Positions 1 through 64,000 of a stretch of 64,000 nt of DNA are shown one piece after another (the stretch's first letter is position 1; each line of letters opens with the position of its first letter). The notes below the pieces were generated by a model. The model was given only the letters and a program-made list of their open reading frames with translations, did no database searches and was not told the DNA's origin. Source of the stretch: an uncultured Clostridia bacterium (GTDB taxonomy: Bacteria; Bacillota; Clostridia; Christensenellales; Borkfalkiaceae). A program made the position numbers and the translations under genes. The stretch lies in assembly GCA_944328495.1 (NCBI GenBank), contig CALVHR010000003.1, positions 41,550 to 105,549 of the forward strand. The letters run 5' to 3'.

Positions 1-2
1 CG

Positions 3-647
3 ATCGAAAAAGAGGATAAAGACTTTGACAAAAAGGGCCTTATCATTTGGGAGAGCGGACTTTTGGACGGCAAAGATCCCGAATGGGACACCAACGTGCT
101 TATCGATACGTTCGGGTTCGGGGTACGTATGGCGGACTATACCATGCAGGCGATCATGGGCGGAGCGAGCGGCGTTTCTTTTTGGGAATTTGACGATGCG
201 ATGCACTTTTTGGAAAACGGTCAGATGAAGCAATACGGCATGTTCAGTTCACTGGGTACGGCGGCGCAGCAGGAACTGCGGCCCTGGTTCCAGTCGAGCT
301 ATCTGCTCACGCGGCTGTTTGCACCGCAGAGCAAGGTGTACGGTTGTTCGCTCAATTCCGAAAAGGATACCACTCTGCGTGCGCTTGCATCGGTTTCTTC
401 GGATGGGAAAACGGGCGGCTATTGCGTTGTCAACCGCGGCTACGAAGAGGCGGAGGAAACGTTCTACCTGCCGCAGAAAGTGCAGGGTGAAAAGCTGTAC
501 GTGTATATTTTCGGCGAGAAGGATATGAAACTGGGCGCGGACGGGTTTATCGTACCCAACTACGAACTGGACGGAAGTTTGAACGGCACGCTGACTTTGA
601 AGATTCCCGCAGGAAGCGCTGTTTTCGTCACAAACACGAAATATTGA
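3..647 (+). CDS. C-terminal part of a glycoside-hydrolase-like protein (5' end outside window)
   Basis: The frame is open from the first bases of the window and ends at a TGA, so 214 residues of the C-terminus are visible. The segment WESG followed by a long stretch containing GGASGVSFWEFDD resembles the last beta-alpha units of a (beta/alpha)8 clan-A glycosidase, where a Glu at a strand end is the usual nucleophile. The last ~100 residues look like an all-beta accessory domain (DGSLNGTLTLKIPAGSAVFV). The family cannot be fixed without the N-terminus. It lies 18 bp upstream of a carbohydrate esterase lipoprotein on the same strand and is probably co-transcribed with it, which suggests a shared polysaccharide substrate (inference). 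Confidence 0.6.
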   Translation: MEKEDKDFDKKGLIIWESGLLDGKDPEWDTNVLIDTFGFGVRMADYTMQAIMGGASGVSFWEFDDAMHFLENGQMKQYGMFSSLGTAAQQELRPWFQSSYLLTRLFAPQSKVYGCSLNSEKDTTLRALASVSSDGKTGGYCVVNRGYEEAEETFYLPQKVQGEKLYVYIFGEKDMKLGADGFIVPNYELDGSLNGTLTLKIPAGSAVFVTNTKY

Positions 648-665
648 TAAGAGGGGGAATAAAAA

Positions 666-3600
666 ATGAAGAGGATCATCGTCATTGTTGTGCTGTCGCT
701 GATCGCATTGCTGAGTTTCGGCTGTGCGGCGAAGACCAACAATTTCGAACAGAGCGAAAAGAGCGGCGCGATCGGCGCATTCACGCAGACGTCGCCTGCC
801 GACGGCGCGCTGGTGGAAACGGCGTCGCCCGCGTTCAGCTGGACGGCGGCGGACAACGCGGAAACGTACATATTGGAAATTTTTGAGGACGAAGAATGCA
901 CCGATTCGGTGTACCGCAAAGCGAACATTGCGGAAAACTCGTTCACGCCGTCCGCATCGCTGGCGCTTCGCACCGAATATTTCTGGAAAGTTACGGCGGT
1001 CAATGCGGATACGCAGAAAGAGGCGGACAATGCGGGGCTTTCTTTCAGCTGTCAGCTTTCGGCGGAGGACGCGCAGGTGGATATCGACCTCGGCTCGCCG
1101 CAGGATTATACGGTCAATGAAACGGGTATGCCCGTCACGGTATCGCTGGACACCGAAAATACGCTGGGCACGGGCACAAAGACGCTCAAACTCAGCTATG
1201 AAGAAAACAGCATCGGCTGGGGCATAGTGAGCCGTACGGTCGGCTATTCGATGAACGCGGGGGATGCGGTCAAATTCACCTTCCTGTACACGGGCGGTTC
1301 GGCTTCGTTCGGAATACGGTTTTTGGAGATGGACAGCGACCTTTGGACGTGCGACGTCACGGCGACGCAGGGTGCGGGCGTCGTGCATACGGCGGTCGTT
1401 CCGTACAGCGCGTTTGCTCTGCGCGAGGATGAATCGTTCGGCGATCATGCGATTCAGTTCGATCTTGTGACCCGCATCGATTTCATGATCGAGCAATGCT
1501 ACGACGGCGGAAGTTTTTACATTGCGGACATATCCAGCGTCAATTACTCCGACTATGCGGAAAAGCCCGTTTCGACGGTCGATCTGGGCGAAACGAGCAA
1601 TTACAGCGTCAATATCGGCGGGGACACCCCCGAATTTGAAGTGGTCGAGAATTGGATGGACAGCGGCGAAAAGGCGCTGACCGTTAATTACGGCAAGGAT
1701 GCTTCGGCGGGTTGGAGCGTTCTGACCAAGCAAGTCGGCGCGCAGATCGTGTCAGGCACGGACGCGGTGCGGTTCCAGTTCATGTTCACGGGTGCGGCGG
1801 CAGACTTTATGCTCCGTTTCCAGGAAGGGGACCGCGATCTCTGGACGGCGAACCTGTCCGCACAGAACAACGGCATTTTGCAGACGGTCATGATCCCGTA
1901 CAGCGATTTTGTCCTGCGCGGCGATGAATCGTTCGGTGACGGGACGGTGCAGATGGACCGCCTGCTCCGCATCGATTTCACGATCGGCAACGCCTATGCC
2001 GAGGGAACGTGCACGTTCAGCAACATTCAGTTTGTAAAGATGTCCGACTACGAGGTCGAAGAGGCGGAAATGTGGTTCGACGGCGTGTTCGGAAGCAATA
2101 TGGTTTTACAGCGCGACGAGCCCGTCACGATCACGGGCGGCGGCGTTGCGAACGAAACATATACGCTCCAATTTGACGGAAAGGAGTATTCCGTCACGGC
2201 GGACGAGAACGGAAGATGGCAAGCGACGCTCCCGCAAAAGAGTGCGGGCGGAAACTATACTATCACACTCAGTGACGAAAATGACGTGACCGTTTCAATC
2301 GAAAACGTGACATTCGGCGATGTATATTTGTTCTCGGGCCAGTCAAACATGGCGTTCAAGCTCATGCAGGCGACCGATCCGAAAGGAGATTATGACAACG
2401 AAAATTTGCGTCTTTTCTTCCAGGCGGACAATCCGCAGGACACGCCGCAGACGTCGCCGCTCAACGCATACTGGAGCGTTTCCAACGAATCGACGGCGCT
2501 TGCGACTTCGGCGATCGCGTGGTTTGCGTCCGATATCATCCAGCGCGCGGAGAGCGTGCCGGTCGGCGTACTGGTTTCGGCGGTGGGCGGCACGTCCATT
2601 CAGCAGTGGATGAGCGAAGATGTAGTCATCGGCGACAGAGAGGACAGGTGCAAGCTGTATAACGGCATGATCGCGCCCCTGCTTCCCATGAACATCAAGG
2701 GCATCGTATGGTATCAGGCTTCGGCGGATATTGCGGCGTATGAAATGTACGGTTCGCAGTTGGAAGCGTTCTTTGACGATCTGCGCGATAAATTCGAATC
2801 TCCCGATCTGCCCGTATATCTCGTGCAGTTGCAGGCGTACATCACCGATCTGAACTGGGCGTACATGCGCGAAGTGCAGGAAGATTTTTGCAAGAGCGCG
2901 GAAAATGTTCATCTCGTCGTGACGATGGACGACGGCGAAGCGAACGACATTCACCCGACGCGCAAATATTATATTGCAGAGCGCGTTGCAAACCTGATCC
3001 GTCAGTACACATACGGCACCGTTTCGAATGCGGATATGCCCATGTATTCTTCGTACGAAGTCGTGGGAAGCGAAATGCAGATCACCTTCGAGAACGGCGC
3101 GGGGCTGAAACTGGAAGGCACGGGCGGCTTTGATATCGCGGGTGCGGACCGCATCTTCTATACGGCGAATGCGGAGATCCGCGACGGGAAGCTCATTCTT
3201 TCCTCTCCGTATGTTTCCGCTCCGATGTATGCGAGCTATGAATTTACGGCGATGCCGAATACCACGCTGTACAACGGCGCAGGGCTTCCGGTCGGTTCGT
3301 TCCGTACCTTTGATTCGTCGGATGATCTGTCGGTGTTCTGGCGGGAAAATCTGATCGACGCGCAGTATCACGACGCAAACAACCGCGAGTGGACGGTCAC
3401 GATCGACCGTGAAGATCCGCTCGGCGCGGGAGATGCGCTTTGCATTGCATACAACAATGAAAAGGGTGACGGTTGGGGCATTGTCCGCTACCATTACGGT
3501 TCTATTTTGGGATTCGGCGATACGATCGCGTTTGCGATGCGCAACACAAAGCCCAATGTCACGGTCAACCTCCGCATTTGGGAACTGGACGGCGACTGCT

Positions 3601-5285
3601 GGCAGACGGCGGCAAATCTTCTTGCGGACGGAGACGGAAACGTCTATCTCGTATTCAACGATACCAACTTTACTCGCACTTCGGAGAGCTGGGGCGACGG
3701 AAAAATCGAATACGGCAGCATTATCAGCTATATCGACGTCGTTATCGGGAACTGCTTCGAGGCAGGCGAGTTGTACATTTCGGGAATGCGCACCATCGAT
3801 GAATCGGAGATCCCCGTCAACGATCCGAATTTGGTCACGTCCTTTGATAAGCCTTACAATGAAAGCCTTTATTCCACGCAGAGCGGTGCCGGCACGCTTA
3901 CACTTTCGCATAGCACGGAGAGCGCTATCGGCGCACCCGCGCTCAAGATGGAACTCGATAATGTTCAGTGGGCGAACGTATTCATTCCTTACCGTACGGA
4001 TGCGTATGCGGGCAACGCGCTTTCATTCGATATGCTGTACGAAGGCGGCGCGGCGGAAAAGGTTTCGTTCGTGTTCCAGTTTGACGGGTACCGCAAATAC
4101 ACGCAAACGCTGACTCTTACTTCGGGCGTGAATCATATCACGATCTGGCTGGAAGACTTTGAAAAGCGCGAGGCGGGCGATGTAGATTTTTCCGCGAATA
4201 ACCCTTCGCAGCTGACGCAGGTCGGTTTCATTTTCGAAGGAATGTACAGCACGGCGACGGCGTATGCGGGCGAGATCCGCTTTGTTACCCAAGACAAACC
4301 CGCGCCGGTCGATAAAGAGCTGATCGCAAAATTCGACGGAGAATACGATGCGGCGCTGTATCAGCCGCAATGCGGCGAGGAAGGGACGCTCACGCTTTCG
4401 CACAGCACGGACAGCGATATCGGAGCGCCTGCATTGAAGATAGAGATGCAGGGGAAAGTCGGCTATGCGAATGCTTTTATCAACTTCACGCCGAGCGAAT
4501 ATGCGGGCAACGCATTGACGTTCGATCTGTTGTACACAGGCGGGACGGAAGCAAAAATTTCGTTCGTGTTCCAGTTTGACGGGTATCGCAAATACACGCA
4601 GACTCTGACGCTTTTCGCGGGGATGAATCATATCACGATCTGGCTGGACGATTTTGAAAAGCGTGATGCGGGCGATGTGGATTTTTCCGCGAATACTCCT
4701 TCGCAGCTGACACAGGTCGGGTTGATGTTTGAAAACCTGTACAGTGCGGCGACGGCATATGTGGGCGAGGTTCGTTTTGCGAATGTAGAAAGGCCTGTTG
4801 AGAAGGTATCCGTGATCGACGATTTCGAAAGTTATGACGCATCGAGCTGGACGGGCACGCACACCGAAAACAACGAACATCCGCAAATGACGCTCACGAG
4901 TGCGGAAGATGAAAAGAGCGGCGGCGAGCACGGAATGCAGCTGCGCTACGTCAACGCGGGTTACGACACGACGTACATGAAGACGCTTTCGGAGCCTTTG
5001 ACGGGAACGGAACTTTCTCTGTGGCTCAAAGGACAGCCGAGTTCGACGGTATTCCTGTACATTGTTTCGGACGGAGTGACATATAAAAAGACTTTGTCCT
5101 CGGCGGACGGAACGGCAGTCACGGCGGAAGGAAGCGTTCATACGTATGCGCTTGCAAGCTTTTATGCGGACGGGGGCGTTCAGTGGAGCGGCGGAGAGAT
5201 CGATGGGTTCGGTATCATGATTCAGGATTGGACGCAGTCTTTCGGATACGCGATGCTGTATGTGGATGACATCGTTCTTTCTTGA
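666..5285 (+). CDS. Multi-module lipoprotein esterase, sialate O-acetylesterase-like (SGNH)
   Basis: A 1539-residue protein. The N-terminus is a lipoprotein signal (hydrophobic run then LLSFGC, lipidation Cys about residue 20), so it should be anchored outside the membrane. In order: an FnIII-like domain (about 35-150), two carbohydrate-binding-like beta domains (about 155-455), a SASA/SGNH esterase core (about 470-885), a further beta domain (about 890-1045), two near-identical 165-residue modules (about 1057-1375) and a last beta domain. The nucleophile is Ser560 in GQSNM; the acid/base pair is Asp761 and His763 in DIHPTRK. The usual WYQGE block reads WYQASAD here. GAGGGGG at 651-657 sets the ATG. 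It probably removes acetyl groups from glycans; the exact substrate is not readable from the sequence. Confidence 0.8.
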   Translation: MKRIIVIVVLSLIALLSFGCAAKTNNFEQSEKSGAIGAFTQTSPADGALVETASPAFSWTAADNAETYILEIFEDEECTDSVYRKANIAENSFTPSASLALRTEYFWKVTAVNADTQKEADNAGLSFSCQLSAEDAQVDIDLGSPQDYTVNETGMPVTVSLDTENTLGTGTKTLKLSYEENSIGWGIVSRTVGYSMNAGDAVKFTFLYTGGSASFGIRFLEMDSDLWTCDVTATQGAGVVHTAVVPYSAFALREDESFGDHAIQFDLVTRIDFMIEQCYDGGSFYIADISSVNYSDYAEKPVSTVDLGETSNYSVNIGGDTPEFEVVENWMDSGEKALTVNYGKDASAGWSVLTKQVGAQIVSGTDAVRFQFMFTGAAADFMLRFQEGDRDLWTANLSAQNNGILQTVMIPYSDFVLRGDESFGDGTVQMDRLLRIDFTIGNAYAEGTCTFSNIQFVKMSDYEVEEAEMWFDGVFGSNMVLQRDEPVTITGGGVANETYTLQFDGKEYSVTADENGRWQATLPQKSAGGNYTITLSDENDVTVSIENVTFGDVYLFSGQSNMAFKLMQATDPKGDYDNENLRLFFQADNPQDTPQTSPLNAYWSVSNESTALATSAIAWFASDIIQRAESVPVGVLVSAVGGTSIQQWMSEDVVIGDREDRCKLYNGMIAPLLPMNIKGIVWYQASADIAAYEMYGSQLEAFFDDLRDKFESPDLPVYLVQLQAYITDLNWAYMREVQEDFCKSAENVHLVVTMDDGEANDIHPTRKYYIAERVANLIRQYTYGTVSNADMPMYSSYEVVGSEMQITFENGAGLKLEGTGGFDIAGADRIFYTANAEIRDGKLILSSPYVSAPMYASYEFTAMPNTTLYNGAGLPVGSFRTFDSSDDLSVFWRENLIDAQYHDANNREWTVTIDREDPLGAGDALCIAYNNEKGDGWGIVRYHYGSILGFGDTIAFAMRNTKPNVTVNLRIWELDGDCWQTAANLLADGDGNVYLVFNDTNFTRTSESWGDGKIEYGSIISYIDVVIGNCFEAGELYISGMRTIDESEIPVNDPNLVTSFDKPYNESLYSTQSGAGTLTLSHSTESAIGAPALKMELDNVQWANVFIPYRTDAYAGNALSFDMLYEGGAAEKVSFVFQFDGYRKYTQTLTLTSGVNHITIWLEDFEKREAGDVDFSANNPSQLTQVGFIFEGMYSTATAYAGEIRFVTQDKPAPVDKELIAKFDGEYDAALYQPQCGEEGTLTLSHSTDSDIGAPALKIEMQGKVGYANAFINFTPSEYAGNALTFDLLYTGGTEAKISFVFQFDGYRKYTQTLTLFAGMNHITIWLDDFEKRDAGDVDFSANTPSQLTQVGLMFENLYSAATAYVGEVRFANVERPVEKVSVIDDFESYDASSWTGTHTENNEHPQMTLTSAEDEKSGGEHGMQLRYVNAGYDTTYMKTLSEPLTGTELSLWLKGQPSSTVFLYIVSDGVTYKKTLSSADGTAVTAEGSVHTYALASFYADGGVQWSGGEIDGFGIMIQDWTQSFGYAMLYVDDIVLS

Positions 5286-5318
5286 AAGAAGCAGTGCTGC
5301 GCTGAAATAATGTGATAA

Positions 5319-5357
5319 AAGCGGCGTTTTTCCGCGAAAAGCGGGGAAACGCCGCTT
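5319..5357 (+). terminator. Hairpin terminator after the esterase gene
   Basis: Inverted repeat AAGCGGCGTTT / AAACGCCGCTT with a GC-containing loop, 33 bp after the esterase stop. The following T-run is short (AGTTTTA), so it is a modest terminator. Confidence 0.6.
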
Positions 5358-5394
5358 AGTTTTATGCGTATTTGCGCAGAAATGCAAGTAATGG

Positions 5395-5423
5395 TTGACA
5401 AAAACTTCCTGTGCGTTTATAAT
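5395..5423 (+). promoter_or_regulatory. Sigma-A promoter of the glycine-riboswitch transcript
   Basis: Perfect TTGACA (5395-5400) and TATAAT (5418-5423) with a 17-bp spacer, placed about 45 bp before the riboswitch aptamer. Confidence 0.85.
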
Positions 5424-5467
5424 AGACAAAACAGAAGAATTGCGGATATGTTCCGCAAAACAAAAAA

Positions 5468-5541
5468 CTCCGGAGAGGCCAAAAAACGGCGCCGAAGGTG
5501 TATGCCGCAAGGGCGGCTATCTCTCAGGCAAAAGGACGGAG
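5468..5541 (+). ncRNA. Glycine riboswitch, single aptamer
   Basis: The conserved glycine-aptamer core is readable: GGAGAG near the 5' side, GCCGAAGG in the middle, and CTCTCAGGCAAAAGGAC near the 3' side. P1 is CTCCG (5468-5472) paired with CGGAG (5537-5541). Only one aptamer is seen. A separate upstream hairpin (TTGCGGA / TCCGCAA, about 5439-5457) may be the accessory helix of a singleton type. It precedes an AGCS symporter gene, a known target class of glycine riboswitches. Confidence 0.88.
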
Positions 5542-5553
5542 CGGATCATCCGC

Positions 5554-5580
5554 GCCGCTTTCGGGCGGCTTTCTTTTTTT
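5554..5580 (+). terminator. Expression-platform terminator of the glycine riboswitch
   Basis: GCCGC / GCGGC stem (5554-5569) with a TTTCTTTTTTT tail that ends 13 bases before the symporter ATG. It sits directly after the aptamer, so ligand binding probably decides termination versus read-through. For a transporter or catabolic target the usual sense is ON with glycine. Confidence 0.75.
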
Positions 5581-5593
5581 GGCAAAAGAACAA

Positions 5594-7105
5594 ATGCAGG
5601 CTTTTGAAAGGATTATCAACAGCATCGATGATTTTGTGTGGGGGATCCCGCTCATCGTGCTCATTCTCGGCGCGGGCATTTATTTAACGATACGGCTGAT
5701 TTTTCTGCCGATCCGCAAGCTGCCGCGCGCGTTTCGGTACATGTTTAAAAAGGAAGAGGGCGAAGGCGAAGTTTCCAGCTTCGGAGCCCTTTGTACGGCG
5801 CTTTCGGCTACCATCGGAACGGGCAATATTGTCGGTGTCGCGACTGCGATCGTAGCGGGCGGGCCGGGCGCACTTCTTTGGATGTGGCTTGCCGCCTTTT
5901 TCGGGATGGCGACCAAATATGCAGAGGGGCTTTTGGCGGTCAAATACCGCAAGGTGTATGCGGACGGGCATACGCTCGGCGGGCCGTTTTACTACATTGA
6001 AAACGGGCTGGGAAGACGCTGGAAATTCTTGGCGATCATATTTGCGGTACTCGGGATGTGTGTGGGCCTTTTCGGGATCGGCACTTTTTCGCAGGTGAAC
6101 AGCATCACTTCGGCGGTCGGGAATATTTTTTCGGATGCGCCTACATTTCGTATTTTCGGCAGGGAGTACAGCGTTGCTGTCGCCGTTGCGGGCGGGCTTT
6201 TGACCGTCGCGGTTGCCCTTGTTTTGCTCGGCGGAGTCAAGCGCATTGCAAAAGTTTCGGAAGCGGTCGTGCCGTTCATGGTCATTGTATATGTGCTCAT
6301 CTGCCTGATCATTCTCGTCAGCAATATAACAGCGATCCCTGCGGCTTTGGGGCAGATCGTTGTGGGCGCATTCAATCCGCGCGCGGTTGCGGGCGGGATC
6401 GCGGGGAGCATGCTCGTCGCCATGCAAAAGGGCATTGCGCGCGGGATTTTCTCCAACGAAGCGGGACTCGGGTCTGCGCCCATTGCTGCTGCCGCGGCAA
6501 AGACAAAAGAGCCCGTGCGGCAGGGGCTTGTTTCCATGACGGGAACTTTCCTCGATACCATTGTCGTATGCACAATGACAGGGCTTGCGATCGTAATTAC
6601 GGGCGTGTGGAATATTGGATTGGACGGCGTTGACGTGACGATCCGTTCTTTCAGCGAAGGACTTCCGGGCGTTTTGGGCACGGCAGGACCCGCTATATTG
6701 ATGGTGTGCCTGATCTTCTTTGCTTTCACGACCATTCTCGGCTGGAATTTTTACGGGGAGCGGTGTTTGGAATATATTGCGGGAAGGAAACGTTTTGCCA
6801 TATACGTTTACAGGATTTTGTATATTTTGGCGGTATTCATCGGACCGTATATGACGGTTGCTGCGGTATGGACGATCGCGGACATTTTCAATGGTTTAAT
6901 GGCGATTCCGAATCTTATTGCGCTTCTTTTGCTATCGGGAGTAGTCATTCGTGAAACGAAGAGCTATTTTACGCGTTATCCGACTATGAAGAGTGCGGAC
7001 GAAGCTGTGGCATTGGAGATCGGCGACGAAGAAATGGCGCGGGAAGAATGCGAATCGAGGCAAGAGCCGGAAGGCGGTAAAGAGGACGAAAAGGATTCGT
7101 TTTAA
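5594..7105 (+). CDS. Na+:alanine/glycine symporter, AGCS family
   Basis: 503 residues when started at the ATG at 5594. The frame is open further upstream, but that part is the riboswitch, and MQAFERIINSIDDFVWG matches the normal N-terminus of the family. The family motif around GTGNIVGVATAI and GGPGALLWMW is clear, with about ten to eleven membrane segments and an acidic, hydrophilic C-terminal tail. It imports alanine or glycine with sodium through the cytoplasmic membrane. Control by the glycine riboswitch at 5468-5541 points to glycine (alanine possible). No strong Shine-Dalgarno is seen before 5594; the T-rich terminator tail occupies that place. The next gene is a second amino-acid-type transporter 57 bp on. 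Confidence 0.9.
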   Translation: MQAFERIINSIDDFVWGIPLIVLILGAGIYLTIRLIFLPIRKLPRAFRYMFKKEEGEGEVSSFGALCTALSATIGTGNIVGVATAIVAGGPGALLWMWLAAFFGMATKYAEGLLAVKYRKVYADGHTLGGPFYYIENGLGRRWKFLAIIFAVLGMCVGLFGIGTFSQVNSITSAVGNIFSDAPTFRIFGREYSVAVAVAGGLLTVAVALVLLGGVKRIAKVSEAVVPFMVIVYVLICLIILVSNITAIPAALGQIVVGAFNPRAVAGGIAGSMLVAMQKGIARGIFSNEAGLGSAPIAAAAAKTKEPVRQGLVSMTGTFLDTIVVCTMTGLAIVITGVWNIGLDGVDVTIRSFSEGLPGVLGTAGPAILMVCLIFFAFTTILGWNFYGERCLEYIAGRKRFAIYVYRILYILAVFIGPYMTVAAVWTIADIFNGLMAIPNLIALLLLSGVVIRETKSYFTRYPTMKSADEAVALEIGDEEMAREECESRQEPEGGKEDEKDSF

Positions 7106-7162
7106 AACAGAAAAATTGCGCAAAGTATAAATTGTGCAAAAATAAATAAAAAGGATGTGTAT

Positions 7163-8629
7163 ATGAGAGAGGATGATACTTCCCTGATCGGGGACTTTGC
7201 GGAGGAATCGCCCGCGGCGGAAGAAACGTCGGCAGGACAGGCGGAAGGTCATAAGAAACGTGGCTTTTCCAGCAAGATCGGCTTTGTGCTTGCAGCGGCG
7301 GGATCCGCGGTAGGCTTGGGAAATCTTTGGAGATTTCCTTATCTTGTAGCGAAATACGGCGGCGGCATATTTTTGCTTTGCTACATCGTGTTGGCGATCA
7401 CGGTCGGGTTTACGCTGCTGGTGTTGGAAATTGCCATCGGAAGGCGGACGGGCAAAGGCGTCATCGGTGCGTTTGCCGAGCTGAACAAAAAATTTAAGTG
7501 GTTCGGATTTTTGTGTCTGGCTGTTCCGATCATTATCGTGCCGTATTATTGCGTGATCGGCGGTTGGGTCACCAAATACATTTGGTCGTTTTTGGTCGGT
7601 TCGGAAGGATTGCTCGGTGCGGGAGCGGATACGTCGACATATTTTCTTTCGTTTATCGAAAATCCTTGGCAGCCGCTCATATTTTTCCTGATTTTCGCGG
7701 CGGCGACGATCGCTGTCGTGGTATTCGGCGTGCAGAAGGGAATTGAACGCATCAGCAAGATCCTGATGCCGGCGCTTGCCGTGCTGGCGCTGTTTTTGAT
7801 GATCTATGTCCTTTGTCAGCCGGGAGCTTTCGAGGGCGTGAAGTATTTGTTTATTCCCGATTTCAGCAAATTCGGGTATGAGACGCTGCTTGCGGCGCTG
7901 GGACAGTTGTTTTATTCAATGTCTTTGGCCATGTGTATCATGATCACATACGGTTCTTACATGAAAAAGACAGCCAACATCCGCACGTCTGCGCGGCAGA
8001 TCTCCATTTGCGATACGGCTTTCGCGATCGTTGCGGCGATGATCATCATTCCTTCCATCTATGCGTTTTCTGCGGATCCGGAAGGGGCTCTTTCGTCGTC
8101 GGGTCCGTCCTTGATGTTTATTCAACTTCCGTCCGTGTTCAATAATCTTCCGGGCGGGCGTTGGATCGGCATGATCTTCTTTATTCTTGTATTTTTTGCG
8201 GCGCTCACATCTTCCATCTCGCTGGTGGAAGCGATCGTGGCGGTGCTCCGTGAAAACTGCAAATTAAAGAGATGGGTTGCTTGTGCGATTGTTTTTGGCG
8301 TTATTTTGGTGTTGGGCACGCTTTCGTCGCTTGGATTCGGCGTGTTGAGCGGAGTGAGCATTACGGCACCTTCCGGTACGAGCTATTCGATTTTGGATAT
8401 GTTCGATTATCTTTCGAACAGCATTCTGATGCCGATCGTCGCTATCTTGACATGTATCATAGCGGGGTATTTTATCGATCAGAAGATTTTGCCGGAAGAG
8501 ATCGGAATTCTCAATCAGCGCGGAAGGCTGCGGTATTTCCGCATCATGATCCGTTATATCGCTCCTGTATGTATGGCGGCGATTTTGATTACGGGCATAG
8601 TGTTCAACCTGATTTTGCCGCCGCTGTAA
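7163..8629 (+). CDS. Sodium-dependent transporter, NSS (SNF) family
   Basis: 488 residues from the ATG at 7163, chosen because AAGGA at 7151-7155 is well spaced; a GTG two codons earlier is less likely. The NSS signature is present: GSAVGLGNLWRFPYLV in TM1 and the GGG and EIAIGRRTG blocks after it, with about 11-12 membrane segments. The family imports amino acids or related amines with Na+. Substrate is not readable, but the position 57 bp after the riboswitch-controlled AGCS gene, with no terminator between, suggests it is on the same transcript and glycine-responsive. Confidence 0.87.
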   Translation: MREDDTSLIGDFAEESPAAEETSAGQAEGHKKRGFSSKIGFVLAAAGSAVGLGNLWRFPYLVAKYGGGIFLLCYIVLAITVGFTLLVLEIAIGRRTGKGVIGAFAELNKKFKWFGFLCLAVPIIIVPYYCVIGGWVTKYIWSFLVGSEGLLGAGADTSTYFLSFIENPWQPLIFFLIFAAATIAVVVFGVQKGIERISKILMPALAVLALFLMIYVLCQPGAFEGVKYLFIPDFSKFGYETLLAALGQLFYSMSLAMCIMITYGSYMKKTANIRTSARQISICDTAFAIVAAMIIIPSIYAFSADPEGALSSSGPSLMFIQLPSVFNNLPGGRWIGMIFFILVFFAALTSSISLVEAIVAVLRENCKLKRWVACAIVFGVILVLGTLSSLGFGVLSGVSITAPSGTSYSILDMFDYLSNSILMPIVAILTCIIAGYFIDQKILPEEIGILNQRGRLRYFRIMIRYIAPVCMAAILITGIVFNLILPPL

Positions 8630-8640
8630 TTAAACCGTAA

Positions 8641-8686
8641 AAAAATCGCCCGATTCCGCAAATGTTTGCGGAATCGGGTGATTTTT
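8641..8686 (+). terminator. Strong terminator after the NSS transporter
   Basis: Long inverted repeat: CGATTCCGCAAA pairs with TTGCGGAATCG, flanked by AAAAATC and GATTTTT. It ends the transporter unit. Confidence 0.85.
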
Positions 8687-8852
8687 ATGTTTGCTCGACA
8701 AAAAGGCAAATTTATTACTTAGCATCGCATAAAACATCTGCAAGTTACCGAAACTAAAAGCATGAGAAAACGTGTTGCGGCGGCGGACGAAACGCGTACG
8801 CGCGACGAGCGTGAAAGCTGTTTCGGTGTATTTTCGCCGAGGGAGAACAAAA

Positions 8853-9371
8853 ATGCAGGGGAATAACGCACAGGGAGTCGGAAAGAACGGGAAGGCCGCT
8901 TCGCCGCCCGAGGGCGGAACGACTTCGCCGGGAGGAGTCAACGAGAACTATCTCGAATATGTAAAGTCGCTTGCGCCGCCGACAAAACATTTTCATAATT
9001 GTATCCGCGCGTTCATGGTCGGAGGACTGATCTGCTGCATCGGACAATTTTTTCGAGTAATTTTTGAAACGGCGCTGGGGCTTTCGGGCGATATGCTTGC
9101 GGGCTCCGTTTCAATGGCGCTGATTTTTCTGGGCTGTCTCCTGACGGGATTGGGCGTTTATGACCGCATAGGAAAGGAGGCGGGAGCAGGTTCGATCGTG
9201 CCGATCACAGGTTTTGCAAATTCGGTCGCTTCGCCCGCCCTTGAATTTAAAGCGGAAGGAATGATCACGGGGCTTGCGGCGAAAATGTTTACCGTTGCGG
9301 GGCCGATCATTGTGTATGGCGTGCTTTCGGGTGCCGCAGTCGGTTTGATCTATTATTTTCTCAGCCTTTAA
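8853..9371 (+). CDS. spoVAC: Stage V sporulation protein AC (SpoVAC)
   Basis: 172 residues from the ATG at 8853; GGGAGA at 8841-8846 supports this start over the in-frame codons upstream. It matches SpoVAC in KHFHNCIRAFMVGGLICCIGQ and, strongly, in GAGSIVPITGFANSV followed by the LEFKAEGMI segment. About four membrane helices follow a Gly/Pro-rich N-terminal tail that is longer than in Bacillus (about 150 residues). SpoVA proteins form the inner spore membrane channel for Ca-dipicolinate. Its usual partners spoVAD and spoVAE are not adjacent; the gene is flanked by terminators on both sides. Confidence 0.88.
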   Translation: MQGNNAQGVGKNGKAASPPEGGTTSPGGVNENYLEYVKSLAPPTKHFHNCIRAFMVGGLICCIGQFFRVIFETALGLSGDMLAGSVSMALIFLGCLLTGLGVYDRIGKEAGAGSIVPITGFANSVASPALEFKAEGMITGLAAKMFTVAGPIIVYGVLSGAAVGLIYYFLSL

Positions 9372-9412
9372 AAAAGCCTTGGACCAGAATTTTTTCTGTC
9401 CAAGGCTCTTTT
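9370..9412. terminator. Bidirectional terminator between spoVAC and dapB
   Basis: AGCCTTGGAC (9375-9384) pairs with GTCCAAGGCT (9399-9408). A T-run follows on the plus strand and six T on the minus strand, so it serves both convergent genes. Confidence 0.85.
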
Positions 9413-9462
9413 ATTTGTTTTTTATTGCCGAAGCAGTCAGGGAAAAATAATTCATAAAATTT

Positions 9463-10221
9463 TTACTCGTCTGCAAGCACATCCTGCATATCGTATTTGC
9501 CTGCGGGTTTTCCGCACATAAATTTTGCTGCGCGGACGGCTCCCGCCGCAAAGACGCGTTTGCTGCGCGCGCTGTGCGAGAGGGTAATGATCTCGTCGTC
9601 GCCGGCGAACATCACTTCGTGTTCTCCGACAATGGTGCCGCCGCGAACGGCATGAATTCCGATTTCCTGTTTTTGACGAGCACCGACCATGCCTTCGCGG
9701 CCGTAGATAAACTTTTTGCTGTCCGCAAACGCTTCGTTGGCGCTTTCGGCGAGCATAAGTGCCGTGCCGGAAGGGGCATCCTTTTTGAGATTGTGATGTC
9801 TTTCAATGATTTCGATGTCGAAATTTTCGCCGAGGAATGCCGCCGTTTGCCGAACGAGTTTTTGCAGGAGATTGATCCCTACGGACAGGTTTGCGGTCTT
9901 GAACAAGGGTATTTCTTTTGCCGCGGCGTCAATTTGTGCAAGCTGGACCGAAGTGTAACCTGTGGCGGCGAGGATGACGGCCGCCCCCGTTTTTTTAGCA
10001 AATGCAAGGATATTGTCCAGATTGGAGGCGCTGGAAAAGTCGATGACGACATCTGTTTTTTCTTTCACGTCTGCGAAATCGGCATAGACGGGTACCCCGC
10101 ACAGTTCTCCTTTTTTGAGGTCGACGCCGCAGACGCACTGCGTTTGTTCGTCTTCCGAAACGATTTCGAAAACGGTTCTGCCCATATGGCCGAAGATCCC
10201 GCTGATCAGAATGTTTATCAT
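9463..10221 (-). CDS. dapB: 4-hydroxy-tetrahydrodipicolinate reductase
   Basis: 252 residues, the usual DapB length. The N-terminal Rossmann motif is GIFGHMGR, and the catalytic signature ERHHNLKKDAPSGTA is intact. It reduces the product of DapA with NAD(P)H in the diaminopimelate/lysine pathway in the cytoplasm. AAGGAG lies nine bases before the ATG. It is the last gene of asd-dapA-dapB and is 118 bp from dapA. Confidence 0.95.
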   Translation of the reverse strand: MINILISGIFGHMGRTVFEIVSEDEQTQCVCGVDLKKGELCGVPVYADFADVKEKTDVVIDFSSASNLDNILAFAKKTGAAVILAATGYTSVQLAQIDAAAKEIPLFKTANLSVGINLLQKLVRQTAAFLGENFDIEIIERHHNLKKDAPSGTALMLAESANEAFADSKKFIYGREGMVGARQKQEIGIHAVRGGTIVGEHEVMFAGDDEIITLSHSARSKRVFAAGAVRAAKFMCGKPAGKYDMQDVLADE

Positions 10222-10339
10222 AAAAAAATCTCCTTGTCAAAATCCCCGCGCGGGGCGCGGGGAAATTTTTCGGATAAAGCTTTTATCCGAAAGTATTGCC
10301 GTGCAGGCAAATATTTGCCGAGAGCGCGCACTTTCCGCG

Positions 10340-11233
10340 TCAGCCGATCACTTTCAGACCGAAATCGGTAAGAACTTGGCGGAGATGGTCTTTGTGAGCC
10401 GGTTCGAGTTCGGTCAAAGGGGGGCGGGGAATGCCGCCTTCCAGTCCGATCATCTCAGCGGCAGCTTTTGCGGGAATGGGGTTGACTTCCATGAACATCG
10501 CATCGATGAGCGGAAGCATTCTGTCCTGGATTTCGTTTGCCGCGGCAAGGTTGTGCACCTGCATGAAATCGTAGAGCATTTTTGTCTCTTTCGGAATTAT
10601 GTTGGAGGCCACCGAAATGAGTCCTGCGCCGCCGATGGCGAGGATGGGGAGATTCAGGTTATCGTCGCCCGAATAGAGATCGCATTTTCCGCGGATTCGC
10701 CGCATGGTTTCGCAGATCTGTTCCATATTCCCGCATGCTTCCTTGACGCCCGCGATATTCGGAAGGGATGCAATTTTCTCCATGGTAGCGGGCAGGATGT
10801 TCACCCCCGTGCGCGGAGGCACATTATAGCATATGATCGGGATGTGCACGGCTTCCGAAATAGTTTTATAATATTCGTAAAGCCCGTTCTGGGTGCATTT
10901 GTTGTAGTATGGGGTGACGACGAGCAAGCCGTCGGCGCCCATTTCCTGCGCTTTGATGCTCGCTTCGACCGCCTGTGCGGTATTGTTTGAACCGCTTCCG
11001 AAAACGATCTTTGCGCGGCCTGCGACTTTCTGTACGGAAAAGCGCATGACCTCTTCTTTTTCCGCAGCCGTCATTGTCGCGGGTTCGCCTGTCGTACCCA
11101 AAATCACGAGAACGTCTGTCCCGTTTTCGATCTGGTATTCGATCATTTTGCCGAAGGCGCCGAAATTGACGCTGCCGTCTTTGCCAAACGGAGTGATCAT
11201 GGCAGTAGCGGTGCCGTGAAAGAAACCCAACAT
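10340..11233 (-). CDS. dapA: 4-hydroxy-tetrahydrodipicolinate synthase
   Basis: 297 residues from the ATG at 11233, preceded by GAGGGAGG; the frame is open upstream but MLGFFHGTATAMITPF is the normal start. The class I aldolase residues are present: GTTGEP, YNVPPRTG with the catalytic Tyr, and the Schiff-base Lys in GVKEACGN. It condenses pyruvate with aspartate semialdehyde. Besides lysine and peptidoglycan, its product feeds dipicolinate in sporulating cells, which fits the nearby spoVAC. Second gene of the lysine-riboswitch operon. Confidence 0.96.
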   Translation of the reverse strand: MLGFFHGTATAMITPFGKDGSVNFGAFGKMIEYQIENGTDVLVILGTTGEPATMTAAEKEEVMRFSVQKVAGRAKIVFGSGSNNTAQAVEASIKAQEMGADGLLVVTPYYNKCTQNGLYEYYKTISEAVHIPIICYNVPPRTGVNILPATMEKIASLPNIAGVKEACGNMEQICETMRRIRGKCDLYSGDDNLNLPILAIGGAGLISVASNIIPKETKMLYDFMQVHNLAAANEIQDRMLPLIDAMFMEVNPIPAKAAAEMIGLEGGIPRPPLTELEPAHKDHLRQVLTDFGLKVIG

Positions 11234-11348
11234 GTTGTATCCTCCCTCATAGAATGGATTGTCCGTTCCGCTTTGCGGAGCGGGAATGCGGTTGCGCGGC
11301 AACCGCCGCCTGGTGTATCGTATGCGGTTCCGGTCCGCGTTGGTTCGC

Positions 11349-12425
11349 TCAGATATAATTTTGAGCGCAGAGCAGTTCTGCCATCAGCACGGCACCGCCG
11401 GCAGCGCCGCGCAGGGTGTTGTGAGAAAGGCAGACAAATTTATAATCGAAAAGGATGTCCTCGCGAAGTCTTCCCAAAGAAACTGCCATGCCGTTTTCGA
11501 GCATGCGGTCGAGTTTTGCCTGCGGGCGGTTGTCCTCTTCAAAGTAGTGCAGGAACTGTTTGGGCGCGGAGGGGAGTTGAAGTTCTTGCGGCACGCCCGA
11601 AAACTCTGCCCAAGCTTTCAGGATCTCTTCTTTGGAAGGTTTTTTGTCAAAGGAAACAAAGACGGCCGCGGTATGTCCGTCCGAAACGGGCACGCGCAGG
11701 CACTGCGCCGTGATTTTGGGAGCGGTTGCATCGACGATTTTGTCTCCTTCGATGTGTCCCCAAATTTTGAGGGGTTCGCGTTCGGATTTTTCTTCTTCGC
11801 CGCCGATATAAGGGATGACGTTATCGATGATCTCGGGCATGCGGTCAAAAGTTTTTCCTGCGCCGCTGATCGCCTGATAAGTCGACACCGCCACTTTGGA
11901 AACGCCGTATTTCATGAGCGGGTGCAGGGCGGGGACATAGCTTTGCAAAGAGCAGTTGCTCTTAACGGCGATGAATCCGCGCTTGGTGCCCAAGCGTTTT
12001 TTCTGTGCTTCGATGATTTTCGCATGATCGGGATTGATCTCGGGAATGATCATGGGCACGTCGGGTGTGGTGCGGTGTGCGGAGTTGTTGGAAATGACGG
12101 GGATCTCCGCCTTTGCGTATTTTTCTTCGAGGGCGCGGATCTCGTCTTTTTTCATATTGACGGCGCAGAAGACGAAATCCACCATGCCTGCGATTTTATC
12201 GATGTCTTTTTCGGCATCGAGCACGACCATATCCGCAAATTTTTCGGGGATGGGGGAAGTCATCGCCCATCTGCCGGCGACTGCGTCGCGGTATTTTTTG
12301 CCTGCGGACGAAGGGGAAGCCGCGAGTGCCTTTACATGGAACCAGGGGTGGTTTTCGAGGAGCAGGCAGAAGCGCTGTCCCACCATGCCCGTTGCGCCGA
12401 TGACGGCGACGTTATACTGTTTCAT
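11349..12425 (-). CDS. asd: Aspartate-semialdehyde dehydrogenase (archaeal/fungal-type)
   Basis: 358 residues from the ATG at 12425, with AGGAG upstream; a longer open frame overlaps the riboswitch terminator and is rejected. NADP-binding GATGMVGQRF is at the N-terminus, the catalytic Cys is residue 158 in KSNCSLQSY, and SNNSAHRTTPDVPMIIPE is typical of the archaeal/fungal branch rather than the E. coli type. It makes aspartate semialdehyde, shared by lysine, threonine and methionine synthesis. First gene behind the lysine riboswitch at 12548-12711. Confidence 0.94.
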   Translation of the reverse strand: MKQYNVAVIGATGMVGQRFCLLLENHPWFHVKALAASPSSAGKKYRDAVAGRWAMTSPIPEKFADMVVLDAEKDIDKIAGMVDFVFCAVNMKKDEIRALEEKYAKAEIPVISNNSAHRTTPDVPMIIPEINPDHAKIIEAQKKRLGTKRGFIAVKSNCSLQSYVPALHPLMKYGVSKVAVSTYQAISGAGKTFDRMPEIIDNVIPYIGGEEEKSEREPLKIWGHIEGDKIVDATAPKITAQCLRVPVSDGHTAAVFVSFDKKPSKEEILKAWAEFSGVPQELQLPSAPKQFLHYFEEDNRPQAKLDRMLENGMAVSLGRLREDILFDYKFVCLSHNTLRGAAGGAVLMAELLCAQNYI

Positions 12426-12464
12426 ATTCAAATTCTCCTGAAATTTTTTGCTTGTTAAGTGAAA

Positions 12465-12496
12465 TAAAAAACGCGGTGTCGGAAAGGACACCGCGT
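12465..12496 (-). terminator. Lysine-riboswitch expression-platform terminator
   Basis: On the minus strand ACGCGGTGTC pairs with GACACCGCGT (12487-12496 with 12471-12480) and is followed by a T-run at 12465-12470. It stands between the aptamer and asd. A second hairpin (CCGGCA / TGCCGG, 12515-12530) lies between and may be part of the switching structure. Confidence 0.8.
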
Positions 12497-12547
12497 AAAA
12501 GACAGAGCAGAGGCCCGGCAAAAATGCCGGAACTTTGTTATGCTTAA

Positions 12548-12711
12548 AATAGTTCTCCACTTGCGGTGACAGTCGGGCGGGTATTCTCCCGCGCGCCCGG
12601 CGACGGAAGTGCGGTCAGCTGTCCGTGCCTCGGCGGAGATGCCCTTTCCTTCCGTCGGAGAAAACCGCTCTCCGCGAGGCGAAAGTACTCATGCTCATCC
12701 GCTCCTCTATT
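12548..12711 (-). ncRNA. Lysine riboswitch (L box)
   Basis: Read on the minus strand, the L-box landmarks occur in order: AATAGAGGAGCGGATGAG near the 5' end, GAGTAC, then GGAAAGGGCATCTCCGCCGA, then ACTGTCACCGCAAGTGGAGA near the 3' end. P1 is AATAG (12711-12707) with CTATT (12552-12548). The call rests on this motif order and on asd-dapA-dapB downstream, a classical target. Lysine binding should favour the terminator at 12465-12496 and shut the operon off. Confidence 0.9.
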
Positions 12712-12722
12712 CAGCATACAGA

Positions 12723-12751
12723 ATTTTAACATACTCTTGCACAAATGTCAA
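12723..12751 (-). promoter_or_regulatory. Promoter of the lysine-riboswitch operon
   Basis: TTGACA (12751-12746) and TAAAAT (12728-12723) with a 17-bp spacer on the minus strand, just before the aptamer. Confidence 0.8.
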
Positions 12752-12782
12752 AGAATTTTTTCGATCGGACACAAGAATTTAA

Positions 12783-12811
12783 TTGAAAAAATTTCCTCTT
12801 TGCGGTATAAT
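12783..12811 (+). promoter_or_regulatory. Promoter of the 12.8-18.3 kb operon
   Basis: TTGAAA (12783-12788) and TATAAT (12806-12811), spacer 17 bp, 43 bp before the membrane-protein ATG and back-to-back with the asd promoter. Confidence 0.8.
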
Positions 12812-12853
12812 GATAGGAAAGTTGCTAAAAGAAAAAAATACTGCGGAGGCGAT

Positions 12854-14122
12854 ATGGCACAGCAAGGCGAGAAAAAAGGATTTATAGCCCGTATGCTTGA
12901 GGGCAAGGAGCGCGACGAGGAATACGCGCGCAGCACATTGCCGACCAGCCGCTGGGCGCTTTTTTGGGATATATTCAAGGGCAGGTTTTCCAAGCTTGTT
13001 ATTGTGAACTTGCTCATGCTGATCTTTTTCATTCCACTGATTCTTGTTTACTTTTTCCGATCGACGATGCTCGGTTTGCAGGCGTCGTGGATGCCGTTTG
13101 CTTCGTGGATGGGAGTGGGGTATCCGGCGATGCCGAACCTGACGGGGCTTCCGCAGGAGCTGATATTTTCCAACAATGTCTTTTACGGAGCGCTGATGAT
13201 CGTGGCGGGTCTGATCGCGGCGGTCGGGATCTCGGGCGGGATGTACGTCATCCGCAACATGGTTTGGACGGAGGGTATTTTCGTCGCGAACGATTTTTGG
13301 CGGGGGATCAAGATCAACATTGTCGTAGTATTGCAGTCGACTCTGTTTTACGGAGTGATGCTGTACCTGTTCAGCGTTTCGATCAGTTGGAGCAACTGGA
13401 TGCTCGCGACGGCTCAGGGGAATGCCGTCCTGATCACCATATCCAAAGTGATTTCCTACATTGCGACCGTGATCGTATCGCTCATGTATCTTTGGATGCT
13501 TTCGATGGGCGGGAACTACAAACTGAAATTTTTCCAGCTTTTGAAAAATTCTTTCCTGATGACGTTCGGGTTGATTTTCCAGAACATTTTCTTTGCGGTC
13601 CTGATGCTGATCCCGGTTATTTTGGTTTTGATCGGAAGTTTTTTCCAGATCATCGGGTACGTGCTTTTGATCCTTCTCGGCATTTCGTACATGCTTCTTG
13701 TCTGGTTTGACTATTCGCAGTGGGCGTTCGATAAATTCTTTGAATCCAAGCGCGAAGGCGGAAAAGTCAACCGCGGCATTTATCCGAAGGGCAAGGGAGG
13801 CGAGCAGAGCAAGGCGGTGCAGGAATACCAGAAGAATCTGGAAGAGGCGATGAGCGTCAAATCCGATCTTTCATCGCGGCCGATCAAGCCGATCACGGAT
13901 GATTTGAAAGTATACGAGCTTCCCGAATCGTTCTCGCGCGATGATCTGAAAAAGCTGCGCGAGTCCAAGGAACTGATTGTAGAGGATACGGAAAAGTACG
14001 CCGAAGAGCACAAGAACGACGAAAAATACGTTGTTTACAACGCCCAGTTCGAAAAGAAGGAAGAGCCTGCCGAAGAAGAAAACGGCAAGAAAAAATCAGG
14101 CAAGAAGGAAAAGAAGAAATGA
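12854..14122 (+). CDS. Membrane protein of unknown function with charged C-terminal tail
   Basis: 422 residues from the ATG at 12854 (GGAGGCGAT upstream). About six hydrophobic segments lie between residues 55 and 290, beginning with LVIVNLLMLIFFIPLILVYF, which loosely recalls the DUF624/YesL membrane family. A hydrophilic tail of about 120 residues ends in a run rich in Glu and then Lys. No catalytic motif is seen. Its stop overlaps the start of the methyltransferase gene by four bases (ATGA), so the two are translationally coupled. Function unknown. Confidence 0.75.
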   Translation: MAQQGEKKGFIARMLEGKERDEEYARSTLPTSRWALFWDIFKGRFSKLVIVNLLMLIFFIPLILVYFFRSTMLGLQASWMPFASWMGVGYPAMPNLTGLPQELIFSNNVFYGALMIVAGLIAAVGISGGMYVIRNMVWTEGIFVANDFWRGIKINIVVVLQSTLFYGVMLYLFSVSISWSNWMLATAQGNAVLITISKVISYIATVIVSLMYLWMLSMGGNYKLKFFQLLKNSFLMTFGLIFQNIFFAVLMLIPVILVLIGSFFQIIGYVLLILLGISYMLLVWFDYSQWAFDKFFESKREGGKVNRGIYPKGKGGEQSKAVQEYQKNLEEAMSVKSDLSSRPIKPITDDLKVYELPESFSRDDLKKLRESKELIVEDTEKYAEEHKNDEKYVVYNAQFEKKEEPAEEENGKKKSGKKEKKK

Positions 14123-14856
14123 CGCAGGGCGCGTATGCTTCGCTTGCCGAATGGTTTGAATATCTCAATGCAGACTGCGACTATGAAAAATGGTCGCAGT
14201 ACTTATATGAGCGCCTGTGCGGGCTGGGCATTGCAGGCGGGAGAGGCCTGGACATCGGTTGCGGAAGCGGAGCGTTCACGCGTCGGCTCGCGCGCAAGGG
14301 CTTTTCGATGACGGGATACGATATCAGCGCGGAAATGCTCGCCAAAGCGGAAGCGCTCAGTGCAAAGGAAGGTATTTTCCCGCAGTATGTTCTTTCGGAT
14401 GCGCGAAAGGTGCATGTTTTGGGCGGGCGGGCAGATTTTGCGGTATGCGTCAACGATTGCCTCAATTATATTCCCGCGGCGGACGTACCCGCATTTTTCA
14501 GGCGGATGGCAAGCTGTCTGCGCAAAGGCGGCGCCTTCCTGTTCGATGTATCGTCGCCTTATAAATTGCGCGAGACGATCGGAAACAACACCTTTTGCGA
14601 AGATCGCGAGGAGTTGGCATATCTTTGGTTCAATACGCTGTTTGAAGACCGTGTGGAAATGGAGATCACCCTTTTCGTGCGCGGTGCGGACGGACGGTTT
14701 TCGCGGGAAGAGGAACGTCACCTGCAATTTATCCACGAAGAGAGGTTTTTGCGGGGTGCGGCGGAGTCGGCGGGCTTTGACGTGCACGAAATCGAAGGAG
14801 CGTTCGGGGACAAAAGTGACCGAACGCGGCTGAATTTTATTTGTACCCGCCGCTGA
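14119..14856 (+). CDS. Class I SAM-dependent methyltransferase
   Basis: 245 residues. SAM-binding motif I is LDIGCGSGAFTRRLA near residue 45, followed by an acidic beta-2 end in GYDISAEML and motif IV-like DFAVCVNDCLNYI. The C-terminal half (NTLFEDRVEMEITLF and after) resembles small-molecule methyltransferases of the ubiE/DUF4942-like kind seen widely in Clostridia. Substrate unknown. It overlaps the preceding membrane-protein gene by four bases and is followed 13 bp later by hslO. Confidence 0.8.
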   Translation: MTQGAYASLAEWFEYLNADCDYEKWSQYLYERLCGLGIAGGRGLDIGCGSGAFTRRLARKGFSMTGYDISAEMLAKAEALSAKEGIFPQYVLSDARKVHVLGGRADFAVCVNDCLNYIPAADVPAFFRRMASCLRKGGAFLFDVSSPYKLRETIGNNTFCEDREELAYLWFNTLFEDRVEMEITLFVRGADGRFSREEERHLQFIHEERFLRGAAESAGFDVHEIEGAFGDKSDRTRLNFICTRR

Positions 14857-14869
14857 AAGAGGAAAACTT

Positions 14870-15748
14870 ATGCAAAAAAAAGATGTAATTTTGCGCGGAC
14901 TCGCGTTTGACGGGGAAGTGTCCGTCGCCGTTGCGGACACGACGCAGCTTGTGAACGAAGCCATCCGCATTCACAGACTTTCGCCGTTGTCGGCGGCGGC
15001 GCTGGGCAGGACGCTCACCGTTGCGGTCTATATGTGTTCTTCGCTCAAAGCGGAGCACGGCGCACTGTCCGTATCGGTGAAAGGCAACGGCGTCGGAGGA
15101 AGTATCTTTGTCAGCGGGGATAAAGCGCTGCATATGCGCGGTTATATCGAAAACCCGCACGCGGAACTGCCGCCCAATGATAAGGGAAAGCTGGATGTCG
15201 GCGGGTGTGTCGGGAAGGAAGGGTATCTGTCGGTCGTGCGCGATGACGGAGACAACCGCCCTTACGTCGGGACGACGGCGCTCGTGAGCGGGGAGATCGG
15301 CGAGGATTTTGCCGCGTATTACGCGGAAAGCGAACAGCTTCCGACAGCCATTGCGGTCGGGGTAAAGATCGGAAAAGACGGAAAGTGTCTCGGTGCGGGC
15401 GGCGTCTTTTTACAGCCCATGCCGGGTGCGAAAGAGGAAAATATTTGTCGGGCGGATGAGGCGATCCGACAATTCGGGGCAGTCAGCTCAATGCTGGAAA
15501 GCAAGACGGCGGAAGAAATTTTGCAAGAATATTTCGGTTCGGTTAAATTTTACACGCTTTTGCCCGAATATAAGTGCAATTGCAGCAGAAATTATATAGA
15601 GGGAGTACTTGCGGCGATGGGCGAATCGGAGCTTCGTTCGGTCATCGAAGAGCAGGGAAAGATCGAGGTGCATTGTCATTATTGCAACACCGATTATGAA
15701 TTTACTCCGGAAGAAGTTGAAGAGATCATACGCCGCGCGCGCGGCTGA
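14870..15748 (+). CDS. hslO: Redox-regulated holdase chaperone Hsp33
   Basis: 292 residues, full family length. The N-terminal core carries TTQLVNEAIRIHRLSPLSAAALGR, and the C-terminal redox switch has the four zinc-binding cysteines as CNCS and CHYC. Under oxidation the zinc is lost and the protein becomes an ATP-independent holdase in the cytoplasm. GAGGAAAA precedes the ATG. Third gene of the run from 12854. Confidence 0.95.
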   Translation: MQKKDVILRGLAFDGEVSVAVADTTQLVNEAIRIHRLSPLSAAALGRTLTVAVYMCSSLKAEHGALSVSVKGNGVGGSIFVSGDKALHMRGYIENPHAELPPNDKGKLDVGGCVGKEGYLSVVRDDGDNRPYVGTTALVSGEIGEDFAAYYAESEQLPTAIAVGVKIGKDGKCLGAGGVFLQPMPGAKEENICRADEAIRQFGAVSSMLESKTAEEILQEYFGSVKFYTLLPEYKCNCSRNYIEGVLAAMGESELRSVIEEQGKIEVHCHYCNTDYEFTPEEVEEIIRRARG

Positions 15749-15772
15749 GTTGTGCGGTGAAGCGAGGAACGG

Positions 15773-17527
15773 ATGGGACAGGACAGAAAATTTGATGTGA
15801 GCGCGGATCGGCTTCTCGATCTGGCGGACGAGAAAATGGAGACGGGCGACCAGTTGGGCGCATTGCGTCTCCTGCATAAATCCATCGAGATGTACGGTCC
15901 TGCGGCGGACGAATATGCGTCGCTTGCGGACGCGTATGAAGAGATGGGGTTGTTTCTTTTATCGGCAGACTGTTGGTTTCGGTATCTGGACGTCTGCGCG
16001 GAAGAGGACGCCGTGGACGGGTATGAAGGGCTGGCATCCTGTTTTTACAATCTGGGGAACGAAGAGAGGTCGGCGTACTATTTTTCCAAGATGGCGCATG
16101 ATGCGCACGTGACGCCGCTGCACAATTTTGAGATCGGGGAATTGCTGCGGCAGCAGGAAAGCGGGCGAGAAACGCTGCGGGTGATCTGGCCCCCGGAGCG
16201 TGCGGACTATTCGGCGGAGATCGAAGAGGGGCTTACGGCACTGCGTTTCGGCGATTTTGAAAAAGCGGAAGAGGCGTTTTTGCGGGTGCATCCGGCATCG
16301 GAGGATTACGCATCGGCGATGAATTATCTTGCGGTGACATACCTTTTGAGTGACCGCGCGGACAAAGCGGAAGAACTTTGCCGCAAGCTTCTCGAAAAGA
16401 AACCCGACGATGTTTCGGTGCTCTCGACATATGTGGCGGTGCTTTCCGAGCAGGGGCGCAACGATGAGGGCAGGGCAGTGGCGGAGCGGCTGGCGAGGAT
16501 ATCGACAAAAAATCCGGACGAGCTGTACAAGATTGCTACGGTATGTTGCGAACATAAGCTGTATGATGCGGCATACAAGCATTTTTGTGCGATCGAGAGC
16601 GTCGTCAATTATGATCGTCCGCTGTTATATTTCAAGGCGGTCGCCGCGTTCAAAAGCGGCAGGGTACGCGAGAGTGCGGAAGCGCTCGGAAAACTTTTGG
16701 ATATATTTCCGACGGCGGCGGTGGCGCGCTATTACTATCGCGAGATCCGTCGGTATATGGAAGAGGGCGGAACGGTTCCCGAAGTAGATTTTTTCTATCG
16801 CGTTCCGAAGACGGAGCGGGATGACCGTATCAAGGCGCTTCTTGTGCTTGCGGACATGCACAAAAAAGAGCTGAAGGCATTCTGTGCGGAATCGGATATT
16901 TCCGAGCTTTTGGAATGGTGTTTCGACGAAATGGACGGGCAGGACATGAAACTGCAGATCTTAGGAGCGACGGTGGCATTCCGTTGCGATCAGCCCGATT
17001 TTATTCTCGACGAGATGCTGAGCCTGGAGGTGAGCGATGCGGTGAAGCTGGAATGTCTGCGCCTTTTATGTGAAAGGAACCGCAGTTTTGACTGCAACAT
17101 TGTCGTCGGCGAGATATTCCGAAAGATATCGTTTGACAAACTGGAAGTCGGCAAGGAAAAGAAGGCGGCATTTGTCAAGGCATATGCGAAGAGCGTTGCG
17201 CGTTTTTCCGCGCTTGACGAGCAGCCCGATCCCGAGAGTTATCGCCATGCGGCAAAGGAGATCTATGACGCGCTTGCGGGGGAAGGGCTTTTGTCCCTTG
17301 CTTCCGATACGGACTCTTTGGCCAGTGCGATCCACCTGGTGGCGCGCGGCGCATACGGGAGGAAAGAGGACAGTACGGCGTTTTTCGGAAAGACGAATGC
17401 GCGCAAGGTATCGGATATTTTAGCTGCGCTCGGGAGAAAACTTCTGCGCGAGGAGATCGCCCTGACGGAAGGCGGTAAAGGGGAGGCGGACGTGACCGCC
17501 GGGGAGGACAGTGATGAAACTCATTGA
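15773..17527 (+). CDS. TPR-repeat protein
   Basis: 584 residues, cytoplasmic (no signal or membrane helix). Alpha-helical repeats with TPR spacing are visible in the first half, for example DLADEKMETGDQLGALRLLH, YASLADAYEEMGLFLLSADC and YEGLASCFYNLGNEERSAYY, and again around residues 180-300. TPRs make protein-protein contact surfaces; partner unknown. GAGGAACGG lies just before the ATG. The last codons overlap the next gene, suggesting coupled translation and a joint role for the two solenoid proteins. Confidence 0.8.
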   Translation: MGQDRKFDVSADRLLDLADEKMETGDQLGALRLLHKSIEMYGPAADEYASLADAYEEMGLFLLSADCWFRYLDVCAEEDAVDGYEGLASCFYNLGNEERSAYYFSKMAHDAHVTPLHNFEIGELLRQQESGRETLRVIWPPERADYSAEIEEGLTALRFGDFEKAEEAFLRVHPASEDYASAMNYLAVTYLLSDRADKAEELCRKLLEKKPDDVSVLSTYVAVLSEQGRNDEGRAVAERLARISTKNPDELYKIATVCCEHKLYDAAYKHFCAIESVVNYDRPLLYFKAVAAFKSGRVRESAEALGKLLDIFPTAAVARYYYREIRRYMEEGGTVPEVDFFYRVPKTERDDRIKALLVLADMHKKELKAFCAESDISELLEWCFDEMDGQDMKLQILGATVAFRCDQPDFILDEMLSLEVSDAVKLECLRLLCERNRSFDCNIVVGEIFRKISFDKLEVGKEKKAAFVKAYAKSVARFSALDEQPDPESYRHAAKEIYDALAGEGLLSLASDTDSLASAIHLVARGAYGRKEDSTAFFGKTNARKVSDILAALGRKLLREEIALTEGGKGEADVTAGEDSDETH

Positions 17528-18344
17528 TTTTGACGATAAATTCAACCGCAAGATGGCGGAGATGATCGAAAAGCATGCGGGCGAACGCAGCGAAGACGAG
17601 TGGGAAGACGCAGTCGCGGCGGCTTACAAAAAATTCGGGGACACGTATATGGCGGCGCTCGGCAAGACGCCCCGTCAGTATTTTGCGCAGATGAGCGACG
17701 CCGAACTTGTGGAGACGCTCAAAGAATATTTGTTGCAGGAAGTTTCCGTTCCCGATTTTCTGTGTGAGGAGATCGAAGGCAGGGGAGTGTTTCCCGAGCT
17801 TTTGTCTCTTTTGGAAGAAACGGACGAAGAATTGGTGCTGTATGCGCTCAATCTCATCGGTTCGGACCGCCGCGCTTTGCAAAGATATGTTGCCATGCTT
17901 TCCGAAGAGGGATATGACGAGCATGTAAAGGACGCGATCGCCGATCTTCTCAAAGAGCGGGCAGACGATGTGACGGAAGCGGTTCTTCCGCTCGTACATA
18001 CGCAGAATGCCGCATACGCACTGGAAATTTTGTCGCGGACAAAGCGCCGTGACGAAGGTGCGTACAACGCGTTGGCGCAGGCATTCACGCAAGCGGACGA
18101 GAAGGATGTGCCTCTGTATGCGGGCTATCTTGCGGCATACGGCGACGATCGGGCGCTTCCGTTGCTTTTCAAAAAGATCGACGAGCAGGATATTGGTTTT
18201 GTGGCGTTTCAGGAGCTCAAATTTGCGATCGAGGCGCTGGGCGGCGAATACACGAAAGAGCGGGATTTTTCTTCCGATCCTTCCTATAAAAAGATCATGG
18301 AAGCGGGCGGAGGCACGGATATATTCGGCGAAAAGAAGAAATGA
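17514..18344 (+). CDS. HEAT-like alpha-solenoid protein of unknown function
   Basis: 276 residues from the ATG at 17514, with GGGGAGGA five bases upstream; a GTG at 17511 is also possible. The sequence is almost all helix, with repeated pairs such as ELLSLLEETDEELVLYALNLIGSD-like units spaced by about 35 residues, as in HEAT repeats. No enzyme motif is seen. It overlaps the end of the TPR gene by 14 bases and is the last gene before the strong terminator at 18358-18411. Confidence 0.7.
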   Translation: MKLIDFDDKFNRKMAEMIEKHAGERSEDEWEDAVAAAYKKFGDTYMAALGKTPRQYFAQMSDAELVETLKEYLLQEVSVPDFLCEEIEGRGVFPELLSLLEETDEELVLYALNLIGSDRRALQRYVAMLSEEGYDEHVKDAIADLLKERADDVTEAVLPLVHTQNAAYALEILSRTKRRDEGAYNALAQAFTQADEKDVPLYAGYLAAYGDDRALPLLFKKIDEQDIGFVAFQELKFAIEALGGEYTKERDFSSDPSYKKIMEAGGGTDIFGEKKK

Positions 18345-18357
18345 TGGGACTGATTGC

Positions 18358-18411
18358 AAAAGGAAGCAACCGGCGCCGCGCAAATTTGCGCGGCGCCGGT
18401 TGCTTCCTTTT
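18358..18411. terminator. Perfect 27-bp inverted repeat, bidirectional terminator
   Basis: Two 27-base arms without mismatch meet at AAATTT; the outer ends are AAAAGGAAGC and GCTTCCTTTT, so a T-run is present in both directions. It separates the convergent solenoid-protein and AraC genes. Confidence 0.9.
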
Positions 18412-18416
18412 ATTGA

Positions 18417-19223
18417 TCATCCGATTTGAGACGTTTGCGGCGGGATGGGAGACTCGCAGTCCTGGGAAGGGTAATGTCCGAATTCGTGGCGGTAGTTGCG
18501 CAGGAAGGTCGGATAACTGCGGTAACCGAGCAGTTCGCATACGTGCAGGACGGAATGACCGCGTTTGAGATAATCGCGAGCGGCATACATTTTTTTCAGA
18601 CGTACGTATTGCATGATGCCGATATTCATGGTTTTGGCAAATGTATGACACAGGTAAGACTGGGACACAAACAGATAATCCGCAATCGTTTCGACGGTGA
18701 TGGGTTTATCGAGGTTGGAGCAAATGAAGTCGATGGCTCGTTTGACGAGGGGCGGAAAATCGGATTGCCGCACGTCGTTTTCTTCCGTTCCGTAGATGAG
18801 GGTGACGAGCAATTCGGTCAAAAACGAAGTGAGCAGGGCGTAAAGCGGTTCCGGGGCATAGGTGTCCGCGTACTTGTCAAACTTTAAAAACAGATCGCGC
18901 ACGGGTTCGCCGACTCGTTTTTGCAGGCAGTAAGGCGCTTGTATCGCAGACGGGAGCAATTCGGGTGCAAAATTGATAACGCAACGTTCGTAATTGCGTT
19001 GTGGAGGCACCTGCAACACATGATACATGCCGGGAGGAACTAAAAAAATGGTGTCAGAAGTGAATTCGTATGCCGTATTTTCCACAAGAAAAGTTCCCGA
19101 TCCATTCATTACGAACAAGATTTCATAGGTAGTATGACAGTGGTTTGTGAACTTTTCGCGGTCTGAAAATTCAGTGCGGCTGTGAAAGAATTCAATGTAT
19201 TTGTAATTTATGGAATTAAACAT
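18417..19223 (-). CDS. AraC-family transcriptional regulator (leaderless mRNA likely)
   Basis: 268 residues. The N-terminal half is a cupin-like sensing domain (FTNHCHTTYEILFV, then a VPPGMYHVL loop). The C-terminal half has two HTH motifs, the first in ITVETIADYLFVSQSYLCHTF and the second in HSVLHVCELLGYRSYPTFLRNYRHEFG. It is divergent from the carbohydrate operon at 19340 and probably controls it. No Shine-Dalgarno precedes the ATG; a TATAAT box ends only six bases before it, so transcription would start on or next to the initiation codon. Confidence 0.88.
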   Translation of the reverse strand: MFNSINYKYIEFFHSRTEFSDREKFTNHCHTTYEILFVMNGSGTFLVENTAYEFTSDTIFLVPPGMYHVLQVPPQRNYERCVINFAPELLPSAIQAPYCLQKRVGEPVRDLFLKFDKYADTYAPEPLYALLTSFLTELLVTLIYGTEENDVRQSDFPPLVKRAIDFICSNLDKPITVETIADYLFVSQSYLCHTFAKTMNIGIMQYVRLKKMYAARDYLKRGHSVLHVCELLGYRSYPTFLRNYRHEFGHYPSQDCESPIPPQTSQIG

Positions 19224-19229
19224 GACTTA

Positions 19230-19258
19230 ATTATACATGAAAAAAGCAGAAAATGCAA
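19230..19258 (-). promoter_or_regulatory. Promoter of the AraC gene
   Basis: TTGCAT (19258-19253) and TATAAT (19235-19230), 17-bp spacer on the minus strand. The -10 box is six bases from the ATG. Confidence 0.75.
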
Positions 19259-19287
19259 TACAAGTGGGCAATTATTACTATTGCATT
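19252..19287. promoter_or_regulatory. Candidate shared AraC operator between divergent promoters
   Basis: AATGCAATA (19252-19260) and TATTGCATT (19279-19287) form a perfect 9-bp inverted repeat with 18 bp between the arms. Each arm contains the TTGCAT -35 box of one of the two divergent promoters. Confidence 0.55.
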
Positions 19288-19308
19288 CCAAAAAATATAT
19301 TGTATAAT
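19281..19308 (+). promoter_or_regulatory. Promoter of the carbohydrate operon
   Basis: TTGCAT (19281-19286) and TATAAT (19303-19308), spacer 16 bp, 31 bp before the first ATG. Confidence 0.75.
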
Positions 19309-19339
19309 AGAAAGAGACATAAAAAAGGCGAGCAAATGA

Positions 19340-20110
19340 ATGAAAAAAGACATTGAGATCGCCGCGCAGATGTATACGGTGCGGCAGTACACGCAGACGG
19401 AAGAAGGGATTGCCGAATCGCTCGGGAAAATAAAGGAAATCGGCTATACTTCCGTGCAGATATCTGCGTTTGGGGCATACCGACCCGAATTCGTACGGGA
19501 TTTGCTGCAAGAAAACGGCTTGCGTGCGGTTGTGACGCATACGCCGTATGAAAGGATCACGGGCGATACGGAAAGGGTGATCGAAGAGCATAAAATTATG
19601 CAAGTCCCTTTTGTGGGACTCGGGTATCGGCGGTTCAGTTCGCTTGACGAAACGGACGCTTTTTTGGACGAGATCCTGCCGGCGGCGCGGAAAATACGCG
19701 ATGCGGGATTGCGTTTTGCATACCATAATCATCAATGGGAGTTTGTGCGCTTTCACGGGGTTCGCCCGATGGATCGTATTTTGGAGCGCACTTCGCCCGA
19801 TGAATTTGCGCTGATCGCGGATGCGTATTGGCTGCAATACGCGGGGGTATCGCCGCAAAAATTTTTGCGTGAAAATGCGGAGCGGATCGCGCTGGTGCAT
19901 TTCAAGGATATGTGTATCGACGCATCGGAAGGGACGCAGCGTTTTGCGGAGATCGGTGCGGGCAACATGGATCACGACGAGCTTGTTTCAGTGATGCGCG
20001 AAACGGGCATCGGGTGTGCGGCGGTAGAGCAGGATGACTGTTACGGAGAGGATCCGTTTGCATGTCTGCGGCGCAGCCGCGAATATATTCAAAGCCGTTA
20101 CGGCATTTAG
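19340..20110 (+). CDS. Sugar phosphate isomerase/epimerase-like TIM-barrel protein
   Basis: 256 residues of the AP-endonuclease-2/xylose-isomerase-like fold. Visible landmarks are AAQMYTVRQY at strand 1, YHNHQWEF, the Asp in ALIADAYWLQYAG, and VHFKDM followed by EIGAGNMDHDEL, which supply the usual metal-binding His/Asp/Glu set. It probably isomerises or epimerises a sugar or a keto-inositol-like compound. First gene of a four-gene operon divergent from an AraC regulator. Confidence 0.82.
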   Translation: MKKDIEIAAQMYTVRQYTQTEEGIAESLGKIKEIGYTSVQISAFGAYRPEFVRDLLQENGLRAVVTHTPYERITGDTERVIEEHKIMQVPFVGLGYRRFSSLDETDAFLDEILPAARKIRDAGLRFAYHNHQWEFVRFHGVRPMDRILERTSPDEFALIADAYWLQYAGVSPQKFLRENAERIALVHFKDMCIDASEGTQRFAEIGAGNMDHDELVSVMRETGIGCAAVEQDDCYGEDPFACLRRSREYIQSRYGI

Positions 20111-20118
20111 GAGGACGC

Positions 20119-20976
20119 ATGGAAATACGGCTGAGTGCGTTTGCGGACGAAGCGTCCGCGGATTTATTACGGCAGATCGAAACATTGCACAGGGAACGCA
20201 TTCCGCTCATTGAGCTTCGCGGGGTCAACGGAAAGAACGTTGCGGAGCTTGAGGACGAAGAGGCGTTGCGCTGCCGCGAACAGTTGGGTGCCGGAGGAAT
20301 TGCCGTCTGGTCGATCGGGTCGCCGTTGGGCAAGATCGGAGTGCGCGAAGATTTTTCGCAGCACTTGAAAAAGGCGGAGCGGGTATTTCGTTTGGCAAAT
20401 ATTTTTGCTACGGCACGCGTGCGTGTCTTTTCCTTTTATACGGACGCGCCCGAACGTGACGAAGCGGAGGTGTTTGCGCGGATGCGCGCGATGTCGGAGC
20501 TTGCGAAGGAATACGGCGTGACGCTGTATCACGAGAACGAAAAGGAGATCTACGGAGATATTCCCGTGCGCAACGCAAAACTTTTGGACAATATCCCCGA
20601 GTTGCATTGTGTGTTCGATCCTGCAAATTACGTGCAATGCGGTGCGGATATTGCAAAGGCGCTGGAACTGTTGGAAGACAGGATCGATTATTATCATGTG
20701 AAAGATGCCCTGTACGCGGGCGGGGAGGTCGTTCCCGCAGGCAGAGGCGATGGGCAGCTTTCCCGCATGATCGGCGGGATCCGAAAAGATACGGTCCTTA
20801 CGCTCGAGCCGCATTTGACCGTTTTTGACGGTTATACGGGCATCGACCGCACCGAACTTCGGCACAAATATCGTTATAATTCGGCGGCGGAAGCATTTTC
20901 TGCGGCGGCGGAGGCTTTGCGCGGGCTGTTGCGCGAAAATTCATTCACGGAGGCAAACGGAGTATGGAAAAAGTAA
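20119..20976 (+). CDS. Second TIM-barrel isomerase/epimerase-like protein
   Basis: 285 residues from the ATG at 20119, with GGAGG eight bases upstream and eight bases after the previous stop. Same superfamily as its neighbour but a different subgroup; metal-site residues are in YHENEKEIYGD, CVFDPANYVQCG, YYHVKDALY and LTLEPHL. Two such proteins plus a dehydrogenase in one operon are common in inositol or sugar-acid catabolism. Its end overlaps the next gene by 13 bases. Confidence 0.8.
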   Translation: MEIRLSAFADEASADLLRQIETLHRERIPLIELRGVNGKNVAELEDEEALRCREQLGAGGIAVWSIGSPLGKIGVREDFSQHLKKAERVFRLANIFATARVRVFSFYTDAPERDEAEVFARMRAMSELAKEYGVTLYHENEKEIYGDIPVRNAKLLDNIPELHCVFDPANYVQCGADIAKALELLEDRIDYYHVKDALYAGGEVVPAGRGDGQLSRMIGGIRKDTVLTLEPHLTVFDGYTGIDRTELRHKYRYNSAAEAFSAAAEALRGLLRENSFTEANGVWKK

Positions 20977-22133
20977 AATTCGGGATCATCGGCGTAGGCA
21001 ACATGGGCTTCGGGCATCTGAAATTTTTTTATGAAAACAAGATTGCGAACGGAGTATGCACGGCGCTCGCCGATTCGAACGCGAAGAGGCTGGATACGGC
21101 AAAAGCGGCGTGCCCCGGCGACTATGCGTGTTATTCTTCGGGCGAAGACCTGATCGATTGTGCCGATGTGGATGCGGTGATCATCGCCGTGCCGCATTAT
21201 CAGCATCCTCCGCTTGCGATCCGTGCGCTGAAGCGCGGGTTGAACGTCGTGTGTGAAAAACCTGCCGGAGTGTATACGAAGCAGGTCAAGGAAATGAATG
21301 CGGTCGCGGCGGAGAGCAAGGCGCTCTTTACGATGATGTACAATCAGCGCACCAACCCTCTGTATAAAAAGATGCACGAATTGGTGAAGAACGGAGAGAT
21401 CGGAGAGATACGTCGGGTAAATTGGATCATAACGAACTGGTTCCGCACGCAATTTTATTACGATTCGGGTGCATGGCGCGCGACGTGGAAAGGGGAAGGC
21501 GGCGGAGTGCTGATGAATCAGTGCCCGCATCAGCTCGATCTTTTGCAGTGGATCTGCGGCATGATGCCGACAAAAGTGCGTGCGTTTTGTCATTTCGGGA
21601 AATGGCACCGCATGGAGACGGAGGACGACGTTACGGCGTATTTGGAATTTCCGAACGGCGCAACCGGTTCGTTTGTTACGACCACTGCAGATGCACCCGG
21701 TACCAATCGTTTTGAGATTTTAGGTTCGCGGGGTAAGATCGTGTGTGAAAAAGATGAGTTAACTGTTTGCCGACTCAAAGAAGATTTACAGGAGTTTTTG
21801 AATAATAATCCGAATGCGTTCGCGGAACCGGAGTATAGCGTTGAAGTGATTCCGCAAAACGGAAGCAATCCGCAACATGTGGGGATACTGAACAATTTTG
21901 CGAATGCGGTGCTTGGCTTGGAACCGCTGTACGTGGACGGCCGCGAGGGATTGCGGTGCGTCGAGCTCATAAATTCGATGTTGCTTTCTTCGTGGCTGGA
22001 TAAGACGGTAGAGCTGCCGGTAGATGAAGACGAGTATCTTGCAGAGCTTCAAAAACGCATTGACGTATCCCGCGAAAAGGGGACAAAAGATATTTTGATC
22101 GACAATTCCATGTCGTTCGGCGGCACAAAATAA
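20964..22133 (+). CDS. Gfo/Idh/MocA-family oxidoreductase
   Basis: 389 residues. N-terminal Rossmann motif GVGNMGFGHLKFF, the conserved EKP tripeptide in VVCEKPAGVYTKQ, and the C-terminal beta-sheet domain with GGVLMNQCPHQLDLLQW, where His and Asp are the probable catalytic residues. It oxidises or reduces a sugar or cyclitol with NAD(P). GGAGG lies inside the end of the preceding gene, so translation is coupled. Confidence 0.88.
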   Translation: MEKVKFGIIGVGNMGFGHLKFFYENKIANGVCTALADSNAKRLDTAKAACPGDYACYSSGEDLIDCADVDAVIIAVPHYQHPPLAIRALKRGLNVVCEKPAGVYTKQVKEMNAVAAESKALFTMMYNQRTNPLYKKMHELVKNGEIGEIRRVNWIITNWFRTQFYYDSGAWRATWKGEGGGVLMNQCPHQLDLLQWICGMMPTKVRAFCHFGKWHRMETEDDVTAYLEFPNGATGSFVTTTADAPGTNRFEILGSRGKIVCEKDELTVCRLKEDLQEFLNNNPNAFAEPEYSVEVIPQNGSNPQHVGILNNFANAVLGLEPLYVDGREGLRCVELINSMLLSSWLDKTVELPVDEDEYLAELQKRIDVSREKGTKDILIDNSMSFGGTK

Positions 22134-22155
22134 AAGTTTGCGGGAGGAGCGGGAT

Positions 22156-23130
22156 ATGCGCGCGGTAACGCTTGGAGAGATCATGTTGCGCCTGACGCCG
22201 CCCGGTGCAAAGCGCCTGGGGCAAACGGCGGAATTTGAGGCCTGTTACGGCGGAGCCGAAGCGAATGTGGCGTATGCGCTGTCGCTGTTCGGAGCCGAAG
22301 CCGTGTTTGTAAGCAAAGTGCCCGAAAATGCATTGGGCAGCGCGGCGGTGGATTCACTCCGTGCGGGCGGCGTACAAACGCGGTTTATATTGCGCGGCGG
22401 CGAGCGCCTCGGCGTTTATTATCTCGAACGCGGATGCGCATTCCGCGCCGGGAGTGTATTGTATGATCGTGCAGGATCGTCTTTTGCGTGCGCACGCGCC
22501 GATGAGTTCGACTGGGACACGATCTTTGACGGGGCGGATTGGTTTCATTTTACGGGTATCACTCCTGCCTTGAGTGCGAATGCGCAAGAGATTACCTTGG
22601 CGGCGATTGCGGCGGCAAAGAGGCACAAAGTCACAGTTTCGTGCGACATGAATTACAGGGCAAAGCTGTGGGACAAGAAAAAGGCGCGGCAAGTTCTCGG
22701 CTCGCTCTTGGAACAGACGGACGTATGCATTGCCAACAAGCATCAGGTAGCGGAGCTGTTCGGTGCTCCCGAAGAAGATGCGGCGCGGTATTTGTCCGAC
22801 AGATATGCATTTTCGCACATAGCGCTTTCAGCAAGGCGCACGCTCAGCGCGACGCGCAATGTTGTGAGCGGCAGGCTTTATTCGGGCGGAGAGTGCGTGT
22901 CTTCTCGCGAATATGACTTGGAAATGGCGGAGCGGGTCGGCGGCGGGGATGCGTTTGCCGCGGGCATCGTATATGCGCTGGGCAACGGATATCCGTTGCA
23001 GCGTGCGATCGATCTTGCCGCGGCATGTTGTTGCCTTAAACATACGATCCCGGGCGATACTTGCCGCTTTTCCCTGCAGGAAGCGGAAACGCTTGCCGAA
23101 GGGGACGGAACGTGCGGCATCCGGCGCTGA
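22156..23130 (+). CDS. PfkB-family sugar kinase, 2-keto-3-deoxygluconate-kinase-like
   Basis: 324 residues from the ATG at 22156 (GGGAGGAG upstream). PfkB signature 1 is near GGAEANVAYALSLFG, and signature 2 reads VGGGDAFAAG with the catalytic Asp; GGGDAF replaces the commoner GAGDAF/GTGDAF. The substrate region resembles KDG kinases (TGITPALS, CDMNYRAKLW). It probably phosphorylates a keto-deoxy sugar acid made by the upstream enzymes. No KDPG-type aldolase follows; the operon ends here with terminators at 23199-23303. Confidence 0.82.
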   Translation: MRAVTLGEIMLRLTPPGAKRLGQTAEFEACYGGAEANVAYALSLFGAEAVFVSKVPENALGSAAVDSLRAGGVQTRFILRGGERLGVYYLERGCAFRAGSVLYDRAGSSFACARADEFDWDTIFDGADWFHFTGITPALSANAQEITLAAIAAAKRHKVTVSCDMNYRAKLWDKKKARQVLGSLLEQTDVCIANKHQVAELFGAPEEDAARYLSDRYAFSHIALSARRTLSATRNVVSGRLYSGGECVSSREYDLEMAERVGGGDAFAAGIVYALGNGYPLQRAIDLAAACCCLKHTIPGDTCRFSLQEAETLAEGDGTCGIRR

Positions 23131-23198
23131 ACAGGGTGCGGCTTCGGCTGAAATATTCCGATTCATTGAAAAATAATTTATACGACCTCCATAAATTT

Positions 23199-23241
23199 AA
23201 GAGCGCCCGCACGCGGTTTCAAACCGCATGCGGGCGCTCTT
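23199..23241. terminator. Inverted repeat after the kinase gene
   Basis: AAGAGCGCCCGCA pairs with TGCGGGCGCTCTT, with a nested GCGGTTT / AAACCGC stem. Strong hairpin but short T-runs. Confidence 0.65.
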
Positions 23242-23264
23242 CGGCATTGTGCATTGTGCGCCTG

Positions 23265-23303
23265 AAAACGCGCGCCGCCGCAATTTGCGGCGGCGCGCGT
23301 TTT
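23265..23303. terminator. Bidirectional terminator between the kinase and PurF-like genes
   Basis: AAAACGCGCGCCGCCGCAA and TTGCGGCGGCGCGCGTTTT form a long perfect stem with AAAA/TTTT ends, directly after the PurF-like stop on the minus strand. Confidence 0.85.
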
Positions 23304-23305
23304 GC

Positions 23306-24709
23306 TTATTTTTTTCCGTTCCAGCAATAGGTGCAGAACTTGCAGGCGGGCATGCCGGTCGAGGCGAGCATATCGTCCAGACGATGGTAGCGCAGAGACG
23401 TGAACTGCAATTCTTTACGGATCTCTTCGACCATTGCCGCATATTCGGGCGAATCGGGGTCTGTGTAAGCCTCTACGCGTGCGTCGGCGTTTTTACCTTC
23501 CAGCAAGGCAATTTTGCGTCTGGCGATGAGTTCGAGTTCGGAAGTGGAACGCGAAAAATTCAGATACGGGCAACCGTATAAAATGGGAGGACAGGCTAGA
23601 CGAATGTGTACTTCTTTCGCTCCGTTATGATAGAGGAAATTTGCAGTTCCGCGCATCTGTGTCCCTCGAACAAGAGAGTCGTCAATGAGAATCAGTTTTT
23701 TGCCATTGATCATCGCATCAATGGGAATGAGCTTCATGTGTGCGATGAGGTCGCGGCGGCTCTGGTTGGGCGGCATAAAGGAGCGAGGCCAGGTCGGTGT
23801 ATATTTCACGAACGGGCGCGCGAGAGGAATACGCGATCGGTTTGCGTATCCTACGGCATGCGCCGTACCCGAGTCGGGAAGCCCCGCAACGCTGTCCGCG
23901 GCGGTATTGTCGCGGCGTGCGAGCATGTCGCCGCAGTTATAGCGCATTTGTTCGACGTTCAATCCTTCGTAAGAAGAGGCGGGATAACCGTAATAGACGT
24001 ACAGGAACGTGCAAATTTTTGCATTTCCGAGAGGCGGACAGATCGTTTGGACGCTTTCGGGCGTGAGAAAATCGATCTCGCCCGGTCCGAGTTCCTTGCA
24101 ATGTTCATAGCCGAGATTCAGGTATGAAAATGATTCAAAAGCGACGCAGTAGCCGTCTTGTTTTTTCCCGATCACGACGGGCGTGATGCCTTGTTTGTCG
24201 CGCGCGGCGTAAATTCCTTCGGAAGTGAGGATGAGAATGGACAGAGAGCCGTCGATGAGGCTTTGCGCATGACGAATGCCCTCGGGGATGGTGGCTCCGC
24301 GGTTGATCATGGCGGCGGTAAGTTCGGTCGCGTTGATACTTCCTCCGCTCATTTCGAGGAAGTGGGTCGTCCCTTCCGCAAAAGCCCGTTTTACGAGTTG
24401 ATCGATATTATTGATGCGGCCGACGGTGGCAATCGCAAAATTCCCGAGGTGCGAACGCACGAGCAGGGGTTGCGGTTCGCTGTCGGAAATGCAGCCGATG
24501 CCGAAATTCCCCTTCATTTCGCTGAAATCCCGTTCAAATTTGGTGCGAAAAGGAGAATTTTCGATATTGTGTATAGCGCGATTGAAGCCTCCTTCGCCGT
24601 ACACCGCCATTCCGCCTCGCCTCGTTCCGAGGTGGGAGTGATAATCCGTGCCGAAGAAGAGATCGAACACGCAGTCTTTTTTGGAAACAACGCCGAAAAA
24701 TCCGCTCAA
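23306..24709 (-). CDS. PurF-like amidophosphoribosyltransferase with Ser at the nucleophile position
   Basis: 467 residues when started at TTG 24709. GGAGG eight bases upstream of that TTG decides the start; an ATG 20 codons earlier would add an atypical N-terminus. The protein then begins (M)SGFFGVV, where PurF has (M)CGVFG, so the Ntn nucleophile Cys is replaced by Ser. Other glutaminase blocks also differ (LGTRRGGMAVYG for LQHRGQESAG). The PRPP loop LIDDSLVRGTQMRG is intact, and the C-terminus has CKFCTYC, which may correspond to the cluster-binding Cys of Bacillus-type PurF. It may use free ammonia or a partner's ammonia, or do another PRPP reaction. No purine genes are adjacent. Confidence 0.78.
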   Translation of the reverse strand: MSGFFGVVSKKDCVFDLFFGTDYHSHLGTRRGGMAVYGEGGFNRAIHNIENSPFRTKFERDFSEMKGNFGIGCISDSEPQPLLVRSHLGNFAIATVGRINNIDQLVKRAFAEGTTHFLEMSGGSINATELTAAMINRGATIPEGIRHAQSLIDGSLSILILTSEGIYAARDKQGITPVVIGKKQDGYCVAFESFSYLNLGYEHCKELGPGEIDFLTPESVQTICPPLGNAKICTFLYVYYGYPASSYEGLNVEQMRYNCGDMLARRDNTAADSVAGLPDSGTAHAVGYANRSRIPLARPFVKYTPTWPRSFMPPNQSRRDLIAHMKLIPIDAMINGKKLILIDDSLVRGTQMRGTANFLYHNGAKEVHIRLACPPILYGCPYLNFSRSTSELELIARRKIALLEGKNADARVEAYTDPDSPEYAAMVEEIRKELQFTSLRYHRLDDMLASTGMPACKFCTYCWNGKK

Positions 24710-24740
24710 ATGTTTAGCCTCCGTAACTTTATACGCAAGC

Positions 24741-24769
24741 AGTATAACATAAAAACGTATGAAAGTCAT
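24741..24769 (-). promoter_or_regulatory. Promoter of the PurF-like gene
   Basis: TATACT (24746-24741) with ATGACT (24769-24764) 17 bp upstream, about 32 bp before the TTG start. Confidence 0.5.
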
Positions 24770-24804
24770 TTGTTCGATCGCCGCAAAAAAATTTTTTGAT
24801 AAAA

Positions 24805-25662
24805 TTATTCTTTTTTACGATATTTTTGACGGAATGCGGACGGTGTAAGGCCTGTGGCGTCTTTGCACATTGCAATAAAAGCATGTTTGTCGGTAAAATG
24901 GTTTTCCGCCAAAATTTCCGAAATGGTCAAGTCAGTTTCTTTTAAAAGGTTCATACAGTGTTCGAAGCGCATCAGGATCAGATGGTGTATGATCGGCATT
25001 CCCCAAACGGATTTATAAATATGAGACAGGTAATACTTGCTTACGTTTGTAAAATCGGCAATATCTTGCAGAGTTATGCGCTTTTTAAAATTTTCACGCA
25101 AATACATTTCTGCCTGCATGGCAGGAGAATAAGACTCTGAAGTATTGTCGGAACGGCATTGCTTGTACAAAAACATCATAATCTCATAAAGAAGAAGGGA
25201 TATTTGAGTTTCGTCGGCAAGAGGGGCGGTTAAAAGTTCGTGTATTTTTATAATACGCTCGATAATGAATGACGGATCAAACGAGTCGGTAACATTTCCG
25301 AATTTTTTCAGGAACATTTTATAAAAATCTGCAGCTTGACTTCCCCAAAAATAGACGTAATAATGGCACCAATTTTTTTGAGAAACGTTACGCAGGACAT
25401 GGTGCTTGTTTTGATCGAAAAACATAACGCTGTTTTTATGGATCGTGTGTTCGCAACCTTCAAAAGTAAGGCTGCCCGTTCCCTCCGCCGTTACGCTTAA
25501 ACAGTAGGAATTATATTTTTCTCTTTCGAGGTAATAGCCGCTTTTCATTTCGAGATAGCCGGTCCGTCTGGCAATAAAGAGGAGTATTTCATCCTTTTTT
25601 TTCGTGTTATAACGGTAAAGCCTGGTTTTATCGTCGAGCAGAGGAATAAGCTTTTCTTTCAC
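24805..25662 (-). CDS. AraC-family transcriptional regulator
   Basis: 285 residues from GTG 25662, where AAAGGAG five bases upstream fixes the start. The N-terminal part is a sensing domain with KKDEILLFIARRTG and a cupin-like HTIHKNSVMFFDQNKHHVLRN stretch. The C-terminal part has HTH 1 (ITLQDIADFTNVSKYYLSHIY) and HTH 2 (TISEILAENHFTDKHAFIAMCKDATG). Divergent from the lipoprotein SGNH gene at 25800 across 137 bp and its probable regulator. Confidence 0.85.
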   Translation of the reverse strand: MKEKLIPLLDDKTRLYRYNTKKKDEILLFIARRTGYLEMKSGYYLEREKYNSYCLSVTAEGTGSLTFEGCEHTIHKNSVMFFDQNKHHVLRNVSQKNWCHYYVYFWGSQAADFYKMFLKKFGNVTDSFDPSFIIERIIKIHELLTAPLADETQISLLLYEIMMFLYKQCRSDNTSESYSPAMQAEMYLRENFKKRITLQDIADFTNVSKYYLSHIYKSVWGMPIIHHLILMRFEHCMNLLKETDLTISEILAENHFTDKHAFIAMCKDATGLTPSAFRQKYRKKE

Positions 25663-25710
25663 GGGGACTCCTTTAAGCAAGATTCTACACTTTAAAAGCA
25701 ATGCAACGCA

Positions 25711-25739
25711 TTTACAAACTGAAATGTTTCTGTTATTAT
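25711..25739 (+). promoter_or_regulatory. Promoter of the SGNH lipoprotein gene
   Basis: TTTACA (25711-25716) and TATTAT (25734-25739), 17-bp spacer, in the intergenic space shared with the divergent AraC gene. Confidence 0.55.
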
Positions 25740-25799
25740 ATGATTCAGGATATCATAACAAGTCAATTTTGTCAAATATTGCTGTATAAGGAGATTATC

Positions 25800-28406
25800 A
25801 TGAAAAAATTTTTATATATGGCGATGATCTATCTTTTAGCGGTAGCAGCGGTTTCTTTTATCTTAGTTGCAGCCGGGTGCGAAAAAAAGAGCAGCGAAGC
25901 TGATTTAGAGGTATACTCGGTGTGCGGCAATACCGTGTATGAAAATTCCGTGGTATTGACGAAAAAAGAATTCGGGACTTTTCAGAGTGCGGAAAACAAG
26001 TTGGAGTTGATCGATTACGAGGCTTCTTTGCTTGCCAAAGTAAGCGCAGTTTTGAATGAAGAAAGGATTGTATTTACGGTGATTGCCGAAGACGGAACGG
26101 AAAAAGAATATGAAATTGTGATCATGGTTGTTTCGGACGATACGACGATTACCGTAAATAGCGTATGCGGCGTTGATGTTGTGGACGGGAAAGTAACATT
26201 GACGACGTTGCAGTATCAACGGTTGTCGACGGCAGAGAACAAGGCGGAAGAGTGCGAATATACGTTGGCAAAGGGTGCTTCGGTGCAGGTAAAGATGGAA
26301 GGAAAGATGCTGACATTTACGGTTACCGCCGAGGATGGGGAAACGACCGACAGCCTGATGATTGCGCTAACTGTACTCAGCGATGAGGCCGAATTAAGAT
26401 TGTCGGGAGGCGCCGGCATTTCGGTGGAAGAAGGTGTGTTGCGGTGTACGGCGGAAGCGCTTCGCGAACTGGAAAACACAGATGATGCGGGTACGATGTT
26501 AGAATACACGGTTTCCGAAGGGGCGCAGGCCTCCTTTACATACGAAGCGAACGATATGACTTTGCATGCTGAAATAGTTTCGGAGGACGGGACGAACATG
26601 AAGAAATTGGAATGGAAAGTCGGAAGGAACGAAAGTTTTTTTGCGCAAAAGGCACTGTCGATCGGCAGTGACGACGCGATTTTGTGGGATTTTGAGGAGA
26701 ATTGTTATAAGGAAGAGTACAGTTCGGAAACGGTACGGGCAGCTTTTTGTCCCGATGGCGGCGGCCCGGTCGCGGGCCTGAATTATTGTTTTGGTGCGGA
26801 TGTACAGATGGAAGATGCAAATATCGATGCCGAATTTGTGATCGAAAGTGTAGAAACGTCTGGCAGCAGGATTCGCTACTATATGCGTTATTTGGGGAAT
26901 GGCGATTTTCGCATGTATACCGATTATCTTTCGTACAATACCGGGTGGAAAGGGTTTCGGGAGTTGGGTGTGGTCGAAAACGGGACTGCGCGCATGGATG
27001 TGATACGTTTCGGCGATGTATTTCTTTTCCTTTTGAACGGTGAAGTCGTTTGGAAACAGGAAATCGCCTTTGGAGCGACACAGATCATTTTGGGAGGTGA
27101 GCGTTCGGTCAATAAAATAACAGGTCTGGATTGGCAGACGGAAGAGGGTGCGGTAAGAGCCTCATATGAAGCGAAAGCGGTTGATTTTGAGGCTCCGTTG
27201 TTCGGACGAGACGTATTAAACGCGTGCTCGCTTTCGCAGGCTTCGTTCGCACGACAGGAAGACGGATCGTATGCTTTTTCACCGACGGATTCGAAAATAT
27301 ACGCGGCATTCGCATATGACGGCGGCACGGCGCTTGCCGGACAGTATTTGGAATATCAGATCAAACTGGAGATCCGCGAGCACAGCGGGAAGGTCAATCC
27401 TTCCGTTGGATTATATATACTGGGAAGCAACGGAAAAATTCTTCGCCTTTACCTGCGAAGAGACACGAATCCGTCCGGCGTGTATGAAACGAGTGATTAT
27501 CAGCTTGTCGTCGATAACGGCAGCGGCAGCGAATCTGCGGGAACGCAGGCACGTATACGGTATTATGAAAACTCAGTGATGCTGCGCGTCGTTTGCAACG
27601 GCACTTATACGGCTGTGTATGCGGACGGGATACTCGTTTTCGAAGGTGACGGTTCGTTGTCCAGGATCGCAAAGGATTCGCAGGGGCTTTCCTTCACGGA
27701 GACCTCAAAAATTGCGGGGGTAACGGGATTTCGGCATATCGGTATTCTCGCCTGCGGGGCGGATATCCGTGTCGAACCGACGTACGCCCGTGGGTACACG
27801 CGTGTATTGAGCACGTATGAGAATAAGATTCAAAGTTACCTTGATGCGCGTGCAGCAGGCACGGCAGAATTTGATACCGTGTTTGCCGGGTCTTCTCTGA
27901 TCGAATATTGGAATACGCAGCATGGCTTTCCGCAGACGATGCAAGGGGTCAATGTCGGGCTGGCAGGTTCGCACAGTACCGACTGGATGCAACTGATCGA
28001 CCGCCTGATTGTTCCGTATTCTCCGAAGAAAATTGTGTTGTACATAGGCGGAAACGACGCAAGTAAACAGGGGAACGAAATGGCGCCGTATGTAGCACAA
28101 TCGGTGATACGATTGCTCGATGCGATCCACGCGGCGCTGCCCGAAGCGCAGATATATTGGATATCGCTGCTTTCTTTCCCCGCATTGACTGAAAATAATT
28201 GCGATGCAATGGAAGCGGTAAACGAAATCGTTTCCGGTCATATTGCTGCAAATTCGTATCTTCATTATATTGATGTAACGCCGGAAATTTGTCCGGGAGG
28301 AACAGTAGATTCGAAATATTTTGACGGCGGAGACGGGGTACATATGAACGATGCAGGATATGCCGTATTGGAGCGAGTTGTGCAACAAATGCTGAGTGAA
28401 GAATGA
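25800..28406 (+). CDS. Lipoprotein with C-terminal SGNH/GDSL hydrolase domain
   Basis: 868 residues from the ATG at 25800 (AAGGAG upstream). Lipoprotein signal ending ILVAAGC. Residues about 35-300 hold three tandem beta modules of 80-90 residues (each with a pattern like FTVIAEDGTEKEYEI). The middle (about 305-670) looks like two laminin-G or sugar-binding beta domains. The C-terminal SGNH domain has Ser699 in FAGSSLIEYW, Gly in GLAGSHS, Asn752 in YIGGNDAS, and Asp845/His848 in GDGVHMNDAGY. It should be a surface esterase acting on glycans; substrate unknown. Divergently controlled by the AraC gene at 24805. Confidence 0.82.
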   Translation: MKKFLYMAMIYLLAVAAVSFILVAAGCEKKSSEADLEVYSVCGNTVYENSVVLTKKEFGTFQSAENKLELIDYEASLLAKVSAVLNEERIVFTVIAEDGTEKEYEIVIMVVSDDTTITVNSVCGVDVVDGKVTLTTLQYQRLSTAENKAEECEYTLAKGASVQVKMEGKMLTFTVTAEDGETTDSLMIALTVLSDEAELRLSGGAGISVEEGVLRCTAEALRELENTDDAGTMLEYTVSEGAQASFTYEANDMTLHAEIVSEDGTNMKKLEWKVGRNESFFAQKALSIGSDDAILWDFEENCYKEEYSSETVRAAFCPDGGGPVAGLNYCFGADVQMEDANIDAEFVIESVETSGSRIRYYMRYLGNGDFRMYTDYLSYNTGWKGFRELGVVENGTARMDVIRFGDVFLFLLNGEVVWKQEIAFGATQIILGGERSVNKITGLDWQTEEGAVRASYEAKAVDFEAPLFGRDVLNACSLSQASFARQEDGSYAFSPTDSKIYAAFAYDGGTALAGQYLEYQIKLEIREHSGKVNPSVGLYILGSNGKILRLYLRRDTNPSGVYETSDYQLVVDNGSGSESAGTQARIRYYENSVMLRVVCNGTYTAVYADGILVFEGDGSLSRIAKDSQGLSFTETSKIAGVTGFRHIGILACGADIRVEPTYARGYTRVLSTYENKIQSYLDARAAGTAEFDTVFAGSSLIEYWNTQHGFPQTMQGVNVGLAGSHSTDWMQLIDRLIVPYSPKKIVLYIGGNDASKQGNEMAPYVAQSVIRLLDAIHAALPEAQIYWISLLSFPALTENNCDAMEAVNEIVSGHIAANSYLHYIDVTPEICPGGTVDSKYFDGGDGVHMNDAGYAVLERVVQQMLSEE

Positions 28407-28626
28407 TTCCTTCGTAATTGAATAGACCGATCGGGAAATTACGATCTGCGTCCAGACAGGCGTGACTTAAAAGGTGTTCTGATACTTGGCTTTTTCAACG
28501 GGAATTCTGATGTGACGCACCGATCACGCAAAAGTTCACCAAAAGAGTGAAAAATATATTTCCGGTAAAACTCTGCCATTTCAGAAAAAGGTCAATTTTT
28601 ATACACTATTTTGATAATTTAATCAA
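28407..28626. other. AT-rich intergenic region, no gene seen
   Basis: No open frame with a ribosome-binding site and no clear terminator after the SGNH gene. The only structure noted is an 8-bp inverted repeat, TCGTAATT (28412-28419) with AATTACGA (28437-28444). Confidence 0.4.
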
Positions 28627-28655
28627 TTGTTTTTTAAAGAAGTATGTTGTATAAT
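28627..28655 (+). promoter_or_regulatory. Promoter of the third AraC gene
   Basis: TTGTTT (28627-28632) and TATAAT (28650-28655), spacer 17 bp, 53 bp before the ATG at 28709. Confidence 0.7.
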
Positions 28656-28708
28656 TGACGCAAGTGCATAAGGGGGCGCCGTAAATTGCGGCGGCGGGAG
28701 AGTACGGA

Positions 28709-29548
28709 ATGAAATATTTTTGCTTCGGGGAGGGCACACGGCTGAAACATCTTATGTCGGGCATGGCAGCCGTGGAAGACAGCGTGCATATTTGGCGCAC
28801 ATTGAACGAGTGCGAATTATTTTTTGTGACGGATGGGGATGAATACCTTGAACAAGACGGGCAGCGGTGGCATTTGCAAAAAGGGGATTACCTGCTTACC
28901 GAACCGGGCAAACGTTACGGAGGATATGCGCCGTCGACGGCGCAATTCCACTGGCTGCATTTTAAATATCCTGCAGAAGATGCTCAATTCCGTGAAGACG
29001 TATCCGCGGCGGCGTTCAGTTTTCCGCAGAGCGGTCACATCGAAGCGTACGATTCCATGCTCGTAATCGCCATACTGATCGAGCAATACTTTATCCTTAA
29101 AGACAAAGAATCCGTATCGGACAGTCTTCTGACGGCCTTGCTTCGGGAGCTGTCATCGTTGACGCGCGGCAAAGCGGAGCAATCGCCGAAGGACAAGCGT
29201 TTTCAGCCGATCATGGATTATTTCAGCCAGAATCCCTATTTCAACGAAGTAAAAGACGTAAAGACGATGGCGGAGTTTTTCGGATACAGTGAGCGGTATC
29301 TGATCTATTTGTTTAAGAAAAACATAGGAATTTCTCCGCTTCAGTATCTGATCACGAAAAAGATGCAGAGAGCGCAGGAATTGCTTGCGAATACGGACAT
29401 GACGATCAAGGGCATCGCGAGCGTGCTGCACTATGATTATTATTATTTCATGCGGCTGTTCCGAAAAGCGACGGGCATGTCTCCGACGCAGTACCGCAAG
29501 GCAGTGATACCGGACTGGAATTCCCGTCTGGCCGAGCATGAAAATTGA
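28709..29548 (+). CDS. AraC-family transcriptional regulator
   Basis: 279 residues. Cupin-like N-terminal domain (ELFFVTDGDEYLEQDGQRWH, then LTEPGKRYGGY) and a C-terminal double HTH (KTMAEFFGYSERYLIYLFKK and TIKGIASVLHYDYYYFMRLFRKATG). It is a single-gene unit with its own promoter and a terminator at 29553. No divergent partner is adjacent, so its target is either the upstream SGNH gene or elsewhere. Three AraC regulators within 11 kb is a local concentration that fits carbohydrate sensing. Confidence 0.86.
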   Translation: MKYFCFGEGTRLKHLMSGMAAVEDSVHIWRTLNECELFFVTDGDEYLEQDGQRWHLQKGDYLLTEPGKRYGGYAPSTAQFHWLHFKYPAEDAQFREDVSAAAFSFPQSGHIEAYDSMLVIAILIEQYFILKDKESVSDSLLTALLRELSSLTRGKAEQSPKDKRFQPIMDYFSQNPYFNEVKDVKTMAEFFGYSERYLIYLFKKNIGISPLQYLITKKMQRAQELLANTDMTIKGIASVLHYDYYYFMRLFRKATGMSPTQYRKAVIPDWNSRLAEHEN

Positions 29549-29552
29549 ACGG

Positions 29553-29588
29553 AAAAATCCCGCCGCAATGGTTATGCGGCGGGATTTT
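29553..29588 (+). terminator. Terminator after the third AraC gene
   Basis: AAAATCCCGCCGCA and TGCGGCGGGATTTT with a 7-base loop; T-run is part of the 3' arm. Confidence 0.85.
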
Positions 29589-29629
29589 GATTGAAAAACG
29601 GTTGAATTTGTTAAAAAAGGAACGTATAA

Positions 29630-29658
29630 GAATAAGCGGAAAAAAGTTACGCATACTC
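29630..29658 (+). promoter_or_regulatory. Possible sigma-G/F-type promoter of spoVT
   Basis: GAATA (29630-29634) and CATACTC (29652-29658) separated by 17 bp resemble the forespore sigma pattern (GHATR, CATNHTA, one mismatch). No vegetative-type promoter was found in this gap. spoVT is sigma-G dependent in Bacillus subtilis. Confidence 0.35.
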
Positions 29659-29705
29659 TGTGTAGAAAAATTTACGGGGCAGGAAGTCCTGTAAGGGGAG
29701 GAAAC

Positions 29706-30251
29706 ATGAAAGCAACGGGAATCGTAAGGAGGATCGACGAGCTGGGCAGGGTTGTCATTCCCAAAGAGATCCGCCGCACGCTGCGCATCAAGGACGGCGA
29801 TCCGCTGGAAATTTTTACGGACCGCGACGAGCTCATGCTCAAAAAATATTCACCGATCGCAACGCTGGAAAAATTTTCGGAGGGCACGACCAAATCGCTG
29901 AGCGATCTGAGCGGGTATCTTGCCGTTATATGTGATACGGACGAAATACTGTATGCGTCGGGCGAAGGGAAAAAAGATCTTGCGAAAAAGCAGGTATCGC
30001 GGGAATTGGAACACATCATGAAAGAGCGCAGGAGTTATGTGGCGAACCGTGCGGAGGGCGGAGATATCGTACCGCTTGCGGACGGCACGCCTTTGAACAT
30101 CACGGCGCAGATCATTGTGCCCATCATAGCGGGGGGCGATTGTCTGGGGGCAGTGTCTTTGCTGTCCGCGGAAGAGGGCGCGCGCATGGAAAACAGCGCC
30201 GTCAAACTGTGCAGACTGACGGCAGACATCCTGGCGAACCAGTTTGAATAA
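29706..30251 (+). CDS. spoVT: Stage V sporulation protein T, AbrB-type regulator
   Basis: 181 residues, family length 178. The N-terminal swapped-hairpin DNA-binding domain MKATGIVRRIDELGRVVIPK is nearly identical to Bacillus SpoVT, followed by RRTLRIKDGDPLEIF; the C-terminal two-thirds is a GAF-like sensor. It tunes forespore sigma-G gene expression. GGGGAGG precedes the ATG. The following flippase and yabN-type mazG genes keep the Bacillus order spoVT-yabM-yabN. Confidence 0.96.
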   Translation: MKATGIVRRIDELGRVVIPKEIRRTLRIKDGDPLEIFTDRDELMLKKYSPIATLEKFSEGTTKSLSDLSGYLAVICDTDEILYASGEGKKDLAKKQVSRELEHIMKERRSYVANRAEGGDIVPLADGTPLNITAQIIVPIIAGGDCLGAVSLLSAEEGARMENSAVKLCRLTADILANQFE

Positions 30252-30319
30252 AAGCATTGGAACGCAACCGGGCGGCGCGGAGTGCGCCGCCGAGTTGTCC
30301 CGCCGCGGCGGGAATACAT

Positions 30320-31855
30320 ATGAAACCGCAAAGTTTTTTGAAAGGCGCGCTCATCATCACGCTCGGCGGCATAGCCGCCAAACTGTTGGGCGCGTTTTAT
30401 CGCATTCCTCTCACAAATATTCTCGGCGGCGAAGGTATGGGCATCTACCAGATGGTGTATCCGCTGTATTGTCTTCTGCTCACCGTTTCGGCGACGGGCA
30501 TTCCTTCGGGGCTTGCGCGGCTTATTTCGCAGGCAGAGCAAAAGGGCGGCGGAGCATCGGAAGGCATCTTAAAAAAGTCGCTGTTGCTTTTTGCCGCGAT
30601 CGGGCTTGCGGGCAGTGCGGCTATGTTTTTTATTGCACCTTTCATGAGCGCGGCGCAGGGCGAACCCGCGGCAGTCAGGGCTTACCGAGCGCTGGCGCCC
30701 AGCGTTTTTTTTGTGTCGGTCATTTCCTGTTTTCGCGGATATTTTCAAGGCAAGAGCAATTTTTATCCGACGGCGTTTTCGGAAATTGCAGAGCAGGTCG
30801 TCAAGATCGGGCTTGGACTGTTTTTTGCGCGGGCGTTTCGCGCGAACGTGCAGACGGCTGTGGCATATGCGCTGTTTTCGGTCACGGTCAGCGAACTTGC
30901 GGCATGTATTTTTATGGCTGTGCTTGCGGCGGGGGAACGCGGGAAAAAACCTCTGTTTCGCATTCGATCGCCCCGTCCGCGTGTTTTTTCTTTATTGCGC
31001 GTGACGATACCCGTGACGATTGCGGCGGGTATTTTACCGCTTTCGGGTATTTTGGACAGCATTCTGATCGTCAATCTTGTCGGGGCGTATGCCGAAAATG
31101 CGACGGCATTGTACGGGCTCTATTCGGGCGGTGCGGCGACGGTAGTCAATTTGCCCGTGTCGATCTGTTACGGGCTTGCGGCGGCGAGCGTTCCTGCGGT
31201 ATCTGCGCTTTTTTCGGAAAACCGCGTTGCGGAAGGGGAAGACCGCATACTTTTTGCTCTCAAATGTACACTGTTTGTGGCGTTTCCGGCGGCGTTTTTT
31301 CTGTTTGCGTTCCCGGGACAGGTCGCGTCTTTTCTGTTTCCGTCCGTTACGGGAGAGGAGGGTGCGGCGCTCGCTTCTCTTGTGCGGGCGCTCTCTTTTG
31401 CGGCGCTTTCACTGTCGGGGGTGCAAACACTGTCTGCTTGCCTGACGGGGCGGGGCAAATCCAAGATCGCGGCGCTCTCGATGACTGCGGCGGTCGCATT
31501 AAAAATATTGTTGGAAGTTTTTCTTCTCCGCGTGCCGCAAATTTCTGTTTCGGGTGCGGCATATGCGTCCGTGGCGTGCTATTTTGTTGCACTTTTCGTC
31601 AATTTGTTATATAGTATTAGAGAACGAAAGACCAGATTGCGCGCATACGGATTGTTCTTAAAATTTTTGCTGATGTCGGCGGCGGCGATCGGCGCGGCGC
31701 TTTTGCCGGGGCGAGTGCATGTATTGGCAGCGCTTGCCGTTGCGGGGGCGGTATATCTTGCGCTTGCCGTCCTGCTGCATGCTTTTACGGGCGAGGAATT
31801 GCGCGCTTTTGCAAGGAGGAAAAAACATGATCACCGTCATCGGATTGGGGTGTGA
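30320..31855 (+). CDS. MATE/MOP-superfamily flippase, SpoVB/YabM-like
   Basis: 511 residues from the ATG at 30320; the start is inferred from MKPQSFLKGALIITLGGIAAKLLGAFYR alignment to the family (quoted in parts: GGIAAKLLGAFYRIPLTNIL), since only a weak GGCGGG lies upstream. About fourteen membrane segments and the EGMGIYQMVYPLY block are typical of the polysaccharide-flippase family that includes SpoVB and YabM. It probably moves a lipid-linked cell-wall or cortex precursor across the membrane. Its end overlaps the mazG start by 29 bases. Confidence 0.88.
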   Translation: MKPQSFLKGALIITLGGIAAKLLGAFYRIPLTNILGGEGMGIYQMVYPLYCLLLTVSATGIPSGLARLISQAEQKGGGASEGILKKSLLLFAAIGLAGSAAMFFIAPFMSAAQGEPAAVRAYRALAPSVFFVSVISCFRGYFQGKSNFYPTAFSEIAEQVVKIGLGLFFARAFRANVQTAVAYALFSVTVSELAACIFMAVLAAGERGKKPLFRIRSPRPRVFSLLRVTIPVTIAAGILPLSGILDSILIVNLVGAYAENATALYGLYSGGAATVVNLPVSICYGLAAASVPAVSALFSENRVAEGEDRILFALKCTLFVAFPAAFFLFAFPGQVASFLFPSVTGEEGAALASLVRALSFAALSLSGVQTLSACLTGRGKSKIAALSMTAAVALKILLEVFLLRVPQISVSGAAYASVACYFVALFVNLLYSIRERKTRLRAYGLFLKFLLMSAAAIGAALLPGRVHVLAALAVAGAVYLALAVLLHAFTGEELRAFARRKKHDHRHRIGV

Positions 31856-33248
31856 ACCGTCAGACCTGCCGCGAGGCGCGGCAGAAGTATTGCGTTCGGG
31901 GGTCAAAGTCATTCTCCGCACGGGCGAAACGCCCGCGGCGGAGGGTGTTCGCGCATTGGGCGTTTGTTTTGAAACGCTCGATTACATATATGAGGCGAGC
32001 CGCAATTTTGACACGCTCAACAAAAAGCTTGCGGCGGCAGTTCTTTCGGCGGCAAAGGAAGGGGATGTTGCGTATTGTGTTGACGGGAGCGTGACGGAAG
32101 ATGTGTCTGCCCAGCTCGTTTTGCGTCGTGCAAAAGGCGCAAAGGTGTTTTGCGGCGCGTCCAAAGCCGACCGCGCTTTTGCGGCGGCGAAAGTATTTTC
32201 GCGCTCGCGCACGGTACGTTCCGCCTATGCGCTGGAAGGGGAACGACCGCTCCTCCCGCTCGCGGTGTACGATGTTGACTGCGATCTGATAGCGGGGGAC
32301 GTGAAGCTGAAACTTTGCGACTGGTTCGGCGACGAAGCGGATGCTTTTTTTGTCGAGGGCGGCAAGGCAGAGAAAATAAAACTTTACGAAGCGGACCGCC
32401 GCAAAAAATACGATTCGACCTGTGCGGTGGTGATCGGCGAGATTCCGTTGTTAAAGAGGACCCGCTTTGATTTTTCCGATCTCGTGGAAATACTGCGTTT
32501 ATTACGTGCGCCGGACGGATGCCCGTGGGACCGCGTGCAGACGCACGAGAGCATATGCAAAAATATGATCGAAGAGGCGTACGAGCTTGTCGACGCAGTG
32601 GAGAGCGGTGACGATTCGAAGATTTGTGAAGAAGCGGGAGACGTGCTTATGCAGGGGGCGTTTCATGCCGTGCTTGCCGAGGAGCGCGGTGCGTTTACGC
32701 CCGAGGATGTGCTCAGCGACGTCTGCCGCAAACTGATTTTTCGGCATTCGCATATTTTCGGTAAAGATAAAGCGGAGTCTGCGGACGGTGCGCTTTCTGT
32801 TTGGGAGAAGAACAAGACGGTAGAAAAGGGACAAAAGACGGCTTCGGACACGGTGCGCGACGTTCCCAAAGTGTTTCCCGCGGCGATGCGCGCGCAGAAA
32901 GCGGCAAAGCGTGCCGCAAAATACGGGTATGATTTCAAAGACGTATCCGAAGCGGCGCAGAAGGTGAAGGAAGAGCTGTCCGAACTTTTAGAGGCGATCG
33001 CGGAAGGAAAGGAAGCGCATATATCCGAAGAAACGGGCGATCTGCTTTTTTCGGCTGTAAACGTCGGCAGGCTTGCAGGTGCCGACTGTGAAGAGAGCCT
33101 GCAAAAGAGCACGCAGAAATTCATTGACCGCTTCTGCGCGACCGAGTCGCTCATTCTTGCCGACGGCAAAGACATGAAAAAACTGAGTGCGGATGAGATG
33201 TGGGCATATTACGAAAGGGCGAAAAAGGAATATGACAAAAGGCGCTGA
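31827..33248 (+). CDS. mazG: YabN-type MazG nucleotide pyrophosphohydrolase with degenerate methylase domain
   Basis: 473 residues from the ATG at 31827 (GGAGG upstream). Residues 1-205 are a tetrapyrrole-methylase-like domain with a degraded first motif (IGLGCEPSDL instead of GxGPGDxxL). Residues about 220-335 and 350-470 are two MazG halves: LRAPDGCPWDRVQTH, EEAYELVDAV and EEAGDVLMQ supply the Mg-binding acidic residues, and the second half repeats KEELSELLEAI and EETGDLLFS. It hydrolyses NTPs to NMP and PPi. Same architecture and position as yabN in Bacillus. Confidence 0.9.
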   Translation: MITVIGLGCEPSDLPRGAAEVLRSGVKVILRTGETPAAEGVRALGVCFETLDYIYEASRNFDTLNKKLAAAVLSAAKEGDVAYCVDGSVTEDVSAQLVLRRAKGAKVFCGASKADRAFAAAKVFSRSRTVRSAYALEGERPLLPLAVYDVDCDLIAGDVKLKLCDWFGDEADAFFVEGGKAEKIKLYEADRRKKYDSTCAVVIGEIPLLKRTRFDFSDLVEILRLLRAPDGCPWDRVQTHESICKNMIEEAYELVDAVESGDDSKICEEAGDVLMQGAFHAVLAEERGAFTPEDVLSDVCRKLIFRHSHIFGKDKAESADGALSVWEKNKTVEKGQKTASDTVRDVPKVFPAAMRAQKAAKRAAKYGYDFKDVSEAAQKVKEELSELLEAIAEGKEAHISEETGDLLFSAVNVGRLAGADCEESLQKSTQKFIDRFCATESLILADGKDMKKLSADEMWAYYERAKKEYDKRR

Positions 33249-34206
33249 ACTCGGCAAAGGACTCAAAATCGGCGATACGTTCACGCCGAATAATGTATTT
33301 TGTGCGCCGCTTGCAGGCTATACCGACTTCGCGTTCCGCAAGCTTTGCTATTCGTTCGGAGCGGGGCTGTGCTTTACGGAGATGGTCAGTGCGAAGGGGC
33401 TCAAGTATAACAGTGAGGCGACGCGGCAGCTTTTGTATCGGGATAAGAGCGAACCGCAGACGGCGGCGCAGCTTTTCGGGAGCGATCCGCACATCCTGCG
33501 CGAAGCGTGCGAGAGCGCAGATTTGGAAGGGTTTCGGCTGATCGATATCAATATGGGTTGTCCTGTGCCGAAAGTTTACAAAAACGGCGAAGGGAGCGCA
33601 CTTCTCGCGGATTTTCCGCGTGCGGCGAACATTATTTCGGAATGTAAAAAGAGCGGCAAGGCGATCAGCGTTAAGTTCCGTATCGGACTGGAGCGGGGCA
33701 GGGTCGTGGCGGCGGATTTTGCGAAGCTTTGTGAGGATGCGGGTGCGGACATGATCACCGTGCACGGCAGGACGCGGGATATGTATTATTCCGGCGAGCC
33801 GGATTATGCCGCAATTGCGTCAGCAAAGGCGGCTGTAAAAATTCCCGTTATTGCCAACGGCGGGGTGTTTTCGCGAGCGGATGCTTTGCGCATGTTGGAC
33901 GAGACGGGTGCAGACGGAGTCATGGTCGCGCGGGCGGCAATGTATGACCCGCACGTTTTCAGCGAAATTTTAGGCGGAAACGATGTGTGGGACAGGCGGG
34001 CCGCGATTGAGGTGCAGACTGCGGATATGCTTTTATTTTACGGCGAAAAATACACGGTCGTACAGATGCGGAAGATGGCGTCTTTTTATCTGCGAGGTAT
34101 GCGCGGCTGCGCGCAAATGCGGGCAAAGCTCTTTACGTGCGGAACGATTTCGGAGCTGCGCGCCGTGCTGGATGAAATTTTTGCGTCAAACAGGGTGAGC
34201 GATTGA
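33232..34206 (+). CDS. dus: tRNA-dihydrouridine synthase
   Basis: 324 residues from the ATG at 33232, overlapping mazG by 17 bases. The FMN-barrel start CAPLAGYTDFAFRKLC, the catalytic Cys in INMGCPVPKVYKNGEGSAL, VKFRIGLE, and ITVHGRTRDMYYSGEPDY are all family landmarks, with the small C-terminal helical domain present. It reduces uridines in tRNA D-loops with NADPH. It takes the place where yabO/yabP/yabQ follow yabN in Bacillus. Confidence 0.92.
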   Translation: MTKGAELGKGLKIGDTFTPNNVFCAPLAGYTDFAFRKLCYSFGAGLCFTEMVSAKGLKYNSEATRQLLYRDKSEPQTAAQLFGSDPHILREACESADLEGFRLIDINMGCPVPKVYKNGEGSALLADFPRAANIISECKKSGKAISVKFRIGLERGRVVAADFAKLCEDAGADMITVHGRTRDMYYSGEPDYAAIASAKAAVKIPVIANGGVFSRADALRMLDETGADGVMVARAAMYDPHVFSEILGGNDVWDRRAAIEVQTADMLLFYGEKYTVVQMRKMASFYLRGMRGCAQMRAKLFTCGTISELRAVLDEIFASNRVSD

Positions 34207-34231
34207 CATCGCGCGGCGCATCCCTTATAAT
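34203..34231 (+). promoter_or_regulatory. Promoter of the DUF1624 gene
   Basis: Perfect TTGACA (34203-34208) and TATAAT (34226-34231) with 17 bp between. The -35 box overlaps the dus stop codon. Confidence 0.85.
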
Positions 34232-34277
34232 GATTCTGTGACATAAAAAGCCGTGCAAACCGAAGAAGAAGGGATTT

Positions 34278-35264
34278 ATGTATCGGAACGGGGTCAACGT
34301 ACAACATCCGGGCAGCGCCGGATATAAAAAGATGACGCGTCGGTATGTCGGCAGAAGCGAGGGGAGATTCTGGGAGATCGATTTTTTGCGCGGGATCTGC
34401 GTGATCCTGATGATATTCGATCATCTGATGTATTGCCTGTGGGATATCATGCCCTTCATCAACGAAACGCTCGGCACGAATTTGTTTGCGGAGAGCGAGG
34501 CGCTCGGCCGCGCATATTGGATGTGGGACATAAGGCTGTATGTGCGCGGGGTGGTGATCACGACCTTTTTTCTTCTTTGCGGGATCAGCTGCACGCTCAC
34601 GCGCGGGAATTTTCGGCGTGCGATCCCGCTGGCACTGGTCGCGCTCGGGATAACGGAAGTAAGTTCGATTCTTTCGGATATTACAAATTCAAACATGCAT
34701 TATTTGTTCGGCGTAATCCCTATGCTTGCCTGTGCGATTTTTCTGTATGCTTTTCTCGATAATGCGGCAATTTCGATCGGGGATGTGCTCGGCAAGGGAA
34801 AACTTGCGCGGCGGGTCCGATCGGCTCTGCGGCTTTTGCCGGGAATTGTGGGTGCGGGGCTTTTGACCTGGACCTTTACGGCGCTTGCGCAGTTTACGTT
34901 TGCAGGCGGATACGGGCATGTCGTTTCGAAATTTCTCGGATCGGCATCTTTGGACGAAAATAAATTTCTCGCGATATTTTTATATATCCGCCCCGATGCA
35001 TCCAACGGTTATTTTGATTATCTAAGATATACGGGCGATTATTTTCCGCTTTTGCCCTTTGCGGCGACCGTGCTTTTGGGAGGGCTGATCGGAAGGATCG
35101 TCTATCATACGTCCGCAAGATATGCGTTTGCTCCTTTGGACGGCGCTTGGAACAGCGGCGTCTGTACGGTGGGGAGGCATGCGGCGGTGCTGTACGTTGC
35201 GCACATGATCGTCATTCCTCTGCTTTTGGCGTTGGCGGCGCTGATAGCCAAACTGTTTGCGTGA
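34278..35264 (+). CDS. DUF1624 membrane acyltransferase-like protein
   Basis: 328 residues; GAAGAAGG precedes the ATG at 34278, while an ATG at 34332 is an alternative start. WEIDFLRGICVILMIFDHL carries the family D..RG and H residues of the heparan-alpha-glucosaminide N-acetyltransferase-like (DUF1624) group. About seven to eight membrane helices; FFLLCGISCTLTRGN is another family block. It may acetylate or otherwise acylate a cell-envelope sugar across the membrane. Probably co-transcribed with the acyl-CoA synthetase 33 bp downstream. Confidence 0.78.
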   Translation: MYRNGVNVQHPGSAGYKKMTRRYVGRSEGRFWEIDFLRGICVILMIFDHLMYCLWDIMPFINETLGTNLFAESEALGRAYWMWDIRLYVRGVVITTFFLLCGISCTLTRGNFRRAIPLALVALGITEVSSILSDITNSNMHYLFGVIPMLACAIFLYAFLDNAAISIGDVLGKGKLARRVRSALRLLPGIVGAGLLTWTFTALAQFTFAGGYGHVVSKFLGSASLDENKFLAIFLYIRPDASNGYFDYLRYTGDYFPLLPFAATVLLGGLIGRIVYHTSARYAFAPLDGAWNSGVCTVGRHAAVLYVAHMIVIPLLLALAALIAKLFA

Positions 35265-35297
35265 AAATGCCGAATACATTCTCAAAAAGGAAGAAAT

Positions 35298-36905
35298 ATG
35301 AAACACTTACCCGAAAATTGTTCGATGTACCAAGCGATCCTCTGCAATATTTCCGACAGCACCGTGGACACCGCGATCTCTTTTTACGGAAAAAAGTATT
35401 CGTTTGCGCGGGTATATCGGATGATCGACGTGCTTGCGGATAATCTTGCCGCCGAATTTTCGGTGGGGAAAGGGGACACGGTGACGCTGTGCATGCCGAA
35501 TTCGCCGGCGGCTTTGCTGTGTTTTTATGCGGCGAACAAGCTGGGGGCGGCGGTCAATCTTGTGCATCCGTTTATACCGCCCGAGAAGCTGAAAGAGAGT
35601 GTGGAACGCACGTCGAGCAAGCTGGTGCTCGTATATGATCTGTATAAGTGCGGGAAATATGATTTCGGAGTCCCGACGCTGGTCAGTGACAGTGCCCGCT
35701 ACATGGCTGCGCCCGCGAGGGCGTATTACCGACTCACGAAGAAGAGAACGGCGTTCGGAGAAGGATTTGAAAAGTATCTGAAAAACCGTAAAAATCCGCA
35801 TGTTTCTTGCGCCGAATTCGGGGAAAACGAAGCTGCGGTATATCTTGCGAGCGGCGGAACGACGGGCGAGCCCAAGATCATCGTGCACAACAACCGTGTA
35901 TTCAACGTGCTTTGCGCAAAAGCGGAAGAATTTCTCAGCGAGCCTGTTGAAAATTATTCGGCGCTGTACAATGTTCTGCCGATTTTTCATGGTTTCGGCT
36001 TATGTATCAACATGCACATGTGCATGCTGATGCGGCGCACGAACATCATGTGCATACAGTTCAACGCAAAGAGGAGCGCAAAACAGATCGTCAAGGAAAA
36101 GGCAAACATTCTGACGGGCGTTCCGACGATGTTTTTAAAGCTTTTGGGTGAAAAATCGTTTACGGATGCCGATCTGTCGAACATCAAAGATGTGTATGTG
36201 GGCGGAGACAGCGTTCCGCAGCAGCTGATCGAAGATTTCAATGCGGCGCTTGAACGGGCGGGGAGCAGCGCGCGTATGTATGTCGGATACGGTTTGACGG
36301 AAACGGTGACCGTCTGCCTCGTGAATACGCTTGCGCATCACCGCGAAAACTCCATCGGCTATCCGCTTTCCAATACTTACGTCAAAATAGTCAAGGAGGG
36401 GAAAGAACAGCCGGCGGGCGAAGTCGGCGAGATCTATTTGGATACCGACCAGTTTATGATCGGATACCTCCATGAAAAATATTCCCCGTTCGAAGAGATC
36501 GGCGGCCGCAAGTGGCTGAAAACGGGAGACTACGGCTGGCTGGACGAGGACGGTTTCCTGTATTTCAAACAGCGCATCAAAAATATGATCAAAGTGAGCG
36601 GCGTGCCCGTGTATCCTTCGGAGATCGAAGAAACGGCGCGCGAAGCTTCGGGTGTGCGCAAGGTATGCGCCGTCGGAATTCCCGATGCCGTGAAAGGGCA
36701 GGTCGTGCGTTTGTTTGTCGAATGCAGGGAGGGGACCGATCGGGCGGCGTGCGAAAAGGAAATATTCGATGTGTGCCGACGGAAACTCATTTCCTATGCC
36801 GTACCCAAAGAAATCGTATTTGAGGACAGGCTTCCCGTCAATCTGATCGGAAAGATCGACCGCAAAGCGCTCGAAGAGCGCGGTGCGGGGCAGGAAAAGG
36901 CATAA
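35298..36905 (+). CDS. Acyl-CoA synthetase (AMP-forming), AMP-binding family
   Basis: 535 residues. The adenylation signature is YLASGGTTGEPKIIVHN; later core motifs are YVGYGLTETVTVCLVN, KTGDYGWLDEDGFLYFKQR and the C-terminal catalytic-Lys region NLIGKIDRKALEE. The enzyme makes an acyl-AMP and then usually an acyl-CoA; chain length is not readable. AAGGAAG lies before the ATG. The neighbour upstream is a membrane acyltransferase-like protein, so the pair could supply and use an activated acyl group (inference). Confidence 0.87.
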   Translation: MKHLPENCSMYQAILCNISDSTVDTAISFYGKKYSFARVYRMIDVLADNLAAEFSVGKGDTVTLCMPNSPAALLCFYAANKLGAAVNLVHPFIPPEKLKESVERTSSKLVLVYDLYKCGKYDFGVPTLVSDSARYMAAPARAYYRLTKKRTAFGEGFEKYLKNRKNPHVSCAEFGENEAAVYLASGGTTGEPKIIVHNNRVFNVLCAKAEEFLSEPVENYSALYNVLPIFHGFGLCINMHMCMLMRRTNIMCIQFNAKRSAKQIVKEKANILTGVPTMFLKLLGEKSFTDADLSNIKDVYVGGDSVPQQLIEDFNAALERAGSSARMYVGYGLTETVTVCLVNTLAHHRENSIGYPLSNTYVKIVKEGKEQPAGEVGEIYLDTDQFMIGYLHEKYSPFEEIGGRKWLKTGDYGWLDEDGFLYFKQRIKNMIKVSGVPVYPSEIEETAREASGVRKVCAVGIPDAVKGQVVRLFVECREGTDRAACEKEIFDVCRRKLISYAVPKEIVFEDRLPVNLIGKIDRKALEERGAGQEKA

Positions 36906-36907
36906 CA

Positions 36908-36939
36908 GAACGGCGCACGGCGAAAGCCGTGCGCCCGTT
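36908..36939 (+). terminator. Hairpin after the acyl-CoA synthetase gene
   Basis: GCGCACGGC-GAAA-GCCGTGCGC, extended by GAACG / CGTTC with a bulge. No T-run follows, so it may stabilise the 3' end rather than terminate. Confidence 0.45.
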
Positions 36940-37014
36940 CGGACATAAGATGCACAATGTAATAAATCGGCATGACATTTTTTTTGGAATCGGATATTTT
37001 TTGCGTTCATACGA

Positions 37015-37044
37015 TTGCGTTTGTTATCAACTTGTGATAAAATA
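37015..37044 (+). promoter_or_regulatory. Probable promoter of the NCS2 permease
   Basis: TTGCGT (37015-37020) and TAAAAT (37039-37044), spacer 18 bp, about 130 bp before the gene. Confidence 0.5.
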
Positions 37045-37059
37045 AAGATAACGATATGA

Positions 37060-37101
37060 GGACAAGGCGCCTTGTCCTTTTTTCCGTTTCGGAAAAAAGG
37101 A
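37060..37101 (+). promoter_or_regulatory. Attenuator-like leader before the NCS2 permease
   Basis: A perfect 20-base dyad AGGACAAGGCGCCTTGTCCT (37060-37079) followed by five T looks like an intrinsic terminator. Its 3' arm and T-run (TCCTTTTTCCG, 37076-37086) can instead pair with CGGAAAAAAGGA (37090-37101). The two structures exclude each other, as in an attenuator. No known purine-riboswitch core is visible, so the signal is unknown. Confidence 0.45.
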
Positions 37102-37173
37102 GGGGGGATTTGCCCGTAACGGAAGAAAATATCCGTGTTTGCGGATAAATAAAAACACTTTTGGAGGTTTCAG

Positions 37174-38682
37174 ATGGTTGAAAATCAGAATACCGAAGAA
37201 CCGAAGATCGAAGAGGTGCAGACCGAAGCGGTCGGAGGCGAAGCGGTAGCGGAAACCAAGTACACTGGTTTCCTGGGCAAGGTCGACAACTACTTCGGTA
37301 TCACGAAGATGAAGTCGAACTTCAAGACCGAGATGCTGGCAGGCCTTACGACGTTCATGACGATGGTCTACATCCTCATGGTCAACGCGGGAATGTTTGC
37401 CGAGTTGGGCGTTGTTTCTTACGGTGCAATGTACATCGTTACGGCGCTTTCGGCGATCGTCGGCACGCTTTTGATGGCGTTCCTGGCGAAGATCCCGTTT
37501 GCGCAGGCACCCGGCATGGGACTGAACGCATTCTTTGTGTATACGATCTGCTTTACGATGGGATACACATATGCGCAGGCTCTGTTGATCGTACTTTGTT
37601 CAGGTATTCTGTTCCTGACCCTGACGATTGTCGGCGCGCGCGAAGCGATCGTGCGCTCGGTACCGAAGGCGATCCGCATTGCGATCCCTGCGGGTATCGG
37701 TCTCTTCATTGCATTTGTCGGCATGCAGAATGCGGGCATCGTTGTGGACAGCTCCACGTTGGTCGGTTTGGTTTCTTTCAACCTTCTTGCCTTTACTTCT
37801 TCCGGAGCGGCAATGATCAGTGCGCTCGTTGCATTCCTTTCGCTGATCATGATCGCCATTTTCTCCAAGCTCCGCGTAAAAGCGGCGATGGTGCTCGGCA
37901 TCATCGGCAGCGCGATTCTGTATTACATCTTCTGTGCGATCGGCCTTGCGGCGGGTTCGGAAAGCTGCAAAGCGGTGTTCGATGCGATCACTTTCTCCAA
38001 CCCCATCGATGCGTTCCGCGATTTCGGCACGCAGGCGGTCGGTCAGGTATTTATCAACGGATTCAAAGATATCGCAAGCGATAAGATCTTCGATTTCATC
38101 GCGGCATTGATCGCGTTTGCGATGGTGGATATGTTCGATACGATCGGTACGCTCATGGGCACCTGCCAGGCGGCGGGCAAAGAGAGCGGCCTCATCGATG
38201 AAACGGGCGAAGTGAAAAACATCCAGAGAGCGCTCCTTTGCGACTCCATCGCGACCTGCACGGGTGCGATTTTGGGTACTTCCACGGTTACTACGTTCGT
38301 TGAATCTTCCGCAGGCGTTGCGGAAGGCGGCAGGACGGGTCTTACCTCCCTTGTCGTGGCGGTTCTGTTTGCGGTCGCAATGTTCCTCAGCCCGATCGCT
38401 GCGCTTGTTCCTTCCTGCGCAACGGCGGGTGCATTGATGTACGTCGGCGTTCTGATGATGCGCAACGTTACGGATATCGATTGGAAAGATCCTGCGGCTG
38501 CGGTTCCTGCATTCCTCACGATCTCGGTGATGAGCTTCACCTATTCCATCTCCTACGGTATCGCTGCGGGCTTTATTTCCTACACGATCATCAAGCTTTG
38601 CACGGGCAAAGTCAAAGACATCAGCCCGGTCACGGCAATCCTTTCTTTGGTGTTCCTGTTCACGTTCCTGTTCACGCACTGA
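37174..38682 (+). CDS. NCS2/AzgA-type purine permease
   Basis: 502 residues, TTGGAGG upstream. A hydrophilic, acidic N-terminal tail of about 40 residues precedes the AzgA-like core: TEMLAGLTTFMTMVYILMVN, PFAQAPGMGLNAFFVYT, and FDTIGTLMGTCQAAG plus the SSAGVAEGGRTGLTS loop of the guanine/hypoxanthine (PbuG/PbuO) group. About 12-14 membrane segments. It imports hypoxanthine, guanine or adenine with a proton. Codons here end in C more often (TTC, ATC, GTC) than in neighbours, a sign of high expression or different origin. Confidence 0.88.
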   Translation: MVENQNTEEPKIEEVQTEAVGGEAVAETKYTGFLGKVDNYFGITKMKSNFKTEMLAGLTTFMTMVYILMVNAGMFAELGVVSYGAMYIVTALSAIVGTLLMAFLAKIPFAQAPGMGLNAFFVYTICFTMGYTYAQALLIVLCSGILFLTLTIVGAREAIVRSVPKAIRIAIPAGIGLFIAFVGMQNAGIVVDSSTLVGLVSFNLLAFTSSGAAMISALVAFLSLIMIAIFSKLRVKAAMVLGIIGSAILYYIFCAIGLAAGSESCKAVFDAITFSNPIDAFRDFGTQAVGQVFINGFKDIASDKIFDFIAALIAFAMVDMFDTIGTLMGTCQAAGKESGLIDETGEVKNIQRALLCDSIATCTGAILGTSTVTTFVESSAGVAEGGRTGLTSLVVAVLFAVAMFLSPIAALVPSCATAGALMYVGVLMMRNVTDIDWKDPAAAVPAFLTISVMSFTYSISYGIAAGFISYTIIKLCTGKVKDISPVTAILSLVFLFTFLFTH

Positions 38683-38727
38683 GAAAAGGGTTGTACACCG
38701 CGTACAGCGGGAGAGAAAAGCAAACAA

Positions 38728-38754
38728 AGAGCCGGGCATTTGCCCGGCTCTTTT
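38728..38754 (+). terminator. Terminator after the NCS2 permease
   Basis: AGAGCCGGGCA / TGCCCGGCTCT with a 2-base centre and TTTT; its tail abuts the mnmA -35 box. Confidence 0.85.
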
Positions 38755-38756
38755 AA

Positions 38757-39891
<1,135 letters not shown>

Positions 39892-39897
39892 TAATGT

Positions 39898-39943
39898 TTA
39901 AAACAAAATCGGAATGCCGTTCGGCATTCCGATTTTGTTTTAA
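39898..39943. terminator. Bidirectional terminator between mnmA and the ABC permease
   Basis: Two 20-base arms (AAAACAAAATCGGAATGCCG and its complement) with a 2-base centre; T-rich in both directions. Confidence 0.9.
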
Positions 39944-39946
39944 AAG

Positions 39947-41521
39947 TCAGACATATAATTTTGCGTTATTGAAAGAACAAAATATTGCAACGGTAAGGAC
40001 AAGTGCGATTGCATCCATAGCCAATATGGGCCATAGGCCGAAAAAAGCGGCGAGTGCGGCGGCTGCGATACCGACGATCATGCTTGCAAAAACAACGATG
40101 ATCAGCGGTACGCTGTTTTTTACTGCCTGTGTTTCGTTTGTCCAATCGTATTTCGGAAACTTATAATTTAAGAATATTCCGCCCAGCGCCGTAAAAGCGG
40201 AAAAGATGAGTGCCGTAGCGAACGCGAGGATAAATAGAACCGCGTCAGCCTGCATTTTGATACAAAAGAGTACCGAAAAGAGAAGTCCGCTGATACAGTT
40301 GATGACAAAAGTGGGGACGGCTTTGGAGAGCAAAATACTTTTTGCGGAGACGGGCATGGCAAAAAGCAGACCGCGTGAGCTTCCTTCCAAAGAAAGTGCG
40401 GCGCAAGAAGGGCATGACATTCCGATAAAGAGTGCCATGGCTCCCACGCCGATATAGCCGAAAGTACGGGAGATTTCCTGTATTTGTTCGGTAGGGATCC
40501 CGAGATCATTAAGATCGAAAAACAGCAGTGCGAACGCTGCGATCACGAGCAGTATGGACCCGGTAATGCCGTTGAGAAGGTACGCAGGACTGGAAAAGAG
40601 CCGTTTGAATTCTTTTTTAACAAGAGCGGCAAAAGGCTTGGTTTGTCGGATATCTTTTGATTTGTAAGCGCGGCGCGCTCCGCGATTACGCAGGGCGGTA
40701 TTGATCTTTTCGTAAAAGACAGAGATGAGTAAAACGAAAAGTATTCCGGCCGCGAGAGAGATTGCTGTAAAGACAAAGATGCCCCAAACAATTCCTTCTT
40801 CCAAAGTCATCTGTACGAATATGGCGGGCAAGTAAATTTTGCGCACGAGCATTGTGTAGAGAGCGCCCATGTCTGCGCCTGTTTCGGAATTTGCTGAAAA
40901 GGAAAAAGAAAAACTCAGGGCCATTATGCCGACAAAGAGGATAATGGCGAAGATGCTTTGGATCAGGTTTTTGTAGCGCATGCCTGCGGTGAGCGCTGAA
41001 AGAGCGGCGCTGAGGGAGGCTCCGACGGCGATGGGCAGGACAGGACAGACAAAGACTGCGAGGATGATCGCCCCCAATTTCCACAGGATGAACCCGTTGT
41101 AGGCGAATTGCACGACGGTTGCCGGCACTGCGACGATCAGTACGAATGCGAGGTTGACGAGGTACGAGCTGAGCATGCGAGAGAACACGACTTCGCGTTT
41201 GGAAACGGGGAGTGCAGCAACGATATCGTAATCCTTGGTGCCGAATAACATTGCGCCGCCTTGAAACAGAGTAAAAATGAATACAATGAGGGAGGAAAGA
41301 GAAACGATCATTGCGGGCAATTTATCGCCCAGCCCCTGCGAGCAAAAAGCGAGCGCCATGAGCACGACGTAAAAGAGGAAAATAAGGCCGACAAAACTTA
41401 GCAAAATAATTGCGCCGGTTGTTTTGCGTTTTTCTTTGGGATCGTCTGATTTACGCGCTTTATTGATATTTAAGAGACCGATCAGCTGGACTTTAAGCAG
41501 TAATTTCCATTTAGCGGGCAT
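39947..41521 (-). CDS. ABC transporter permease (ABC-2 type)
   Basis: 524 residues, about twelve membrane segments in two sets of six separated by a basic linker (YKSKDIRQTKPFAALVKKEFKRL, quoted in part: KPFAALVKKEFKRLF). The N-terminus and the ALPVSKREVVFSRMLSSYLV segment resemble Clostridial/Bacillus ABC exporter permeases of the YthQ/SkfF kind. Its start overlaps the ATPase gene by 11 bases, so the two form one exporter. Substrate unknown; bacteriocin, lipid or drug export are options. Confidence 0.8.
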   Translation of the reverse strand: MPAKWKLLLKVQLIGLLNINKARKSDDPKEKRKTTGAIILLSFVGLIFLFYVVLMALAFCSQGLGDKLPAMIVSLSSLIVFIFTLFQGGAMLFGTKDYDIVAALPVSKREVVFSRMLSSYLVNLAFVLIVAVPATVVQFAYNGFILWKLGAIILAVFVCPVLPIAVGASLSAALSALTAGMRYKNLIQSIFAIILFVGIMALSFSFSFSANSETGADMGALYTMLVRKIYLPAIFVQMTLEEGIVWGIFVFTAISLAAGILFVLLISVFYEKINTALRNRGARRAYKSKDIRQTKPFAALVKKEFKRLFSSPAYLLNGITGSILLVIAAFALLFFDLNDLGIPTEQIQEISRTFGYIGVGAMALFIGMSCPSCAALSLEGSSRGLLFAMPVSAKSILLSKAVPTFVINCISGLLFSVLFCIKMQADAVLFILAFATALIFSAFTALGGIFLNYKFPKYDWTNETQAVKNSVPLIIVVFASMIVGIAAAALAAFFGLWPILAMDAIALVLTVAIFCSFNNAKLYV

Positions 41522-42242
41522 CGTTTTCCAAAACCTCCATGAAAACGTCTTCGAGGCTTGTATCGCCGCGCACGTCGTCGATATTTCCGCTCGCGATCAG
41601 TTTGCCGCCCTTGATGATGGCGATCTTATTGCACAATTTTTCGGCGACGTCGAGAACGTGTGTCGAAAAGAAGATTGCAGAACCTGCGTCGCACATTTCG
41701 CGGAATACCTGTTTGAGCTTGAAAGCGGCTTCGGGATCGAGGCCGACAAAGGGTTCGTCGAGCACGATGAGTTTGGGTGCGTGCATGAGCGCGCCGATGA
41801 GCGCTAATTTTTGTTTCATACCGTGTGAGTAAGCGCTGACAAGCGATCCGAGATCTCCCGAAATGCGGAACATATCGGCGTATTTGGCAATGCGTTCCTG
41901 GCGCACTGTTTTTTCCACGCCGTACATATCGCCTAAAAAATTAAGATATTGAATCCCTGTGAGGAATTCGTAGAGGTCGGGGTTGTCGGGGATGTAGGCG
42001 GTGACGGATTTGCAGAGGACGGGGTCGTCTTTGACGGAGATCCCGTCAATGAGGATGTCGCCCGCGTCAAAGCCGAGGATTCCTGTGACGGCGCGCAGGG
42101 TCGTCGTTTTTCCTGCGCCGTTCTGACCGATAAAGCCGTAAATATCTCCCGCGCAGACGTCGAGAGAAAGGTCGTCCACGGCAACTTTGTTTTTCCCGTA
42201 TACTTTTCGAAGGTGCCTGATTTCCAGAATTTTCTTTTCCAT
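41511..42242 (-). CDS. ABC transporter ATP-binding protein
   Basis: 243 residues. Walker A GQNGAGKTTT, signature-like YSHGMKQKLALIGAL, Walker B LIVLDEPFVGLDP and the H-loop FFSTHVLDVAEKLC are intact. AAGGAG precedes the ATG. It powers the permease encoded immediately downstream (39947-41521). Confidence 0.9.
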   Translation of the reverse strand: MEKKILEIRHLRKVYGKNKVAVDDLSLDVCAGDIYGFIGQNGAGKTTTLRAVTGILGFDAGDILIDGISVKDDPVLCKSVTAYIPDNPDLYEFLTGIQYLNFLGDMYGVEKTVRQERIAKYADMFRISGDLGSLVSAYSHGMKQKLALIGALMHAPKLIVLDEPFVGLDPEAAFKLKQVFREMCDAGSAIFFSTHVLDVAEKLCNKIAIIKGGKLIASGNIDDVRGDTSLEDVFMEVLENDAR

Positions 42243-42331
42243 GATTTCTCCTTAGGCAAAGCGCCTTGCCAATATCATACCATGTGACGCGCGCAGGTGT
42301 CAACGATTTGTACAAAATTGCGCCCGATCGA

Positions 42332-42360
42332 TTGCGGAACAGGTAAAAATATAGTATACT
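42332..42360 (+). promoter_or_regulatory. Promoter of the aldo/keto reductase operon
   Basis: TTGCGG (42332-42337) and TATACT (42355-42360), 17-bp spacer, 30 bp before the ATG. Confidence 0.7.
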
Positions 42361-42389
42361 ATAAAAAAACGAATTCGGGAGGCAATACG

Positions 42390-43304
42390 ATGCAATATAC
42401 AAACGTCGGCGCATTGCGCCTTCCTGCCGTTGCGGTAGGATGTATGGGGCTGAACAAGCTGGATGCAAAAGGAGCGGAGAACTTTCTTTCGGCGGCATTG
42501 GGGGAGGGACTGAACTTCTTCGATCACGCTGATATTTACGGAAAAGGGGAATGCGAAAGTGTATTCGGCGAGGCATTTTCTGCGCTGGGTGTGGCGCGCG
42601 ATAAAGTATATTTGCAATCCAAGTGCGGCATAATTTCGGGCAAGATGTATGATTTTTCCGAAAAACATATTCTGGAAGCGGTCGACGGGTCGTTGGCGCG
42701 GTTGCGTACCGACTATTTGGACATTTTGCTCTTGCATCGTCCCGACGCGCTTATGGAGCCGGAGGAAGTGGCGTCGGCGTTTTCGAAGCTGAAAAAGTCG
42801 GGGAAAGTACGTTCGTTCGGGGTGTCGAACATGCATCCTTACCAAATCGAACTTTTAAAAAGTTGTACGGATGAACCCATTGTTGCCGATCAGCTTCAAT
42901 TTTCGCCCGCGCATGCGGGGATGATCGCGTGCGGGTTTGAGGTGAACATGCTCACGGACGGAGCGATCGGGCGAGACGGATACATCCTCGAATACTGCCG
43001 CTTGCACGGGATCGCCGTGCAGGCATGGTCTCCGTTCCGCTTCGGTTTTTTTGACGGAGTATTTTTGGGGAATGAAAAATATGCAGAGCTCAACGAAGTG
43101 CTGGGGCGTCTTGCCGAAAAATACGGCGTCGAACCTGCGGGGATCGTGACGGCTTGGATATTGCGGCATCCGGCAAAGACGCAGGTGGTGACGGGAACGA
43201 CAAGCGTAAAACACCTTCTCGAAGCGGCGCAAGGGGCGAAGATCACGCTTACGCGCGAAGAATGGTATGAGATATACAAATCGGCGGGGCATATTCTGCC
43301 GTAA
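42390..43304 (+). CDS. Aldo/keto reductase
   Basis: 304 residues from the ATG at 42390 (GGGAGG upstream). The catalytic tetrad is visible as Asp and Tyr in FFDHADIYGKGECE, Lys in YLQSKCGI and His in LLLHRPDALM. The C-terminal NADPH-binding block is ILRHPAKTQVVTGTTSVKHL. It resembles the YdhF-like subgroup of cytoplasmic reductases acting on carbonyls of uncertain identity. Followed after 12 bp by rdgB in the same operon. Confidence 0.88.
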   Translation: MQYTNVGALRLPAVAVGCMGLNKLDAKGAENFLSAALGEGLNFFDHADIYGKGECESVFGEAFSALGVARDKVYLQSKCGIISGKMYDFSEKHILEAVDGSLARLRTDYLDILLLHRPDALMEPEEVASAFSKLKKSGKVRSFGVSNMHPYQIELLKSCTDEPIVADQLQFSPAHAGMIACGFEVNMLTDGAIGRDGYILEYCRLHGIAVQAWSPFRFGFFDGVFLGNEKYAELNEVLGRLAEKYGVEPAGIVTAWILRHPAKTQVVTGTTSVKHLLEAAQGAKITLTREEWYEIYKSAGHILP

Positions 43305-43316
43305 AGAGAGGAAAGA

Positions 43317-43907
43317 ATGAACAGGATCGTGGTAGCGAGCGGCAACAAAGCCAAGTTGCGCGAGATCGGGGAAATTTTCAAAGGCTATGACGTGGTATCC
43401 ATGCAGGACGCGGGATTTACGGGCGAGATCGACGAGACGGGAGAGACATTTGAAGAAAACGCTCTCATCAAGGCGCGCGCCGTGCATGAAAAGCTGCATT
43501 GCGCAGCGCTTGCGGACGATTCGGGCCTGTGCGTGGATTATCTCGGTGGTGCGCCCGGCGTACACAGCGCCCGTTTTTGCGGCCGTCACGGCGACGACGG
43601 CGCAAACAATCGGCTGTTGCTTCAAAAACTCGAAGGCGTGCCGACCGAAAAGCGTACCGCATACTTTGAAAGCTGTGTTGCGCTCATTACGGAAGACGGG
43701 GAAGAAATAACGGCATCGGGCAGGACGTACGGCCGCATTTTGGAAGAGGCACAGGGATGCGGCGGGTTTGGTTACGATCCGCTCTTTTTCAGCGATGAAC
43801 TGCAAAAGAGCTTCGGGCTTGCCGCGGCGCAGGAAAAGAATGCGGTTTCGCATCGCGGCAAGGCGCTTGCAGCGCTTGCGGAAAAATTGCGGGAGCGCGG
43901 GCTGTGA
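43317..43907 (+). CDS. rdgB: XTP/dITP diphosphatase (RdgB/HAM1)
   Basis: 196 residues, the standard length. Substrate motif SGNKAKLREI at the N-terminus, metal/substrate region ADDSGLCVDYLGGAPGVHSARF, GFGYDPLFF, and SHRGKALAAL near the end. It cleaves deaminated purine NTPs (ITP, XTP, dITP) to monophosphates and PPi. GAGGAAAG precedes the ATG. Its stop overlaps the start of the phosphodiesterase gene by four bases. Confidence 0.95.
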   Translation: MNRIVVASGNKAKLREIGEIFKGYDVVSMQDAGFTGEIDETGETFEENALIKARAVHEKLHCAALADDSGLCVDYLGGAPGVHSARFCGRHGDDGANNRLLLQKLEGVPTEKRTAYFESCVALITEDGEEITASGRTYGRILEEAQGCGGFGYDPLFFSDELQKSFGLAAAQEKNAVSHRGKALAALAEKLRERGL

Positions 43908-44371
43908 AGACGTTTGTGATTTTGTCGGATACGCATCGAAACACGGCGCCTCTGCAAAAGATAGCGACTGTGCTTTCCGAATGTGATTTTATAATTCATC
44001 TCGGCGACATGGCATCCGATGCGCGCGAACTGATGCGCGAATATCCCGAAAAGACCTATGTCCTTGCAGGGAACAACGATTTTTGGGGCGGGGAAAGCGA
44101 GATCGTGCTGGATGCGGAAGAGCGCCGCATTTTCGCCTGTCACGGACATCGTTACGGCGTAAAGAGCGGGACGGAGCGTCTGGTTGCGGCGGCGAAGGAG
44201 CATATGTGTGACATCGCCCTGTTCGGGCATACACATGAAGCGTTTGTCGGCGAAGAAGACGGTGTTCTGCTCGTCAATCCCGGATGCATGACCCGTTATT
44301 CGCCGCGCTGGTCCTATTGTTATCTTGTGATCAGCGGTAAAAAAGCGGTTGCCACCATTGTGAATATTTAA
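43904..44371 (+). CDS. YfcE/MJ0936-type metallophosphoesterase
   Basis: 155 residues from a GTG that overlaps the rdgB stop (GTGA). Metal-binding motifs in order: SDTHRN, HLGDM, AGNNDFW, CHGH and GHTHEAF, then VNPGCMTRYS. Small phosphodiesterases of this group hydrolyse model phosphodiesters and some cyclic nucleotides; the physiological substrate is unknown. The rdgB-yfcE-type pairing is common in Firmicutes. Confidence 0.9.
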   Translation: MKTFVILSDTHRNTAPLQKIATVLSECDFIIHLGDMASDARELMREYPEKTYVLAGNNDFWGGESEIVLDAEERRIFACHGHRYGVKSGTERLVAAAKEHMCDIALFGHTHEAFVGEEDGVLLVNPGCMTRYSPRWSYCYLVISGKKAVATIVNI

Positions 44372-44399
44372 GTGCATTGTAGCGGTTGAATGAAGCTAA

Positions 44400-44450
44400 A
44401 AAAGCACAAAAAAAGAACTTGCGCGAAGCAAGTTCTTTTTTTGTGCTTTT
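44400..44450. terminator. Bidirectional terminator
   Basis: AAAAGCACAAAAAAAGAACTTGC and its complement with a GCGAA loop; long A and T runs serve both the phosphodiesterase and the converging MacB-like gene. Confidence 0.9.
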
Positions 44451-44452
44451 GA

Positions 44453-47400
44453 TCAGAGTGCGCGGATGCTTTCCACAGGTTTTTTGCGCGCGATGCTGTA
44501 AACCGGCAAGAAGGTTGCGATGACCGAAGTCACGACTGCGATACCGAGCATGACCAGCCAGGATATCGGGCCGAATACAAAGATGGTTGCGGTCATGGCA
44601 TCGGCGAGCGTACGGTTGAGGATCGGGCAGAGCACAAAACATGCGACCATGGCAAGAGCAAAACAAATGATTGTGATGATCGCCGATTCGGAGTAAAAGA
44701 TCTTGAATACGTCCGCACTGCGTGCACCGACGGCGCGCAGGATGCCGATCTCCTTTTTCTTATTGGTGATGGAAACGGAAATGAAGTTGAACAGCAGGAG
44801 CATGGAGAATACTGCCATTACGACGCCGACCCACAGGAATACGGTTTCAAACGTTTTGATCATGGAATTTACCATTTCAAAATTATCGGAAATCGGAGAA
44901 TACAGCTTGTAGAGCGTATCGTCTGTCTCGCTGACGATGCCTTCTCCGTCGACGATCCCGCCGAGCGTGCTTTCGTTCATCGGAAGGAGAATGTAATTAT
45001 AAATGGCATCCGCGGGTTTTTCGTATTTGGTCTCCTCGGTTTGGTAAAACTCGCCGTTCGGATTTTCATTGGAATCTTCCCGAGAGGAATACTGTTCGAT
45101 CAAAGTATTTGCGACCGTTTCACTAAAAAAGATCCCGTTGCTGTACTGTATGCTGGGACCGTACCAGAATCCGACGATGTTGAACGTGCCGGAATATGCG
45201 CCGGAACCGTTTTGATCTAAAAGGATGGTTTCGGGAAGTTCGAGGGAATTCATTCCGAGATCTTCCATATATTTGATCGCCGCGGCATAATCGTCTTCGC
45301 TCGGAGACATCGTTACGCCGTTTACATCATAGTAGTTGTTGGACAAAATCTGGGAATATTTATTAAATTCATCCGTGACTTCCCGGCGCTTTTCGTCTGC
45401 CTGATTGACGAGCAGGTCGTAAGTGCCGTCTTGGCGGAAAATATCTTCGATGTAAGAATACAAATCGGCTTCAGCCATGGAAGCAGCCTCGGTTTCATCC
45501 CATCCCGAATCGATATATTGCTGGTATTGTGTGTTATAATATTCGTCACATACTGTTTGGTTGTTGCTGTGGTATTCCTGATACGCTTGTATGAAGACGT
45601 TATTGTATTCTTCCTGCGCATTTTGATCGCTGAGCGTCCACAACGCATCATAGATAACATTGAAACCGACAATGACCTCGTTATCGGCGAGAGTGGTTTT
45701 CCGCTCGCCGAAGAAGTATGCATAGTCGGACGAAAGCACATCTTCGGAAAATCCGGCAACAGAATAAAAGTTGGTCTGAAGGGGCATTTGATCGCCGCTC
45801 GTTTCAAACTCCGAATTGACCAATCGCAGATCGGAATCCAGATAAGTAAACAGTTCTTTATAATCGCCGCTCCCGTTCGAAAGGGCACCTTTGTGCGCAT
45901 TGTAAAATTCAGGGGATACCAGTACCGCGCCGTACGTGCCCGCATCGATTTCTGACTGGAAAGAGGAATACAGTTTGCTGCTGCGATCGGCAGAGCCTTC
46001 CTTGATCGTGTCATATTTTGCGGGAGGATCTAAGCGGTAAACGCCCTTTACTGTCAATTCGATCTCGCTGCCTGTATTGCGTGAACGGATGGAAAGAGTT
46101 TTGCCGACGATATCTTCATACGAATTGAGTTGCATTGTGCCCGCGCCGCTGACGCTTTCGGAGTTTTGCAATCCGCCTTCCTTGATGGAGTCAAAGAGGT
46201 GAGAAGAAATGACGATGTCATTTTTCCCCAGATCGCCGAGCGATGTACCGGTCAGAAGTTCAAAGCTCGGAGCGGAATCGCCGACTTCGACGAAGGAATA
46301 AATGTTGATGGAGTAATATGCGGAATTCACGGGCGCAACATTTTCGATCTCGAAGTAGTTACTGCCGCCGGACCATTTATCTGTATTAAAGTTATATGCG
46401 CCGTATGCTTCGCCGTATTTTTGCTGCATATCGGCGAGGTCTTTGGGTGTGAATTGTGTTTTATACGTCCAAGGCCCGTAGCGATTTGTTTCGACGCCGT
46501 ATTCGTAGTAAACGTTGGTATATTGGTATTCTTTGCTCAGATAAATGTATTCATATCCGGCGGAAAGGTACGTTTCTTTCATGACCGCTTTTTCATCATA
46601 GAAAGTAAGCGTAGAGAACATGCCGAACATGGTAAAAGCGATGAAGGAAAGAAGGACGGTAAAGAACAGTCGGAAAGGTTTGACTTTCATACTGCTTGCG
46701 CCGATGCGCATCGCATGCCTTGCAGGGAGCTTAGAGCGGATGAGCTTGCTTTCCTGCGGGGAATACTGTTTGGCGAGGATGGCATTTTCGTCGGTATTTT
46801 TGAATGTTTCGCGCGCACCGTTTTCGTCGATGCGGGCAACTTTTTTATAGTCGGCGATTTCTTTTTCCCCGCTGGCGATGATGACGTCGTGTTTTGCGGA
46901 AGAGAGAAAGGCACGGATCTTTGCCATATCCTGATCGGTGAGCGATGCGCCGCTTTTCACGGAGATTGTGTCATTGCCGATGAAAGAGATGTTATCGCCG
47001 GCGGAGGTTGCGGCAATTTTCGTTTTTGTCACGTCGGAAATGATTTTGCCGTCTTTGAGTTCTATAATACGGTCGCCGTAAATTTCGGCAAATTCGCGGT
47101 CGTGTGAAACGACGATGACAAGTTTGTCCTGCGAGAGTTTTTTCAGGGTATCGAAGACCTGTTTTCCGGTATTGGAGTCGAGAGCGCCCGTCGGTTCGTC
47201 TGCCATGATGATCTCAGGGTTCTTGACGAGTGCGCGTGCGATGGCGACGCGCTGTTTCTGCCCGCCCGAAAGGGTATTGGGTTTGCGTTTGGCAAAGGAT
47301 TCGAGATCGACTTGTTTTAAGATCTCGCGCACCTGTTTTTTATTTTTGTTTTTCCCTTGCAATTCGAGAGCGAGGGCGATGTTGTCTTCCACCGTGAACT

Positions 47401-47692
47401 CGTTGAGGATATTGTATTCCTGGAACACAAAACCGACAAACGTATTGCGATAACTGTCAAAGTCCGATTGTGAAAAGTCTTTGCTGCTTCTGCCTTTGAT
47501 GATGATCTCGCCGGAATCGGGTGCATCCAAACCGCCGCAAAGGTTGAGCAGGGTGGATTTACCGCTTCCCGATTTACCGAGCAGGAAGATCATGCCTTTT
47601 TCCTCGAAGCGAACGGAGACGTCGTCCAATGCGCGCACTTCCGCTCCGCCTTTCGTCTTGTAAACTTTTACAAGATTCCTGATCTCGAGCAT
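44453..47692 (-). CDS. MacB-like ABC transporter, fused ATPase and FtsX-type permease
   Basis: 1079 residues from the ATG at 47692; GGGAG eight bases upstream supports it over the GTG five codons earlier. Residues 1-225 are the ATPase: Walker A GKSGSGKSTLLN, signature LSGGQKQRVAIARAL, Walker B IIMADEPTGALD. A linker of about 110 residues leads to TM1 (about 345-370), a very large extracytoplasmic region (about 375-940) and three C-terminal membrane helices with KKKEIGILRAVGARSADVFKIF of the FtsX/MacB fold. Such mechanotransmission proteins act on envelope lipoproteins, peptides or antibiotics. It has no partner gene beside it. Confidence 0.88.
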   Translation of the reverse strand: MLEIRNLVKVYKTKGGAEVRALDDVSVRFEEKGMIFLLGKSGSGKSTLLNLCGGLDAPDSGEIIIKGRSSKDFSQSDFDSYRNTFVGFVFQEYNILNEFTVEDNIALALELQGKNKNKKQVREILKQVDLESFAKRKPNTLSGGQKQRVAIARALVKNPEIIMADEPTGALDSNTGKQVFDTLKKLSQDKLVIVVSHDREFAEIYGDRIIELKDGKIISDVTKTKIAATSAGDNISFIGNDTISVKSGASLTDQDMAKIRAFLSSAKHDVIIASGEKEIADYKKVARIDENGARETFKNTDENAILAKQYSPQESKLIRSKLPARHAMRIGASSMKVKPFRLFFTVLLSFIAFTMFGMFSTLTFYDEKAVMKETYLSAGYEYIYLSKEYQYTNVYYEYGVETNRYGPWTYKTQFTPKDLADMQQKYGEAYGAYNFNTDKWSGGSNYFEIENVAPVNSAYYSINIYSFVEVGDSAPSFELLTGTSLGDLGKNDIVISSHLFDSIKEGGLQNSESVSGAGTMQLNSYEDIVGKTLSIRSRNTGSEIELTVKGVYRLDPPAKYDTIKEGSADRSSKLYSSFQSEIDAGTYGAVLVSPEFYNAHKGALSNGSGDYKELFTYLDSDLRLVNSEFETSGDQMPLQTNFYSVAGFSEDVLSSDYAYFFGERKTTLADNEVIVGFNVIYDALWTLSDQNAQEEYNNVFIQAYQEYHSNNQTVCDEYYNTQYQQYIDSGWDETEAASMAEADLYSYIEDIFRQDGTYDLLVNQADEKRREVTDEFNKYSQILSNNYYDVNGVTMSPSEDDYAAAIKYMEDLGMNSLELPETILLDQNGSGAYSGTFNIVGFWYGPSIQYSNGIFFSETVANTLIEQYSSREDSNENPNGEFYQTEETKYEKPADAIYNYILLPMNESTLGGIVDGEGIVSETDDTLYKLYSPISDNFEMVNSMIKTFETVFLWVGVVMAVFSMLLLFNFISVSITNKKKEIGILRAVGARSADVFKIFYSESAIITIICFALAMVACFVLCPILNRTLADAMTATIFVFGPISWLVMLGIAVVTSVIATFLPVYSIARKKPVESIRAL

Positions 47693-47836
47693 GTTTTTTT
47701 CTCCCACGATATTCTGAATTTACGTTTTGTAACGCATAAAAACATTATAAATCTTTTTCATATTCTTGTCAAATATATCGCCCTTTGCGGGAGAGGACAA
47801 AATAAGATTTTATGGCAGAAAAACACCTTTCGATGA

Positions 47837-47865
47837 TTGACAGCGTGTCAGAGTTTAGGTATAAT
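47837..47865 (+). promoter_or_regulatory. Promoter of the NatAB-like operon
   Basis: Perfect TTGACA (47837-47842) and TATAAT (47860-47865), spacer 17 bp, 26 bp before the ATG. Confidence 0.85.
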
Positions 47866-47891
47866 TGAAGAAAGGTGCAGGAGCAGATTTT

Positions 47892-48665
47892 ATGAAGGAC
47901 AGTATTGTTGCAGAAAATATTTATAAGACGTTTACGCTGTCGGCGAAGCAGAGAAAGATCGAAAAGAGTGCTTCGGGCAGGAAAGTTGCTTTGGACGGGC
48001 TTTCTTTTTCGGCGCGCGAAGGGGAGATCTACGGTTTGCTCGGTCCGAACGGTGCGGGCAAGACAACGATGCTCCGCATTCTTGCCACGCTGATACGCGC
48101 AGATCGCGGCGATGCGTACATCATGGGGCACAGCGTCACGAAAGAGGCGGAAAAAGTGCGGTCGTGCATCGGATTTTTGACCAGTGAATTGAAACTGGAA
48201 GATTTTTTTACGCCCGATTATCTGTTTGACTTTTTCGGGCGGCTGCGCGGCATGGATGAGGATGCGATCGCGTTGCGCAAGCGCACGCTTTTTTCCAAAT
48301 TCGGCATCGATCTGTTTTCGCAGGTAAAGGTCGGGGATCTTTCCACGGGCATGAAACAAAAGGTTTCGCTTGCGGTGTCCATAATCCACGATCCCGCCGT
48401 GATCATTTTTGACGAGCCGACCAACGGGCTGGACGTTCTGACCGCGAAAGTGGTGACTGATTTTTTGTCCGAAATGAAAGAGCAGGGTAAGACTATTATT
48501 GTTTCGACGCACATTTTTTCTCTTGTTGAAAAGCTGTGCGATCGAGTCGGTGTGATCATTGGAGGAAAAATGGCGGCAGAAGGTACGATTGAAGAGGTAT
48601 GTTGCGGCAAAACTCTGGAAGATGCGTTTTTCGATATTTATAAAAGGACGGTGCAGGGAGCATGA
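47892..48665 (+). CDS. ABC transporter ATP-binding protein, NatA-like
   Basis: 257 residues from the ATG at 47892, with CAGGAG eight bases upstream. Walker A GPNGAGKTTM, signature STGMKQKVSLAVS, Walker B VIIFDEPTNGLD, and H-loop VSTHIFSLVEKLC. The overall pattern, with LDGLSFSAREGEIYGLLG, fits the NatA/YhaP-partner group. It overlaps the permease gene by four bases. Confidence 0.88.
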   Translation: MKDSIVAENIYKTFTLSAKQRKIEKSASGRKVALDGLSFSAREGEIYGLLGPNGAGKTTMLRILATLIRADRGDAYIMGHSVTKEAEKVRSCIGFLTSELKLEDFFTPDYLFDFFGRLRGMDEDAIALRKRTLFSKFGIDLFSQVKVGDLSTGMKQKVSLAVSIIHDPAVIIFDEPTNGLDVLTAKVVTDFLSEMKEQGKTIIVSTHIFSLVEKLCDRVGVIIGGKMAAEGTIEEVCCGKTLEDAFFDIYKRTVQGA

Positions 48666-49834
48666 AAAACGTTCTGACGATCATGCGCAAGGAATTCGCG
48701 CGCTTTTTTAAAGACAAGCGGTTGGTGCTCGGCACGCTTATCCTTCCCGGCGTCCTCATCTTTGCGGTTTATACGCTCATGGGGAGCGCGTTTAACGATT
48801 CGACGCAGACGTATACGGTAAAAGTGGTACATTCTTCCTCTGCGTTTGTGCAAATGTTTGAAACGGGGGACGGCGGCGAGAGCGTTTTTTCCTTTGAAGA
48901 AGCGGAGGAAGAGGATGCCGATGCGATCTGCGAGAGCATCCGCAGCGGGGATGTGGACGCGCTTGTCGTTTTGCCCGAAAACTTTGACGCGATCCTCGCC
49001 GGCGGTCAGTTTTTGCCGTCTGGTTCGGCGCCCGAAATACAGATATTTTATGATTCGACCGAGACTTCGTCCTATTCCGCATACAATGCGATCGCATCCG
49101 TGCTGACGGCGTTCGAATCGGCATACGGCAGCCTGTACAGCATCAATTTTACGGGCGGCGGCGATCTTACCAGCGCGCAGGAGGCTTCGGCGGAATACTA
49201 TGCGATGCTGCTGCCGTTTTTGGTGCTGGTGTTCCTGTACAGCGGCTGCATGGGGATCGCGCCCGAATCCATTGCCGGAGAAAAAGAGCGCGGCACGATC
49301 GCGACTTTGCTCGTCACGCCCATCCGCCGAAGTGAGTTGGTCGTCGGGAAAATTCTTTCCCTTTCCGCGCTTTCGGTGCTGTCGGCCGTCAGCTCATTTA
49401 TCGGGACGTTTCTGTCCCTGCCGAAGCTGATGGGGCAGGGATACGGCGACGCGTTTGCCGCTTATTCGGTGGGACAATACTTTGCGCTGTTTGCGGTCAT
49501 GATCACGGCAGTCCTTCTGATCGTGACGTTGATTTCCATATTGTCCTCGTTGGCGCGCAGCGTGAAGGAGGCGACGACGTATGCCGTCCCGCTCATGATC
49601 CTCGTCATGTTGGTCGGGGTTTCTTCGATGTTTTTCGGCGCGGGCGGGGCCGCGTGGCCCGTCTTTTTGATCCCCGTCTATAACATCGTGCAGGTCATGG
49701 CGGAGATTTTCTCTCTGCGGTTTTCCGTTGTGCATTTTCTGATCACCGTGGCAAGCAATCTCGTTTATGTCGTTCTGCTCGTTCTGTTGCTTGCAAAAAT
49801 GTTCAACAACGAAAAAATAATTTTTAATAAATGA
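48662..49834 (+). CDS. ABC-2 type permease, NatB-like
   Basis: 390 residues. One N-terminal membrane helix after MRKEFARFFKDKRLVLGTLILP, an extracellular loop of about 150 residues, then five or six helices. ERGTIATLLVTPIRRSELVVGKIL is the amphipathic family block of the ABC-2/NatB permeases. NatB proteins extrude Na+ or other small solutes; here the substrate is not known. Translation is coupled to the ATPase gene (ATGA overlap). Confidence 0.86.
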   Translation: MKNVLTIMRKEFARFFKDKRLVLGTLILPGVLIFAVYTLMGSAFNDSTQTYTVKVVHSSSAFVQMFETGDGGESVFSFEEAEEEDADAICESIRSGDVDALVVLPENFDAILAGGQFLPSGSAPEIQIFYDSTETSSYSAYNAIASVLTAFESAYGSLYSINFTGGGDLTSAQEASAEYYAMLLPFLVLVFLYSGCMGIAPESIAGEKERGTIATLLVTPIRRSELVVGKILSLSALSVLSAVSSFIGTFLSLPKLMGQGYGDAFAAYSVGQYFALFAVMITAVLLIVTLISILSSLARSVKEATTYAVPLMILVMLVGVSSMFFGAGGAAWPVFLIPVYNIVQVMAEIFSLRFSVVHFLITVASNLVYVVLLVLLLAKMFNNEKIIFNK

Positions 49835-49840
49835 CGGAAC

Positions 49841-49869
49841 GGTGCCCCGCATAAGCGGAGCACCCTTTT
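49841..49869 (+). terminator. Terminator after the NatAB-like operon
   Basis: GGTGCCCCGC-ATAA-GCGGAGCACC with CTTTT following. Confidence 0.75.
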
Positions 49870-49882
49870 CGTACGAATATTG

Positions 49883-49925
49883 AAAGCGCACCGCCGCGGG
49901 GATGTTTTCCGCGGCGGTGCGCTTT
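49883..49925. terminator. Second, bidirectional terminator
   Basis: AAAGCGCACCGCCGCGG and CCGCGGCGGTGCGCTTT with a 9-base loop, 16 bp from the stop of the minus-strand HAD gene. Confidence 0.8.
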
Positions 49926-49941
49926 GTCGGATTGTACAAAT

Positions 49942-50748
49942 TCAAAGAATGCGGGGCATTTTTCCTTCCGCGACGGCGAGCATGGCTTCCTGCACTCCCG
50001 CTTCGGCGTTGGATGCGACGACATTCGGAAACAATGCCTTTAAAGCCGGATAAGCATTTTCGGGAACGTACGCGTGACCGCATGCCTCCAAGAGCTCCCG
50101 ATCGTTCATATGATCGCCGAATGCCATGCATTCATCGCGCGTAAGCCGCAGGATGTCCTGGATCATGCGCATGGCGTTGCCTTTGTGTGCATCGGGTTCG
50201 GAGATGTCCAGCCAGTTTCCGCCCGACTGTATGACGCGAAGTTTCGGCAATTTCGCGGGCAGAATTCTCATGCCGTTTTTTTCGGGGCCGATTTCGTCAT
50301 AGACGGCGATCTTGCAGACTTGTTCGGCCTGAGCGATCCTGCCGAGGTCGGCGCGTGCGTTGGAAAGATAAGAAATGCGGACAAATTTTATAAACGGCTC
50401 TGCTTCCTGTTGATAGTAGGCGCATTCGGGTGTACAGAGCAGGGGATGCGCGTCGGGCACACTTGCGATCGCATCCAGAGCGCGGCGGATGTCTTGCGGC
50501 GCAATGGAAGAAGAGTGCAATATTTGACTGCCCTTGGCGACAATGGCGCCGTTTTCCGCAATGAAAAGAATACGGTCCGCGACGGGTTCAAATAATTTAC
50601 GGAGCCCCGAGATCGGCCTTCCGCTCGCGGCGCAGAACAAAATGCCCTTGGCGTACAGTCTGTCGATGATTGAAAAAGTGTTTACAGGCAGATTTCCCGC
50701 GGGATCGAGCAATGTCCCGTCCAGGTCGGCCGCAATCAGTCTGATCAT
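49942..50748 (-). CDS. HAD-superfamily phosphatase, Cof type
   Basis: 268 residues. Nucleophile motif AADLDGTLLDPAG, motif II ASGRP, and the C-terminal DECMAFGDHMNDRELLE block typical of Cof-type (IIB) HAD hydrolases acting on sugar phosphates or similar. KGNAMRMIQDIL is the family loop before motif IV. AAAGGA precedes the ATG. Last gene of a minus-strand operon with the cardiolipin synthase and MDR-like genes, with a 17-bp gap to cls. Confidence 0.9.
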   Translation of the reverse strand: MIRLIAADLDGTLLDPAGNLPVNTFSIIDRLYAKGILFCAASGRPISGLRKLFEPVADRILFIAENGAIVAKGSQILHSSSIAPQDIRRALDAIASVPDAHPLLCTPECAYYQQEAEPFIKFVRISYLSNARADLGRIAQAEQVCKIAVYDEIGPEKNGMRILPAKLPKLRVIQSGGNWLDISEPDAHKGNAMRMIQDILRLTRDECMAFGDHMNDRELLEACGHAYVPENAYPALKALFPNVVASNAEAGVQEAMLAVAEGKMPRIL

Positions 50749-50765
50749 AATTTGGTTCCTTTGCT

Positions 50766-52298
50766 TTACATGAGGGGTGCAAAAATGCGTAAAATGGAGC
50801 GATAAACGCGGCGGATCAGGCTTACCTTGATCTTATCCTGCGTGATGAGTTCGCTCTGGTTGCAGGTATCGATATAGTCGCGGTACAATTGGCTGCAAAC
50901 GCTTTCGTCGAAGAACATGGCGTCGCATTCCCAATGCAGGTAAAAACTGCGAAAATCCATATTGGAAGAGCCGATGATGCAGACTTGTCCGTCGCTGACG
51001 ATGCTTTTGGCATGGATGAAGCCCGGGGTATACCGATAGATCTTCACGCCGTCGCGCACGAGCTGCGAGTAGAACGCTTTTGTGAGCGCATACACATATT
51101 TTTTGTCGGGAATATTCGGGACGGTGATGCGTACGTCCACCCCCGAGCGCGCAGCGGAAACGAGTGCGCGCTTCATTTCGCCGTCCAAAATGAGATAGGG
51201 GGTATTGATGTAGACGTACTTTTTGGCATGATAAATTGTTTTCAGGTACAGATCTTCGCAGATATTTCGGTTGCCGTCGAAAGGGGTATCTCCGAAAACG
51301 AGGCAGAGGTGGTCGCCGTGTTCGCTGTCGGTGAGAAATTTACTGAAATCTTCCTTTTCGTGGCGCAGTGACCATATCTGCAAGAACAGAGAGGTAAAGT
51401 TCTGTACGGCGCGGCCGCGGATCATCACGCCCGTATCCTTCCATTTGCCGAAAGGATGCGTCTCGTTGATGTATTCATCGGCGAGATTGATTCCGCCGGT
51501 AAAAGCGGTCTCCCCGTCGATGACGGCGATCTTGCGGTGGGTGCGGTTATTTTGCGCGACGTCCAGCACGGGACGGAACGGGTTAAAACACAAACATTTT
51601 ATCCCTTCTTTTTCCAGACGGTCCGCGTAATCGGAAGGGACTTTCAGCATGGAGCCGATGTCATCATAAATGACGCGTACGTCCACGCCGTTTTGCGCCT
51701 TTTCCTTTAAAATTGCGACAATAGTATCCCAGCATTTCCCGGGGGCGATGACAAAATATTCCAAAAAGATATATTTTTTTGCGGAACGGAGCTCTTGGGT
51801 CAAACGTTCGAAATATTGTTCGCCGAACGCAAAATATTCCACGCTTTTGCAGTCGCTTGCGGGCAGAAAACTCTGCTGGGCGACAAATCCCGCGCACTGT
51901 TTGGCGAAATCGCCTTTTTCTTTGTATCGCCGCATGATGCCGAGGTTATGGACGTACAGCGTTTCCAGTCCGTTTTTTTCGAGGATGGATTTGAGTTTGC
52001 GGCGCGGCGTTTTCCTGCGGCGCAGAGTCAGATACAAAATGGCGCCGATGGGCGGGACGAGCAATATCGGAACGATCCATGCGATCTTGTATTCCGCATT
52101 CATTTCCGAATTGATGATGCAGAGCACGAGAATGACGTCCACGACGATGATGAGCAGGGAAATGACGGGCGCGGCATGCGGCAGATACTTAGAGAGCAAA
52201 AAAATGATCGTCGGAAGGATCGCAAGCTCGACCAGCAATAAAAAGCAGACGAGCAAAAATTTGCTCGTCAGAAGTTTCCAGATTTTACGTAGTTTCAT
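50766..52298 (-). CDS. cls: Cardiolipin synthase
   Basis: 510 residues. Two N-terminal membrane helices and a phospholipase-D N-terminal anchor (WIVPILLVPPIGAILYLTLR) precede two HKD active sites: HRKIAVID...TGG at about residue 255-270 and HAKSIVSD...GSSN at about 430-445. It joins two phosphatidylglycerol molecules into cardiolipin at the membrane. GGAGG lies five bases before the ATG. Upstream, 17 bp away, is the MDR-like gene. Confidence 0.94.
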   Translation of the reverse strand: MKLRKIWKLLTSKFLLVCFLLLVELAILPTIIFLLSKYLPHAAPVISLLIIVVDVILVLCIINSEMNAEYKIAWIVPILLVPPIGAILYLTLRRRKTPRRKLKSILEKNGLETLYVHNLGIMRRYKEKGDFAKQCAGFVAQQSFLPASDCKSVEYFAFGEQYFERLTQELRSAKKYIFLEYFVIAPGKCWDTIVAILKEKAQNGVDVRVIYDDIGSMLKVPSDYADRLEKEGIKCLCFNPFRPVLDVAQNNRTHRKIAVIDGETAFTGGINLADEYINETHPFGKWKDTGVMIRGRAVQNFTSLFLQIWSLRHEKEDFSKFLTDSEHGDHLCLVFGDTPFDGNRNICEDLYLKTIYHAKKYVYINTPYLILDGEMKRALVSAARSGVDVRITVPNIPDKKYVYALTKAFYSQLVRDGVKIYRYTPGFIHAKSIVSDGQVCIIGSSNMDFRSFYLHWECDAMFFDESVCSQLYRDYIDTCNQSELITQDKIKVSLIRRVYRSILRIFAPLM

Positions 52299-52315
52299 GC
52301 ATGCCTCCGAGCCGG

Positions 52316-53335
52316 TCAGATCATGTTCAGGATGCTGTAATTGACGCGTATTCCTTTTTCCATTTTTTGCGTTTCGGAAGCAAAAATTTGGGCGAGATCC
52401 GCGACCGGCCTTTTTTGCAGGCGGAAAGGTGCAAAGTTGACGGCTTTATTGACGAGAAGATTGATCGCCGCTGCGTTGTTGGAATAGTCGTTCGTGACGG
52501 CGGTGAGCGTGAGCCGTTTATCGAGCGCCGTTTTCAGTTGCGCCGTGATTTCGGGGAATGTGAAGCCCGCATATACAACGGTGCCGCCGGGGGCGGTGAT
52601 TTCGAAGGGAAGATCGGGAGAAAGGCCGCAGAAACTGCAATAGACGCTGCCGGATACGCTGCGACCGCCCGTGATGCGGTTGATGTTTTCGGCGAGGCTG
52701 CCGTCTGCTTTCAAGGTGTAATAGATGCCGCACTGTGCCGCAACGGCAAGTTTTTCGTCGTCGGCGTCGATGAGGATGGGTACCGCCTGATGATAGATAA
52801 GCAGCTGAGAAAGGATGTTGCCCGTTTCTCCCGCCCCGATGACGGCCACATGCATGCCTTTGGTCACGCCCAGTCTGCCGATGACGTTCTCGCAGACGGA
52901 GACGACGCCGATGAACAGGGCTTCTTCGTCGGAGACGGAGGCGGGAAGAGGAGAAAGCTCCGACTCTTCCGCAACCACGAAATCGCGCAGATACCCGTTG
53001 CGGTTGGTGCCGGCGACCTGTATGTCGGCGCAGGAATCGGTGTCGCCCGCCGCGCATTGTGCGCATTTTCCGCAGGGCGTTACGTCGTGGATATACACGC
53101 GCGTGTTCTTTTCGACACTGACGCAGCCCGTTCCCGTTTCGCCGACGATGCCGACGGCAAATCTTCCGGGAATGACGGGGTATTTGAGCTTTGCGCTTCC
53201 GTTGAACGAGCGCAGTTCCTCATCGGTCAGAAGTACACGGGTCACTTTGACTTTGGCCTGCGTGTCTGTGGTGATGTTGTCCGGCCTTTCCTCTTCGGTA
53301 AGAACCTTCGGGGAAAGAATTTTCCAAATTTTCAT
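52316..53335 (-). CDS. MDR (alcohol-dehydrogenase-like) protein lacking catalytic zinc ligands
   Basis: 339 residues from the ATG at 53335 (AAGGAG upstream). The structural-zinc lobe is kept as CGKCAQC...DSC, and the Rossmann motif VIGAGETGNILSQL is intact. In contrast, the catalytic-zinc positions look lost: the usual CGSD/CxTD segment reads LLTDEELRSFNG and the usual GHE segment reads PGRFAVGIV. It may be a reductase without zinc or a degenerate dehydrogenase. First gene of the operon with cls and a Cof phosphatase. Confidence 0.75.
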   Translation of the reverse strand: MKIWKILSPKVLTEEERPDNITTDTQAKVKVTRVLLTDEELRSFNGSAKLKYPVIPGRFAVGIVGETGTGCVSVEKNTRVYIHDVTPCGKCAQCAAGDTDSCADIQVAGTNRNGYLRDFVVAEESELSPLPASVSDEEALFIGVVSVCENVIGRLGVTKGMHVAVIGAGETGNILSQLLIYHQAVPILIDADDEKLAVAAQCGIYYTLKADGSLAENINRITGGRSVSGSVYCSFCGLSPDLPFEITAPGGTVVYAGFTFPEITAQLKTALDKRLTLTAVTNDYSNNAAAINLLVNKAVNFAPFRLQKRPVADLAQIFASETQKMEKGIRVNYSILNMI

Positions 53336-53390
53336 AGATCTCCTTAAAAAATCCGATGTAACGGCGGTCATAGACCGTCATACGTGGTCA

Positions 53391-53419
53391 ATTATAAACC
53401 AAAACGGTCAAATTTGCAA
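53391..53419 (-). promoter_or_regulatory. Promoter of the MDR-cls-HAD operon
   Basis: TTGCAA (53419-53414) and TATAAT (53396-53391), 17-bp spacer on the minus strand. Several TGACC/GGTCA pentamers lie within and downstream of it. Confidence 0.65.
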
Positions 53420-53553
53420 GCAAAATGCGGCTATAAATGCGTTCCCTGTCCGATTCCGAGCCGAAAAGGGAAGGGGTTTCAACAGGTTTACGCTCGAAAA
53501 AAGGCAGGGAAAACGGAAATCGAAAAAAATTTTGATAAGTCCCCGCATTCTGA

Positions 53554-53582
53554 TTGACTTAACCGACAAAATAATATATAAT
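53554..53582 (+). promoter_or_regulatory. Promoter of rpmE
   Basis: TTGACT (53554-53559) and TATAAT (53577-53582), 17-bp spacer, 46 bp before the ATG. Confidence 0.8.
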
Positions 53583-53628
53583 AAATCAGCATCTTGACGA
53601 AAGAAAGTAAGCGCAGAGAGGTGATACG

Positions 53629-53832
53629 ATGAAATCCGATATACATCCCGATTATCACGAGGTAACGGTTACCTGCGCCTGCGGAGCCACCTTCAAAACC
53701 GGTTCCACGAAAAAAGGCGATACGATCAAAGTGGATATTTGCAGTAAATGCCATCCCTTTTTCACCGGCAGGCAGAAACTCGTAGATACAGGCGGCAGAG
53801 TCGATAAGTTTAAAAAAAGATACGGAATTTAG
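53629..53832 (+). CDS. rpmE: Ribosomal protein bL31
   Basis: 67 residues, full length. Zinc-binding (C+) type: CACG near residue 16 and [10 protein letters not shown] near residue 37, ending [18 protein letters not shown] precedes the ATG. Followed by the DUF1385-PrmC fusion and prfA, a gene order known in Firmicutes. Confidence 0.97.
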
Positions 53833-53924
53833 TATTTGCGTTTTCAGCTCTAAGTGTTGCTTGGGGCTGATTTTTCTTTATTTCCGGGCGAAGCGGAAAA
53901 AGGCTTTTGGAGTAGATTGCGTCC

Positions 53925-55742
53925 ATGAAGAAAGAGAAAAAAAAGGATTGCCGGACATATATAGGCGGGCAGGCTGTGCTCGAAGGGGTAATGATGCGCG
54001 GCAGGAAGGCGTATGCGACTGCCGTTCGCGATCCCGAGGGGAACATTCAGGTCGAGAGCAGGCGGCTGCATCCTTCCAAAAAAATGCGCATAGCCTCGAA
54101 GATCCCGCTTGTTCGCGGCGTGATCAATTTTGTTTCGTCACTGGTGACGGGGTCGAAAATTCTGATGCGCAGCGCGGAAGTTTACGGCGACGTCGGGGAG
54201 CCTTCCCGTTTTGAAAAATGGTGTGAAGCGAAACTGCACATCAATATGATGAGTGTCGTTTCTTTTATAGCGACTCTTGTCGGGATCGTGCTGGCGGTGG
54301 GGCTTTTCGTTGCTTTGCCGCTGTGGCTGACCAACCTGATTTTTCCCGAGCGTCTTTGGTGGACGATCGGCTACAATTTGGCGCAGGGCGGGCTGCGCCT
54401 GGTCATTTTCATTTTATACATCGTCGTGATCACGGCGATGCGCGATATCCGCCGTGTATTCATGTATCACGGGGCGGAGCATAAGACGATCACTTGTTTT
54501 GAAAAGGGTTTGGAGCTCACGCCCGAAAATGCGAAGACCTGTTCGCGCATACACGACCGTTGCGGCACGACCTTCTTGTTTTTGGTCATCGCGATCAGCA
54601 TCGTGGTGTTTTCGGTAGTGAACTGGCTTTTGAAAGACGCGTTCGGCAGTATCGAGAACAGCGTATTGCAATTTCTTGCGCAGTTCGGGATTAAAATTTT
54701 ATTTCTTCCGGTTGTCGCGGGAGTTTCGTATGAAGTTCTGAAACTCCTTGCAAAGACCAAGAGCAAGATATTTCTTCCGCTCAAAGCGCCGGGGTTCGCT
54801 TTGCAGAAGCTTACGACGCGTGAACCGAGCGACGATATGCTCGAAGTAGCGATTGCGGCATTTAAGCGCGTCTATGAAATGGATGCGGACGAAAGCATTC
54901 CGGAAAGCACGTTTACCGTTTCCAAAACGGTCAAAAAATACTTGGAAGAGCTGAAAGTGCTTTTTGCGGAAAAGGGTATTGACGAAAGCGATGCGGAGTG
55001 GCTGGTATCGGTCAAGACCGGCGTGGCGCGCAGCGAGCTTGCAAATTGCGATGCGGTTCTTGTGCCGAGCAAGGTGCGCGAGATGGACGCCGTCGCGGGC
55101 GAACGCATGGGCGGCAGACCGCTTTGGTATATTTTAGGGGATACGGAATTTTACGGATACAAGATCAAAGTGGACGAGCGCGTGCTGATTCCCAGACCCG
55201 AAACGGAACTGCTTGCGGAGCTGGCGATCAAGACCGTGGAAGACGGAAATAAAGTTTTGGATCTTTGTACGGGCAGCGGCTGTATCGCGATTGCCGTCCG
55301 CCGCGAGGTCAAGGATAAGGAGATCACGGTGACGGCGGCGGATATCAGTGCGGAAGCTTTGGAGCTTGCCAAAGAAAACGCAAAGGCCAATCTTGCCGAG
55401 ATCAAATTCATTGAAAGCGACCTGTTTGAAAAGGTGCGGGGAAAATTCAATCTGATCGTGTGCAATCCGCCTTATATAAAGAGTGAAGACCTTGCGGGAT
55501 TGCAGAGCGAAGTGAAAGATCACGAACCCGTGCCGGCGTTGGACGGCGGCAAAGACGGGTTGGATTTTTATCGCAGATTGGCGGCGGAAGCGCCCAAGCA
55601 TCTTGTGCGCGGCGGTACGCTCCTGATGGAATGCGGGGCAGGGCAGGCACAGGAGATCGTGAAGCTGTTCAATAAATTCGATTACACGATGATCTCGCGC
55701 GATTATAATGACGTGGAGCGATTCGTGCGCGCGGTGCTTTGA
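53925..55742 (+). CDS. prmC: Fusion of DUF1385 membrane protein and PrmC release-factor methyltransferase
   Basis: 605 residues in one frame. Residues 1-325 are DUF1385 (YqhQ-like): GGQAVLEGVMMRG, then three to four membrane helices, MYHGAEHKTI and ENAKTCSRIHDRCGTTFLF. Residues about 331-605 are PrmC: helical N-domain, LIPRPETELLAELA, SAM motif VLDLCTGSGCIAIAV (about 445-459) and catalytic NPPY starting at Asn514. PrmC methylates the Gln of the GGQ motif of release factors; the RF1 gene is next. The usual separate genes are joined here without a stop. GGAG is 11 bases from the ATG. Confidence 0.93.
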   Translation: MKKEKKKDCRTYIGGQAVLEGVMMRGRKAYATAVRDPEGNIQVESRRLHPSKKMRIASKIPLVRGVINFVSSLVTGSKILMRSAEVYGDVGEPSRFEKWCEAKLHINMMSVVSFIATLVGIVLAVGLFVALPLWLTNLIFPERLWWTIGYNLAQGGLRLVIFILYIVVITAMRDIRRVFMYHGAEHKTITCFEKGLELTPENAKTCSRIHDRCGTTFLFLVIAISIVVFSVVNWLLKDAFGSIENSVLQFLAQFGIKILFLPVVAGVSYEVLKLLAKTKSKIFLPLKAPGFALQKLTTREPSDDMLEVAIAAFKRVYEMDADESIPESTFTVSKTVKKYLEELKVLFAEKGIDESDAEWLVSVKTGVARSELANCDAVLVPSKVREMDAVAGERMGGRPLWYILGDTEFYGYKIKVDERVLIPRPETELLAELAIKTVEDGNKVLDLCTGSGCIAIAVRREVKDKEITVTAADISAEALELAKENAKANLAEIKFIESDLFEKVRGKFNLIVCNPPYIKSEDLAGLQSEVKDHEPVPALDGGKDGLDFYRRLAAEAPKHLVRGGTLLMECGAGQAQEIVKLFNKFDYTMISRDYNDVERFVRAVL

Positions 55743-55800
55743 GCATGAAAAGCATGGCGGCGGGGACAAAACGTCGGACAGAGCTGAGTAAAGAGGTTTC

Positions 55801-56877
55801 ATGTTAAAGAAGTTAGAGGAGATACTGCAAAAATACCATAAACTTTCCGATGAAATGGCAGACCCTGCCGTGATCGCATTGCCCGAGAAGTGGACGCAAT
55901 GCGCAAAGGAGCACGCGGAGATCGCCGAAACGGCGGAAAAATATTTGGAATATAAGCGTGTCGAAAAAGAAATGGACGATGCGTTTGCGGCGGCGGAAAC
56001 GGAAGAGGACCGTGAAATGCGCGATCTGCTCAACGATGAGGGCTATGCGTGCAAGGAAAAGCTTGCAAAGATCCGCGAAGAACTGCGCATCATGCTTCTG
56101 CCCAAAGACAAGAACGACGACCGCAACGTTATCATCGAGATACGCGGCGGGGCGGGCGGCGAAGAAGCCAGCTTGTTTGCGGCGGAACTGTATTCGATGT
56201 ATTGCCGCTTCGCGGAGAGCATGCGTTGGAAGACGGAGCTTGTGGACGCCAACGAAACAGAGTTGGGCGGAATGAAGGAAGTTGTATTTTCGGTGTCGGG
56301 CAAGGGAGTGTACAGCAAGCTCAAATATGAGAGCGGCGTGCATCGCGTTCAGCGCGTCCCGGAAACGGAGTCGCAAGGCAGGGTGCATACGTCGACGGTA
56401 ACCGTTGCGGTCCTTCCCGAAGCGGAAGACGTTGAAGTGGAGATCAACGATAAAGATTTAAAGATCGATACCTATCGTTCGGGCGGTGCGGGAGGCCAGC
56501 ATATCAACAAGACGGAGAGTTGCATCCGCATCACACATCTGCCCACGGGGATCGTGGTCACCTGCCAGGACGAGCGGTCGCAGATCAAGAATCGCGAAAA
56601 GGCGATGAAAGTTTTGAAAAGCCGCCTTTACGATTATTATAATACAAAATATCAGAGCGATTACGCGGAAAACCGCAAAAATCAGATCGGTTCCGGCGAT
56701 CGCAGCGAACGTATCCGTACCTATAATTTCCCGCAGAATCGTGTGACCGATCACCGCATCGGCTTGACGCTGTATTCTTTGGATACATTCATGATGGGGG
56801 ATATCGGCGGGATGCTGGAAAGTCTTGCCATTGCCGACCGAGAGGCGCAGCTTTCGGGAACAAGCGACGAAGTTTGA
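55801..56877 (+). CDS. prfA: Peptide chain release factor 1
   Basis: 358 residues. The GGQ loop is SGGAGGQHINKTES, the substrate of the PrmC domain encoded just upstream; the stop-codon-reading segment is RVPETESQGRVHTSTVTV, with the RF1-type P-x-T tripeptide (PET). GAGGTTTC lies before the ATG. It terminates translation at UAA and UAG. Confidence 0.97.
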   Translation: MLKKLEEILQKYHKLSDEMADPAVIALPEKWTQCAKEHAEIAETAEKYLEYKRVEKEMDDAFAAAETEEDREMRDLLNDEGYACKEKLAKIREELRIMLLPKDKNDDRNVIIEIRGGAGGEEASLFAAELYSMYCRFAESMRWKTELVDANETELGGMKEVVFSVSGKGVYSKLKYESGVHRVQRVPETESQGRVHTSTVTVAVLPEAEDVEVEINDKDLKIDTYRSGGAGGQHINKTESCIRITHLPTGIVVTCQDERSQIKNREKAMKVLKSRLYDYYNTKYQSDYAENRKNQIGSGDRSERIRTYNFPQNRVTDHRIGLTLYSLDTFMMGDIGGMLESLAIADREAQLSGTSDEV

Positions 56878-57025
56878 GCGGTTTGTTACTGTTTTGGCGG
56901 TAGCGTTGTCGCAAAAATATGACCTTTATGCTGCGGGTTTTCTTTTGACACTCTGCAAAAAGTACAATTTTTTCGGAACGTTGTGCGTGAATAAATTTTG
57001 ATATTATTTTTCGAGGTATATACTT

Positions 57026-58216
57026 ATGAGTACGACAAAAAGAATCTCATCCATTTCCCCTTCGTTGACGCTTGCCATAACGGCGAAGTCCAAAGCGATG
57101 AAGGCGGAAGGGAAGTCCGTCATCGGTTTCGGTGCGGGAGAGCCCGACTTCAATACTCCGCAGCACATTATTGATGCGGCGAAGGAAGCGCTCGATAAGG
57201 GGTATACCAAATATACGCCCTCTTCGGGATTGCCTGCGTTGCGTAAAAAGATCGCGGAGAAGCTGAAAGAGGAGCAGGGGCTGGATTACGATCCGTCCCA
57301 GATCATAGTATCTTCGGGGGCGAAGCATTCGATCTTCAACGCGATGTTTGCGCTTATCGAGGAGGGGGATGAAGTGATCATCCCTTCGCCGTACTGGCTG
57401 ACTTATCCCGAGGTAGTCAAAGTGTGCGGCGGCGTGAGCGTATTTGTGAAAGGGCACAGGGAGAATCATTTCAAGATCGACCCGAAGGATCTGAAAAAGG
57501 CGATCACGCCCAAGACGAAGATGCTTGTATTTAACTCGCCCTCCAATCCGACGGGGTCTGTGTATACGGAAGCAGAGATCCGTGCAATCGGAAAGGTTTG
57601 CGAAGAGGCGGGCATCTGGGTGCTTTCGGATGAAATTTATTCCAAGCTGATTTATGACGGTGTGCAGCATTTCTCGATTGCGCGTTGCAGCGAAGCGTTG
57701 AAAGAAAAGACGGTGATCGTCAACGGCGTTTCGAAAACATACGCTATGACGGGCTGGCGTATTGGTTGGTTGGCGGCACCGAAGGAAGTAGCCAAGGCGA
57801 TCGACTCATTCCAAAGCCATGCGACGAGCAATCCGTCCAGCATATCACAGTATGCTACGCTGGCGGCGCTGGAAGGGAGCGAAGAAGAGCTTGAAAAAAT
57901 GCGCGAGGTGTTCAATGACCGCCGTAAATATATGATCGAGCGCATACATTCCATTCCGGGGCTGGACTGTATCGAACCGGACGGCGCATTCTATATTATG
58001 CTCGTGGTCGATAAATTGTACGGAAAGCGTTTCCGCGGCAGGAAGATCGGCGGATCTTTGGATGTGGCGGACATGCTCTTGGAAAAAGGTGTGGCAGTGG
58101 TGCCCGGCATCGCGTTCGGTGACGACGAATGCGTGCGCCTTTCCTATGCTATATCCAAAGAGGACATCAAAACGGGACTGGATCGCATCGAAGAGTTTGT
58201 GCGGGAGGTTTTTTAA
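57026..58216 (+). CDS. aspB: Aspartate aminotransferase, class I subgroup Ib
   Basis: 396 residues. The N-terminus (SPSLTLAITAKSKAMKAEG) and GAGEPDFNTPQHIIDAA match the thermophile/Bacillus AspB type. PLP-binding residues: NSPSNPTG with the conserved Asn, SDEIYSKLIYDG, the Schiff-base Lys in VNGVSKTYAMTGWRIGW. It interconverts aspartate/2-oxoglutarate and oxaloacetate/glutamate, supplying aspartate for the asd and thrC branches found in this window. GAGG nine bases before the ATG. Three bases separate it from the next gene. Confidence 0.92.
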   Translation: MSTTKRISSISPSLTLAITAKSKAMKAEGKSVIGFGAGEPDFNTPQHIIDAAKEALDKGYTKYTPSSGLPALRKKIAEKLKEEQGLDYDPSQIIVSSGAKHSIFNAMFALIEEGDEVIIPSPYWLTYPEVVKVCGGVSVFVKGHRENHFKIDPKDLKKAITPKTKMLVFNSPSNPTGSVYTEAEIRAIGKVCEEAGIWVLSDEIYSKLIYDGVQHFSIARCSEALKEKTVIVNGVSKTYAMTGWRIGWLAAPKEVAKAIDSFQSHATSNPSSISQYATLAALEGSEEELEKMREVFNDRRKYMIERIHSIPGLDCIEPDGAFYIMLVVDKLYGKRFRGRKIGGSLDVADMLLEKGVAVVPGIAFGDDECVRLSYAISKEDIKTGLDRIEEFVREVF

Positions 58217-58219
58217 ACC

Positions 58220-59626
58220 GTGATCTATTTTGACAAAGGCAGAAATCTTCTGGAAGAAGATAAATACCATTATCAATTGCAGGACGTGACGGAACCCGAA
58301 CTGTTCCGTGACATTTATCCTTACGACGAGATCCCGAAGGTTGTGTTCAATTATCGTCATGTGCCGATGGATATGCCTTCGGAAATTTGGATCACGGATA
58401 CGACGTTCCGTGACGGTCAGCAGTCCACATCGCCTTTCACGGTCAAGCAGATTGTCGACATATATAAGTTGATGGCGCGTTTGGGCGGAAAGAAGGGCAT
58501 TATCCGTCAGAGCGAATTTTTTCTGTACAGTGAAAAGGATCGCAGGGCGCTCAAAGAGTGCCAGGAACTTGGGCTGAAATTTCCCGAGATCACGACATGG
58601 ATCCGTGCGAATGAAAAGGATTTTGAGCTTGTCAAAGCGGCCGGCGTGGAAGAGACGGGCATTTTGGTCAGCTGCAGCGACTATCACATCTTCAAAAAGA
58701 TGAATTTGACGCGTTCGCAGGCGATGGATAAATATTTGGGGATCGTCAAGAGCGCGCTTTCGCACGGGATCAAACCGCGTTGTCATTTTGAGGATATTAC
58801 GCGTGCGGATTTTTACGGATTTGTCGTGCCGTTTGCGAACGAGCTGATGAAGCTTTCGCGCGAGAGCGGCATTCCCATTAAGATCCGTATGTGCGACACG
58901 ATGGGGTTTGGGGTCAATTATCCCGGAACGAGTGTTCCGCGCAGTGTGCAGGGCATCGTTTACGGACTGCATCACCATGCGGAAGTACCGAGCAGTCTTC
59001 TTGAATGGCACGGTCACAATGATTTTTATAAAGTAGTCACCAATGCGGCGACGGCATGGCTGTACGGAGCGAGTTCCGTCAACTGTTCTCTTTTGGGGAT
59101 CGGCGAGCGCACGGGCAATTGTCCTTTGGAAGCGATGGCGATCGAATATGCGTCTTTGCGCGGTACAGACGACGGAATGGATTTTACGGCGATCACGGAT
59201 ATTGCGCGGTATTTTGAGGATGAACTGGGGTGGATCATTCCGCCGAACACGCCGTTTGTCGGGCGTGCGTTCAATTCCACGCGCGCGGGCATCCATGCTG
59301 ACGGACTTTTGAAAGATCCCGAAATATACAATATTTTCGACACGGCAAAGGTGCTGAACCGTCCCGCACGCGTATCCATCAACAATGCCAGCGGGCTTGC
59401 GGGCATCGCGTATTGGATCAACGATTATTATTATCTGCCGGATGAGCACAAGATCGACAAGCGCGACGGCTTGGTGGTAAAGATGAAAGAGATCATCGAT
59501 GCGGAATATGCTGCGGGAAGGAACAGTATTTGGGGCGATGACGAATTGGACAACATGATTCGGCAGCTGGACCGTGACAAGCATCGGGAATTTGTGGCAT
59601 TCGGGCGATTGAAGAGCGGAAATTGA
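58220..59626 (+). CDS. DRE-TIM metallolyase of the isopropylmalate/homocitrate/Re-citrate synthase family
   Basis: 468 residues starting at GTG 58220 or very close to it (three bases after the aminotransferase stop, GGAGG upstream). Family motifs: TDTTFRDGQQ at the start of the barrel, the metal-binding HxH in LEWHGHNDFY, and SLLGIGERTGNCPLEA. After the barrel comes RAGIHADGLLKDPEIYN, as in acyl-CoA-condensing members. It lacks the C-terminal LeuA allosteric domain. Candidate reactions are Re-citrate, homocitrate or isopropylmalate-type condensation; the sequence does not decide. Coupling to an aminotransferase that uses oxaloacetate and glutamate favours the citrate/2-oxoglutarate side (inference). 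Confidence 0.75.
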   Translation: MIYFDKGRNLLEEDKYHYQLQDVTEPELFRDIYPYDEIPKVVFNYRHVPMDMPSEIWITDTTFRDGQQSTSPFTVKQIVDIYKLMARLGGKKGIIRQSEFFLYSEKDRRALKECQELGLKFPEITTWIRANEKDFELVKAAGVEETGILVSCSDYHIFKKMNLTRSQAMDKYLGIVKSALSHGIKPRCHFEDITRADFYGFVVPFANELMKLSRESGIPIKIRMCDTMGFGVNYPGTSVPRSVQGIVYGLHHHAEVPSSLLEWHGHNDFYKVVTNAATAWLYGASSVNCSLLGIGERTGNCPLEAMAIEYASLRGTDDGMDFTAITDIARYFEDELGWIIPPNTPFVGRAFNSTRAGIHADGLLKDPEIYNIFDTAKVLNRPARVSINNASGLAGIAYWINDYYYLPDEHKIDKRDGLVVKMKEIIDAEYAAGRNSIWGDDELDNMIRQLDRDKHREFVAFGRLKSGN

Positions 59627-59687
59627 GTAACGCAGAGCGATCACAAGCATTTAACAAAATTTTTTTGAAAAATTTTTCAAAAAGTTA

Positions 59688-59716
59688 TTGAAAGAAACGC
59701 GGAAATGGTTTACAAT
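59688..59716 (+). promoter_or_regulatory. Promoter of the small P-loop gene
   Basis: TTGAAA (59688-59693) and TACAAT (59711-59716), 17-bp spacer. Confidence 0.7.
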
Positions 59717-59750
59717 AGATATAAGCAAATTTAATTCAACGGAGGTTCCA

Positions 59751-60158
59751 ATGATCAAAATTATTTACGGGCCCAAAGGTACCGGCAAAACGAAGATCTT
59801 AATTGACGAGGCAAACGGAAAGGTTGCGGCTGCGAAAGGGCACATGATTTTTATCACGAACACCAAGCGTTATATGTATGACCTTCACAGAGACATCCGC
59901 GTGATCGACACGAACGATTTCATGATCGCAGGCGAGGAGGCTTTGTGCGGGTTTGTGAAGGGAGTTGTTGCGGGCAACAACGACAACGAGTATCTTTTCA
60001 TAGACGGTGCGGCGCGCATTGCCGGGAAAGAGATCAAAGACATGGCGGCATTTTATTATATGCTCGACAAGCTTTCGGAAGAGAATGGTCTGACGATCTA
60101 TGTGACATGCAGCTGTGCGAAAGAGGACCTGCCTGATTTCGTGGCAAAATATCTGTAA
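59751..60158 (+). CDS. Small P-loop ATP-binding protein of unknown function
   Basis: 135 residues from the ATG at 59751, GGAGG six bases upstream. The protein starts almost directly with Walker A (YGPKGTGKTKIL); a Walker-B-like EYLFIDGAARI is near residue 85. No membrane segment or second domain. It has its own promoter and terminator. Size and layout suggest a stand-alone ATPase or kinase-like switch, but no function can be given. Confidence 0.75.
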   Translation: MIKIIYGPKGTGKTKILIDEANGKVAAAKGHMIFITNTKRYMYDLHRDIRVIDTNDFMIAGEEALCGFVKGVVAGNNDNEYLFIDGAARIAGKEIKDMAAFYYMLDKLSEENGLTIYVTCSCAKEDLPDFVAKYL

Positions 60159-60168
60159 CGGACGAATG

Positions 60169-60205
60169 CTTGCCCTTCCCGCCGGGCGGGAAGGGCAAGT
60201 TTTTT
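60169..60205 (+). terminator. Terminator after the P-loop gene
   Basis: CTTGCCCTTCCCG-CCGGG-CGGGAAGGGCAAG followed by six T. Confidence 0.9.
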
Positions 60206-60301
60206 CAATTTGAAACAAAAATTATCAGCGCGCGGGCACGGCGGCGTGCCGCGCGGTTTTGCGCGCTCTTCGGGGCGCAAGGCGAAGGCTTTGGAGGAGT
60301 T

Positions 60302-61789
60302 ATGAAATTTATCAGTACCAGAGGGGGAGAATGTGTCACGGGTGCGCAGGCGATCGCGCAGGGTATAGCGCGGGACGGCGGCCTGTTTGTTCCGGAGGTT
60401 TTTCCGTCCGTTTCGAAAGAAGAGATGGAAAATATGCTTTCGATGAGCTATGCCGAACGCGCCGCGACCGTCTTGCACAAGTATCTGGACGAATACGATT
60501 TTGACGGGCTGAAAGCGGCTTGCGAAAAAGCGTATGCCCAGTTTGAAGACGGCGATGCGGCGCCTCTGGTCAAGATCGATTCACAGCTGTACATTCTCGA
60601 GCTGTTCCATGGCCCTACGTGCGCATTCAAAGATATGGCGCTCACGCTTTTGCCTTATCTTCTGCGCAAAGGCTGCGACCTTTGCGGGATCAAAGAGCAG
60701 GTTCTCATTCTTGTTGCGACCAGCGGCGACACGGGTAAAGCGGCTCTGGAAGGATTCAAGGATGCGGAAGGCGTCAAGATCATGGTTTTTTATCCCAACG
60801 AAGGCGTGAGCAAAATGCAGAAATTGCAGATGGCGACGCAAGAGGGAAAGAATGTCAATGTCGTGGCCGTACGCAGCAATTTCGATGATTGTCAGTCGGC
60901 AGTCAAGACAATTTTTACGGGTGAATCCTACAAAGAGGAGCTGCATAAAAAAGGATATATTCTTTCTTCTGCGAATTCGATCAACTTCGGCAGGCTGGCT
61001 CCGCAGATCGCCTATTATTTTTCGGCATATTTGGATCTTGTGTCTTCCGATCAGATCGAAATGGGCGAAGAGGTAAATTTTGCAGTCCCGACAGGAAATT
61101 TCGGGAATATTCTCGCGGCGTATTACGCTAAGCGCATGGGACTGCCGGTCGGAAAGCTGATCTGCGCATCCAATAAGAACAACATTCTTACCGATTTTAT
61201 CCGTACGGGTGTATACGATAAGCGCCGCGAATTTTTCAAGACGATGTCGCCGTCGATGGACATTCTCATTTCCAGCAATTTGGAGCGGCTGTTGTTTGAG
61301 ATTTCGGGCAGGGAGCCGGAACGCGTCAAACTTCGCATGGACAAGCTCGCAAAAGAGGGAGTATATCAACTTTATGACGAAGAGCTCGCCGCGGTGCAGG
61401 AGCTCTTGTGGGCGGATTTCTGCGGCGAAGACGAGACGGTGGAAACCATTTACGAGTTTTTTGAAGAATACCAGTATCCGATGGATACGCATACGGCGTG
61501 CGCGATGTACGCGGCGGGCAACTATATGGCGGAGCATTCCAAGGATAAGTCTCCGATGGTTGTCGTATCCACGGCAAGCCCGTACAAATTCCCGCAGGAC
61601 GTCATGTATGCGGTAACGGGGAACGATATCAAGGATTCCTTCAAGGCGATCAAGCATCTGAATCTGGCAACGGCGATGAAGGTGCCGAAGAGTTTGTCCA
61701 AGCTTCGCGATAAACCCGTAAGGTTCACGGCGGTTGCGGATAAAAACAAGCTGTATGAGGAAGTTTTGAAATTTGTCGATAAAAATTAA
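60302..61789 (+). CDS. thrC: Threonine synthase
   Basis: 495 residues from the ATG at 60302; GGAGGAG upstream decides it. N-terminal STRGGECVTGAQAIAQGIARDGGLFVP is the long (fold-type II, plant/E. coli-like) form; the PLP Lys is in FHGPTCAFKDMALTLLP, phosphate cup VATSGDTGKAALEGF, and PTGNFGNILAAYYAKRMG. It converts O-phosphohomoserine to threonine, the competing branch from aspartate semialdehyde. thrA/thrB are not in the window. Confidence 0.95.
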   Translation: MKFISTRGGECVTGAQAIAQGIARDGGLFVPEVFPSVSKEEMENMLSMSYAERAATVLHKYLDEYDFDGLKAACEKAYAQFEDGDAAPLVKIDSQLYILELFHGPTCAFKDMALTLLPYLLRKGCDLCGIKEQVLILVATSGDTGKAALEGFKDAEGVKIMVFYPNEGVSKMQKLQMATQEGKNVNVVAVRSNFDDCQSAVKTIFTGESYKEELHKKGYILSSANSINFGRLAPQIAYYFSAYLDLVSSDQIEMGEEVNFAVPTGNFGNILAAYYAKRMGLPVGKLICASNKNNILTDFIRTGVYDKRREFFKTMSPSMDILISSNLERLLFEISGREPERVKLRMDKLAKEGVYQLYDEELAAVQELLWADFCGEDETVETIYEFFEEYQYPMDTHTACAMYAAGNYMAEHSKDKSPMVVVSTASPYKFPQDVMYAVTGNDIKDSFKAIKHLNLATAMKVPKSLSKLRDKPVRFTAVADKNKLYEEVLKFVDKN

Positions 61790-61871
61790 GGAGATCTGTC
61801 AAGCAAAGTGCATGATTGCATAAGATTCTGTGAGGTAGATCTTTACGCATACGGAAAACATAAATTTGTTC

Positions 61872-61901
61872 AGCCCGGCGCCTGTGTGCGTCGGGCTTTT
61901 T
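61872..61901 (+). terminator. Terminator of thrC
   Basis: AGCCCG-GCGC and GCG-TCGGGCT arms with five T after, about 85 bp downstream of the stop. Confidence 0.8.
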
Positions 61902-61937
61902 CGAGCTGTTGTCATGAATAGTATAATTTCCCTTTAA

Positions 61938-61979
61938 CGATCAGGCTCCCGCACAAAAAAACGTGCGGGAGCCTGATCG
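61938..61979. repeat. Perfect 17-bp inverted repeat of unknown role
   Basis: CGATCAGGCTCCCGCAC and GTGCGGGAGCCTGATCG enclose an 8-base A-rich loop. Neither side carries a T-run of terminator length. It lies in the 572-bp gap between thrC and the HTH regulator. Confidence 0.7.
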
Positions 61980-62081
61980 GATCTTATGTTTCTCTTAAAA
62001 TCTGCAGAAGACTATATTTGCGACAGTCGAAAAATTATAAATATTTTGTAATTTTTGCAATGAAATAAAAAATTTTTGCTA

Positions 62082-62110
62082 TTGCAAGAGGATAGGCTGT
62101 GTGCTATAAT
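62082..62110 (+). promoter_or_regulatory. Upstream promoter (P1) of the HTH regulator region
   Basis: TTGCAA (62082-62087) and TATAAT (62105-62110), 17-bp spacer. The 150 bp between it and the second promoter hold no credible open frame; a further TTGCAA lies at 62055-62060. Confidence 0.65.
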
Positions 62111-62260
62111 TGGGGCACGAAAGGGTAAAAGGATGCTTTAACGAGGCGGTGGTCGCCCGGATATCGGTATGGCGATTTTCTGTAGACGGTATTGAACGAA
62201 TCGATCACCTGTAACCTTTCGGACGCAGTTTTTTTGGGGCTTTTTCGCAACGCAAAAAAT

Positions 62261-62282
62261 ATCTTGCAATGTTTTGCAAGAT
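62261..62282. promoter_or_regulatory. Palindromic operator candidate
   Basis: ATCTTGCAA (62261-62269), TGTT, TTGCAAGAT (62274-62282): a perfect 9-4-9 palindrome covering the -35 box and part of the spacer of promoter P2. Position and symmetry suit autorepression by the dimeric HTH protein encoded next. Confidence 0.65.
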
Positions 62283-62292
62283 ACAGTATAAT
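62264..62292 (+). promoter_or_regulatory. Proximal promoter (P2) of the HTH regulator
   Basis: TTGCAA (62264-62269) and TATAAT (62287-62292), 17-bp spacer, 70 bp before the ATG. Confidence 0.75.
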
Positions 62293-62361
62293 AAGGAAAG
62301 AAATTGTACGGGTATTTTGTTGCGGCAAGCGGCGCAGACCGCTGAGCAAATGGAGGAAAAA

Positions 62362-63336
62362 ATGGAAAATCGTGAAGAGGGAGCGGCGAAACGTGTTGTG
62401 CGGATCATGCGCAAGAACGTAGTAAACATCAACGATCCGGATTTTGAAAAGATAGCGCTTTGTCTTTCTTTGAAGCTGCGGCGGGACATTCTGTGCCTGC
62501 TTTATAACAAGGCATTGACGACGGTTGAGATCGCTGAACATTTGAACGAGCCGGTTTCGACGATTGCGACCAATGTGAAGATGCTGGAACGTGCAGGGCT
62601 TGTTATGATGCTGGAAGCGCGCGGCCGCGGCAACGCCCGACCTATGACGGCCAAGTGCGCGTATGTGGTGATGGATCTGCGCAATACAGGCGATTCGCAG
62701 AATAATTTGCAAAAGAGGCACACCATCAATGTGACGATCGGTTCGTTTTGCGACTGTGCAACGTCTACGTATTACGGCATGGCAAGTCCGCAAACGGTGC
62801 TTGCCGGTGCCGGGACGGGAATGTGGGTAGCGAACCGCGGGGAAGCAGAAATTTTATGGATCGCAGGGAGCGGGTATGTGACATATAAAATTTCCAATTC
62901 CGTACTGAAAAAAAAGAAGCTCAACGATTTCAGTATATCGATGGAGATATGTTCGGAGACATCCACATACAACAATCAGTGGGAAAGCGATATTACATTT
63001 TGGATCAACGGTGTCGAGCTTTGTACATACCGTTCGCCCGGGGATTTCGGCGGACGCAGAGGAATGAACAATCCCGACTGGTGGCAGGATTTTATGACGC
63101 AGTACGGAATGTTGGTGACGGTGTCCGTCACGTCGGAAGGCGTAAGTCTGAACAACGTTCACGCTTCTGATTGTACGCTTGACCAGTTGAAATTGGATGA
63201 AGGAGATTTTTTCGAACTGAAGATCGGCGTGAAAGAAAACGCAAAAGCGAAAGGCGGGTTCAACCTGTTCGGGAAAGGGTTCGGTGATTATAAACAAGAC
63301 ATACGCATCAGCTACGATCGGCTGTATCGGTCATGA
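62362..63336 (+). CDS. ArsR-like HTH regulator with C-terminal beta-sandwich domain
   Basis: 324 residues from the ATG at 62362 (GGAGG five bases upstream). Residues about 25-100 are a winged helix of the ArsR type: FEKIALCLSLKLRRDILCLL, then TTVEIAEHLNEPVSTIATNVKMLERAGLV (in parts: AEHLNEPVSTIATNVKML). The remaining about 220 residues look like an all-beta, ligand-binding or jelly-roll domain with FSISMEICSETSTYNNQWES and an HASDCTLDQL segment near the end; no metal-binding ArsR cysteine pair is evident. This architecture matches what is known as a predicted regulator family of Firmicutes with sugar-linked contexts. It is probably autoregulated through the palindrome at 62261-62282. Its stop abuts the tandem array. 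Confidence 0.75.
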   Translation: MENREEGAAKRVVRIMRKNVVNINDPDFEKIALCLSLKLRRDILCLLYNKALTTVEIAEHLNEPVSTIATNVKMLERAGLVMMLEARGRGNARPMTAKCAYVVMDLRNTGDSQNNLQKRHTINVTIGSFCDCATSTYYGMASPQTVLAGAGTGMWVANRGEAEILWIAGSGYVTYKISNSVLKKKKLNDFSISMEICSETSTYNNQWESDITFWINGVELCTYRSPGDFGGRRGMNNPDWWQDFMTQYGMLVTVSVTSEGVSLNNVHASDCTLDQLKLDEGDFFELKIGVKENAKAKGGFNLFGKGFGDYKQDIRISYDRLYRS

Positions 63337-63392
63337 TGATACGGCACAAGCAACGGTCAAGGAGAAGACCATGTTGCTTGTGCTATTCGTCG

Positions 63393-63421
63393 CAAAAAAA
63401 TGGCTCCCAAACGGAAGCCAT
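63393..63421 (-). terminator. Terminator-like hairpin of array unit 1 (repeated in each unit)
   Basis: Minus strand: AATGGCTTCC...GGAGCCATTTTTTT, with seven T after the stem; other units have eight (for example 63862-63893). On the plus strand the tail is only TTTTAAGG or TTTAAAAA, so minus-strand transcripts would be stopped more efficiently. Confidence 0.6.
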
Positions 63422-63428
63422 TTTAAGG

Positions 63429-63958
63429 TTACTTTGTCATACCTTCTTGTACTGCGACGGCACAAGCAACGGTCAAGAAGAAGACCATGTTGCATGTGCT
63501 ATTCGTCGTAAAAAAAATGGCTTCCGAGAGGGAAGCCATTTAAAAATTACTTTGTCATTCCTTCTTGTACTGCGACGGCACAAGCAACGGTCAAGGAGAA
63601 GACCATGTTGCTTGTGCTATTCGTCGCAAAAAAATGGCTCCCAAACGGAAGCCATTTTAAGGTTACTTTGTCATACCTTCTTGTACTGCGACGGCACAAG
63701 CAACGGTCAAGAAGAAGACCATGTTGCATGTGCTATTCGTCGTAAAAAAAATGGCTTCCGAGAGGGAAGCCATTTAAAAATTACTTTGTCATTCCTTCTT
63801 GTACTGCGACGGCACAAGCAACGGTCAAGGAGAAGACCATGTTGCTTGTGCTATTCGTCGTAAAAAAAATGGCTTCCGAGAGGGAAGCCATTTTAAGGTT
63901 ACTTTGTCATACCTTCCTGTACAGCGACGGCACAAGCAACGGTCAAGGAGAAGACCAT
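63429..63958 (-). other. Repeated minus-strand 19-codon frames inside the array
   Basis: In copies 2-6 a minus-strand frame runs from ATG at 63488, 63606, 63722, 63840 and 63958 to TAA exactly 60 bases on. The product is MVFSLTVACAVAVQEGMTK or the same with Phe for Ser at position 4. No Shine-Dalgarno precedes the ATG, and the frame stays open upstream through codons for TNSTSN, so it may be the C-terminal end of a longer gene rather than a free peptide. The first unit has lost the end of the frame. The frames are followed on the same strand by terminator-like hairpins. Confidence 0.4.
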
Positions 63959-64000
63959 GTTGCTTGTGCTATTCGTCGTAAAAAAAATGGCTTCCGAGAG

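Follow-up and report, generated by a model that had tools for sequence, protein, structure and literature searches.

Integron attC cassette arrays consist of tandem short units in which the arms of a palindrome vary while pairing is kept and a small bulge lies on one strand; the attC boxes follow the consensus GTTRRRY and RYYYAAC. The array described here shares these features, but it lacks the boxes and any cassette genes, and its units end in the tail of a single gene. Displacement of a gene end has been described for prophage e14 in icd of Escherichia coli, which, according to the parts of the account cited here (PMC11148124), provides the gene with a new 3′ end, so that the old one comes to lie beyond the prophage. 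The displaced end, icdC, is a duplication of 165 bp with 12 nucleotide exchanges and two conservative amino-acid replacements (PMC11148124, same parts). A displaced old end of a conserved gene, with mostly silent differences, is what e14 and, on the reading proposed here, the present array have in common; however, e14 left one copy with a whole prophage between, whereas in the array as many as six units, each about 115 bp long, adjoin without cargo and with a hairpin. Template switching in replication, in the sections of PMC8794818 drawn on here, can make and maintain matched stems; such quasipalindrome hairpins offer a mechanism for making and repairing perfect stems, but do not by themselves produce a row of tail copies with coding-like differences.

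The window, a 64-kb stretch of DNA, ends in an array that we interpret, with a probability of about 0.5, as a stack of displaced GGGtGRT 3′ ends, left by repeated gene-end exchange and amplified by tandem duplication.

Layout and content of the array

The array occupies positions 63341-64000, the last 660 bases of the window (TRF; 5.6 copies with a score of 1138 at period 118, and a score of 1246 at period 234). Its six units, of 116, 118, 116, 118, 118 and at least 74 bp, are contiguous and follow one another at spacings of 116, 118, 116, 118 and 118. A preliminary description of this DNA had proposed a ~117-bp array of at least six spacer-free units, and this is confirmed. Position 64000 is the last base of the contig (C3 of G000, the genome of the window; 105549 bp), so that no further units can be read from this assembly; the exact number of units is that of one draft assembly. 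The features are as follows, with coordinates given for the window.

63341..63456, minus strand: unit 1, type A; last in gene direction
63457..63574, minus strand: unit 2, type B
63575..63690, minus strand: unit 3, type A; same sequence as unit 1 (116/116)
63691..63808, minus strand: unit 4, type B; same sequence as unit 2 (118/118)
63809..63926, minus strand: unit 5; 110/118 against each of units 1-4
63927..64000, minus strand: unit 6; truncated where the contig stops, its 74 bases all matching unit 5
63429..63473, minus strand: gene-tail copy, TVACAVAVQEGMTK*; others at 63547-63591, 63663-63707, 63781-63825 and 63899-63943
63343..63383, minus strand: hairpin H; others at 63459-63499, 63577-63617, 63693-63733, 63811-63851 and 63929-63969
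63394..63423, minus strand: terminator-like hairpin between the stop codon and H, from fold and sequence
63510-63541, 63628-63657, 63744-63775 and 63862-63893, minus strand: further terminator-like hairpins
62362..63336, plus strand: convergent ArsR-like HTH regulator; flank, outside the array

The identity of the A units with each other, and of the B units with each other, is as the preliminary description had it. The A-B-A-B alternation claimed there holds for units 1-4 and breaks down at units 5 and 6, with unit 5 standing at the same distance from both types; the units of the window thus fall into three sequence types. A stem-loop and a terminator hairpin had been assigned to every unit: the former was found in all six, and a terminator-like hairpin in the five full ones.

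On the minus strand, the array contains five copies of TVACAVAVQEGMTK followed by a stop codon. In relatives within the genus, these codons form the C-terminus of the conserved GGGtGRT protein (PF14057) and are continuous with full-length genes; the protein comprises about 334 residues, and the copy in G035 matches PF14057 with an E-value of 9e-198. It is nearly certain that the repeat is the end of the GGGtGRT gene, and a duplicated gene end, one of the options in the preliminary description, is what five of the units carry in the form of the last 15 codons, stop included. The minus-strand order of each unit is gene tail, stop, terminator-like hairpin and hairpin H, and the array therefore points towards the convergent HTH regulator. 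Hairpin H is composed of an arm, AT, GGTC, a loop, GACC and a matching arm, the last of which is the start of the next gene-tail copy. In unit 1, the gene-tail sequence stops short at 63341, where it adjoins the two stop codons of the regulator (TGATGA, 63334-63339). A role of the array as part of the regulator was rejected, as the nearest ortholog of the regulator (G022, 77%) has no array beside it. The regulator combines an ArsR-like HTH with a long C-terminal part without a Pfam match, and has five matches in the genome of the window.

The GGGtGRT gene and its usual NifU-like neighbour are both absent from the assembly of the window, and the gene would be expected on the minus strand, immediately beyond the last base of the contig. 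In G005, the gene contig ends 30 nt past the stop codon, within a unit of the same kind, and an array lies in the first 227 bases of another contig; we read these two contigs as one break, viewed from both sides. The preliminary description had named a short-read assembly artefact as one outcome that would overturn it. The position of the array at a contig end of a draft assembly, together with the missing gene, speaks for such an artefact, but arrays of the same kind lie inside contigs of other genomes (e.g., G003 and G013) and the window units are of three sequence types, which leaves this explanation very improbable. The GGGtGRT and NifU-like genes are jointly missing from the assemblies of G015, G022, G028 and G012 as well as from that of the window; in the portion of PMC10434189 cited here, the pair is among the iron-responsive genes of Bacteroides thetaiotaomicron.

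Two known classes of repeat were rejected. The units are contiguous, and the A and B units recur exactly, a layout other than the short repeats with unique spacers of a CRISPR array. A phage or plasmid repeat was dismissed after 360 bp of the array gave no blastn match in phages or plasmids.

Hairpin H and the pairing of its arms

In its minus-strand form, hairpin H reads GCACAAGCAAC-AT-GGTC-loop-GACC-GTTGCTTGTGC, with GCACATGCAAC as the left arm of type B. A total of 33 distinct H hairpins were collected from 18 genomes; in four of them the right arm is truncated or atypical (one in G061, two in G025 and one in G029), and in two, both from G005, the centre is changed. As the finder restricted the centre to four forms and fixed some of the inner-arm positions, the constancy of ATGGTC (31 of 33) follows in part from the search itself, whereas the covariation of the outer arms does not. 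Across species, the left arm tracks the right arm, that is, the gene sequence, and A-T pairs interchange with G-C or C-G pairs at five of the 12 arm positions. When one hairpin per genome was taken from the 18 genomes and the arms were shuffled between genomes, without correction for relatedness, the hairpins' own arms formed 10.67 of 12 Watson-Crick pairs, compared to a permuted mean of 8.53, and none of 5000 permutations scored as high.

Such compensatory changes would be expected of a functional RNA, in which the hairpin and terminator act at the 3′ end of the mRNA, through stability, termination or protein binding, and are kept by selection. Matching of the arms does not prove RNA function, however, because template switching can also produce such stems. 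In addition, 16 of the 36 judgeable genomes carry no copies within 0.1-3 kb downstream, the array has no Rfam match at threshold, and a functional RNA leaves the coding-like tail after the hairpin unexplained; we consider this reading improbable. A multi-copy small RNA locus, as suggested in the preliminary description, found no support and was rejected as improbable: in the Rfam search that had been proposed there, all matches of the array stayed below the gathering threshold, and in the stretch that follows the hairpin the copies show coding-like differences from one another. Just two elements elsewhere in the window reach that threshold, a lysine riboswitch (12542-12717, minus strand) and a glycine riboswitch (5460-5549, plus strand). 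The arms of H may stay matched either as a recombination signal or through correction by template switching in replication.

The arms mostly read GTTGCTT, GTCGCTT, GTTGCCG or GTCGCGG, and the attC boxes were absent from the arms of all 33 hairpins. It is unlikely, in our estimate, that the ~115-bp unit (tail, stop, terminator and covarying AT-bulge hairpin) constitutes a minimal mobile cassette that swaps C-terminal codons and stacks like integron cassettes without cargo. Such a unit, possibly in a folded, single-stranded form, would recombine into the end of one conserved gene.

A motif search for H gave 28 matches in 14 of the 40 genus genomes (reversed control, one), of which 27 lay at the GGGtGRT locus and one elsewhere in G025, and H was accordingly rejected as a genome-wide element. 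The presence of H is weakly clustered on the tree of the gene body (present in 14 of 32 rows, with 8 changes, a number equalled or undercut in 34 of 500 shuffles). At L064, L063 and other loci of the genus, the stop of the last tail is immediately followed by a dispersed repeat, noncoding and about 220 nt long, that contains hairpin modules. Among 10 genomes searched, it gave 57 matches in G013, 61 in G018 and 8 in G000 (e.g., C28:9800-9932), many of them partial, and six of its loci had no Rfam match above threshold. This post-stop element was set aside as a separate dispersed repeat and not part of the array; it is possibly a MITE-like family.

Tail copies in the genus and their codon pattern

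The genus sample comprised 40 genomes, including that of the window, and the GGGtGRT protein is present in 35 of these. A codon-blind search (threshold 26/36; top shuffled score 21) revealed tail copies downstream of the gene in 17 of the 33 genomes that have the gene and at least 36 nt of downstream sequence, with one to three copies each; this count includes a partial copy in G034 and takes the array contig of G005 as downstream. With three more carriers, namely G032, whose gene is divided between contigs, and G000 and G015, whose assemblies lack the gene, the search of related genomes proposed in the preliminary description found tail copies in 20 of the 40 genomes. These 20 are among 36 judgeable genomes, G011 (18 nt downstream) and G012, G022 and G028 (neither gene nor array) being excluded; the other 16 lacked copies in the downstream stretch, which measured 127 nt in G063 and about 1.5-3 kb in the others. 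All 58 matches of a tail pattern lie on gene or array contigs. Outside the genus, 97 of 121 genomes of the order have the GGGtGRT gene, and 40 loci were taken; a displaced tail was found at one of the 39 with a full gene, and this sole case, G073, had entered the sample because of its second tail match. The H motif occurred at none of the order loci examined, within 3 kb downstream.

Comparison of the copies with the tail of their own gene gave 10/10/50 mismatches at the first, second and third codon positions (25 copies, codon-blind search; 50 of 70 at third positions), of which the partial G034 copy contributes 5/3/2. For the first copy in each genome, the corresponding counts were 4/4/33 (17 genomes, without G034; 33 of 41 at third positions), and for copies within the same genome compared with each other they were 5/1/40 (23 pairs); in both of these comparisons, the copies came from a pattern lenient at third positions. 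The reading frame is kept and the differences are mainly synonymous, as in a displaced end of the icd/e14 kind. Dead duplicates would change at all codon positions, and the copies therefore resemble recently functional tails.

The tail of the gene itself also diverges in its own way. Its last 48 nt differ by 0.185, compared to 0.082 for the body (30 close genome pairs), and the correlation with body divergence was 0.02 for the tail and 0.42 for the stretch just before it (528 pairs). The tail types GAGNNPMVGMTVACAV and GMGNNPMVGASVAVAV require six changes on the body tree, on which a single clade was rejected (AU, p=0.001), and the well-supported branches by themselves force two changes; the two groups had first been noticed on an earlier tree, and were then tested on the body tree. 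These sequence comparisons support well the view that the gene tail has been exchanged, with a history apart from that of the gene body, while part of the tail-type pattern could stem from coupled substitution instead of exchange. In many genomes of the genus and order, the C-terminus of the protein shows coupled residues, GAG...GMT versus GMG...GAS/GAT, a pattern that may reflect structural compensation or block exchange.

The codon pattern bears directly on an explanation that dispenses with mobile DNA, in which ordinary tandem duplication, through slippage or unequal crossing-over, is combined with concerted exchange between the gene tail and its copies, and template switching gives rise to the hairpin and keeps it. 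The exact 234-bp A-B duplication in the window fits this account and is the one step, the latest, for which the slippage-prone repeat of the preliminary description stands. Neighbouring units are also near-identical in G031, G003 and G013, no integrase was found close to the locus in the genus, and template switching could have created and maintained the matched stems. However, the third-position bias, both between copies and against the gene, is not expected of dead copies, and G016 carries two types of terminator, with one unit that looks foreign. Its gene-proximal terminator is of another type than the displaced one, and the latter is 93% identical over 71 nt to the gene-proximal stretch of G029. 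We regard duplication without mobile DNA as tenable, though not favoured.

Displacement at the gene end in other lineages

In other lineages, outside the genus, the end of the GGGtGRT gene serves as an attachment site, as seen in IMG/VR contigs and in a remnant in G073. The tail pattern led to three stretches in IMG/VR, and the pre-tail sequence to 15 in 14 contigs; together these make 16 places, the 15 from the pre-tail scan and L231. A clear relative of tyrosine integrases lay within the DNA examined at seven of the 16. At L230 and L232, which share a contig, a tyrosine recombinase comes after a short gene end; a 398-residue integrase adjoins the short gene end of L231, and L239, L240, L242 and L245 have clear relatives of those enzymes beside the gene end. 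L237 has a weak relative, and at the other eight places neither integrase query matched in the DNA examined (318 bp for L234). Some of the places contain just a short displaced tail.

In G073, which belongs to the same order, the gene has a second tail 3069 bp downstream. The two tails are within direct repeats of 263 bp; seven synonymous differences, and no others, separate the tails, and the repeats have one further mismatch and one gap outside them. Between the tails lie genes for a holin-like protein (phrog_13712) and for a toxin resembling ToxN (PF13958; type III toxin-antitoxin). The segment L291:1110-4179, in which these two genes are flanked by the copies of the gene end, was recorded as a small remnant of a phage.

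The prophages and remnants thus involve the same gene and the same end as the array, and in G073 tails that differ only synonymously. They differ in that their copies begin further upstream, at GAAATGATGGG...GGCAACAACCC, whereas the copies in the genus begin with ACCGT, which follows the hairpin loop and lies on the 3′ side of the phage core, and in that several lie beside integrase or phage genes. PF00589 was found near the locus in none of the 40 genus genomes, several of which have short contigs here; its single occurrence on a gene or array contig is about 22 kb off, in G016. Hairpin H was not seen with the prophages and remnants at the gene end. A broad H motif matched at least 120 loci in viral contigs, with a tail beside none among the matches listed, and two left-arm patterns matched 43 places, with the matching right side in none.

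Repeated exchange of the gene end, the reading favoured here, would proceed as follows. Incoming DNA would recombine into the end of the GGGtGRT gene, supply a new working tail and push the old tail downstream, as e14 does in icd; with cargo absent or lost, units of about 115 bp would remain, and later tandem duplication, seen here for the 234-bp A-B block, would enlarge the stack. By analogy with the other lineages, integrating elements may have driven the exchange. Several observations count against a stack of displaced ends: no integrase lies close to the locus in the genus, the copies have another start point, the H-motif and left-arm matches listed from viral contigs have neither a tail nor a matching right side, a displaced tail was found at just one of the 39 order loci, and some hairpins lack a following tail (the last of G000, the second of G015, G029 and G061, and two in G025), which the model does not predict. 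Taken as a whole, the array is probably an instance of gene-end displacement, unusual in its density and degree of structure, and neither categorically new nor a small-RNA array. No paper linking GGGtGRT to integrase or prophage insertion was found in a literature search that left subscription journals mostly outside its reach.

As a recurrent prophage site, the GGGtGRT gene end would aid the finding of prophages. If the strong RNA-like covariation of the hairpin is owed to DNA exchange or template switching, it would call for caution in covariation-based RNA discovery. Were the units mobile cassettes, the arrays would preserve, in order, the exchanges of gene ends among the species of the genus. 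If the displaced-end reading is right, the last codons of a highly conserved gene of unknown function would be swapped repeatedly between species, and the stack of old tails would allow the exchange events to be counted and ordered.
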